Part shown: piece by piece, positions 1 through 37,984 of the stretch
How the letters are laid out: each line of letters starts with the position of its first letter
How positions within the stretch are numbered: position 1 is the first letter of the stretch
Assembly: GCA_023249305.1 (NCBI GenBank)
Contig: JAHFCU010000022.1
Location: 1 to 37,984, forward strand
DNA from: Gemmatimonadota bacterium
GTDB taxonomy: Bacteria; Gemmatimonadota; Gemmatimonadetes; Gemmatimonadales; Gemmatimonadaceae
DNA: 37,984 bases
Reading direction: 5' to 3'
The notes under the pieces: generated by a model
The model's database searches: none
Told to the model about the DNA's origin: nothing
The model's input: the letters and a program-made list of their open reading frames with translations, nothing else
Made by a program: the position numbers and the translations under genes

Positions 1-91
1 AATGGCCGACAACTGCCTCGTGTGGAGCAGTCCGAACAGCGCTCGCTGGGAGCGGGAGCAGACCAAGTGTCTGCTGGCCCTGTCGCCTGTT
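1..91. other. Sequence abutting the tRNA fragment; possible end of an integrated element
   Basis: This 91-base stretch replaces the tRNA-Pro 5' half. It carries no recognisable gene. A short open frame from base 2 runs into the tRNA fragment and stops at about 142, but codes for nothing I recognise. If the tRNA fragment is an att site, this is the edge of the integrated element and its integrase would lie outside the window. This is inference. Confidence 0.3.
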
Positions 92-140
<49 letters not shown>

Positions 141-150
141 GAGTTATCGA

Positions 151-184
151 AGGCCCGCCACGCGGTTGCGTGCGCGGGCCTTTG
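151..184 (+). terminator. Rho-independent terminator after the tRNA-Pro fragment
   Basis: AAGGCCCGC and GCGGGCCTTT form a strong GC stem followed by a short T-rich tail, 12 bases after the tRNA 3' end. It is probably the original terminator of the tRNA gene and would also insulate the following gene. Confidence 0.75.
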
Positions 185-283
185 TGTTGGCGGTCGGTGG
201 TGTGGCGCAGATGCATCGTCGCGCGCGGCACGCCGCTGGTTGCGGCCCCGGCCATCCGGCCCTACAGTCCTCGCATGCAACGC

Positions 284-838
284 ATGTCAATCAAGACAAT
301 CGCGATCACGCTCGCCTTGGCCCTCGCCGCCACCTCCCTATTCGCCCAGACTGATTCGGTGAAGAAGGACACCGCGTCGCTCCCAAGCGTGACGATCATC
401 GCGCGCCGGAACATTACAACGACCATTCGCGAGGGCTTTGCCGATCGCCGGAAGCTCGGCCTCGGCACCTTCTTCGACTCAACCGACGTGCGCAAGTTCG
501 ACGGCCCTGGGCTTGCCGCGCTGCTGCGCGGCGTGCCCGGACTGCGGATGATGGAGTATCGCGACGTGAGCGGCGGCAGCTACTCACCGGAACTCCGCGC
601 CGCGAGCTCGATCTACCAGGGGTTGGACGGTGGCGCTTGCTGGAGCACGGTCATCTACGACAACGTCGCCATCTACCGCGCGCAGCGCGCCGGTCGTCCC
701 CCGAATCTTCGCTTGGACTTCAACATCACGGGCCTCGAGGCGGTCGAGTTCTACCGCGGCCCGACACAGGCGCCGCTGACCGTTTCCTCGTCCGCTGATT
801 GCGGACTTCTCGTCCTGTGGTCACGCAAGCGACGCTGA
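284..838 (+). CDS. Exported TonB-receptor plug-domain protein without a barrel
   Basis: A 184-aa protein with an N-terminal signal peptide (ALALAATSLFAQ, cleavage after Ala near residue 20), then a region with the pattern of TonB-dependent receptor plug domains. It contains a FADRRKLGLGTFF segment, a GLAALLRGVPGLR segment and a GLEAVEFYRGP segment near the C-terminus, which corresponds to the end of a plug. The transmembrane barrel that would normally follow (500 or more residues) is absent, and the frame ends cleanly at TGA. The ATG at 284 places the signal peptide at the N-terminus; ATG 275 is an alternative. Plug-only secreted proteins recur in Gemmatimonadota-like genomes (general knowledge); their function is not known. 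The hydrolase gene begins 2 bp downstream if its GTG start is right. Confidence 0.65.
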   Translation: MSIKTIAITLALALAATSLFAQTDSVKKDTASLPSVTIIARRNITTTIREGFADRRKLGLGTFFDSTDVRKFDGPGLAALLRGVPGLRMMEYRDVSGGSYSPELRAASSIYQGLDGGACWSTVIYDNVAIYRAQRAGRPPNLRLDFNITGLEAVEFYRGPTQAPLTVSSSADCGLLVLWSRKRR

Positions 839-840
839 CA

Positions 841-1629
841 GTGCGCGCGGTCCGCCATCGCGAAGCGAGGCCGTCGCGCCGCGAGTTTCTGACGTTGCTT
901 GTGGGACCCGCCGCTGTCAGCACCGTCGCTTGCTGGAAGACGCCGACCAATCCCGCGGGCGGCGGATCGCCGCGATTGTCGTCGCGCCCTGGCGCGCCAT
1001 CGCAGACGATCACACCCGGCACGTACCAGATCACGGCGACGAATCCCAACGACGGCTTCCTCGTCGTGCCGCCCTCGTATGATCCGACGCGCCCGACCCC
1101 GCTGCTCGTTTCTTTCCACGGCGCCGGCGAAGGCGCCGAGAGCATGCGTTCCGCGATGACTCCCTACGCGTCGAGCCGTGGGTTCCTTCTGCTCGCCGTC
1201 GGTGCGCGCGGGCGGACCTGGGATGTATTCACGTATCGGTACAGCTACGACATCGCGTTCATTGATGGTGCGCTCGGCTGGGCGTTCGCTCGGTGTAACG
1301 TCGATCCCGCTCGCGTCACCGTGCACGGCTTCTCTGACGGTGCGAGCTACGCGCTCGGCGTCGGGCTCGGCAATGGCGACCTGTTTTCGCGCGTGATCGC
1401 GTGGTCGCCGGGCTTCGTACCCGAGTCCGACGCGGGAACCGTGGGGAAGCCACGCTTCTTTGTCTCGCACGGGCGGCAGGACCCCGTGCTCGGCATCGAT
1501 GGCGCGAGCCGCGTTATCGTCCCTGACCTCAAAGCGCGGGGCTACGACGTGACCTACGTGGAGTTCGACGGGGGTCACGGAGCGCCGGCGGCAGTGGTCA
1601 ATCAGTCGCTTGACTGGATGTTGACGTAG
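841..1629 (+). CDS. Tat-exported alpha/beta-hydrolase lipoprotein (esterase/depolymerase-like)
   Basis: 262 aa from GTG 841; TTG 799 is an upstream alternative that would overlap the preceding gene. The N-terminus has a twin-arginine motif (SRREFLTLL) followed by a hydrophobic stretch and lipobox VSTVAC, predicting a Tat-dependent lipoprotein. The mature part is an alpha/beta hydrolase: oxyanion-region SFHGAGEGA, nucleophile elbow GFSDGAS (Ser), an acid in GRQDPVLG and a histidine in GGHGAP. The closest general families are phospholipase/carboxylesterase and poly(3-hydroxybutyrate) depolymerase-like esterases; the substrate cannot be read from sequence. It lies immediately after the plug-domain gene and is followed by a strong terminator at 1689-1722, so the two may be co-transcribed. 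Confidence 0.75.
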   Translation: MRAVRHREARPSRREFLTLLVGPAAVSTVACWKTPTNPAGGGSPRLSSRPGAPSQTITPGTYQITATNPNDGFLVVPPSYDPTRPTPLLVSFHGAGEGAESMRSAMTPYASSRGFLLLAVGARGRTWDVFTYRYSYDIAFIDGALGWAFARCNVDPARVTVHGFSDGASYALGVGLGNGDLFSRVIAWSPGFVPESDAGTVGKPRFFVSHGRQDPVLGIDGASRVIVPDLKARGYDVTYVEFDGGHGAPAAVVNQSLDWMLT

Positions 1630-1688
1630 CGGATGTGCCAGCGGCGCCGACGCTAAGGTTATGCAAACTCGATCGGCCGCGCATGACG

Positions 1689-1726
1689 AAGGCCGCCAGC
1701 AGGTCACCCCGCCGGCGGCCTTCCTT
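1689..1726. terminator. Bidirectional terminator between convergent genes
   Basis: AAGGCCGCC (1689-1697) and GGCGGCCTT (1714-1722) form a perfect 9-bp stem, with A-rich and T-rich flanks. It sits between the plus-strand hydrolase ending at 1629 and the minus-strand 64-aa gene ending at 1736, so it can serve both. Confidence 0.75.
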
Positions 1727-1735
1727 CTGCCCTGC

Positions 1736-1930
1736 CTACCGCATCACGGATTCCGTGGCCTCTGACGGAAGCTCCTCGAGCAGTCGCTCCACGAGCGTCA
1801 GGCGATCGAGCAGCAGGCGGCGGAATTCCTTGGAGTCCGTGCGCGCCACCTCGCGCTGAAGCACCGGCAGGTAATCATGCAGTAGATCGAACAGGGTGTG
1901 CGCTTCGCGGTCTGTCAGTTGCAGTTGCAT
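1736..1930 (-). CDS. Conserved small helical protein, 64 aa
   Basis: The protein begins MQLQLTDREAHTLFDLLHDY and is predicted almost wholly alpha-helical and charged. It resembles small proteins of unknown function found in many bacteria with the pattern LTDxEAxxLxxxLxxYLxxLxxExAxTDxxEFR. The start is well supported: GGGAGG lies just upstream of ATG 1930. It sits 44 bp downstream of the TonB-like gene on the same strand and is probably in its operon. No function is assigned. Confidence 0.7.
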   Translation of the reverse strand: MQLQLTDREAHTLFDLLHDYLPVLQREVARTDSKEFRRLLLDRLTLVERLLEELPSEATESVMR

Positions 1931-1974
1931 ATCGCCTCCCGTGATCGCGCGGGTCGGGGGCTGGAACACCTCGT

Positions 1975-2664
1975 CTACGAAATCTGGGCCTTCGGCTTCT
2001 GGATCATGAACATGAATGACTGGTCCACCAGCAGGCGGACGCGGCGACCGCCGACGCTCGCGGGGCGGTACTTCATTCTCGGCATGGCGCTGATGACGGC
2101 CTGTACGAAAAGCTTGTGCGTGGACGACAGCACACGCACCGTGCCCATGTCTACACGGCCTGTAGAGTCAATGACGAACCGGAAGGCCGCCATACCTTCG
2201 ACTTTTCGCTGCGCCAAGGCCTTCGGGTATTCAGGAGCGGCGCTCGTGGGGTCAACGGACGCAAGCGTGTCCACTTCGACGACGCTGAAGGCGTTGTCTT
2301 CAACGCCCGGCTCCGCCACCTCTGTCGCTGTCGGGTACGGCGCGAACTCGGCTCCGTTCTGAGCAGAGCCCACGGCGCTCCCGACGCCGACTGTGCGGTC
2401 CTTCCAACTCGGCATCTGCGAGCCAGACGCTCGCGGCGTGGAGAGGGCGCCCACGTTCGCCTGCCCCTGACCCGGCAATCCCAGTTCGCGCGGCGGGGGG
2501 TACAGGTACTGCACCGTCTGCTGGATGAGATCGGTCACGGCGTTCACGACGCGTTGCCCACTAAGGGCGAGCACGACGATCGCCGCGCCGTGCAACGCCA
2601 CGCTGAGAACCGTGGAGAGCAATGACCGCGATTTCGGCTGCGCATCCGCCAGCAACAGGTGCAT
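1975..2664 (-). CDS. TonB family energy-transducing protein
   Basis: 229 aa. One N-terminal membrane segment (residues about 16-37, LLSTVLSVALHGAAIVVLAL) is preceded by a short cytoplasmic tail. A linker follows that is shorter and less proline-rich than in classical TonB. The TonB C-terminal domain spans about residues 143-225, with YPKALAQRKVEGMAAFRFVI, a DSTGRV turn and MKYRPASVGGRRVR. The topology fits TonB, which links the inner-membrane motor ExbB/ExbD to outer-membrane receptors; no exbBD genes are in the window. The 188 bp upstream of the start (2665-2852) hold no gene and would contain its promoter. Confidence 0.8.
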   Translation of the reverse strand: MHLLLADAQPKSRSLLSTVLSVALHGAAIVVLALSGQRVVNAVTDLIQQTVQYLYPPPRELGLPGQGQANVGALSTPRASGSQMPSWKDRTVGVGSAVGSAQNGAEFAPYPTATEVAEPGVEDNAFSVVEVDTLASVDPTSAAPEYPKALAQRKVEGMAAFRFVIDSTGRVDMGTVRVLSSTHKLFVQAVISAMPRMKYRPASVGGRRVRLLVDQSFMFMIQKPKAQIS

Positions 2665-2852
2665 GCCCGATCTCCGGAAGCGGGGAGCGTCCCTGCGGAC
2701 CCATCCTCACACCGCGCGGAGGGCACCCCGACGCGGCGTCAATTTCAGTCTGCGTTGTCGCGGCTCGTCATGCAATGGGCCACGGGCTCTTGGCTGGTAC
2801 GTTTTATGCGCCCGCGGGGTTTTCGCCGATGCAGGCAGCGGGACGCGAACAG

Positions 2853-4367
2853 CTACTTGGACGTTGGGATCACGAACTCGGGACCCTTACTGACGCTCTC
2901 GGGCCAACGCTGCATCACCGACTTTTGCCGCGTATAGAAGCGCACGCCCTCCTCGCCGTACGCGTGCATGTCGCCAAAGAGGCTCCGTTTCCATCCGCCG
3001 AAGCCGTGCCAGGCCATCGGCACGGGGATGGGCACGTTGATGCCGACCATGCCGACCTCGACGCGGCGAGTGAATTCGCGCGCTGCGTTACCGTCGCGCG
3101 TGTAGCAGGCCACGCCATTGCCGTACTCGTGTCCGTTCACGAGTTCGATGGCGCTCCCGAGGTCGGGCACGCGCACACAGGAGAGGACGGGGCCGAAGAT
3201 CTCCTCCTTGTAGATGCGCATGACCGGGGTGACGCGATCGAACAGCGTGCCGCCGGTGAAGAAACCGCTCTCATGGCCAGGCACCGTGAAGCCGCGGCCG
3301 TCTACGATGAGTTCGGCGCCTTCCGCGACGCCGAGTTCGATGAACCCTTCGATGCGGTCGCGCGCCTCGCGCGTGACGATTGGTCCCATCTCGGCGGCCT
3401 TGTCCATGCCGTCCCGAATGACGAGTTGGCGAACGCGCTCGGCGAGCCGCGGCATAATGGCATCGGCGACATCGCCGACAAGCACGGCCACGCTGATGGA
3501 CATGCAGCGCTCGCCGGCGGAGCCGTACGCCGCTCCGATGAGGCCGTCCACCGCCTGCTGAATGTCGGCGTCAGGGAGCACAACCATGTGGTTCTTGGCG
3601 CCGCCGAGCGCCTGCACGCGCTTGCCGTGCTGAGCGACCGTCTCGTAGATGTGGCGGGCGACCGCGGTCGAGCCGACAAAACTCACGGCCTTGACGTCCA
3701 CGTGCGCGAGCAGTGCATCGACCGCCACATGGTCGCCCTGCACGACGTTGAAGACGCCGGGCGGCAGTCCGGCCTGCGTCAGCAGTTGGGCGATGAACAG
3801 CGACGGCGACGGGTCGCGCTCACTCGGCTTCAGTACGAAGGTGTTGCCGCAGGCGATGGCGACGGGGAACATCCACATCGGCACCATGACGGGGAAGTTG
3901 AACGGCGTGATGCCCGCGCAGACGCCGTGCGGCTGGCGCATCGTCCAGTTGTCGATGCCGGTGGAGACTTGATCGGTGTACTGCCCCTTGAGCAACTGCG
4001 GGATGCCGCACGCGAACTCGACGATCTCCGCGCCGCGCGTGACCTCGCCTTGTGCGTCGGAGAAGACCTTGCCGTGCTCCGCGGTGATCATGGCGGCCAG
4101 GTCATCACGGTGCTCGTTGAGCAGCGCGAGAAAGGCATTGAGGATGCGGGCGCGCCGCAGGGGCGCGGCCTCGGCCCAGGCGGGGAACGCGGCGCGCGCC
4201 GCCGCTACGGCGGCGTTCACTTCGTCGGCGGTCGCCATCACGACTTGGCGTGCAACGTCGCCCGAAGCCGGATGGTAGACTGGCTGCATGCGTCCGCCCG
4301 TTCCTGGCACGGCCTGGCCGTTGATATGATGGCCAACGGTCGTCAGTTCAGCGCGCGGATTCGTCAC
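2853..4367 (-). CDS. mmsA: Methylmalonate-semialdehyde dehydrogenase (CoA-acylating)
   Basis: A 504-aa ALDH-superfamily enzyme from GTG 4367; the frame is open to 4454, but the extra residues do not look like the family. The catalytic cysteine is in [11 protein letters not shown]. The segment [16 protein letters not shown] carries the N that replaces the usual ALDH general-base Glu, a hallmark of CoA-dependent MmsA enzymes. Other ALDH signatures are [33 protein letters not shown] and a C-terminal [12 protein letters not shown]. The reaction converts methylmalonate semialdehyde (or malonate semialdehyde) with CoA and NAD+ to propionyl-CoA (or acetyl-CoA), in valine and inositol catabolism. It is divergent from the aminotransferase gene; the shared 4368-4521 gap should hold both promoters. 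Confidence 0.92.
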
Positions 4368-4521
4368 ATCACACTCACGGTTGCGGAGAGTCTGCCTGCG
4401 TACGTTCGAACGCGCGCTGTGGCCACGCAAGGGCGCTGTCCGCGCGCCCGGCACTTGGCGGCGGCGCGGCCGCTATCTTATGATTGCGAACTTTCGTGCC
4501 TCCCCCGCCCCGAACGACGCG

Positions 4522-5832
4522 ATGCCTCGACGCGAGATTGACCTGTCCACGCTCGTCCGCCCTGCGGCAACGAGTCGCGTGTCGGCGATGGCTGCCGGGT
4601 TAACTGGATCTGAGATCCTCAAGATCGCCGCCGAGATTCGCACGATGGTCCGCGATGGCGCGACGATCTGCAATCTCACGGTCGGCGATTTCGACCCCGC
4701 GCAGTTCCCGATTCCGGCGCGGCTCCGCGACGAAGTGACGCAGGCGCTCGCGCGCGGCGAGACTAACTATCCGCCGGCGGATGGGGTGCTCGAGCTACGC
4801 CAGGCGGTGCAGGCCTACTACAAGCGCGAACTGGGCCTTTCGTATCCGCTCGAGTCGATTCTCATCGCCGGCGGCGCGCGGCCGATCATCTACGGCATCT
4901 ACCGTAGCCTCGTGGATGTGGGCGACCGCGTGGTGTATCCTCTGCCGTCGTGGAACAACAACCACTACGTGCACCTCGTCGGCGCGACCGGCGTGCCAAT
5001 CCCCTGCACGAGCGCGGCCCAGTTCCTTCCGACCGCCGCGGATCTTACGCCCGCCTTGGCCGGGGCGCGCCTAGTCTGCCTTAACTCGCCGCTGAATCCG
5101 TCGGGCACGGCGATTGACGCGAAGGTGTTGGCGGAGATCTGCGCCGCGATCGTCGCCGAGAACGCGCGCCGCGAGGGCACCGGCGAGCGTCCGCTGTTCT
5201 TGATGTATGACCACATCTACTGGCCGCTGTGCGTCGGCGACACACGCCACGTGACGCCACCGGAAGTGCTGCCCGAGATGGCAAGATACACTGTCTTCGT
5301 GGACGGCATTTCGAAGGCGTTCGCCGCCACCGGACTGCGCGTTGGCTGGGCCGTTGGTCCGGCCGACATCATTGGCCGGATGGGGGCAATCATCGGTCAC
5401 ATGGGAGCGTGGGCGCCGCGTGCCGAGCAAGTCGCGACGGCGGCGTTTCTCACTGATGTCGCGGCGCAAGAGGAGTTTCGCGCGACGTTCATTCCGGGCC
5501 TCCAGTGCCGCCTTGATGCGGCATACCGCGGGCTTGATCGAATGCGCACACGCGGATTGCCAGTGGAGGCGCTGCCGCCGATGGGCGCCATCTACCTCAC
5601 GGCGCGAATCGCACCGTTCGGCAAGAAGACGGCCGGCGGCGTGGTACTCAAGACGAACGACGACGTGCGCCGGTGGATGCTTGACGCGTCGCAGGTCGCG
5701 GTCGTCCCCTTCCAGGCATTCGGGGTACCAGAAGACAGCGGCTGGTACCGCCTGAGTGTTGGTGCGGCGAGCGAGGCGGCCATCGTGGCCGGCATGTCGC
5801 GACTCGAAGCCGCGTTCGCGCAATTGTCTTAG
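4522..5832 (+). CDS. PLP-dependent class I/II aminotransferase
   Basis: 436 aa. Signatures of fold-type I aminotransferases are ETNYPPADGVLELRQAVQAY, a substrate-phosphate region IAGGARPIIYGIYRSLV, LNSPLNPSGTAID, and the Schiff-base lysine K265 in VDGISKAFAATGLRVGW. The C-terminal part carries GWYRLSVGAAS, including the substrate-carboxylate-binding arginine. The start chosen is ATG 4522; ATG 4480 is possible and would add 14 residues. The general role is amino-group transfer between an amino acid, probably aspartate or aromatic type, and 2-oxoglutarate. The exact substrate cannot be told. It may act with divergent mmsA in amino-acid breakdown, but this is only proximity. Confidence 0.85.
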   Translation: MPRREIDLSTLVRPAATSRVSAMAAGLTGSEILKIAAEIRTMVRDGATICNLTVGDFDPAQFPIPARLRDEVTQALARGETNYPPADGVLELRQAVQAYYKRELGLSYPLESILIAGGARPIIYGIYRSLVDVGDRVVYPLPSWNNNHYVHLVGATGVPIPCTSAAQFLPTAADLTPALAGARLVCLNSPLNPSGTAIDAKVLAEICAAIVAENARREGTGERPLFLMYDHIYWPLCVGDTRHVTPPEVLPEMARYTVFVDGISKAFAATGLRVGWAVGPADIIGRMGAIIGHMGAWAPRAEQVATAAFLTDVAAQEEFRATFIPGLQCRLDAAYRGLDRMRTRGLPVEALPPMGAIYLTARIAPFGKKTAGGVVLKTNDDVRRWMLDASQVAVVPFQAFGVPEDSGWYRLSVGAASEAAIVAGMSRLEAAFAQLS

Positions 5833-5882
5833 CCAGCAGCTCGCAGCGTTCCGCATCGCACGATCGAGGCCCCGGCCCCCGC

Positions 5883-8807
5883 ATGCACCGCGCACTTCGC
5901 TCTTCTCGTCGTGACATTACCGTGCGCCAGCTCGCAGGAGCCGCGGTGGTTGCGTTGCTCGGCGGGACAGTTGCATGCGGCCGGGACTCGACGCCGCCGC
6001 TGGTTCCCACGACGCTGGCGGCGTCTGTGTCGAGCATCACGCTCGACGCCATTGGGGCAGCGCAGTCGTTCGGTGTCGTGGTGCATGACCAGAATGGCGC
6101 GGATATGCCGTCAGTGAATCCTGTGGTCACATCGTCGTCGCCGTCGGTGGCGTCGGTGGCGTCGGTCGCCGGTGCCGCCAACGTGACGGTCACTGCCGTC
6201 AGCAACGGGAGTGCGACGATCACGGTCATGGCAGGAAACGCGACAACGAGCGTGCCAGTGACCGTCGCGCAGGTGCCGACCGCCGTCACCGCGATCGCGG
6301 GCAACTACCAAACTGCGCGCGTCGGTTCGACGCTTCCCGTCGCCTTGGCCGCGCGCGTCGCGGACCGCCTCGACAATCCCGTGCCGAATGCGAGCGTCAC
6401 GTTCACCGCAGCGATCGGCAGCGGCACCATCACGGGCTCGCCCGCCACGACAAACGCGCAAGGCATCGCCACCGTGGGCGCATGGACGCTCGGCACGACG
6501 CCGGGCGTCAAATCAGTCGCCGCGACATTCCCCGGACTCTCCTTGGCGGCGTTCAACGCGACGGCGACAACCGGACCCGCGGCGGTCATGGCCGTCAGCG
6601 CCGGCAACAACCAGGTCGCGAACACCAGCGTCACGCTCCCGATCGCCCCGTCGGCGGTCGTGACGGACCTCTATGGCAATCCGGTCGCGGGTGTGACGGT
6701 CACGTTCGCCGTCACGAGCGGAGGCGGGACGGTGACGGGCACCACGCCGACGACCAGCAACTCCGGCATTGCAACCGTGGGAAGTTGGACGATGGGCAGT
6801 GTCACAGGCGTGAACACGTTGACCGCGAGTTCACCCGGACTCACCGCAGTGACGTTCAGCGCCTCGGCGGGGATCCTCCCAACGATTACATCGGTTTCGC
6901 CGGCGACGCTTGTTCCGGGGTCGAGCATGACAGTGACGGGGACGGGCTTCGCGCCGACTGTCGGCGCCAACACGCTGCGTGTCGGCGGGGCAGCGGCCAC
7001 CATCACCGGCGCGTCGACCACGCAACTGACGGCCACTGTGCCGTGCGTCGCGAGCGGCGCAGTTGCCGTGATCGTCACGGCGGGGGGGATCGCGAGCAAT
7101 GCGCCAACCGCAATGCTCACGGGGACGGTGCGATCGCTGGCCGCGGGCCAGGCCTTTGTGGCGAGCACGAATGCGTCGAGCCTGTGCAACGAACTCCCTT
7201 CCTCCAGCGGCGCCGCCCGCTACGTCGTGGCCGTGTTCAGCACCTCGACGTCGCAGAACTCGCTCGTGGATTTCGAGCTTGGCGGCAACCCGGCGGCCTC
7301 CAGCGCGCTCGTGCGACTGTATGCGCCGCTGCGCGCGAGTCGCGCGGCGGCATCCGTGGAAGAAGCCGAAGCGCTGCGTGACCGCATGCACTGGGAACAT
7401 CTCGAGCGCGAGCGCGCACTTGTGGAGGAATTGCGTGCGAAAGCGCGCCGCGTCGGGGCTGCTACCTCTCGTCTCAAGTCAGCGGTCGCCGCCGTCGCGG
7501 CGCCGACGGTGGGTGATCGTCGCCTGTTCTACTGGAACTACGTCAGCTGCGCGGACACCCTGTCGCAGATCACCGCGCGGGTGCTGTACGCGGGCACTAA
7601 AGCGATCATCTGGGAAGACACGTCAAATGTACTGCTCGCCGCGGCGAGCCCGACGCTTGCCGACCGCTACCAACGCATAGGTCAAGTATTCGACAGCGAC
7701 CAGTACGATGTGGTGCGCCTCACGTTTGGCGACCCGCTCCGGCGGGATGCGCTCACCGACAATGACGGACACGTACATATGGTGTTCACGCATCGCGTCA
7801 ACGACCTCGGCGGAGTGGCCGCCTACGTGTCGAGTGTGGATCAGTTCCCGCGTTCCTCGTGCGGCACGAGCAACTTCGGCGAATTCTTCTACGGCAGCGT
7901 GCCCAGCCGCGAAGGGAGCGATCTCGAGAATGCGGCGTATCCGGACGGGTGGTACAACTTCATCAACCGCACCGTCGTGCACGAGGTCAAGCACATCGCG
8001 TCGTTCTCGGCGCGCGTGGCGAACAACGCGACGTATGAGGCGAGCTGGCTCGAGGAGGGCACGGCGCGCCACGCGGAGGAAGTGTGGGCGCGTCAGGCGT
8101 TGCACCACGCGGCGTTCGGCGGCAACTGGGGCTACGGCACGGCTGCGAGCAACGGACTGTACTGCGACTTCAATCCGTCGAACGCGACCTGTCTAGCCAA
8201 CGACCTGCTGCGGCGGCCGAGCTTTGGCATACGTCGGCAATTCAATGAAATACGGCCCAAGCTCCTCGAGCCGTGGAACTACTCGCTCTTCGGCGATGGC
8301 AGCGGCCAGACGAACAGCGTGTTCTACCAGACCGTCTGGTCGTTCGTGCGTTACGTGATTGACAATTACGCCGCGTCGGACGCCGCCTTTCTGACGGCGC
8401 TCACGAACGCGTCGAACACGGGGACGACGAACGTGGCGTCCGTGGCGGGCGTTCCATTCGCCGATCTCCTCGGCGGGTGGTCGCTCGCGCTCTACGCCGA
8501 CGACTTCCCGGGGCTCGTCGGCGCGTCAAACGTCCTCAAGTTCCAGACGTGGAACCTGCGCAACATTTACAACGCGCTGAACGCCGACCCGGGGTGGTCG
8601 GCGCGGTTCAACACGTCGTATCCCATCGTGCCGACGGCGTTGTCGTTCGGCAGCTTCAGTGCGCAGCAGACTGGCATGCGCGGCGGCGCGAACACGTACT
8701 TCGAGATCAGCGGCACGGCGACCAACGCGCAGGTGCTCAGCCTGCGTGCCATCGGCGGGGGCACGCCGTCGTCGCAGCTCCGTATCGCGATCGCGAGGCT
8801 GCAATGA
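5883..8807 (+). CDS. Secreted multi-Ig-domain metalloprotease-like protein (M30/hyicolysin-like)
   Basis: A 974-aa modular exported protein. Residues 1-33 are a signal peptide ending in a lipobox-like GGTVAC. They are followed by a Big_2-type domain (to about residue 130), two bacterial Ig-like (Big_1) domains of closely similar sequence (about 135-330, each with a VTFxxxxGxGTxTG core and GVxxxxAxxPGL), and an IPT/TIG domain (about 333-420). A charged helical stretch follows (about 480-540). The C-terminal half has a zinc-protease motif HEVKH near residue 700, then SWLEEGTARHAEE about 20 residues later, the spacing of peptidase M30 (hyicolysin). It heads a unit in which the next start overlaps its stop (ATGA), so co-translation with the lipoprotein is likely. 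Substrate unknown. Confidence 0.75.
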   Translation: MHRALRSSRRDITVRQLAGAAVVALLGGTVACGRDSTPPLVPTTLAASVSSITLDAIGAAQSFGVVVHDQNGADMPSVNPVVTSSSPSVASVASVAGAANVTVTAVSNGSATITVMAGNATTSVPVTVAQVPTAVTAIAGNYQTARVGSTLPVALAARVADRLDNPVPNASVTFTAAIGSGTITGSPATTNAQGIATVGAWTLGTTPGVKSVAATFPGLSLAAFNATATTGPAAVMAVSAGNNQVANTSVTLPIAPSAVVTDLYGNPVAGVTVTFAVTSGGGTVTGTTPTTSNSGIATVGSWTMGSVTGVNTLTASSPGLTAVTFSASAGILPTITSVSPATLVPGSSMTVTGTGFAPTVGANTLRVGGAAATITGASTTQLTATVPCVASGAVAVIVTAGGIASNAPTAMLTGTVRSLAAGQAFVASTNASSLCNELPSSSGAARYVVAVFSTSTSQNSLVDFELGGNPAASSALVRLYAPLRASRAAASVEEAEALRDRMHWEHLERERALVEELRAKARRVGAATSRLKSAVAAVAAPTVGDRRLFYWNYVSCADTLSQITARVLYAGTKAIIWEDTSNVLLAAASPTLADRYQRIGQVFDSDQYDVVRLTFGDPLRRDALTDNDGHVHMVFTHRVNDLGGVAAYVSSVDQFPRSSCGTSNFGEFFYGSVPSREGSDLENAAYPDGWYNFINRTVVHEVKHIASFSARVANNATYEASWLEEGTARHAEEVWARQALHHAAFGGNWGYGTAASNGLYCDFNPSNATCLANDLLRRPSFGIRRQFNEIRPKLLEPWNYSLFGDGSGQTNSVFYQTVWSFVRYVIDNYAASDAAFLTALTNASNTGTTNVASVAGVPFADLLGGWSLALYADDFPGLVGASNVLKFQTWNLRNIYNALNADPGWSARFNTSYPIVPTALSFGSFSAQQTGMRGGANTYFEISGTATNAQVLSLRAIGGGTPSSQLRIAIARLQ

Positions 8808-9346
8808 GGCCGAAGGTCGTCGTCGTCCTTGTGAGCGCCGTTGCGTTGACTGCGTGCGCGCCCGTGCCGGCGAGCGACACGGCAGCGGCGCGTGCGCTCC
8901 GCGCCTCTCCGGCGGACGATTCACTGCGCGCCGTCGTCGAGCGCGTCGGCAGCGAGCCACAGACGCGATTGATCGCGCGCGCGGCCAACGGAACGAGTTG
9001 TGCATTGAGGGCGGACGCGAGCGCTCTGCTCGCTGCGGCCGTCGGACTCGAGGTGACGCTGTGGGGCGTGCGCACCAGCGGCGCGCCGCCCATGATGCCC
9101 GGGACATCGTGCACGTTTGAGGTGAGGCGATTCGCCGTTCGAGCAGCGAACGGCGTGCCCGCGGTCGACGGCATCATACGCACCGAGGGATCGTCGTTTG
9201 TGCTTGAGTTGGCCTCGGGCGAGCGGAGGGAGCTGCGTGATGTGCCGGCTGCGCTGCGGTCTCAGGCTGGCGCACGGATCTTCTGGGCCGGGCCGCTCAA
9301 CCGTGCGCCGCAGGCGTACGGGATCTTGCGGGAGGCGCCTCGGTGA
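8804..9346 (+). CDS. Small lipoprotein of unknown function
   Basis: 180 aa. The N-terminus RPKVVVVLVSAVALTAC is a lipoprotein signal with lipobox ALTAC. The mature region has two cysteines (ANGTSCALR and GTSCTFEV) that could form a disulfide. Its later part (VDGIIRTEGSSFVLELASGE then RELRDVPAALRSQAGARIFW) looks like a small beta-barrel. I do not recognise a named family. The ATG overlaps the stop of the metalloprotease gene by 4 bases, and its own stop overlaps the GTG of the next gene, so all three are likely translated together and exported. Confidence 0.7.
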   Translation: MRPKVVVVLVSAVALTACAPVPASDTAAARALRASPADDSLRAVVERVGSEPQTRLIARAANGTSCALRADASALLAAAVGLEVTLWGVRTSGAPPMMPGTSCTFEVRRFAVRAANGVPAVDGIIRTEGSSFVLELASGERRELRDVPAALRSQAGARIFWAGPLNRAPQAYGILREAPR

Positions 9347-10188
9347 TTGCGCGATCGCTCGTCGTGATGGCTTCGATGCTCGTCGGCATCGCATCGCCCG
9401 TGCGCGGGCAGGAAGTCCTCACTCTCGCACGCGCCGACGGGCAGGTGCTGCGCCTCAAGCCGTACGCCCCGGCCGGCACATGCCGCGGCATTGCGATTCT
9501 CTCGCACGGTGCGGGCGGATCCGAGGACGGGCTCGCTTATCTGGCTGAGGCCATGGCGCGAAACGGCTATCTCGCAGCGGTCATCGGGCATCAGGAGAGC
9601 GGCCGCCGCGCGCTGCGTCGTCGCATCATCGGCAGTGGGATTCGCGGCGGGCTCACCGGCCTCGTCGGCGACACAACTGCATACGCGGGCCGTCTCATGG
9701 ACGTCGCGGCCGCGCGGCAATGGGCGAGCGCGCGATGCCCCGGAAAGGAATCCGTGCTGCTCGGTCATTCGATGGGGGCGGCCACGGTGATGATCGAAGC
9801 CGGGGCGCGTAACAGCTTCGGTGTGCGCGGCGTGAACGGGTTCGATGCGTACGTGGCGCTCTCGCCTCAGGGGGCGGGATTGATTTTCCCAGCCAACGCG
9901 TGGAGCGAGCTGCGCAAGCCGGTGCTCACTATCACCGGCACCCGCGACACCGAGCTTGGCGGTTCTAGCTGGGAGACGCGCAAGGAACCGTTTGCGAACA
10001 TGCCGCCCGGCTGCAAATGGCTCGCAGTAATCGCCGGCGCGACACACATGGACCTCGGCGGGCGCGGCACGTCTCGCCGCGCGCAGGAGTTGGCGGCGCG
10101 GATGGTCCACACGTTTCTCGACGGTGCGCGCGCAGGCAATTGCGCGGCACCCCCATATGAGCCGGGGATAGACGTGCAAGTGAAGTGA
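9343..10188 (+). CDS. Exported alpha/beta hydrolase
   Basis: 281 aa from GTG 9343, which overlaps the preceding TGA (GTGA). It has a signal peptide (SLVVMASMLVGIASPVRGQ, cleavage near residue 22). Hydrolase features are ILSHGAGGSEDGLAYLAEAM (oxyanion strand), nucleophile elbow LLGHSMGAAT, an acid in ITGTRDTELGG and a histidine in AGATHMDLGG. It resembles the dienelactone-hydrolase/platelet-activating-factor-acetylhydrolase-like group of exported hydrolases. Four cysteines suggest periplasmic disulfides. The substrate is unknown; its operon partners are an Ig-domain protease and a lipoprotein, suggesting a role at the cell envelope or outside the cell. Confidence 0.78.
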   Translation: MIARSLVVMASMLVGIASPVRGQEVLTLARADGQVLRLKPYAPAGTCRGIAILSHGAGGSEDGLAYLAEAMARNGYLAAVIGHQESGRRALRRRIIGSGIRGGLTGLVGDTTAYAGRLMDVAAARQWASARCPGKESVLLGHSMGAATVMIEAGARNSFGVRGVNGFDAYVALSPQGAGLIFPANAWSELRKPVLTITGTRDTELGGSSWETRKEPFANMPPGCKWLAVIAGATHMDLGGRGTSRRAQELAARMVHTFLDGARAGNCAAPPYEPGIDVQVK

Positions 10189-10307
10189 TGCTCACCCCTC
10201 GCGTCGCCCTGCGCCAGGCTCGACTGAACGTACTCCACCGGCAGGCGCTCCCTTAGATTTCTGGCACCCCCGCGCGCGCTGTGCGCCCTCGCCGGAGACC
10301 GCCCATC

Positions 10308-12410
10308 GTGGACGCCTCGCTTCAGCCGTTCTTCCACCCCGCCGGGATCGCCGTCATCGGCGCATCGCGCGACCCGGCGAAGCTGGGTTTCGGCGTCGCA
10401 CGTAACCTCACGCAGTCGGGCTACCCGGGCGTGATCCACCTCGTGAACCCGCGCGGTGGTGAGTTGATGGGGCGTTCCGTGCATCGCGACGTCGCGAGCG
10501 TACCCGATCCGGTGGACCTCGCGGTCGTCGTCGTCCCCGCCGCGGCAGTACCCGACGCCCTCCGTGCCTGCGGCGCACGTGGCATCCGCGCAGCGATCAT
10601 CGCGTCTGGCGGATTCCGCGAAGTCGGCGCCGAGGGCGCCGCCCTCGAAGCGCGCGTCGGAGAGATCGCTCGTGAACTTGACATGCGCATCGTCGGGCCC
10701 AACTGCATCGGCCTGCTCGACACGCATCTCCCGCTCGACACCACGTTCCTCGCGCCACCGCCGCCGGTCCCGGGCGATGTCGCGTTCATTTCGCACTCGG
10801 GCGCGATCTGTGCGGCAGTGATTGACTGGGCCAGCGGTCAAGGGTTTGGCCTGTCGCGCCTCGTCAGCCTCGGCAACCAAACTGATGTCTGTGAGACCGA
10901 CGTCCTCGCCCCTGTGGCCAGCGACCGGTATACGCGCGTCCTCACGCTGTATCTCGAAGGCATTCGCGATGGCCGCCGCTTCATTGAGCAGGCGGGCCTT
11001 GTCACACGCGACAAGCCCGTCGTCGCGCTTAAGGTGGGGCGCTTCGCCGCCGGCCAGCGCGCCGTCGCTTCACATACCGGTGCGCTCGCCGGGCAAGAGG
11101 CGGCCTACAACGCTGCCTTCCAGCGCGCCGGCGTGATCCGCGCCGAGACCAACGAGGAGATGTTCGACTGGGCCCGCGCGCTCGCGTGGTGCCCGCTCCC
11201 CGCGCGCCGCGAGATCGCGGTGCTCACCAACGCCGGTGGTCCCGGTGTCGTCGCCGCCGACGCGGTCGAGGCGCTCGGTTTGCCGCTCGCGGCGCTCGCT
11301 GACGCGACCGTCGCCCGCCTGCGCGGTGTCCTCCCCGCCGCGGCCAGCGTCCACAACCCCGTGGACATGCTCGCTTCCGCCGGGCCGCGCGAATACAGCG
11401 AGTGCCTTGCTGCGCTTGTCGCCGATGAGCAAGTCGGCGCCGTGATGGTCATCATGCCGCCGCCCCCCACGCACAGCGCGGAGTCCGTCTGCGAGGCGCT
11501 CGTGCCCATCATCCGCGCCTCATCGAAGCCCGTCGTCGTCTCACTGATGGGCGAGAACCTCGTGCGCCGCGCGAGCGCGGTGCTGCGCGCGGAACACATT
11601 CCCGACTATCGGTTCCCCGAGCGCGCCGCGAGCGCCCTGGCCACGCTCGTGCGCCGCGCGGCGTTCGTCGCCACGCCTGTACCCGAGCCGGTGCGCTTTC
11701 CCGACGTCCGCGCCGCCGAGGCGCGCGCGGTGCTCGATCACGCCGCCGCAGGCTTCCTGCCGCAAGACGATGTGGCGCGCGTCCTCAGCGCGTATGGCAT
11801 TGACCTGCCGCGCATCGCACTCGCGTCCACGGCAGACGATGCCGTGGCCGCGGCGGCGCAACTCGGCTTCCCGGTCGCGCTCAAGGTCGCGTCGCCCGAT
11901 ATCCCGCACAAATCCGACGTCGGCGGCGTGCTCCTTGGCCTGAGCGATGCCGACGCCGTGCGCGCCGGATTCGTCGCGGTGCAGGCCAACGCGCGGCGTG
12001 CGCATCCGCTGGCACGGCTCGACGGCGTGCACGTACAACACATGCTTCCCGAAGGACAGGAAGTCATCGTCGGGGCGGTGCAAGATCCACAGTTTGGCGC
12101 GCTCGTGATGTTCGGCGCCGGCGGCACCGAGGTTGAGGGCGTGAAGGACGTCGCCTTTGCGCTTGCGCCACTCCCGCGCACTGAAGCAGACGCAATGCTC
12201 GACGGCACTTGGGCTGGCCGCAAGCTCCGCGGGTTCCGCCAGGTGCCACGGGCCGACCGCGACGCTGCCGTGGACGCGCTGCTGCGGCTCGGGCAACTGG
12301 TCGCCGAGCATCCGAGAATCGTCGAGGTGGAGATCAACCCTCTTCGCGTTCGGCCGGAAGGTCTCGGCGCGGTGGCTGTGGATGTGCGGCTGCGCCTGCA
12401 CCGCGATTAA
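10308..12410 (+). CDS. Acyl-CoA synthetase (NDP-forming), fused alpha-beta type
   Basis: About 700 aa from GTG 10308; GTG 10281 would add nine basic residues not typical of the family. Domain order is a CoA-binding Rossmann domain (GIAVIGASRDPAKLGFG), two succinyl-CoA-synthetase-like flavodoxin-fold domains, and a C-terminal ATP-grasp domain (about residues 480-700). The phospho-histidine is H256 in ASHTGALAG. The ATP-grasp part has FPVALKVASPDIPHKSDVGG, FGAGGTEVEGVKDVAFALAP and EVEINPLRV. The enzyme converts an acyl-CoA, ADP (or GDP) and phosphate to the acid, CoA and ATP, as in ADP-forming acetate-CoA ligase and protein-acetyltransferase-like Pat homologues. No GNAT domain is present, so a metabolic role is more likely than protein acetylation. 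Confidence 0.88.
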   Translation: MDASLQPFFHPAGIAVIGASRDPAKLGFGVARNLTQSGYPGVIHLVNPRGGELMGRSVHRDVASVPDPVDLAVVVVPAAAVPDALRACGARGIRAAIIASGGFREVGAEGAALEARVGEIARELDMRIVGPNCIGLLDTHLPLDTTFLAPPPPVPGDVAFISHSGAICAAVIDWASGQGFGLSRLVSLGNQTDVCETDVLAPVASDRYTRVLTLYLEGIRDGRRFIEQAGLVTRDKPVVALKVGRFAAGQRAVASHTGALAGQEAAYNAAFQRAGVIRAETNEEMFDWARALAWCPLPARREIAVLTNAGGPGVVAADAVEALGLPLAALADATVARLRGVLPAAASVHNPVDMLASAGPREYSECLAALVADEQVGAVMVIMPPPPTHSAESVCEALVPIIRASSKPVVVSLMGENLVRRASAVLRAEHIPDYRFPERAASALATLVRRAAFVATPVPEPVRFPDVRAAEARAVLDHAAAGFLPQDDVARVLSAYGIDLPRIALASTADDAVAAAAQLGFPVALKVASPDIPHKSDVGGVLLGLSDADAVRAGFVAVQANARRAHPLARLDGVHVQHMLPEGQEVIVGAVQDPQFGALVMFGAGGTEVEGVKDVAFALAPLPRTEADAMLDGTWAGRKLRGFRQVPRADRDAAVDALLRLGQLVAEHPRIVEVEINPLRVRPEGLGAVAVDVRLRLHRD

Positions 12411-12445
12411 TTATCGCGCCGCGAACCACTCCCACTTGTGAAGCG

Positions 12446-12730
12446 ATGCCCACGAAGCTGAAGCGCGGCTACACAAATTCCACCACCCAGGAATGGGTTC
12501 CTGCCTCCGAGGTCATCCGTGAGGTTGACGGGATGATCGTGCGTCTCACGGTGCACGGAATCTTCCTGAAGGAGAAGGGCCGCCGCCTTGAGATGGGACC
12601 GTTCGACTACGCCACGCTATATCGCGACGCGGTGCAGCACGATAACGGCCTCGCGCCGATCAAGCCGCGCAAGGGACGTTCGAAAGTCACGGTATCGCGC
12701 GGGCTGCTCGCGACTCGGCGCGGCCGCTAA
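12446..12730 (+). CDS. Hypothetical protein, 94 aa
   Basis: A small basic protein with a lysine/arginine-rich N-terminus and C-terminus (KPRKGRSKVTVSRG, ending TRRGR) and a central segment that alternates strand-like residues (GMIVRLTVHGIFLKEKGRRL). It has no membrane segment or signal. The basic ends suggest nucleic-acid or ribosome contact, but I recognise no family. It begins 36 bp after the acyl-CoA synthetase stop and could be in its transcript. Normal codon use and a clean ATG make it likely to be real. Confidence 0.55.
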   Translation: MPTKLKRGYTNSTTQEWVPASEVIREVDGMIVRLTVHGIFLKEKGRRLEMGPFDYATLYRDAVQHDNGLAPIKPRKGRSKVTVSRGLLATRRGR

Positions 12731-12741
12731 GGTCCGACGGA

Positions 12742-12757
12742 GCGCCGTTCTCGGCGC
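12742..12757. terminator. Small GC hairpin between convergent genes
   Basis: GCGCCG and CGGCGC with a TTCT loop form a perfect 6-bp hairpin in the 39-bp gap between the convergent genes ending at 12730 and 12770. There is no T-run, so intrinsic termination is only possible, not clear. Confidence 0.35.
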
Positions 12758-12769
12758 GACTCCGGTCAC

Positions 12770-13483
12770 TCAATCAAGTCGGCGGAACGCACGCCGCGGC
12801 GGAAAGCCAACGAGTTCCTCCACCGTGAGCCCATCGCGGGCGTAGGCGCCGGCGTAGAGCTGCGAGGCCAACAACGCCTCGGGGCCGCGACCATATTCAT
12901 GGTGATAGCCTGCCACTTCGCCAACCCGCAGGCGCATGGCGAGGGATTCGATTTCGCGCAGGCAGGCGACGCTCGCCGCCGGCACCGCGCCGAGTCGAAG
13001 CGGTAGCTCTCTCCGGCGGCGCGCCCAGAGATCCCGCACGTCGCGACGAAACGCGACGCTTACGCCGAGCGCGCTGAGCATCAGGCGCCACAGGTTGGCG
13101 AACACCGAATCCGAAAAGTGCGACCAGCTCGCCAGCTGCACGCGCGCCTGGTCGGCCGCGGCGAGTTCGGCGCGTACGGCGTCTGCGTCGTACCACGCGC
13201 TGATCGTGTGCGCGGTGATGCGCTTGGACGCAGCGGTGGGATGCAACACCGGAGCGGCCGCGGTTAAGTCAGCGCCGCCGTCATAGCTCTCGAGTTCCGT
13301 CTCAAGCAGGATGAGCACGTACTCGTGTTGGGCGAGCAGACGAGGAATAGCGTGCCGAAGCCAGACCGTGTCCACCGGACTGTCGGCTGCGGACAGGCCG
13401 ATGAAGCACCGTCCCGCGGCCACGACATTTCGCGGGAACAGTCCTTCGTCGAAGGCGGATGGTTCGCTGACTGACAAGTGCAT
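12770..13483 (-). CDS. Divergent cyclodipeptide-synthase (CDPS)-like protein
   Basis: A 237-aa protein matching the CDPS fold in order and spacing. Residues 26-35 (CFIGLSAADS) correspond to the catalytic-serine motif GISxxNS, with D where the NYQ subfamily has N. The region ASWSHFSDS with FRRDVRDL (about 118-152) resembles the V-x-R-W-S-D and F-R-x-D segments. CLREIESLAM (174-183) aligns with the Y-x-x-x-E catalytic helix but has Ala/Cys instead of the first Tyr. EYGRGPEALLASQLYAGAY (196-214) matches the terminal Y202-containing segment. CDPSs use two aminoacyl-tRNAs to make diketopiperazines. With the tyrosine missing, chemistry may differ or be lost. No P450 or oxidase tailoring gene is adjacent. 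The alignment is by eye; a remote class I aaRS-like fold of other function remains possible. Confidence 0.5.
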   Translation of the reverse strand: MHLSVSEPSAFDEGLFPRNVVAAGRCFIGLSAADSPVDTVWLRHAIPRLLAQHEYVLILLETELESYDGGADLTAAAPVLHPTAASKRITAHTISAWYDADAVRAELAAADQARVQLASWSHFSDSVFANLWRLMLSALGVSVAFRRDVRDLWARRRRELPLRLGAVPAASVACLREIESLAMRLRVGEVAGYHHEYGRGPEALLASQLYAGAYARDGLTVEELVGFPPRRAFRRLD

Positions 13484-13583
13484 TGGCTTGAAGGGCGCTC
13501 GGCGCGCGATGTGCCATGGGGGAGATTGGGACCATGCGTGCCAACCGCATAGAAGCTAGTACCTGCCTGCCAGAATTGCTATC

Positions 13584-13596
13584 ACGCCATGTAACG
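13584..13596 (+). promoter_or_regulatory. Operator-like motif, copy 1 (ACGCCATGTAACG)
   Basis: This 13-mer lies in the 170-bp gap between the divergent CDPS-like gene and the TPR-protein gene. It recurs with one change each at 15061-15073 and 15081-15093, beside the AraC-type regulator gene. A weaker relative, CAATGTGTAACAG, is at 13633-13645. It could be the binding site of the nearby regulator; this is inference. Confidence 0.45.
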
Positions 13597-13653
13597 GCTC
13601 TTCGGATCGTTGACGATTGACGCGATAAGTGACAATGTGTAACAGTTGATGTA

Positions 13654-14850
13654 ATGAGTCGTTTCCGCATTGCCGTCGTGTCCGTCACGCCGCGTTCACC
13701 ACTGGATCCGCATGCCATGACCGCCGCCCGGGACCTTGATGGTCTCACCCTGATGTGCGACGTACTCAGCGCCTACCGGCGCGACCTTGAGCGCACACCC
13801 GACGTCATCACGTTCGGCACGCAGGACGAGCGCTGGTTGCGTGAGGCGCTCCGCGTCGAGCGTCTCGTAAGTCAGTCGGACGCGCGGCATCCGCGCCAAC
13901 TGTCTCGGCTCAGCACCCAGCCTCTGTTTCGTGGTCCGCGCCTGCTGGCTCTGGCCGAGCAAATGGAGGCCGCCGGTGCCCTGACTCTCGCGTTCGCGAC
14001 GCTCGCGAGCGCCCGGCGCGTCTGGGAGCGAAGCGACGTCGAGAGTTGCGGGATTGCGATCTTCCGCCAGGCGCGGATCTGCCGAACGTCCGGAGCAACG
14101 CACGCCGCGGCGCACCACTACGCATTTCTGTATTCGTACGCCACGCGACACCGGCTCCCCGAGCTTCGCGGCCGAGCGCTGGTCGGCCAAGGCTTGCTCG
14201 TGGCGCTCGAAGGGAATCCGGCGGCCGGCTGCCGCTGGTATGCGAAGGCGCGCAGCGTGTCGGGCGGTCATCCCGTAGCTTCCGCCGTCGCGTATCACGC
14301 GGAGATGAACGCCGCGCTCAGCATGGGCGATCACTCCGCCGCGCTGGTGGCCGGCTGGCACGCGCTCGAGACTGGCGCGCTCGGGCGTTACGATGAGGCA
14401 GGTGTTCTCGTGAACCTGGCCTCTCTTGCGCTGCGCGCGGGGCACGCTGGCGCCGCGCTGATGACGTGCCGTCGCGCCATCCGCCGGTGCTCGCACCCGC
14501 GCGTCCGGCTCGGGGCGTTCGCCAAGGGCGCGATGGCGGCCGCAGCGCTCGGTCGCGCGAGGCAGGTGGAACGGTTCGCCTCACAGCTCATCGGTGTGGC
14601 GGCGCGCGTCAGCGTGCCGTTCGAGGAGCTCGAGGCGCGCAGTGAACTGGCCGAAGCGTTTGTCCTCGTCGGCGCCGAAGAACGGGCGCGTCGGTTGGCG
14701 CGCAGCGCCAAGGCCGACGCGCAGAACCACGGGTTCGCAACCGTCATCCAGCGTTGCGACCGGGTCCTGCGCGCCACGCAACCGGCCGTGCCACTGCTTA
14801 CGCTGTCTACCGCCGCGCAGCGGGTCGTTGCGGAGCTCGCGGCGGCCTGA
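13654..14850 (+). CDS. TPR-repeat protein, possible peptide or signal sensor
   Basis: 398 aa, predicted all-helical from about residue 90 onward. Repeated A-x-x-x-G/A-x-x-x-A-L-x-x helix pairs typify tetratricopeptide repeats (for example LALAEQMEAAGALTLAFATL, GALGRYDEAGVLVNLASLAL, ARSELAEAFVLVGAEERARR). There is no HTH, kinase or membrane segment. The N-terminal 60 residues are not repeat-like. ATG 13717 is an alternative start. It is convergent with a 42-aa lipoprotein gene (18 bp apart) and close to an AraC-type regulator. TPR proteins bind peptides or partner proteins; here the neighbours suggest a signalling role, but no direct function can be assigned. Confidence 0.7.
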   Translation: MSRFRIAVVSVTPRSPLDPHAMTAARDLDGLTLMCDVLSAYRRDLERTPDVITFGTQDERWLREALRVERLVSQSDARHPRQLSRLSTQPLFRGPRLLALAEQMEAAGALTLAFATLASARRVWERSDVESCGIAIFRQARICRTSGATHAAAHHYAFLYSYATRHRLPELRGRALVGQGLLVALEGNPAAGCRWYAKARSVSGGHPVASAVAYHAEMNAALSMGDHSAALVAGWHALETGALGRYDEAGVLVNLASLALRAGHAGAALMTCRRAIRRCSHPRVRLGAFAKGAMAAAALGRARQVERFASQLIGVAARVSVPFEELEARSELAEAFVLVGAEERARRLARSAKADAQNHGFATVIQRCDRVLRATQPAVPLLTLSTAAQRVVAELAAA

Positions 14851-14868
14851 TGCAAGACTACACGAGGC

Positions 14869-14997
14869 TCAGTTCCAGGGAATGGTGTCGTGCGTGCGGC
14901 TGTGGTCGGACGGCGCGGTCGGCAGCGTGTGGCAGGCAGACAAGGTTCCGAGCAGCAGGGCGACGAGCAGGACACGGGCGATGAACGGGCGTGACAT
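14869..14997 (-). CDS. 42-aa lipoprotein
   Basis: The N-terminal part (SRPFIARVLLVALLLGTLSAC) is an excellent lipoprotein signal with lipobox LSAC. Only about 20 residues follow the cysteine (HTLPTAPSDHSRTHDTIPWN). The start is well supported by GGAGA nine bases upstream of ATG 14997. It is convergent with the TPR gene and divergent from the AraC-type regulator gene, whose operator-like repeats lie in the shared 95-bp gap. So short a mature part suggests a peptide released or displayed at the envelope, or an entericidin-like small lipoprotein; neither is proven. Confidence 0.7.
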   Translation of the reverse strand: MSRPFIARVLLVALLLGTLSACHTLPTAPSDHSRTHDTIPWN

Positions 14998-15060
14998 GAT
15001 CGAGTCTCCGGAAGAAGGGGTCTCCTTCACGAGTAGCCGCCCGGTGCCCTGCCTGCTAAC

Positions 15061-15073
15061 ACGCCATGTCACG
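15061..15073 (+). promoter_or_regulatory. Operator-like motif, copy 2 (ACGCCATGTCACG)
   Basis: It differs at one base from the copy at 13584 and lies 20 bp, about two helical turns, from copy 3. It sits in the divergent gap between the 42-aa lipoprotein and the AraC-type regulator. Confidence 0.45.
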
Positions 15074-15080
15074 AACTATT

Positions 15081-15093
15081 ACGCTATGTAACG
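15081..15093 (+). promoter_or_regulatory. Operator-like motif, copy 3 (ACGCTATGTAACG)
   Basis: It differs at one base from the copy at 13584. Its last base is the first base of the GTG 15093 start chosen for the regulator gene. The in-phase pair of copies 2 and 3 fits cooperative binding of a dimeric AraC-type protein, suggesting autoregulation. Confidence 0.45.
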
Positions 15094-15881
15094 TGGACCG
15101 CGATTTTCGCTCAATTCTGCTCATCGGCACCGCCGGCGATCCTCCGGGCTGGCTCGCGCAGGGCGCGCCTGTCGGCACGTCGATCGTATGCCGCGCGAGC
15201 GTCGCCGAGGCGCGCGCCGAGCTTGAGCGCCGGGAGGTGCGGTTGCTCCTCTCGCCGCTGCGGGATGACGAGGGCAGCGACCTCGCGCTCCTGATTGAAG
15301 GCGTGGTTCGGCAGCGCTACGGCGTGGGGGTCGTCGGCCTCGCGTCGCGTCTGCGCGGCCACCCCGACGACTTGCTGCGCCTCGCGCGGAGCGGCGTGCA
15401 TGCGCTGCTCTTCGACGAAGATCGGCGCGCGTCGATCGTGGTGCGCCGCACGCTAATCGAAGCGTCGACGCGTTGCCGCAGCCAGACCTTCTGGGGCGAC
15501 GTCGCACCGGTCACACCCGAACGGGTACGACCAATCGTCGCGTACGGATTGCGGCATTCACATGAACCGCTCACGGTCGACGCTGTTGCTCGAGCGTTGG
15601 GGCTGCACCGCAAGACCCTCGCCGAGCGTTGCTCATTGTCGGGCAGCCTCCCGCCACAGCTAATGCTCGGGTGGTGCCGGCTGCTCGCCGCCGCCGTGCT
15701 GCTGGAGGATCGCGGTCGCTTGGTGGATCATGTCGCGCTGGAGCTCTACTTCGCGAGCGGAACGGCGTTTCGCAACATGCTCAAGCGCTACACGGGCCTC
15801 TCACCGGCCGAACTACGCGCCAAGGGAGCGATCACCGAGTTGAGTCGCCGGTTCCGCCGCGCTCTGGCACGCGTGGGTTGA
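15093..15881 (+). CDS. AraC-type regulator with degenerate receiver-like N-terminal domain
   Basis: 262 aa from GTG 15093. ATG 15066 is also open but would place the paired repeats inside the coding region. Residues 1-130 resemble a receiver fold (SILLIGTAGDP, VRLLLSPLRDDEG, GVGVVGLASRL, SGVHALLFDE) but lack the Asp-Asp/Asp/Lys phosphorylation set. The C-terminal part (about 155-255) has two helix-turn-helix units of AraC/XylS type: LTVDAVARALGLHRKTLAER, then the second unit with VALELYFASGTAFRNMLKRY and TGLSPAELRAKG. It is likely a DNA-binding regulator that acts without phosphorylation. It lies beside operator-like repeats that recur near the TPR and CDPS-like genes, suggesting a local regulon. 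Confidence 0.78.
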   Translation: MDRDFRSILLIGTAGDPPGWLAQGAPVGTSIVCRASVAEARAELERREVRLLLSPLRDDEGSDLALLIEGVVRQRYGVGVVGLASRLRGHPDDLLRLARSGVHALLFDEDRRASIVVRRTLIEASTRCRSQTFWGDVAPVTPERVRPIVAYGLRHSHEPLTVDAVARALGLHRKTLAERCSLSGSLPPQLMLGWCRLLAAAVLLEDRGRLVDHVALELYFASGTAFRNMLKRYTGLSPAELRAKGAITELSRRFRRALARVG

Positions 15882-15959
15882 CGAGCGGAGACCATCGGCG
15901 CCCGCTGTCCACACGCGGTCGCGCACAATGATTCAGTCCAAGGGCACCGCACCCTGATC

Positions 15960-16012
15960 GCACGCGGACGCCGCGTGCCTTGTACCCCGGGGGCTGGCCC
16001 CCTAGCTTTCCC
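15960..16012 (+). terminator. Two consecutive hairpins downstream of the regulator gene
   Basis: GCACGCGG/CCGCGTGC (15960-15978) and GGGGGC/GCCCCC (15989-16002, followed by TAGCTTTC) form two GC stems between the regulator stop and tRNA-Arg. They probably end the regulator transcript; the T-tracts are short. Confidence 0.4.
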
Positions 16013-16033
16013 TTCCCCGCCCGTGCGGGGCGC

Positions 16034-16107
16034 GCGCGAGTAGCTCAGCTGGATAGAGCGTCGGCCTCCGGAGCCGAAGGTCGTGGGTTCGAATCCCGCC
16101 TCGCGCA
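16034..16107 (+). tRNA. tRNA-Arg (anticodon CCG)
   Basis: A complete 74-nt cloverleaf: acceptor GCGCGAG pairs with CTCGCGC, the D arm is GCTC/GAGC, the anticodon arm is TCGGC-CTCCGGA-GCCGA with anticodon CCG, the variable loop is AGGTC and the T arm is GTGGG-TTCGAAT-CCCGC. The discriminator is A and CCA is not encoded, so a CCA-adding enzyme is needed. It reads CGG arginine codons, common in this GC-rich genome. Confidence 0.95.
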
Positions 16108-16165
16108 TCCCCTCCCTTCCCGTCGGCCCGAGCCCATGCGCTCGCCCGGGACCAGCCGTGAATCC

Positions 16166-16190
16166 GCTCCCTCCTCGCTTCGGGAGCTTT
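16166..16190 (+). promoter_or_regulatory. Leader hairpin upstream of rho
   Basis: GCTCCC (16166-16171) and GGGAGC (16182-16187), followed by TTTCCCCC, form a hairpin 38 bp before the rho start. It could end the tRNA-Arg transcript or act as an attenuator in the rho leader; rho genes are often autoregulated. The role is inference. Confidence 0.35.
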
Positions 16191-16227
16191 CCCCCGCACC
16201 CCGCACGCGTTCCTCATTCCCTCGTTC

Positions 16228-17487
16228 GTGAACATCTCCGAGCTCCGGCGCCAGCCGCTTCCTGAACTCCTCGCCCTCGGCGAGTCGCTCGGCATTGCCG
16301 AAGCGGCCGCACTGCGCCGCACCGACCTCATCTTCCGCCTCGAGCACGCATTACTCGCGCGCGGCGACACGCTCAACGCCGAGGGCGTGCTCGAGATCGT
16401 GAAGGAAGGGCACGGCTTCCTGCGCAGCCCCGACAACAGCTATCTCGCGGGCGTCGCCGATGTCTACGTTTCGCAGACGCAGATCCGCCGCTTCAACGTG
16501 CGCACGGGCGACACCCTGCGCGGTCGCGTCCGTCCACCCAAGCCGTGGGAGAAGTACCTCGCGCTCCTGCAGGTGGAGAGCATCAACGGCCGGGAGCCCG
16601 AGGCGGTGCAGTCGCGCATCGCATTCGACAGCCTGCGGCCGGCGTACCCGAAGTCTCGCCTGCGCCTCGAGCGCGCCGATGGCGACCTCGCCATGCGCAT
16701 CGTGGATATCATCGCGCCACTTGGCAAGGGACAGCGCGGGCTCATCGTCGCCGCGCCGCGCGCCGGCAAGACGATCCTCCTGCAGAAGATGGCGCTCGCG
16801 ATCTCGGAGAATCACCCCGAAGTCACGCTCATCGTCCTTCTGATTGACGAGCGTCCGGAGGAAGTCACCGATTTTGTCGCCTCGGTGCCCGGCGCCGAGG
16901 TCGTCGCTAGCACCTTCGATGAGAAGGCCGCGCGCCACGTGCAGGTGGCAGAAATGACCATCGAGCGCGCCAAGCGACTCGTCGAGGACGGCCGCGACGT
17001 CGTCATCCTGCTCGACTCCATCACGCGGCTCGCGCGCGCGCACAACACCGTCCTCCCGATGTCGGGACGCCTGCTCTCGGGCGGTGTGGACGCCAAGGCC
17101 CTCGAGCGGCCCAAGAAGTTCTTCGGCGCCGCTCGCTCCATGGACAGCGGCGGCACGTTGACGATTGTCGCCACCGCACTCGTCGGCACCGGCTCGCGCA
17201 TGGACGAGGTCATCTTCGAGGAGTTCAAAGGCACCGGCAACATGGAGCTCGTGCTCGACCGCGACATCGCGAACCGGCGCATCTATCCCGCGGTGGACAT
17301 CCAGAAGTCGGGCACGCGCAAGGAAGAACTGCTCCTGACGCCCGAAGAGAAGAACCGCATCTTCCTCATCAGGCATTTTCTCGGTGACATGCCACCGGAG
17401 GAGCAGGTGTTGTTCCTCGCCAAGCGGATGGTGCGCACGAAGTCGAACGCGGAGTTCTTCAAGAAGATGGCGGAGGGCGATGTCTAG
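16228..17487 (+). CDS. rho: Transcription termination factor Rho
   Basis: 419 aa, the normal core size, from GTG 16228. Domains in order are an N-terminal helical Rho_N region (residues 1-45), a cold-shock-like RNA-binding domain ([20 protein letters not shown], then [16 protein letters not shown]), and the hexameric ATPase with Walker [11 protein letters not shown], Walker [15 protein letters not shown], and the R-loop/Q-loop [20 protein letters not shown]. Rho binds C-rich nascent RNA and uses ATP-driven translocation to release RNA polymerase. It lacks the long inserted N-terminal domain of some high-GC lineages. Its stop overlaps ruvX by 8 bp, so rho, ruvX, mltG and rlmI probably form one transcript. 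Confidence 0.97.
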
Positions 17488-18007
17488 CCTCCCCGGCCGC
17501 ATTCTCGCCATTGACCTCGGCGACCGCCGCGTCGGGCTCGCGATGAGCGACCCGACACGTCTGATCGCGCAGCCCGCGGGTTTCCTCGAGCGGCGTGCCG
17601 GCAAGCGACCGCCGCTCACGGCGCTGCTCGCCAAGGCCACGGAGATCGGCGCGACCGCGTTCGTCGTCGGGCTGCCGCTCGACGAGACCGGCGACGACAC
17701 ACCGCGTGCGCTCGAAGCGCGGCGTCTGGCCCACGAACTCGAGACGCGCACCGGACATCCCGCACGATTACTCGACGAGCGCTTCACGACGGCGGCCGCG
17801 CTCCGCGCCGTCCAGGCGATGGAGGGCTCCACGCGCGGACGCCGAGGCGATGTCGATGCACTCGCCGCGACCGTGCTGCTCGAGCAGGCGTTGGCGCACG
17901 GCGCGCGGCTCTGGGCGCGCGAGAACGACGTGCATGAGGACGGCCGGCTGATGGCCGATGACGGCGCATCCGGCACGGGCAGCCGCGGGGGCAGCAATGC
18001 GCCGTAG
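17480..18007 (+). CDS. ruvX: Putative pre-16S rRNA nuclease / RuvX (YqgF)
   Basis: A 175-aa RNase H-fold protein. Motifs are ILAIDLGDRRVGLAMSD with the first catalytic Asp, FVVGLPLDETGDDT, DERFTTAAA with the Glu, and RRGDVDALAATVLLEQAL with the final Asp. YqgF/RuvX processes the 5' end of 16S rRNA in E. coli and is a candidate Holliday-junction resolvase in other bacteria. It has an extra acidic/glycine-rich C-terminal tail of about 30 residues. ATG 17480 overlaps the rho stop, and mltG starts 11 bp before its own stop, so it is translated within an operon. Confidence 0.92.
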   Translation: MSSLPGRILAIDLGDRRVGLAMSDPTRLIAQPAGFLERRAGKRPPLTALLAKATEIGATAFVVGLPLDETGDDTPRALEARRLAHELETRTGHPARLLDERFTTAAALRAVQAMEGSTRGRRGDVDALAATVLLEQALAHGARLWARENDVHEDGRLMADDGASGTGSRGGSNAP

Positions 18008-19085
18008 CGCACCTCGTGCCTTCGTCACGGCGCTGCTGAGCGTCGCCGCCGCGTGCGCAACGCCGACGGGGCCCCTGCAGAAGGTCACGATCCCCAAGGG
18101 CGTTCCGTTCCGCGTCGCCGCCGAGTCGCTGGCCGCGCATGGACTAGTGAGTAACGTGCGGCTCTTCGGCTTCTACGCCAAGCTGCGCGGCCGCGACCGC
18201 TCGATGCGCTACGGCACGTACCTGCTCGCTCGCGCCGTCAGCTGGAATGAGCTGTTGGACGACCTGCGCCGCGGACGCGGCATCGTGCACACCGTGACGA
18301 TCCCCGAGGGGTACGATCTCTCGCAGATCGTGCCGCTGGTCGCCGAGGCGCTCGACGTGTCGCGCGATTCCATCGAGATGGCGGTGCGCGACTCGTCGCT
18401 GCGCCGTCAGCTCGACGTTCCGACGCCGTCACTCGAAGGCTATCTATTCCCCGACACGTACACGTTTCCCGACAACGTCACGGCGCACGAGGCGGTGACG
18501 GCGATGGTGCGCCGCTTTCAGTCGCTCTGGCGGGCTGAGTGGGACTTCGCCCTCGACAGCCTGAAGCTCAGCCGGCACGATGCGGTGACGCTGGCGTCCA
18601 TCGTGGAACGTGAAGTGCGGCGCCGGGAGGAAGGGCCGGTGGTCGCGGCCGTCTATCTCAACCGCCTGCGCGCGCACATTCCGCTGCAGGCCGATCCGAC
18701 GGTGACGTACGCGCTCGGCAAGCGGCCAGGGCGAGTGTACTTCAAGGATCTCAGGATCAACTCGCCGTACAACACGTACAAGGTGCTCGGCCTTCCGCCG
18801 GGACCCATCGGCTCACCGGGTCTGGCGAGCCTCGTCGCCGCGCTGCATCCGGCCAAGGTGCCGTACCGATACTTCGTCGCACATCCGGACGGCCATCACG
18901 AGTTTCGCGCGACGTATAGCGAGCACCTCGAGGCGATTCGCCTCGTGCGCGCAGCGGCAGCTCCCGACTCGGCGACGCGTGAATTCCGTGCGCAGCGCGC
19001 CGCGCGCGACTCCGCCGCACGCGCTGCAGGCGCGCCCGTCGAATCGCTGCCGCCTATCGTCGCACCCAAGAAGAAGCGGCCGTAG
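17997..19085 (+). CDS. mltG: Endolytic murein transglycosylase
   Basis: 362 aa from ATG 17997, which has GGGGGC upstream; an earlier start at 17958 is less likely. The N-terminus (APRAFVTALLSVAAAC) is a membrane anchor or lipoprotein signal with a possible lipobox VAAAC, whereas E. coli MltG has a plain transmembrane anchor. A LysM-like segment follows (VTIPKGVPFRVAAESLAAHG), and the YceG/MltG domain has TIPEGYDLSQI, LEGYLFPDTYTF, the catalytic Glu in LASIVEREVRR, and QADPTVTYALG with NTYKVLGLPPGPIGSPG. It cleaves nascent glycan strands to set their length. The C-terminal 40 residues are Ala/Arg-rich, ending with a KKKRP tail. Confidence 0.94.
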   Translation: MRRSAPRAFVTALLSVAAACATPTGPLQKVTIPKGVPFRVAAESLAAHGLVSNVRLFGFYAKLRGRDRSMRYGTYLLARAVSWNELLDDLRRGRGIVHTVTIPEGYDLSQIVPLVAEALDVSRDSIEMAVRDSSLRRQLDVPTPSLEGYLFPDTYTFPDNVTAHEAVTAMVRRFQSLWRAEWDFALDSLKLSRHDAVTLASIVEREVRRREEGPVVAAVYLNRLRAHIPLQADPTVTYALGKRPGRVYFKDLRINSPYNTYKVLGLPPGPIGSPGLASLVAALHPAKVPYRYFVAHPDGHHEFRATYSEHLEAIRLVRAAAAPDSATREFRAQRAARDSAARAAGAPVESLPPIVAPKKKRP

Positions 19086-19095
19086 AACTCACCGC

Positions 19096-20265
19096 ATGCC
19101 CTCGCCGACTGCGATCGTCACTGTCCGAGGCGCGAAGCGCCTTGCCGCGGGGCACCCGTGGGTCTTCCGCAGCGACCTTGCCACGGCGCCCGACGCCGTC
19201 GCGGGCCCGGTGCGCATCGCCGATCCGCGGGGACACGCGCTCGGTTGGGCGTGGTGGAGCCCGGTGTCGGAGATCGTGCTGCGCCGCGTCGAACGTGACC
19301 CCGATATCGCGATCAACCGTGCGTGGTGGCGCGCGCGGCTCGCGCACGCGATCGAACGTCGCTCGCCGCTCGCGGCACTGACGAATGCGTGCCGGCTGGT
19401 TCATGGGGAGGGCGACGGCCTGCCTGCGCTCGTGGTGGATCGCTACGATTGCTGGCTCGTCGTGCAGGTTCTCTCAGCCGCCGTCGAGGCGCAGCGCGCG
19501 GTGGTCGTGGACGTGCTACTGGAACTCCTCGCGCCGGCCGGCATCCTCGCGCGCAACGACGCACCCGTTCGCGCGCGTGAGGGATTGCCGAAGGCGGTCG
19601 AGTTGCTCGCCGGCGCGGTGCCGGAGGAGATTCAGGTCAACGAACACGGCGTCGTCTACCTCGCCGCCCCGTGGACCGGACAGAAGACCGGAGCCTTTCT
19701 CGACCAACGCGAGAACCGCGTGATGCTGCGCGCCTACGCGCGCGGCCGCGCGCTCGACGTCTTCAGCTACCACGGGAGCTTCGCGCTGCATCTCGCGCGC
19801 GGTGCCGAATCGGTGACCGCGGTGGACGCCTCGGCGCACGCGCTCGAGCGGGCCCGCGTCAACGCGGCGCGTAACGGCATCGCCACCCTGTCGTGCGTGG
19901 AGGCCGACGCATTCGACTTCCTGCGCGACGCGGCGGCGCGCGGCGAACGCTACGATGTCATCGCGCTCGATCCACCAGCATTGGCGAAGAACCGGGGGAG
20001 CATCGCCGGCGCGCTGCGCGGCTACAAGGAGTTGAACCTGCGTGCCATGCGCCTGCTTGCACCCGGCGGCGTGCTGTTCACCGCGAGCTGCAGTTATCAT
20101 GTCACGAAGCCCATGTTCCTCGACGTCGTGCGCGAAGCGGCCGCCGACAGCCAGCGCCCGATGATCCTGCGCGCTCTCACGGGGCAGCCGCTTGACCATC
20201 CTGAAGTCGTGACGATCCCGGAAACCGGCTACCTCAAGGGCGTTCTGCTCGAGAACGGCGATTGA
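19096..20265 (+). CDS. rlmI: SAM-dependent rRNA methyltransferase, RlmI-like
   Basis: 389 aa. The N-terminal PUA domain (GAKRLAAGHPWVFRSDLA) is followed by an EEHEE-type linker region and a class I methyltransferase domain. Motif I is ALDVFSYHGSFALHLARGA, an acidic ribose-binding residue is in VTAVDASAHAL, motif IV is VIALDPPALAKNR and the motif VI cysteine is in FTASCSYHVT. The set matches the RlmI family, which methylates C5 of a cytosine in 23S rRNA (m5C1962 in E. coli). It starts 10 bp after mltG. Its 3' end overlaps the convergent mutM gene by 37 bp. Confidence 0.88.
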   Translation: MPSPTAIVTVRGAKRLAAGHPWVFRSDLATAPDAVAGPVRIADPRGHALGWAWWSPVSEIVLRRVERDPDIAINRAWWRARLAHAIERRSPLAALTNACRLVHGEGDGLPALVVDRYDCWLVVQVLSAAVEAQRAVVVDVLLELLAPAGILARNDAPVRAREGLPKAVELLAGAVPEEIQVNEHGVVYLAAPWTGQKTGAFLDQRENRVMLRAYARGRALDVFSYHGSFALHLARGAESVTAVDASAHALERARVNAARNGIATLSCVEADAFDFLRDAAARGERYDVIALDPPALAKNRGSIAGALRGYKELNLRAMRLLAPGGVLFTASCSYHVTKPMFLDVVREAAADSQRPMILRALTGQPLDHPEVVTIPETGYLKGVLLENGD

Positions 20266-21080
20266 CCGCGAGGCGCGCACGACGCGCGCTTGCCGATTTT
20301 CGCAGAGCGCTGACACTCCGGACAGAAGTAGGTGCTGCGCCCCGCCTGAGTCACGCGCTGCACGGGCGTGCTGCAACGCCGGCAGGCGCGTCCTTCGCGG
20401 TCGTAGACCTTGAACGGCCACTGGCGCGCGCCGTTGCGGTAGCGTCCCTGCCGCGCGAAACCATCGGCGATCGCCGTCTTGATGCCGCGCACGAGCGCGC
20501 GCAGCGGCGCCTCGCCGAGTGATTGTGCCGGCGCCGCCGGATCAATGCGCGCGCGCCACAGCGCCTCGGCGGCGTAGATGTTGCCCAAGCCGGCAACGAT
20601 GCGCTGGTCGAGGAGCGCGGGCTTGATGGCGCCTGACCGCCGGCTGAGCGCGGCGCGCAGGTGATCCGCGGTCAAGACATTCGGCTCTGGCCCGAGCACG
20701 AGACGCGGCGGATCACCGGGCGCGTGATAGGTCACGGTACACAAGGCACGTGAATCGACGAGGCACAGCCGCACGCCGTCGTTCGTCGTGAAGGCGACGC
20801 GCGTGTGTCGGGGGAGCGGATCCACCGACCCGGTGACTTCCCAGTCGCCATTCATGCGGAAGTGAACGGCGACAACGGCCCCGTCGTCTAGTATGACGTG
20901 TTGGTGCTTGGCGCGCCGTTCCACACGCACGACGCGTCGCCCCGCCACGCGACGCGCCGCCCGCGTCGGTAGCGCGCGCTGTTGCGATGCATGATGGGTC
21001 GTGACCGCGGCGATCGTGCGGCCGACGAGTGCGTGCCGCGCGACGGCGGCGGCCGCTTCCACTTCAGGGAGTTCGGGCAT
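20229..21080 (-). CDS. mutM: Formamidopyrimidine-DNA glycosylase (Fpg)
   Basis: 283 aa from ATG 21080, which gives the family N-terminus MPELPEVE: P2 is the Schiff-base nucleophile and E3 the general acid. K58 in RRAKHQHVIL is the conserved lysine (K57 in E. coli numbering). The helix-two-turn-helix is around GLGNIYAAEALWRARI. The C-terminal zinc finger has CRRC and CPEC pairs (RACRRCSTPV, YFCPECQ). Fpg removes 8-oxoguanine and ring-opened purines from DNA and nicks the backbone. A 12-residue basic/serine-rich tail follows the zinc finger. The gene is divergent from the methyltransferase-like gene with a 58-bp gap. Confidence 0.95.
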   Translation of the reverse strand: MPELPEVEAAAAVARHALVGRTIAAVTTHHASQQRALPTRAARRVAGRRVVRVERRAKHQHVILDDGAVVAVHFRMNGDWEVTGSVDPLPRHTRVAFTTNDGVRLCLVDSRALCTVTYHAPGDPPRLVLGPEPNVLTADHLRAALSRRSGAIKPALLDQRIVAGLGNIYAAEALWRARIDPAAPAQSLGEAPLRALVRGIKTAIADGFARQGRYRNGARQWPFKVYDREGRACRRCSTPVQRVTQAGRSTYFCPECQRSAKIGKRASCAPRGQSPFSSRTPLR

Positions 21081-21138
21081 TCGGTGATTGCTTTGCGGAC
21101 GCCGGAACTTACCTTGTGAGCAGCCTTCCAGCGTCGGC

Positions 21139-21927
21139 ATGTCTTCCCACCATCCCCGCTCACTCCGCCACGAATACGAGCTGTACGTCGAACGCGAGAT
21201 CGAGGATTACAAGAACTCGGTCCCTCGTTCGGCGCTGTTGTCGCTAGCGGATGAGGCGATGCGCCGCTTGGGCGCCGGAACCCAGATGGGGATGACCGAG
21301 CTGCTGCTCGCCGCGGAGGTGGACAAGCTCATCGCCCGCCGCCTGCGGCTGCCGATGTATGACACCTGGCGCAAGCGGCGTCAGCGCAACGCCACGGAGA
21401 TGCAGCGCCCAGAGCACTGGGGGCTGCGCGGCGACACGCCGCTCAAGGCGGTGATTCCCTCGCTGTCGGGATCTGGCTCGGTGCTCGTCACGGGGGCACG
21501 CGTTGAGGGATCGGCGCTCTATCTCGCGGCGAACGGCTGCGCGGTCACGGCCGTGGAGCCCGAACGGGAAGTGGTGGAGCGCATGATGGAAGCCGCGCGC
21601 GATGCGGGCCTCGATGAGAAGGTGCGCGGAAACGTGGGTGAGTTGCACACGTACCTGCACGGCTGGACGCCAACCAATCCGCTTACGGCGGTGGTGTGCA
21701 CGCCAGCCGCGTTCGCGGGCTTGTCGGCAGAGGAGCGCACGCGTGTCATCGAAGTGTTGAAGAGCGTGACTACCGATGGTGGTATGCATCTCGTTGAAAC
21801 GATCGTCGCCGGCTCGTCCATGATGGACGAAGAGGAGTTGCGGCAGCAGTACGACGGCTGGACGATTTCCATCGTGCCCGACAAGGGAGCATCGAAGACC
21901 TTCGTGGCGAAGAAGGCGGTTGCGTAA
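21139..21927 (+). CDS. SAM-methyltransferase-like protein of unknown target
   Basis: 262 aa. The N-terminal 95 residues are helical and charged (HEYELYVEREIEDYKNSV, then ALLSLADEAMRRLG). The C-terminal domain is Rossmann-like, with motif I as SVLVTGARVEGSALYLAANG followed by the acidic strand end VTAVEPEREVVERM. This resembles class I methyltransferases (TehB/UbiE-like), but motif I has Ala-Arg-Val-Glu in place of the usual glycine-rich loop. SAM binding is therefore uncertain. The start at 21139 is chosen because it begins the conserved charged region, and the gene ends in a strong terminator at 21972. The substrate is unknown. Confidence 0.6.
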   Translation: MSSHHPRSLRHEYELYVEREIEDYKNSVPRSALLSLADEAMRRLGAGTQMGMTELLLAAEVDKLIARRLRLPMYDTWRKRRQRNATEMQRPEHWGLRGDTPLKAVIPSLSGSGSVLVTGARVEGSALYLAANGCAVTAVEPEREVVERMMEAARDAGLDEKVRGNVGELHTYLHGWTPTNPLTAVVCTPAAFAGLSAEERTRVIEVLKSVTTDGGMHLVETIVAGSSMMDEEELRQQYDGWTISIVPDKGASKTFVAKKAVA

Positions 21928-21971
21928 CGAATTGACACGTACGCCGAAACTGCGTCGTGTCCGAACGAAAC

Positions 21972-21998
21972 AACCGCCCTTCATTGGGGCGGTTTTCT
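21972..21998 (+). terminator. Rho-independent terminator
   Basis: AACCGCCC (21972-21979) pairs with GGGCGGTT (21987-21994) around a small loop, followed by TTCTTG. It lies 45 bp after the methyltransferase-like gene. Confidence 0.85.
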
Positions 21999-22141
21999 TG
22001 TTCCTAAGCCATTGCATTACACCGTGTTAGATAGCCGAGGAAACTGGCATCTCTCGTGCAACGTCAAACCATTGTACTTCCATATGAAAGAACGAGCCCT
22101 GCCGCTCCTCGGCAGTGACCCCCCTTAGTTGGGACGCAGTC

Positions 22142-22303
22142 ATGGATCAGATTCGTCAGGCGGAAATCAGCGAGCAGGAACCCCTCGGCATCATCATCTC
22201 GCGCGGTTCGCGCGCTGAGGAGACGCCGCGACTGTCCGCGTACATTTGGGGTCCGGTCCCGATACCTGAACCGGCGGAGCCACCAAAGCCCGTCGCCGCA
22301 TAG
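22142..22303 (+). CDS. Possible small protein, 53 aa
   Basis: It begins MDQIRQAEISEQEPLGIIIS and ends in a proline-rich tail (GPVPIPEPAEPPKPVAA). It has an acidic N-terminal helix, a short strand-like IIIS segment and no signal or membrane segment. GTG 22115 is an alternative start. The Shine-Dalgarno sequence is weak. Support comes from its placement as the only open frame between two strong terminators (21972 and 22353), so something is transcribed here. I recognise no family. Confidence 0.4.
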   Translation: MDQIRQAEISEQEPLGIIISRGSRAEETPRLSAYIWGPVPIPEPAEPPKPVAA

Positions 22304-22352
22304 CGGCAAGATCACGGCACAGGACGCGGTGAGGCTTTGACACAATGTCGAC

Positions 22353-22382
22353 GGCCGACGGGGAAACCCGCCGGCCTTTTTC
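22353..22382 (+). terminator. Strong Rho-independent terminator
   Basis: GGCCGACGGG (22353-22362) pairs with CCCGCCGGCC (22367-22376) with one mismatch and a GAAA tetraloop, followed by TTTTTCG. It ends the 53-aa gene transcript. Confidence 0.85.
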
Positions 22383-22449
22383 GTTTCCTTCGGTGTCGCC
22401 GACTATTCACATTTGGAACCGGCGTCATGCCGGCGTTCATACAAACGCA

Positions 22450-22479
22450 CAGGGGAGCCGGCCAAAGCCAGCTCCCCTG
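22450..22479 (-). terminator. Hairpin downstream of the Lys/Ala peptide gene
   Basis: CAGGGGAGC (22450-22458) and GCTCCCCTG (22471-22479) form a perfect 9-bp stem. It lies 20 bp beyond the stop of the minus-strand 21-aa gene and probably terminates it. It is symmetrical and could act in both directions; T-runs are short. Confidence 0.6.
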
Positions 22480-22499
22480 TTTGCTCCGAAGAGCGAAGC

Positions 22500-22565
22500 T
22501 TACTTCTTCTTCGCGGCCTTCTTCGCGGGCTTCTTCGCCTTTTTCGCCTTCTTCTTGGCAGCCAT
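22500..22565 (-). CDS. 21-aa lysine/alanine-rich mini-protein (histone H1-tail-like)
   Basis: The product contains only Met, Ala, Lys and one Pro: MAAKKKAKKAKKPAKKAAKK plus a final Lys. The start has a strong ribosome site (AAAGGAG, 9 bp from ATG), and a hairpin terminator follows the stop, so it appears to be a genuine independent gene despite its size. The composition matches the repetitive C-terminal tails of bacterial histone H1-like (Hc1-type) proteins, which bind DNA or RNA non-specifically. Such short Lys/Ala genes are easily missed in annotation. An opposite-strand Phe-rich frame here is its shadow. The function as a nucleic-acid binding or condensing peptide is inference. Confidence 0.65.
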   Translation of the reverse strand: MAAKKKAKKAKKPAKKAAKKK

Positions 22566-22754
22566 TGTGCTAACTCCTTTCAAGGAGGGTCTTTCCCTGG
22601 CGATTCCCCGGTGAATCGCTGGGTTATGCCGCCATGTCGACACGACGGCAACTCGTGCACGGCCCCGAAGGGCGCGTAGTCAGTCAGTGTTTCAGCATTC
22701 GGAAACAGCACGCGCGACGTCATCGAACTGCATTGCATCGAATTCGCCGCGCAT

Positions 22755-22774
22755 CAATCGTGCATACACGATTG
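22755..22774. repeat. Inverted repeat CAATCGTG-CATA-CACGATTG
   Basis: A perfect 8-bp inverted repeat with a 4-bp spacer, 20 bp long, typical in size for a dimeric regulator operator. It lies about 290 bp upstream of the formate dehydrogenase start. Confidence 0.5.
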
Positions 22775-22835
22775 TATGAGGATTGAAATCGCGCAAGTAC
22801 CGCCGACACAATTCTTTTTCGGCGTCGTTGATGAT

Positions 22836-22849
22836 TCAACGCGCGTTGA
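22836..22849. repeat. Perfect 14-bp palindrome TCAACGCGCGTTGA
   Basis: Every base pairs with its mirror. It lies about 215 bp upstream of the formate dehydrogenase gene. The related half-site TTGAT appears on both sides (22828-22833 and 22846-22851). It is operator-like. Confidence 0.45.
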
Positions 22850-22933
22850 TTGTACGTGCAACAGCTGCATCAACTGAACGAAGCAACGCGTGCGTCACGA
22901 TCATCACGCATTCGCCACACTGCGCATTCGACG

Positions 22934-22950
22934 ATTCTCCTCTGGAGAAT
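22934..22950. repeat. Inverted repeat ATTCTCC-TCT-GGAGAAT
   Basis: A perfect 7-bp inverted repeat with a 3-bp spacer, 113 bp before the GTG start of the formate dehydrogenase gene. It is the closest of the three palindromes and the most likely to control that gene. Confidence 0.45.
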
Positions 22951-23062
22951 TTCACGCGCGCCGTGAGGCGCACGCGGCGAGTGAACGCGCCGCGACCCGA
23001 TTGCGATTCGCCGTCACGCCCTCGAACTTTAGGGCGGTCGCGTAATCGCCGAGGTTGCCCGA

Positions 23063-26020
23063 GTGCCTACGTTGACGATCAATGGCCAGTCCGTGCACGT
23101 CGCCGAGGGAAGGACGATCCTCGACGCGGCGCGTGCGGCGTCCGTCGACATCCCGACGCTGTGCTGGTATCCGAAGCTGACGACGGCCGGCAACTGCCGC
23201 ATTTGCCTCGTCTCCGTTGCAGGATCGGCGAAGCTGCTCCCTGCGTGCGCGACGGCCGCCGTCGAGGGGATGTCGATCACGACGGAGTCCGACGCGGCGG
23301 TCGCAAACCGGCGCAGCGTACTCTCGATGCTGCTTGAGCGCTATCCGGGCGAGCAGATCCCCGCGGGCGGCGCGCGCAACGAATTCGAGGCGTTGGTGCG
23401 CCGCTACGAGGTGCCGACCGCGCGGCGCAGCACGCTGACGGCGCGCACCGGCGACGATCGGCATAACGACCCGGCCATTCGACACAGCATGGACACGTGC
23501 ATCCTCTGCACGCGGTGCGTGCGGGCGTGCGAGGACATCCAGGTGGTGGGCGTGCTCGACGTAGCGAAGCGCGGCGAGCACGCGCAGATCATCGTCGGCG
23601 CCGACGGCAACCCTGAACACGCGGGCTGCACGTGGTGCGGCGAGTGCGTGCGCGTCTGCCCGACCGGTGCCATCTACGATCTGCTGCCGTACGCGAAGTT
23701 TCGGCATGTCGCGGCCACGCATCGCGAGGAACGGGTGGTGCGATCGGTGTGCCCTTACTGCGGCGTCGGCTGCCAGGTGAACCTGCATGCGCGCGGCCAC
23801 GATGTGGTGCGGGTCACGAGTCCGTGGATCGAGGAGCCGACGGCCAACGAGGGCTCGCTCTGCGTCAAGGGACGATTCGGCACTGACTTCGTGCTGCATC
23901 GCGATCGTTTGACCATGCCGCTCATTCGCCGCGGATGGACGCGCGACGCGGCAGGGATGTGGACGTTTGATTCATCGCATCCGGAGGCCGTGCCGTTCCC
24001 GCGGCGCGGCGGGCCGTGGGCGAGCGTGCGCGATGAGGGCCCGAGTGCCAAGCGCGGACCGAGGACGAACCCGCTGCGGCGCGGTGCTGTGGAACACAGC
24101 CCGCTTGGCGACCCGCGCGACCGCGTGGCGACGCCCGTCGAGTGGTACGCGCCGTTCCGCGAAGCGACGTGGGAGGAGGCGCTTACACTCACGGCGCAGC
24201 AACTCATGCGGCTGCGCGGCGCGCACGGCCCGGACGCGTTGGCGACGTTTCAGTCGGCTAAGTGCAGCAACGAGGAGAACTACGTCCTCCAGAAGCTGTT
24301 CCGCGCCGGCATTGGCACGAACAACGTGGACCACTGCACGCGCCTCTGCCACTCGTCGTCGGTGAGCGCGATGCAGCGCGCGCTTGCGACGAGCGCGGCG
24401 TCGGGCTCCATGCGCGAGGTGGAGCATGAATCCGACGTGATCTTCATCCTTGGCGCCAACACGACCGAGAGCCATCCGGTCTTCGGCGCAGCGATCAAGC
24501 GCGCCGTGAAGCGCGGCGCCACGCTGATCGTCGCCGACCCGCGCCGCATCGAGCTCGCGGCGCGCGCGCACATCCATCTCCAGATGGTGCCCGGCACGGA
24601 CGTGGCGCTCCTGAACGCGATGCTCCACCACGTGATCGCGATCGGGCTCGCCGACACGGCATTCATCGCCACGCGCACGTATGGCTTCGAGGCGGTGCGC
24701 ACCGCGGTGGAGCCGTACACGCCCGCGATGGCGGAGGGCATCACGGGGGTGCCGGCCACACTCATCCAGCGCGCGGCGGAGCTGTACGCCACGGGGCCGC
24801 GGTCGAGCACGCTGTGGGCGATGGGCCTCACGCAGCACCATACGGGCACCGACATCGTGACGTCGCTGCTCAACCTCATGCTGTCATGCGGGATGATCGG
24901 CGCGTGGGGCAAGGCGATGATCCCGATCCGCGGCCAGAACAACGTGCAAGGTGCCAGCGACATGGGCGCGGTGCCCTTTGCGTACACCGACTATCAGCGC
25001 GTGGACGACCCGGAGGTGCGCGCGATGTACGCAGCCGAGTGGGGCGTGGCTCCGGATACGCTGTCGCTGAAGGTCGGGCGTAAGGTTACGCAGATCGTCG
25101 GTGCCGACTCGCCGGTGCGCGGCATGTACATCATGGGCGAGAACCCGATCATTTCCGACCCCGACGTGTCGCACGCCGAGGAGTGGTTCCGCGGCCTCGA
25201 GTTCCTCGCGGTGCACGACATCTTCCTCACCGAGACGGCACGGTACGCGGACGTTGTGCTGCCGGGCGCGTCGTTCGCGGAGAAGACGGGGACCTTCGCG
25301 AACACCGAGCGGCGCGTGCAGCTCTTCGAACAGGCTGTGCGTCCACCGGGAGAGGCGCGCGAGGATCTTGATATCCTGCTCGACCTCTCGCGCCGCCTCG
25401 GCGTGGCGACGCCGTACACCGACAGCGCCGGTGTGCACGAGGAGATATCGCGCGTGACGCCAACGCTCCGCGGCGTCTCGCACGCTCGGCTCCGCGAGCA
25501 TCGCGCGGGCCTGCAGTATCCCGTGCCGCACGACACGCACATGGGCACCCACTTCCTGTTCGCCGACCGCTTCCCGACGGCTGACGGCCGCGCGACCATG
25601 GTGCCCGTGACGTACCTGCCGTCCGCCGAGCTGCCTGACGCCGAGTATCCCTACTTCCTCAACACCGGACGCCAGATGTATCACTGGCACACGGGAACGA
25701 TGACGCGGCGTTCCACTGTGCTTGACGCACGCGAGAGCGCGCCGACCGTCGAGCTGAACCCGGCGGACGCGGTAGCACTCGGCGTGCATGATGGCGATGA
25801 AGTGCTGGTGACGTCGCGGCGCGCACAGATCCGCATCGCCGTGCGGCTGAGCGAACGCGTCGCGCACCATATGGTTTTCGTTCCGATGCACTACCGAGAA
25901 GCGGCGGCGAACCTTCTGACGAATCCGGCGCTCGACCCGCACGCCCATATCCCCGAGTTCAAGGTATGCGCGGTGCGCGTCGAGCCGGCGATGGCGGGCG
26001 CAACCGCCGCGAGGGTGTGA
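23063..26020 (+). CDS. fdhA: Molybdopterin formate dehydrogenase, alpha-type single chain
   Basis: 985 aa from GTG 23063. Residues 1-80 are a 2Fe-2S domain (LCWYPKL, GNCRICLVS, PACAT). Residues about 145-220 hold two 4Fe-4S clusters (CILCTRCVRACED, CTWCGECVRVCPTGA). Next comes the molybdopterin-oxidoreductase cluster VCPYCGVGCQV. The Mo/W ligand is Cys429 in NVDHCTRLCHSSSV, so no selenocysteine is used. The C-terminal molybdopterin-dinucleotide domain (TGRQMYHWHTGTMTRR) is complete. The reaction is formate to CO2 with electrons passed through the clusters; the NAD+-reducing partner subunits and fdhD are not in the window. An unusual Pro/Arg-rich insertion of about 65 residues lies at about 297-364. 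It is tightly linked (2 bp) to an SDR gene. Confidence 0.9.
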   Translation: MPTLTINGQSVHVAEGRTILDAARAASVDIPTLCWYPKLTTAGNCRICLVSVAGSAKLLPACATAAVEGMSITTESDAAVANRRSVLSMLLERYPGEQIPAGGARNEFEALVRRYEVPTARRSTLTARTGDDRHNDPAIRHSMDTCILCTRCVRACEDIQVVGVLDVAKRGEHAQIIVGADGNPEHAGCTWCGECVRVCPTGAIYDLLPYAKFRHVAATHREERVVRSVCPYCGVGCQVNLHARGHDVVRVTSPWIEEPTANEGSLCVKGRFGTDFVLHRDRLTMPLIRRGWTRDAAGMWTFDSSHPEAVPFPRRGGPWASVRDEGPSAKRGPRTNPLRRGAVEHSPLGDPRDRVATPVEWYAPFREATWEEALTLTAQQLMRLRGAHGPDALATFQSAKCSNEENYVLQKLFRAGIGTNNVDHCTRLCHSSSVSAMQRALATSAASGSMREVEHESDVIFILGANTTESHPVFGAAIKRAVKRGATLIVADPRRIELAARAHIHLQMVPGTDVALLNAMLHHVIAIGLADTAFIATRTYGFEAVRTAVEPYTPAMAEGITGVPATLIQRAAELYATGPRSSTLWAMGLTQHHTGTDIVTSLLNLMLSCGMIGAWGKAMIPIRGQNNVQGASDMGAVPFAYTDYQRVDDPEVRAMYAAEWGVAPDTLSLKVGRKVTQIVGADSPVRGMYIMGENPIISDPDVSHAEEWFRGLEFLAVHDIFLTETARYADVVLPGASFAEKTGTFANTERRVQLFEQAVRPPGEAREDLDILLDLSRRLGVATPYTDSAGVHEEISRVTPTLRGVSHARLREHRAGLQYPVPHDTHMGTHFLFADRFPTADGRATMVPVTYLPSAELPDAEYPYFLNTGRQMYHWHTGTMTRRSTVLDARESAPTVELNPADAVALGVHDGDEVLVTSRRAQIRIAVRLSERVAHHMVFVPMHYREAAANLLTNPALDPHAHIPEFKVCAVRVEPAMAGATAARV

Positions 26021-26022
26021 CG

Positions 26023-26814
26023 ATGGACTTCGGATTGCGCGGGAAGGTGGCGCTCGTCGGTGGCGCGTCGGCCGGACTGGGGCGCGCCATCGCCGAGGAG
26101 CTGGCCGCTGAAGGATGTGACGTCGCGCTCGTGGCGCGTCGCCGCGATGTGCTTCAGCAAGTCGCTGACGACCTCGCGGCGCGTTACGGCGTGCGCACGT
26201 TGGCGATCGCGGCTGACCTCGCCGCGCCGGAGGCGCCCGCGGCGTGCGTACAGGAGGCAGAGGCGGCGTTTGGGCGCGTGGACATTCTTGTCGCCAACGC
26301 GGGCGGGCCGCCGGCGACGAAGGTGGTCGACGCGACCACGGCGCAGTTCGAGCGCGCCCTACGGCTGAACCTGGTGGCCTCCATCGAACTCGCGCAGGCC
26401 GTGCTGCCCGGTATGCGCGCGCGCCGCTGGGGACGCGTGATCTTCATGACCTCGTTTGCGGCGAAGCAGCCGCAGCCTGACCTGCTGCTCTCGAACACCG
26501 CGCGCGCCGGCCTGCTCGGCTTCGCAAAATCCATGGCGAACGAAGTGGCTGCTGACGGCGTGCTGGTGAATACAGTGCTGCCCGGGCACTTCGACACGGC
26601 CCGCGCCGCAGAGCTCGCGCGCATGCGCGCGGAACGCGACGGCAAGACGATAGAAGAACTGCTCGAGCGTCGTGCCGCCAACGTGCCACTCAAGCGCGTG
26701 GGCGAGCCGCGCGAGCTGGCCGCGGTGGTGGCTTTTCTCGCATCCGAGCGTGCGAGTTTTCTCACCGGGACGGCTACGCAAGTGGACGGCGGGCAGACCG
26801 CATCGCTGCTGTAG
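26023..26814 (+). CDS. Short-chain dehydrogenase/reductase with atypical active site
   Basis: 263 aa. The Rossmann start is GKVALVGGASAGLGRAIAEE (TGxxxGxG type), with DLAAPEA, ILVANAGGPP (NAG motif) and the C-terminal FLASERASFLTGTATQVDGG typical of SDRs. However, the canonical active-site Tyr-x-x-x-Lys is absent: after SFAAKQPQPDLLLSN comes TARAGLLGFAKSM, giving LSNTARA in place of YxxxK. This matches an SDR subgroup annotated as 3-oxoacyl-ACP-reductase-like, in which the Tyr and Lys are replaced. The start is 2 bp after fdhA, so co-transcription is likely. The substrate is unknown; a C-C bond or oxo-acid function is conceivable. Confidence 0.8.
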   Translation: MDFGLRGKVALVGGASAGLGRAIAEELAAEGCDVALVARRRDVLQQVADDLAARYGVRTLAIAADLAAPEAPAACVQEAEAAFGRVDILVANAGGPPATKVVDATTAQFERALRLNLVASIELAQAVLPGMRARRWGRVIFMTSFAAKQPQPDLLLSNTARAGLLGFAKSMANEVAADGVLVNTVLPGHFDTARAAELARMRAERDGKTIEELLERRAANVPLKRVGEPRELAAVVAFLASERASFLTGTATQVDGGQTASLL

Positions 26815-26867
26815 AAGTTGCCGGTGCATGGCGGTTCGCGCGCCACACCCAAGCCACGATTGGCCGG

Positions 26868-29348
26868 CTACTGCGTGGCGCTGAGCAGGGCGCGGATCTT
26901 GGCTACGAGCCGCTCGGGCGTGAACGGCTTCTGCAGGAAGTTCACGCCCTCGTCGAGTACGCCGTGATGTGACACCGCATCTTCGGTGTAACCGGAAACG
27001 AAGAGGACAATGAGGTGCGGCACGCGTGCGCGCAGCCGGTCGGCAAGATCGCGGCCGTGCATGCCCGGGAGGACCACGTCGGTGACGAGGATCGCAGCGC
27101 GACGCAGCGTGGCATCGGCGGCGGCGAGCGCTGTTTCACCATCCTCATACGCGTCGACCGAGAAGCCGGCGTGCTCGAGGATGCGCCGCGCGAGCGGACG
27201 GAGCGCCGCGTCGTCCTCCACGAGAATGATGTGCTCGTGGTCTTGCCTCGCTGACGGCGCGGGCGCCTCGGCGGACACCGCGCTTGACGCGGGCGCCTCG
27301 TCGCGGGGAAGCAGGAGGCGCAGCGTCGTGCCGACGCCAATGGCGCTCTCGGCGCTGATGGCGCCGCCAAACTGCTGCACGATGCCGTCCACCGTCGCGA
27401 GGCCAAGGCCAGTCCCCTGCCCCTGCAGCTTCGTGGTGTAAAAGGGCTCGAAGACGCGCTCAAGCACTTCGGGGGCCATGCCTGCACCTGTGTCCGCCAC
27501 CGCGATGGCGACGTACTCGCCCGGCGCCAGGTCACGCACATTCTCGTGGCCGGCGCCCACCGTCGTGTTCTCGCACTCGATGAGCAGCCGGCCGCCAGAC
27601 GGCATGGCGTCGCGGGCGTTCACGGCGAGGTTCATGATCACTTGCTCGAGCTGTCCCGGGTCGGCGCGTACGGGCCACAACTCGCCGTGCGCCTCGACTG
27701 TCAGGTCGATGCCTTCGCCGATGACACGCCGCAGGAGACCTGTGAGCCCGTTGAGCAACTCAAGCACATGCACTTGGCGCGGCTCGATCATCTGGCGACG
27801 CGCGTACGCTAGTAGCTGCCGCGTCAGGTTCGCGGCCCGGTCGCCCGCCTTGCGAATCTCATCGAGGTCACGGCGGCCTGGATGCGCCGGCGGGATGGAA
27901 TCCGCGAGGAGTTGTGCGTAGCCCTGAATGCCCATCACGATGTTATTGAAATCATGCGCCACGCCCCCGGCGAGCCGACCGACTGTCTCGAGCCGCCGCG
28001 CGCGCGACTCGGCCTCTTGCCGTTCACGCAAGTCAGCGACATCGCGCACCGACATGTACGCTCCGACGACGCGACCAGCCGGGTCGCTCAACGGTGCAAG
28101 CGACATTTCGTACGTGCTCGTCGAGCCATCCTGCCGCGACACCGACCACGGGGCGGCAATTGACTCGCCGTTGAGCGCGCGGCGCCACCATTCAACAGTG
28201 GCGGCCGCCTGTTCACCGGCAAACGCGGCGAGCGCCTCGACGTGGAGCCCTATGACATCTGCCTGATTGTAGAAAGCGGAGAACTCCTCCATCCAGCGCC
28301 TGTTTGCGAGCACCACGCGGCCATTGCGATCAACCGCGGCCAGCATTTCGGGCGTGCCGTCGAAGAACGACCGCAGGCGGGCGGCCGCCTCCTCCGTGTC
28401 GTTGAGGGCGTGTCGCAAGTTGGCGCGCATCGCGCGCTGCTGCCGGGTGAGTACGCCCAGCGTGAGCGCTGATCCGGCGAGCAGCCCGACAAAACCCTGA
28501 GCAATCAACTGCCGCGCGAACTCGCTCAGGCCGAGGGCGGCGATGGGGCCGAGCCCGAGCTCGGTGAGCAGGCCGATCAGGATCGAGAGCAGCACCGACG
28601 CCGTGGCCGCGCCGACGACGGAGAAGGTCAGTGCGGCCCAGATGAGCGGCGGAAACAGCAGGAACGTCAGCGCCACCAGCGGCGAATTGTGCGCGACCTC
28701 GCGACCGAACAGCAGCGTCACTCCGCCGACCAGCGTCACGAGGAGGGCCAGCGCGTGCCATTGGCGGCCACGGAGCCGCACCTCGCGGATGTCGCGTGCC
28801 GCGAGCACGAGCGGAGTGAGCACGATGAAGGCCACGAAGTCGGCCTGCATCCACGTCAGCTCCGCGGTGGCGTACGACTCGTCGGGGAAGTAGTGAACCT
28901 CGGCAATCGCCGCCAGGACTCCTGCGGCGAAGGTGGCGGCGGCCGACGCGAGCAGGAAGGCGCGCAGTTCGCCGAGCGTGTCGAGCCCAAGGTCACGCTT
29001 GTGGTTCAATCGGATCGCGATGACAGCGGCGGCACATGATTCGAGCGATGCGGCGGCCGAATATGCAAGGTGCAGCGGCAGTGACTTGAAGGTGCCGAGA
29101 CCCTGTTCGAGGGCCAGTTCGATGACAAACTGTGCCAACGCAATAGGTAGACGCTGGCGCGGTGCGGCACGCAGTTGGAGCGCAAACGAGATGCCCACGG
29201 GCAACCAGACCGGCATGACCGCCGACACCGACTTCCGGAGCACTACGAACGACAGCACGCCGACAAGCGCATACACCCCGAACCACGCGACGATGGCGCG
29301 GGAGGTAAGCGGCGGCGCGGCGATCCTGACCGGCTGAGAAGCGCGCAT
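26868..29348 (-). CDS. Hybrid sensor histidine kinase (MASE1-PAS-HisKA-HATPase-REC)
   Basis: 826 aa. The N-terminal part (about 15-310) is a multi-pass membrane sensor of MASE1 type with about eight hydrophobic helices. A PAS domain follows (about 325-445: FFDGTPEMLAAVDRNGRVVL). The HisKA domain has H465 in GGVAHDFNNIVMGIQGYAQL. The HATPase has N-box MNLAVNARDAMPSGG, G1 VADTGAGMAPEV, F-box FEPFYTTK and G2 GTGLGLATVDGIV. The C-terminal receiver (about 700-822) has the phospho-acceptor D757 in LVTDVVLPGMHG and K in FLQKPFTPE. Signals sensed by MASE1 are unknown. It is convergent with the SDR gene and divergent from tdh. No separate response regulator is adjacent. Confidence 0.93.
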   Translation of the reverse strand: MRASQPVRIAAPPLTSRAIVAWFGVYALVGVLSFVVLRKSVSAVMPVWLPVGISFALQLRAAPRQRLPIALAQFVIELALEQGLGTFKSLPLHLAYSAAASLESCAAAVIAIRLNHKRDLGLDTLGELRAFLLASAAATFAAGVLAAIAEVHYFPDESYATAELTWMQADFVAFIVLTPLVLAARDIREVRLRGRQWHALALLVTLVGGVTLLFGREVAHNSPLVALTFLLFPPLIWAALTFSVVGAATASVLLSILIGLLTELGLGPIAALGLSEFARQLIAQGFVGLLAGSALTLGVLTRQQRAMRANLRHALNDTEEAAARLRSFFDGTPEMLAAVDRNGRVVLANRRWMEEFSAFYNQADVIGLHVEALAAFAGEQAAATVEWWRRALNGESIAAPWSVSRQDGSTSTYEMSLAPLSDPAGRVVGAYMSVRDVADLRERQEAESRARRLETVGRLAGGVAHDFNNIVMGIQGYAQLLADSIPPAHPGRRDLDEIRKAGDRAANLTRQLLAYARRQMIEPRQVHVLELLNGLTGLLRRVIGEGIDLTVEAHGELWPVRADPGQLEQVIMNLAVNARDAMPSGGRLLIECENTTVGAGHENVRDLAPGEYVAIAVADTGAGMAPEVLERVFEPFYTTKLQGQGTGLGLATVDGIVQQFGGAISAESAIGVGTTLRLLLPRDEAPASSAVSAEAPAPSARQDHEHIILVEDDAALRPLARRILEHAGFSVDAYEDGETALAAADATLRRAAILVTDVVLPGMHGRDLADRLRARVPHLIVLFVSGYTEDAVSHHGVLDEGVNFLQKPFTPERLVAKIRALLSATQ

Positions 29349-29581
29349 GCTCGGGAAATTCGGTCTGACGCAGAGAACTGGCGGGGCAATCGCCGGTTGC
29401 GTCCGTCAATGTCGCCTTCGCCGGCGCCGGACGCCAGCATGCGCTCCTCGCACTGCATTGCCCTTCCTTCAGACGGCGTGGAGCGCGACGTTTCAGTGTC
29501 CGGCGTTCGTGAGAATGCCGGCTGCCGAGCGCCGGCGGCCTGATCCCGGCGGCGATCACCCCGTTTCCGGAGCTCTCGCGC
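29349..29581. promoter_or_regulatory. Divergent promoter gap between the kinase gene and tdh
   Basis: 233 bp hold no gene. A short GCCGGC / GCCGGC hairpin (29517-29536) lies in the leader of tdh, 45 bp before its start. No recognisable riboswitch is seen. Confidence 0.4.
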
Positions 29582-30607
29582 GTGAAAGCGCTCGTTAAGG
29601 AATCCCCCGCGGCGGGATTCGTTCTGAAGGACGTCCCGGTTCCCACGATCCGTGACAATGAAGTCTTGATCAAGGTTGCCCGTGCCGGTGTCTGCGGTAC
29701 GGATGTGCATATCCACGAGTGGGACGACTGGGCGCGAGGACGTTGCAAGCCGCCGTTTGTTGTCGGCCATGAATTCGCCGGAACGGTGGTGGGCGTTGGC
29801 AAGCTTGTCACCGACGTGCATCTCAACGACCGCGTGACGGCCGAGGGGCACATCGTCTGCGGACGCTGCCACCTTTGCCGCACGGGCAACTCGCACGTCT
29901 GTCCCAACACGCGCATCATCGGCGTGGATCGCGACGGCTGCTTCGCCGAGTACATCGCGATGCCGGCGGGAAACGTCTGGCACCTTGATGACAACATCCC
30001 GTTTGAGATCGGCGGCATCCACGATCCGATGGGCAACGCATTTCACACCGCGCTGACGGCAGAGATTCCCGGAAACACGGTGCTCATCACCGGGTGCGGC
30101 CCGATTGGGATCTTCGCCGTCGGGATCTGCGTGGCCGCAGGCGCGAGCTGCGTCATTGCGAGCGACGTAAACCCGCGCCGCCTCGAGCTCGCCCGCGCGA
30201 TGGGTGCGCACCACGCCGTTCGTCCCGAGCAGGTGGAGGAGACGGTGCGCACGGAGACGGACGGTCTCGGCGTGGACGTGGTGCTCGAGATGGCAGGCGT
30301 GCCCGCGGCGGTGCACCAGGCATTCAAGGAAGTGCGCGTAGGCGGCCGCGTGCAGATGCTCGGCATCCCGGCCAAGCCGATGGAGATCAACCTCGCGACC
30401 GAGATCATCTTCAAGGGCCTCACCGTGTACGGGGTCATCGGCCGCCGGATGTACGACACGTGGATCCAGATGTCGCAGTTCCTCCGCTCGGGCAAGTTCG
30501 ACCCGACGCCGGTGATCACGCATCGGTTCCCGCTCGAGCAGCACGCCGAGGTGATTGCGGTGATCAAGAGTGGCGAGGCGGGGAAGGTGGTTTTCGAGAT
30601 TTCCTGA
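29582..30607 (+). CDS. tdh: L-threonine 3-dehydrogenase
   Basis: A 341-aa zinc-dependent alcohol dehydrogenase, the same length as E. coli Tdh, from GTG 29582. The catalytic zinc cysteine is C38 with T40 and H43 (GVCGTDVHIHEW), and GHEFAGTVVGVG follows. The structural zinc uses four cysteines in CGRCHLCRTGNSHVCPN. The Rossmann motif is ITGCGPIGIFAVGICVAAG. It oxidises L-threonine with NAD+ to 2-amino-3-ketobutyrate, which the next enzyme, Kbl, cleaves. It starts the tdh-kbl operon; kbl begins 100 bp downstream. Confidence 0.96.
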   Translation: MKALVKESPAAGFVLKDVPVPTIRDNEVLIKVARAGVCGTDVHIHEWDDWARGRCKPPFVVGHEFAGTVVGVGKLVTDVHLNDRVTAEGHIVCGRCHLCRTGNSHVCPNTRIIGVDRDGCFAEYIAMPAGNVWHLDDNIPFEIGGIHDPMGNAFHTALTAEIPGNTVLITGCGPIGIFAVGICVAAGASCVIASDVNPRRLELARAMGAHHAVRPEQVEETVRTETDGLGVDVVLEMAGVPAAVHQAFKEVRVGGRVQMLGIPAKPMEINLATEIIFKGLTVYGVIGRRMYDTWIQMSQFLRSGKFDPTPVITHRFPLEQHAEVIAVIKSGEAGKVVFEIS

Positions 30608-30707
30608 CGCCGGAGGCGTCCGGAGATTTCGAAGGCAGAAAACACCAGAAGGCAACGGAAGTCGACTTAGAACAACAGACACCGCCGGTACGCCGGCTGA
30701 GCATACC

Positions 30708-31934
30708 ATGTCACTGAACGCGGCATTCAATGCGTCCATGGAAGGCGCCATTTCCCAGTTGAAGGCGGACGGCGTGTACAAGCGGCTCAACTACCTTGTC
30801 TCCCCGCAGGCAGCGCACGTCCGGATGGAAGGGCGCGGCGAGGTCCTGATCCTGTCTTCCAACAACTACCTCGGACTCTGCGATGAGCCATCGGTCGTGC
30901 AAGCCGGATTGGAAGGACTGCACACGTATGGCGCCGGCACGGGAAGTGTGCGGTTCATCTGCGGCACGTTTGCCGTGCACCGTGAACTCGAGACCGCGCT
31001 GGCACGGTTCGTCGGCACGCCGTCTGCACTCTCGTACGTCAGCTGCTGGAATGCCAACGAGGGGTTGACCGCAATGATCGCTGAGGAGGGCGACTTTGTG
31101 GTGAGCGACGCGCTGAACCACGCGTCGATTATTGACTCTGTTCGGCTGGCGAAGGCGATCACGAAGTGCACGACCGCCGTGTACAAGCACGGCGACCTCG
31201 ACGACCTGCGCGAGAAGCTGACGACTAACAAGGGTGCGCGCCGGCGCATCGTGTGGACGGACGGCGTCTTCTCGATGGAAGGGAGCATCGCCAAGCTGCC
31301 CGACATCCTGCAGATCGCCCGCGAGCACGATGCCATCGTCGTGGTGGATGACTCGCACGCCACTGGAGTACTCGGCGCGACGGGGCACGGCACGGCCGAG
31401 CATTACGGCGTGCTCGGCGAGGTGGACATCATCACGTCGACGCTCGGCAAGGCACTGGGCGGCGCGGCGGGCGGGTTTGTCGCGGGGAGCGCGGCGCTGT
31501 GCGACATGCTGACACAGCGGTCGCGGCCGCAGTTGTTCTCGAATGCGCTGCCACCCACGGTAGCGGCCAGCGCCCTGGCCTCGGTGCAGTTCGTCGAGGC
31601 GCATCCGGAGCGCGTCCAGCGGCTGCGCGAGAACGCCCAGTACTTCCGGCAGGCGATCATCGAGGCCGGGTTCAACCCGCTCCCGGGCGACACGCCGATC
31701 GTGCCGATCATCATTGGCGAGACGGCGCACGCCATCCGGATGAGCGAACTGCTGCTGGAGGAAGGGATCTTCGTCACGGGATTCGGCTTTCCCGTGGTGC
31801 CGCAGGGGACGGCGCGGCTGCGCTGCCAGATTTCGGCGTCGCACACGAAGGACGACCTAGACCATGCCGTGCGCGCAATTGCGGGTGTGGCACGCCGGGT
31901 GGGGCTTTCGAAGCAACCGCCCCCGAGTCCGTGA
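30708..31934 (+). CDS. kbl: 2-amino-3-ketobutyrate CoA ligase (glycine C-acetyltransferase)
   Basis: A 408-aa alpha-oxoamine synthase of PLP fold type I. Signatures are SNNYLGLCDEP, GAGTGSVRFICGTFAVHREL, SYVSCWNANEG, DALNHASIIDSVRL, VVDDSHATGVLG and the PLP lysine in TSTLGKALGGAAGG. It splits 2-amino-3-ketobutyrate with CoA into glycine and acetyl-CoA, completing threonine breakdown with Tdh. The start at ATG 30708 is the only one that matches the family N-terminus (AAFNASMEGAISQLKADG). The closely related biotin synthase BioF is less likely because of the tdh neighbour. Confidence 0.95.
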   Translation: MSLNAAFNASMEGAISQLKADGVYKRLNYLVSPQAAHVRMEGRGEVLILSSNNYLGLCDEPSVVQAGLEGLHTYGAGTGSVRFICGTFAVHRELETALARFVGTPSALSYVSCWNANEGLTAMIAEEGDFVVSDALNHASIIDSVRLAKAITKCTTAVYKHGDLDDLREKLTTNKGARRRIVWTDGVFSMEGSIAKLPDILQIAREHDAIVVVDDSHATGVLGATGHGTAEHYGVLGEVDIITSTLGKALGGAAGGFVAGSAALCDMLTQRSRPQLFSNALPPTVAASALASVQFVEAHPERVQRLRENAQYFRQAIIEAGFNPLPGDTPIVPIIIGETAHAIRMSELLLEEGIFVTGFGFPVVPQGTARLRCQISASHTKDDLDHAVRAIAGVARRVGLSKQPPPSP

Positions 31935-32054
31935 CCATGGGGCGGCACGCATCGTCTTCATCCGGTACTACTGGCTGCGCCGGTCACCGAGCGGCAAGTT
32001 TTGTCGCGTCGGTGTGCGGGTGGGCCGGCGATCCTCCTATTCGAGGGGTCTAGC

Positions 32055-32717
32055 ATGCGTACGATCTCACGCCTTGGCCGCGCGCTCACGCTGGCGGCGC
32101 TTCTGCCGGCCGCCGCAGCGGCACAGCAGGCCGGTGCGCCGATCGAGAACTCATGGTTCTGGGGACTGGGGGGCGGACGGCTGTCGTTCCCCACGTACTT
32201 CCACCGCGTTGACGCGCCAATGATCTCGGCCGACTGGCTGATCACGCGCGACCGGTGGGCCCTGCAAGTGTACGGGTCGCAGGCCTACTTCACCGACTCG
32301 TCCACGGTCACGGACCCCAACTCGTCGGGACTGCGCAAGGTGAAGATGACCGACCTGCGCCGTATCGGCTTCCAGGGAATCCTGTTCCTGCCCAACTGGA
32401 CCTGGTTCCGGCCGTATGCGGGCGTTGGTTATTCGTTCAACTACGTGAAGCAAGCGGAGCCGATCGGCACGCAGTTCAATAGCGCGGCCGCCCGCGATTC
32501 CGCCGTTTCCCGCGTGAATGACGCCCGCGCGATGGCGAAGGCGACCTTCAGCGGCGGCTTCATGATCACGTGGAAGCATTTCGCGCCGTACGCGCAGTAC
32601 ACGTTCATGCCGACCAAGGGGACAGGCGACTGGCTCGTGAACGGCAACGGCTCGACCGCCTTCTGGGAGGCCGGACTGCGGTACAACTTCGGGTCGGCCA
32701 TGGAGAAGATGCGATAG
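32055..32717 (+). CDS. Outer-membrane beta-barrel protein, lineage-specific
   Basis: 220 aa. A signal peptide (RLGRALTLAALLPAAAAAQQ) is followed by alternating aromatic beta strands (SWFWGLGGGRLSFPTYFHRV, WALQVYGSQAYF, WFRPYAGVGYSF, FAPYAQYTF) and a final strand AFWEAGLRYNFGSAMEKMR. The aromatic C-terminal strand and repeated glycine/aromatic pattern fit a small outer-membrane barrel of about 8 strands. The start is supported by GAGGGG seven bases upstream of ATG 32055. A strong terminator follows. The protein has no recognised family name; a porin, assembly or adhesion role is open. Confidence 0.65.
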   Translation: MRTISRLGRALTLAALLPAAAAAQQAGAPIENSWFWGLGGGRLSFPTYFHRVDAPMISADWLITRDRWALQVYGSQAYFTDSSTVTDPNSSGLRKVKMTDLRRIGFQGILFLPNWTWFRPYAGVGYSFNYVKQAEPIGTQFNSAAARDSAVSRVNDARAMAKATFSGGFMITWKHFAPYAQYTFMPTKGTGDWLVNGNGSTAFWEAGLRYNFGSAMEKMR

Positions 32718-32745
32718 AACGACAGAGGGTAGACGGTAGATGGTT

Positions 32746-32785
32746 GAGGGCGGGCTCCGAGTCGGAGCCCGCCCTCTTCGTTCTG
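32746..32785 (+). terminator. Very strong Rho-independent terminator
   Basis: GAGGGCGGGCTCCGA (32746-32760) pairs perfectly with TCGGAGCCCGCCCTC (32762-32776), followed by TTCGTTCTG. It ends the outer-membrane protein transcript and lies 47 bp before the 3' end of mpg. Confidence 0.85.
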
Positions 32786-32822
32786 TCTCCTCCGGTGTGC
32801 ACCGGCTCTCGCCGTCCGCCGC

Positions 32823-33485
32823 TTACCGCCCGCCGAAGCGGCGATCCGCCGTACGCAACACCCACCGCAGCGGCCACTCCCTCGCCTTGCTGATGCCGAT
32901 GCGCGGCGTCACGGCGATGTGCGCGTCGTCAGCCGGTGCGCCGTGGAGGATGCGCAACGATGCGCCCCGCACCAGGTCAGCGCCGTGGTGTGTGGGGCCG
33001 TCGATGCCAAGGGCCGCGCAGAGCTTGCCCGGCCCGTCGGTGAGGGAATGCGCGGCGAGTTGACGCCCGCGACGACGGCGCTGACGCATGGCCTCGATTC
33101 CCTCGATCGGCCGCAGCCCTCTGATGAGCACCGCGCTCGGCAGCCCTTCGGCGCGCGTCACCGCGTTCACGCACCAATACATGCCGTAAATGAAGTAGAC
33201 GTACGCCGTGCCGGGTGGTCCATACAAACCCGCAGTGCGTCGGGTGCGGCCGGCGGCGGCGTGGCACGCGGGGTCGTGCTCGCCGAGGTAGGCCTCGGTT
33301 TCGGAGATGATGCCGCGGCACCTGATGCCATCGCGCGTGCACTCGAGAATGCGTCCGATGAGGTCGCGCGCCACGAGTTCGGTGGCACGGTCGTAAAACG
33401 TTCGGGGCAGGACCCGCAACGAAAGACGCCGCGCCCCGACTGGGGGCGCGGCGTTCTTCGATCGGTCAGGCCGCGAGTGCCTCAC
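32823..33485 (-). CDS. mpg: DNA-3-methyladenine glycosylase
   Basis: 220 aa if from GTG 33485; TTG 33419 is an alternative start that gives the family N-terminus (RVLPRTFYDRATELVARDLIG). Motifs of the AAG/Mpg family are ISETEAYLGEHDPACHA, GRTRRTAGLYGPPGTAYVYFIYG, MYWCVNAVT, and the C-terminal region GPGKLCAALGID and ITPRIG. It excises 3-methyladenine, hypoxanthine and other alkylated or deaminated bases. The GTG 33485 overlaps the stop of the NYN gene (GTGA), but a terminator-like hairpin at 33426-33454 lies just after that GTG. This makes the later TTG plausible and the leader worth study. Confidence 0.88.
   Translation of the reverse strand: MRHSRPDRSKNAAPPVGARRLSLRVLPRTFYDRATELVARDLIGRILECTRDGIRCRGIISETEAYLGEHDPACHAAAGRTRRTAGLYGPPGTAYVYFIYGMYWCVNAVTRAEGLPSAVLIRGLRPIEGIEAMRQRRRRGRQLAAHSLTDGPGKLCAALGIDGPTHHGADLVRGASLRILHGAPADDAHIAVTPRIGISKAREWPLRWVLRTADRRFGGR
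33421..33458 (-). terminator. Terminator-like hairpin at the NYN/mpg junction
   Basis: ACGCCGCGCCCC (33426-33437) pairs with GGGGCGCGGCGT (33443-33454), a perfect 12-bp stem with a 5-base loop. On the minus strand it is followed by CTTTCG. It could end the NYN transcript or regulate read-through into mpg. Confidence 0.6.
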
Positions 33486-35272
33486 GGCAGAGGGGCCGGC
33501 GCCTTCTTGCCGTGCGGCTTGCGACCGCGCTTCGGCTTCGGCGCGCTGTCTGTCTTCGATCCCTCAGCCGCTGGTGCGTTCTCGGCCTTCACAGACGGCT
33601 TGCGCCCGCGTCGGCGCTGCTTCGACACCGCCTCGTCCTGCGGCGCCGTATCGGCGGTCGATGACGCCGCTACCGCCGCGTCATCAACGACGCCGAGCAG
33701 AAGCAACGACGGCGGCACCTTGGCGGCACGCGCGCCCTTCGCGGGGATCCCACGACTGGCGCCGACACCACGCGGTGCGGCGGGGGCCGCCGGCGCCGGT
33801 GGTGCTTCCGCCTTCGCCTGTGCCTCAGCGGCGTGCAGTTGGTCGGCGACGCTGGCCGCGCCCTCGACGCGTGAAACCTCGAACGAATCGCCGCGACGGC
33901 GCACGTCCACCGCGCCCGCGTCGTGCGTGTCGCGAAGGATGCGCGTGAAGTTGCGTTCGCTCAGTGACTCGCTGTCGCGGCCCAGCAGTTCCCGCGCCTT
34001 GACGCGCACCGCCTCGGCCATCACGGGCGTGTCACCCTTGGCAAGCGCCTCAACGGCGCGGCGCACGAGCGAGAACGCCTCGTCGCGCGTCAGGCGAACG
34101 CCGGCGACGCCGACGGTCGCGTCAACCGTGTGCGCGGCGTGCACAGCGTGCGTAGCGTGCGCGGCGTGCACAGCGTGCGTAGCGTGCGTAGCGTGCGCAG
34201 CGTGCGTAGCGTGCGCAGCGTGCGCAGCGTGTGCGCGCTCGTGCCGAGGGGCATGCGCCGGTGCTACGGGCGTCGGCGCTGGAGCGGCAGTGGGCGTCTC
34301 GACGGTCTCCGCGCGCGGCTCGCCGCGGTCACGGCCACGGCCACGCCCGCCGCGGCGGCCACGGCGGCCGCGGCCATCCTCTTCTTCACGGGCCACGGCA
34401 GCGGCCGACGTCGCGTCCGCTGGCTTCGGCGCTTCTTTGCGCGGCGCACTCGGCAGGCCGACTTCGAGTTGGCCATTCTCAAGTTTGGTGACTTGCACAA
34501 GTCCCTTGTGCGACGCCTCCTGACAGAAGCGAGAGAACTTGGACATGCCAAGGTTCTTCTCGTCGAACGTCGGGTCGATCTCCTGCATCACCTGCTTGAG
34601 CCGATCGGAACGCATGACGTCGCCATTGCGCGACATGCGCGTGATCGCCTCGGTGACCAGTTCCCACGGGTCCCATTTCTGGGCTGTGGCTTCGTCGCCG
34701 GCTTTCACGAGGCCCGCAAGCGCGTTGTAGCTGTAGTACTCGTCGCAGTTCTGCACGAGCAGGTCGCTCGACGACTCGCGAATGCCGACGCCGATGACGT
34801 ACTTGCCGTACTCCTTGAGCTTGAGCACGAGCGACGAGAAGTCCGAGTCGCCCGAGAGCAGGATGTACGTGCCGATCTCGGGGCGGGTGAAGACGAGTTC
34901 CATGGCATCCACCGCGAGGCGAATGTCAGTGGCGTTCTTCTTCGACGAGCCGTACGCCGGCGCGAAGATCAGGTCAATGGATGATTCCGACAGCGGCACA
35001 ATGTACTGTGGATAGCGGCGCCAGTCGGCGTAGGCCCGCTGCACGGCGACCTTGCCGCTGATGATGTCGGAGGAGAGGAGGTTGCGCAGTTCGGTCTGGA
35101 GGTCGGACCGGATGCCCATCGTGACGTTGTCGAAATCGATGAGGAGGGCGGCGTTCGGTGCGCCCTGCGGGGTGGCGAGGCCGGCGGCGGCGTGCGCGGC
35201 CGCCTGCGGTCCGCGATGCAACGGAGCGACGGGAGCGCGGAGCGGTGTGCTCCGCTGGTGACGATTGTTCAT
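33482..35272 (-). CDS. NYN-domain/OST-HTH (LOTUS) RNA-associated protein with RGG and His-Ala repeats
   Basis: 596 aa from ATG 35272 (GAGAAGG upstream). In order: an Ala/Pro leader; an NYN nuclease domain (ALLIDFDNVTMG, SKKNATDIRLAVDAMELV, ILLSGDSDFSSLVLKLKEYG) with the acidic residues for metal; an OST-HTH/LOTUS domain (DPWELVTEAITRMSRNGD to GQLEVGL); a basic RGG-rich stretch (GRGRRGRRGGRGRGRDRGE); a low-complexity His-Ala repeat (about 35 residues of AHA/AHT/AHV units, encoded by 34130-34228); a second OST-HTH-like domain (FSLVRRAVEALAKGD); and a Lys/Arg-rich tail. LabA/NYN proteins with OST-HTH are thought to bind and cut RNA. Its C-terminal end overlaps mpg. Confidence 0.85.
   Translation of the reverse strand: MNNRHQRSTPLRAPVAPLHRGPQAAAHAAAGLATPQGAPNAALLIDFDNVTMGIRSDLQTELRNLLSSDIISGKVAVQRAYADWRRYPQYIVPLSESSIDLIFAPAYGSSKKNATDIRLAVDAMELVFTRPEIGTYILLSGDSDFSSLVLKLKEYGKYVIGVGIRESSSDLLVQNCDEYYSYNALAGLVKAGDEATAQKWDPWELVTEAITRMSRNGDVMRSDRLKQVMQEIDPTFDEKNLGMSKFSRFCQEASHKGLVQVTKLENGQLEVGLPSAPRKEAPKPADATSAAAVAREEEDGRGRRGRRGGRGRGRDRGEPRAETVETPTAAPAPTPVAPAHAPRHERAHAAHAAHATHAAHATHATHAVHAAHATHAVHAAHTVDATVGVAGVRLTRDEAFSLVRRAVEALAKGDTPVMAEAVRVKARELLGRDSESLSERNFTRILRDTHDAGAVDVRRRGDSFEVSRVEGAASVADQLHAAEAQAKAEAPPAPAAPAAPRGVGASRGIPAKGARAAKVPPSLLLLGVVDDAAVAASSTADTAPQDEAVSKQRRRGRKPSVKAENAPAAEGSKTDSAPKPKRGRKPHGKKAPAPLP
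34130..34228 (-). repeat. 11-unit 9-bp coding tandem repeat
   Basis: Eleven consecutive 9-mers of the form GTGC(G/A)(T/C)(A/G)GC start at 34130 with no gaps. A twelfth degenerate unit, GTGTGCGCG, begins at 34229. The first six form two copies of a 27-bp higher-order unit. On the minus strand each unit encodes A-H-x (x = A, T or V), so length changes stay in frame. Confidence 0.95.
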
Positions 35273-35526
35273 GCCTTCTCGCGTTGGCCGGGCACCAAGG
35301 CCCGGGGGCGAACCGACGGGTGCGGCTCCCGACATGGAAGCAGACACAGCGGCTGCCCGTGATTGACGTGCTCTGCGGGGTCTCGTCGGGAGCGCCATGG
35401 GCGGCCGGCCGGTGAACGTCCGCAGGTGCGGAAGGGGCCGCGAGCACGCCTGCGCGCTGCACCGGCGGTGCCGGGAGACGCGGGCAGCGCGAACGCTGGT
35501 TGGCCCCGGAAGACACGGGCCAAGCT

Positions 35527-35544
35527 GATGATCACGCGATCATC
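35527..35544. repeat. Inverted repeat GATGATC-ACGC-GATCATC
   Basis: A perfect 7-bp inverted repeat with a 4-bp spacer in the divergent gap, operator-like in size. Confidence 0.5.
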
Positions 35545-35580
35545 GGCAACGTCCGGGACTTCTGGAGCAGTAATGTAACT

Positions 35581-35630
35581 GGTTGCGGGGCCGGGCGGCA
35601 CCCGTCCGGCAAGGGACGGTGGCCGCAACC
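35581..35630 (+). ncRNA. Nested hairpin, possible structured leader
   Basis: GGTTGCGG (35581-35588) pairs with CCGCAACC (35623-35630), and CCGTCC (35602-35607) pairs with GGACGG (35614-35619) inside it. The right side (AAGGGACGG...CCCCGC) faintly recalls a cobalamin-type leader, but the required core pattern is not met. It may be a leader of the kinase operon; whether it is an RNA element is unproven. Confidence 0.3.
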
Positions 35631-35702
35631 CCGCATCAGTAGCAAGTTTCCGTGGGCGTGTCTTAACGAAACTCCCCCATTCCCTTCCCCGTACCAACGG
35701 TC

Positions 35703-36923
35703 GTGGCCCTCGGTTTTCGCGCGCGGCTCTTCATCATCCTGGCGCTTTTTGCCTTCGTGCCCTCCATCGTATTGACGGTGGCATGGGGCAGCGCCACGAA
35801 CCGCGTGCTCCCGCGCATGAGCGGAGCGGCGGCGTGGGACAGCGTGGCCGCGTCTGGATCGCGTGCAGCAACGCTCGCGCGAGAGGTACCTGGCTCGCCG
35901 GCGGCGAACGCTGCGCTCGCGCGCCACGAGCAGGAACTCTCGATCTCCGTCACGCAAGCGCGGCGGTTTGAGTATCTCGCGCGCCAGACCGGTCCCGCGC
36001 TGCTCGCCCTCGGCCTGACGCTCCTCGCGCTCCTCACGTACCTCGCATCGCGCATTGCCGGACATCTCAGCCGTCAGCTCAGCCGGCCGCTCGATGAGGT
36101 AGTGGGCTGGACCGATCGCATTGCTCGCGGCGAGCCGTTGCCGGAGCGAAGCGCGCAGCGCGGCGCGCCGGAGTTTGGCATGCTGCGCGACCGGATGCGC
36201 GTGATGGCGGACGAACTCGAGCGCGGGCGCGAGTCGGCGATCGCCGCTGAACGCCTCGAGGCGTTTCGCGAGTCGGCCCGGCAGGTGGCGCACGAGCTGA
36301 AGAACCCGCTCACACCGATTCGATTCGCGATTTCCCGCCTACGACGCGATGCCGCGCCGGAGCTTCAGGACACACTCGACGTCCTCTCAACCGAGAGTGA
36401 GCGGCTCGAAGCGATGGCCCGCAGCTTCAGCCAGTTCGGCCGCCTCCCCGAGGGACCGATGGCCGCGCTCGATCTTGGCGACGTGGCGCGCGAAGCGGCG
36501 CGCACCACCGTGCCCGATTCCGCCGCGTTGCACATCGAAACCGAGGCGCATCTGCCGCTCGTACAGGGTCAGCACGATGCGCTGCACCGCGCCGTCGCCA
36601 ACGTGCTGATCAATGCGGTCGAGGCGGGGGGCGCGAACGCGCGCATCGAAGTGCGCGTCAGCCGGCGTGGTCACGACGTGGTCGTGGCGGTGCGCGACCA
36701 CGGGTGCGGCATTGCGGCGGACCGCCTGCCGCGCATCTGGGATCCGTACGTGACGGACAAGACGACGGGAACCGGGCTCGGCCTGGCGATCGTGAAGCAG
36801 ACGGTGGTCGCGCACGGAGGACGTGTGGAGGCCGAGAGCGCGGCCAGCGAAGGAACGGAGATTCGCATGGTATTCCCGACTATGAGTGAACACTTAGGAG
36901 AGCGACACCATGAACGGTCCTGA
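35703..36923 (+). CDS. Sensor histidine kinase (NtrY-like, one-HAMP)
   Basis: 406 aa from GTG 35703. There are two membrane segments (about residues 8-26 and 98-121) flanking a short periplasmic region of about 70 residues. A HAMP linker follows (RQLSRPLDEVVGWTDRIARGE), then a HisKA domain with H197 in ARQVAHELKNPLTPIRFAIS, N-box ANVLINAVEAGG, G1 VRDHGCGIAADR, and G2 GTGLGLAIVKQTVVAHGG. The HELKNPLTPI box is typical of NtrY/NtrB-type kinases. The operon continues with two small membrane proteins and an NtrC-type regulator, its likely partner. The gene's end overlaps the next start by 14 bp. Confidence 0.9.
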   Translation: MALGFRARLFIILALFAFVPSIVLTVAWGSATNRVLPRMSGAAAWDSVAASGSRAATLAREVPGSPAANAALARHEQELSISVTQARRFEYLARQTGPALLALGLTLLALLTYLASRIAGHLSRQLSRPLDEVVGWTDRIARGEPLPERSAQRGAPEFGMLRDRMRVMADELERGRESAIAAERLEAFRESARQVAHELKNPLTPIRFAISRLRRDAAPELQDTLDVLSTESERLEAMARSFSQFGRLPEGPMAALDLGDVAREAARTTVPDSAALHIETEAHLPLVQGQHDALHRAVANVLINAVEAGGANARIEVRVSRRGHDVVVAVRDHGCGIAADRLPRIWDPYVTDKTTGTGLGLAIVKQTVVAHGGRVEAESAASEGTEIRMVFPTMSEHLGERHHERS

Positions 36924-37191
36924 AGTCCTGGTTCCGATTGCGTTCTTCGCGATGGTTTTGGGCATCGTGCTCGGCGTGCCGCTGGTGCGCGCGCGCATTC
37001 GGGAGCGCGAGCGTCAGGCCGCGGGACTGTTACCCGACTCGCAGTCCGCCGACCGGCTGGCGCGGATCGAAGCGGCGGTGGAGTCCATCGCGATTGAGGT
37101 CGAGCGTATCAGTGAGGCACAACGTTTCACGACGAGGCTGCTGGCGGATCGTACCACAGCGTCCCCGCCTCCGGCTCGGGAGGGGCTGTGA
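36910..37191 (+). CDS. Small membrane/coiled-coil protein, paralogue 1
   Basis: 93 aa, with AGGAGAG just upstream of ATG 36910. One N-terminal membrane segment (VLVPIAFFAMVLGIVLGVPLV) is followed by a basic turn (RARIRERERQ) and an amphipathic coiled coil: DRLARIEAAVESIAIEVERI then SEAQRFTTRLLADR. Topology suggests a short N-out anchor with a cytoplasmic coiled coil. It shares the coiled-coil block with the next gene. It overlaps the kinase gene at its start and the next gene at its end, so it is co-translated with the two-component system. Function unknown; a scaffold or modulator of the kinase is plausible. Confidence 0.8.
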   Translation: MNGPEVLVPIAFFAMVLGIVLGVPLVRARIRERERQAAGLLPDSQSADRLARIEAAVESIAIEVERISEAQRFTTRLLADRTTASPPPAREGL

Positions 37192-37529
37192 TGTCAATTT
37201 CCCTCCTAATGTCCGGCTTTGCGCCACCGCTCGGCGCCGCGCCTGGCGCGGTCGTGCATGCCGGCATGGAAGACATCGCGATCGTCGCCATCATTTTCGG
37301 CACGGTCAGCGGCGTCTTCTATCCGATCGTGCGCGCCTGGGCGCGGCGCCTCGAAGGCGGGCATGTGCGAGCCATGCCGCTAGCCGGCGTCGAGGAGCGG
37401 CTCGACCGGATCGAACGCGGCGTCGAAGCGATGGCGCTCGAAGTCGAGCGCATCTCCGAGGGCCAGCGTTTCGTCACCAAGCTGCTCACCGAGAGGTCGC
37501 CGATGCATCTCTCCCCACCGACGCCGTGA
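37191..37529 (+). CDS. Small membrane/coiled-coil protein, paralogue 2
   Basis: 112 aa from ATG 37191, overlapping the previous TGA (TGATG) with AGGGG upstream. It has a hydrophobic N-terminus (SLLMSGFAPPLGAAPGAVV), a second hydrophobic segment (EDIAIVAIIFGTVSGVFYPIV), a basic turn RAWARRLEGG and the coiled coil ERLDRIERGVEAMALEVERI, then SEGQRFVTKLLTER. The block R-I-E-x-x-V-E-x-x-A-x-E-V-E-R-I-S-E-x-Q is nearly identical to paralogue 1, so the pair arose by duplication. The response regulator starts 8 bp after its stop. Confidence 0.8.
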   Translation: MSISLLMSGFAPPLGAAPGAVVHAGMEDIAIVAIIFGTVSGVFYPIVRAWARRLEGGHVRAMPLAGVEERLDRIERGVEAMALEVERISEGQRFVTKLLTERSPMHLSPPTP

Positions 37530-37537
37530 GCGTGTAG

Positions 37538-37984
37538 ATGCCGTCTGTCCTCATCATTGACGACGAGCCCAACATTCGGCGGATGGTGGGCGCGCTGCTT
37601 GAGGCCGAGGGCTTCGAGGTGCGCGACGCCAGCGACGGACAGTCGGGAATTGCGCGTGCACTCGAGTGGGAGCCCGACCTGGTGCTGCTCGACCTCATGA
37701 TGCCGGGCACGATTGACGGGATGGCAACGCTGGAGCAGTTGCGCGAGCGCTTTCCCGAGCTGCCCGTCGTCATGATGAGCGGGCGCGCGGGTTTGGCCGA
37801 CGCGGTGAAGGCGACCCGGCTGGGTGCGGTGAACTTCCTCGAGAAGCCGCTGACGCCCGAGGGCGTGCTGCTGGCGCTTTCCGGTGCCCTCGAACTGCGC
37901 ATGGCGCGCCGCGAGCGCAGCGCACTGCGCGCCGATCTTGGCCTGGCGGGCGAGTTCGTTGGTGACAGCCACGCCCTGCGCACG
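37538..37984 (+). CDS. NtrC-family response regulator (partial, cut by window end)
   Basis: The first 149 codons of a sigma-54-dependent regulator, truncated by the window edge. The receiver domain has the acidic pair and start VLIIDDEPNIRRMVGALLEA, phospho-acceptor Asp in PDLVLLDLMMPG, the conserved Ser/Thr in VVMMSGRAG and Lys in FLEKPLTPEG. A linker then leads to GEFVGDSHALR, the usual entry to the AAA+ sigma-54-interaction domain (GxSxAM). It is the probable partner of the kinase at 35703 and is in the same operon. Confidence 0.9.
   Translation, partial: MPSVLIIDDEPNIRRMVGALLEAEGFEVRDASDGQSGIARALEWEPDLVLLDLMMPGTIDGMATLEQLRERFPELPVVMMSGRAGLADAVKATRLGAVNFLEKPLTPEGVLLALSGALELRMARRERSALRADLGLAGEFVGDSHALRT

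Follow-up and report, generated by a model that had tools for sequence, protein, structure and literature searches.

A fast-evolving family of CDPS-like proteins, probably without ordinary CDPS activity, in a gene cassette of one Gemmatimonadaceae genus

The window analyzed here, a 37,984-nucleotide stretch of Gemmatimonadota DNA, encodes on its minus strand (12770–13483) a 237-residue protein that is, in all likelihood, homologous to cyclodipeptide synthases (CDPSs). Ordinary CDPS activity has probably been lost in this CDPS-like protein, and since most of its close relatives lack the catalytic serine, it probably does another job. On balance, we favor the interpretation that it is a CDPS-derived pseudo-CDPS without CDPS chemistry, with a binding or regulatory role in a circuit that also comprises an AraC-type regulator, a TPR protein, and a lipopeptide.

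Results

The CDPS-like gene is confined to one genus of those searched and constrained at the protein level

The ORF, which starts with ATG, lies exactly where the initial annotation had placed it and is a real gene, as it is kept in relatives and shows protein-level constraint. Its reading frame is open in all nine members of the family, and codon positions 1, 2, and 3 differ at 0.41, 0.36, and 0.56 of the compared sites across all pairs of the nine; these two observations indicate the constraint. The window protein shares 37–49% identity with the other members, compared with 80–90% across relatives for the flanking gene, which we take to be Rho, indicating that the CDPS-like protein is fast-evolving.

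A search of 99 related genomes recovered the gene in the window protein's own genome and in eight others of the same genus. In the family-profile search, it was present in 9 of the 11 genomes of the genus and absent from all 168 genomes of other genera in the family, which places it in 9 of 179 family genomes and in one of 35 genera. Across the class, 9 of 388 genomes were positive at E below 1e-90; 30 further genomes gave short fragments of 10–16 bits (E 0.009–0.5), which were discarded. A match in the same-genus genome G007 (L010; 96 residues, 33% identity) was attributed to chance, as it contains one internal stop and runs antisense to a long open frame.

The family profile aligns with CDPSs

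Single-sequence searches of Pfam, NCBIfam, PDB, PHROGs, and PADLOC yielded nothing usable for the window protein, one NCBIfam match (E 0.13) being disregarded. Pfam assigned no family to the window protein and no CDPS match to any of the nine members; six single-member matches (best E 0.05), none of them to CDPSs, were set aside. A PF16715 search of 10 genomes of the genus was likewise negative. The family profile searched against the PDB gave 13 matches, of which eight are colinear CDPS chains with individually non-significant E values of 0.075–0.16, seven of these eight being variants of one protein. A longer family alignment matched the PDB CDPS chains at E 0.12–0.24.

A reference alignment was assembled from ten genuine CDPSs, comprising L011 and L027 from the same class (PF16715 matches at 213 and 207 bits) and eight of 22 plasmid records. 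Within the class, few genomes have a canonical CDPS gene; the two found in 394 genomes are L011 and L027. Compared with this alignment in hhalign, the nine-member profile scored 36.8 (E 1.1e-4, 124 columns), against a maximum of 22.5 over 200 column shuffles and 16.7 for the reversed profile. The window sequence alone scored just 16.8, indicating that the homology signal comes from the whole family. In the alignment, IGLSAADS pairs without gaps with the CDPS segment IGISPFNS, so that Ser31 corresponds to Ser37 of AlbC and Asp34 to Asn40; the W and FR blocks of the family also align with those of the CDPSs. The segments listed in the initial annotation (GLSAADS, WSHF, FRRD, CLREIE, and EYGRG) are all present in the order given there.

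As a specificity control, 16 PF00579 synthetase matches were collected from eight genomes; fifteen were used (L120 was left out), of which, according to their scores, eight were taken as presumed TyrRS and seven as presumed TrpRS. The family profile scored 14.6 and 16.7 against these two alignments, which corresponds to background. True CDPSs scored merely 14.4 and 17.2 against the same alignments; the control therefore shows specificity, and a deeper tie to the synthetases may still exist.

Predicted structures place CDPSs first

An AlphaFold2 model of the window protein, built with seven of the eight relatives, was of middling confidence (pLDDT 72.9, pTM 0.71). A second model, computed from the same eight proteins for L016, a member with Pro at the catalytic Ser position, reached a similar level (pLDDT 73.6, pTM 0.72). 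With the window model, Foldseek gave 43 PDB matches at E ≤ 0.001, CDPSs accounting for 42. For the L016 model, AlbC ranked first (E 4.6e-8); among the best 50 of 103 matches at E ≤ 0.001, CDPSs occupy ranks 1–28 and 41 rows in all, and the remaining nine are aminoacyl-tRNA synthetases. TM-scores of both models against CDPSs are about 0.5–0.7, with rmsd values of 3.7–7.7 Å. The predicted structures thus indicate that the family shares the CDPS fold, at a distance. The initial annotation had proposed a structural comparison with AlbC, and had named the lack of a CDPS or class I synthetase-like fold, or a better match to another family, as grounds for giving up its assignment. The comparison puts AlbC at the top for L016 and CDPSs first for both models, and no other family matched better. 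Because the hhalign score exceeds those of the shuffles and CDPS structures come first for two models, the remote homology that it had proposed holds.

The N-terminus of the window protein is predicted to be disordered. According to an excerpt of PMC7566563, XYP CDPSs carry a basic tRNA-binding strand at the N-terminus. Toward the C-terminus, both models predict a strand at residues 193/195–198.

Catalytic residues of CDPSs have been lost in the family

In an excerpt of PMC13062777, CDPSs are described as sharing S37, Y178, E182, and Y202 and as dividing into subfamilies by N40-H203 or X40-P203. Each of the four shared residues is present in 10/10 of our aligned CDPSs. The codon of Ser31, the equivalent of the AlbC nucleophile Ser37 by the hhalign alignment and its column states, lies at 13391–13393 (−). 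Across the nine members this column reads SPPSPPPSP, with Ser in three, including the window copy, and Pro in six. The Ser-containing members are scattered, the window protein standing alone and L004 and L008 grouping with the Pro-containing L002 and L003; since they form no clade, the position appears unconstrained. The GLSAADS motif emphasized in the initial annotation is therefore genuine in the window and aligns with CDPSs, but its GLS is not conserved in the family. The N40 column reads DAAARRAAA, with no Asn; the Asp noted earlier at this position is Asp34 in the window and gives way to Ala or Arg elsewhere.

The C-terminal register (Y178, E182, and Y202) was set by spacing and predicted secondary structure rather than by a confident alignment. 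The distance from E177 to Y197 is 20 residues, as from E182 to Y202 in CDPSs, which puts Ala173 at the Tyr178 position. In this register, the Y178 column (AAAAAALEL) contains no Tyr in the nine members, in agreement with the earlier remark that the catalytic tyrosine is missing; the sole Tyr in columns 169–180 is at position 176 of L006. The E182 column, aligned in the same way, reads EEEQERRQR with Glu in four of nine, while the neighboring column 179 is Glu or Asp in eight. Tyr197 occurs in all nine at the Tyr202 spacing and at the predicted strand end, and by the same spacing the equivalent of position 203 is Gly198 in every member, neither the His of the NYH type nor the Pro of the XYP type. 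Residues R114, W120, D125, R146, D148, R186, E189, and E196-Y197-G198 are invariant in 9/9. The net charge of the members ranges from −4 to +5; as the ten CDPSs themselves span −6 to +8, this property is uninformative on tRNA binding.

Excerpts of PMC7566563 and PMC13062777 report that exchange of the Ser for Ala inactivates known CDPSs. The window copy keeps Ser31 and may retain some activity.

The gene belongs to a conserved cassette

The CDPS-like gene lies between a conserved gene for a 95-residue protein (12443–12730, +; no Pfam or PHROGs match) and a gene for a helical-repeat (TPR) protein (13654–14850, +; start codon uncertain, conserved part from about residue 27), followed by a gene for an AraC-type regulator (15066–15881, +; HTH_18, E 1e-12) and Rho. 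This order is kept in the eight relatives within the sequence covered, that of L012 stopping inside the TPR gene. A tRNA-Arg(CCG) gene detected by tRNA scan (16034–16107, +) forms the right border of the cassette; in the window and in 6/6 scanned relatives (L012 and L013 were left out), it separates the AraC-type gene from Rho. TPR_12 matched four of eight members of the TPR protein (best E 6.7e-5); the window copy gave no TPR match, and its label rests on these relatives. The TPR-protein profile had no PDB match at E ≤ 0.1.

Within the genus, the 9 of 11 genomes that have the CDPS-like gene are also those that have the TPR gene. In G007 (81% complete), none of the CDPS-like, TPR, and AraC-type genes is present at the locus, where 249 bp containing tRNA-Arg(CCG) separate the 95-residue gene from Rho (L073, 9689–9937); elsewhere in this genome, no TPR or CDPS-like match was found, and the best AraC-type match has 28% identity. 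In G003 (87% complete), neither the CDPS-like nor the TPR gene was found, nor was an ortholog of the neighboring CoA ligase (best 42%), so the locus itself was not seen.

Counting the nine, homologs of the TPR gene are present in 48 of 177 genomes of the family. In 12 of the 39 TPR-positive genomes of other genera, a survey restricted in part to ORFs passing a GC3 filter found no CDPS-like gene beside the TPR/AraC pair; the best candidates, which reached 5.8 bits for the family profile and 8.5 bits (E 0.045) for the CDPS profile, were rejected. Since TPR homologs are common elsewhere and lack a CDPS-like neighbor at these 12 loci, the CDPS-like gene was probably the later joiner, added to an older TPR/AraC pair within this genus. 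At two loci from two other genera, L066 (about 4336–5175) and L070 (about 3670–4911; both numbered with the TPR gene on the plus strand), the place of the CDPS-like gene is taken by another gene divergent to the TPR gene; on visual inspection the two encoded proteins resemble each other, with YVPIL near the start. The immediate neighbors of the window gene that were tested against Pfam include no tailoring enzyme; some of the plasmid CDPS genes have P450 genes alongside.

Operator-like sites recur in the control regions

The divergent CDPS-like and TPR genes share an intergenic region of 170 bp (13484–13653), defined from the alignment of nine loci. It contains an operator-like site, CTATCACGCCATGTAACG (13579–13596, +), with no mismatch to the consensus CTATYACRCCATGTAACG, which is found in this region at 9/9 loci with three or fewer mismatches. 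A weaker inverted copy with five mismatches lies 49 bp from it (13628–13645, −), and inverted second copies 49–51 bp away with four or fewer mismatches occur in L012, L014, L018, and L036. Two direct copies 20 bp apart precede the AraC-type gene (15056–15073 and 15076–15093, +); direct pairs at 20–21 bp are found there in the window, L013, L014, L015, L017, and L036, and a single copy in L016 and L018. Because these sites overlap the listed start, translation of the AraC-type gene may begin instead at 15093, with an in-frame GTG.

Over 21 loci and with up to four mismatches, 30 sites were counted against none for the reversed pattern. Of these, 28 are in the nine loci of the genus and just two in the 12 loci of other genera, indicating that the site is not general to the TPR/AraC pair. 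In the 11 whole genomes of the genus, two mismatches gave 37 matches against none reversed, the consensus having been derived from these loci; 13 lie inside the cassette and 24 outside. Among the latter are a tandem pair about 100 bp from a 266-residue lipoprotein-like gene (G000:C61:7339-7376) and a match at G000:C33:20813-20830. A regulon was sought around the outside sites in 20 stretches, ten of them closely; some sites are near exported or lipoprotein-like genes and others are intragenic, with no common family, and the idea was dropped. Since direct repeats spaced by about 20 bp are compatible with binding by AraC-family proteins, the AraC-type protein is likely the regulator acting through these putative operator sites. 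The motif may also be in part a promoter.

A lipoprotein-like peptide is encoded between the TPR and AraC-type genes

An unlisted ORF on the minus strand between the TPR and AraC-type genes (14869–14997) would encode a 42-residue lipoprotein-like peptide ending in DTIPWN, with a ribosome-binding-like site, a hydrophobic start, and a lipobox-like cysteine. The ORF is found in 8/8 loci that cover the gap (the window, L013–L018, and L036), with 42–43 residues and the ending D[TS]xPWN. A small lipobox ORF also lies opposite the TPR gene in the same gap at 10 of 12 loci of other genera (L059 and L061–L069), five of them ending in PWx, a count that carries no chance control; lipobox-like ORFs were found outside the gaps as well. 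The TPR/AraC/peptide set looks like a putative peptide-signal arrangement. Our literature search found nothing joining TPR, lipoprotein signal peptide, pheromone, and AraC, and one on quorum sensing or pheromones in Gemmatimonads, judged by listing, gave nothing on topic.

Discussion

Taken with the linkage and shared sites, these findings lead us to propose, on balance, that the family is a branch of the CDPS lineage of the HUP/Rossmann fold from which the CDPS catalytic set has been lost. The known cycle of aminoacyl transfer to Ser37, peptide bond formation, and cyclization would be impossible in most members and probably in the window copy. A pocket for a ligand or the tRNA acceptor end would have been kept, marked by the invariant residues from R114 to G198, and the pseudo-CDPS would play a binding or regulatory part in the circuit that the AraC-type regulator forms with the TPR protein and the 42-residue lipopeptide. 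The role in this circuit is a reasoned guess from the linkage and the shared sites. The second suggestion of the initial annotation, that a CDPS gave rise to a protein that binds tRNA, may hold, and we regard the binding of tRNA or an aminoacyl ligand as a tentative, rather doubtful part of the proposal.

The same invariant residues could instead belong to an active enzyme of changed chemistry, in which the substrate amine attacks the aminoacyl-tRNA ester directly without an acyl-enzyme. The conservation of Tyr197 at the putative Tyr202 position and of D125, R186, E189, and E196 in all nine members, together with Ser31 in the window copy, would suit such an enzyme; yet six of nine members carry Pro, a non-nucleophile, at the Ser37 position, the Tyr178 and Asn40 positions are changed in all nine, Glu182 is kept in four, and the tested neighbors include no tailoring enzyme, unlike the P450s beside some plasmid CDPSs. 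We consider it improbable. The new CDPS subfamily with altered chemistry suggested in the initial annotation keeps its remote homology and is weakened by the loss of Ser37 in six members and of Tyr178. It is similarly far from likely that a nucleophile-less CDPS was recruited to a peptide circuit, where it would read aminoacyl-tRNA status or aminoacylate the peptide by direct aminolysis, alongside a secreted lipopeptide ending in PWN, a TPR sensor, and the AraC-type regulator.

Alternatively, the fold might be a scaffold only, binding no RNA or aminoacyl ligand and engaging the divergent TPR protein through protein–protein contacts. In accord with this, the two genes co-occur exactly in the genus (9 of 11 genomes), have a common intergenic region with conserved sites, and are both missing from G007; the TPR/AraC pair nevertheless occurs without the CDPS-like gene at the 12 examined loci of other genera, and many invariant polar residues would go unexplained, so we hold a pure scaffold to be unlikely. 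Very improbable is descent from another HUP family, such as the class I aminoacyl-tRNA synthetases, with the CDPS likeness arising by convergence. Synthetase chains do appear among the Foldseek matches (at rank 43 for the window model and as nine of the best 50 of 103 for L016), but behind CDPSs for both models, and the background-level synthetase scores of the profile also speak against it, at low power given that CDPSs score no better. Neither HIGH nor KMSKS, motifs of such enzymes, was noticed on viewing the sequence.

The pseudo-CDPS interpretation has a wider implication. That a genus has held a fast-evolving family in place after the nucleophile was lost suggests that the fold of CDPSs lends itself to new uses. 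The family's fixed spot beside the TPR/AraC/lipopeptide set offers a concrete circuit for testing what such a use might be. An excerpt of the reference CDPS survey (PMC5816076) states that sequences without the serine were excluded; as far as that excerpt goes, serine-less relatives would fall outside the catalog and were perhaps met earlier and set aside. Our literature searches found no paper linking cyclodipeptide synthase and pseudoenzyme, nothing on topic, judged by listing, for Gemmatimonad cyclodipeptide synthases, and, judged by title, nothing about the putative CDPS of Porphyromonas gingivalis.

That protein (PDB 9gun) and the S. sapporonensis CDPS (PDB 9j61) are among the best structural matches (TMt 0.62–0.73), at 12–17% identity. 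Class I synthetases such as TyrRS belong, according to an excerpt of PMC13062777, to the same HUP superfamily as CDPSs; their catalytic domain is a weaker structural match of lower rank, with a profile score at background. With the NYH and XYP CDPSs (PF16715; AlbC, YvmC, Rv2275, and Nbra-CDPS), the window family shares a length of about 230 residues, the predicted topology, the colinear G-x-S/P, W, and FR blocks, and apparently, by spacing, a Tyr at the 202 position. It differs from them in having no PF16715 match, no Tyr178 or Asn40, mostly Pro at the Ser37 position, Gly after the Tyr202 position, and tested neighbors without a tailoring enzyme.
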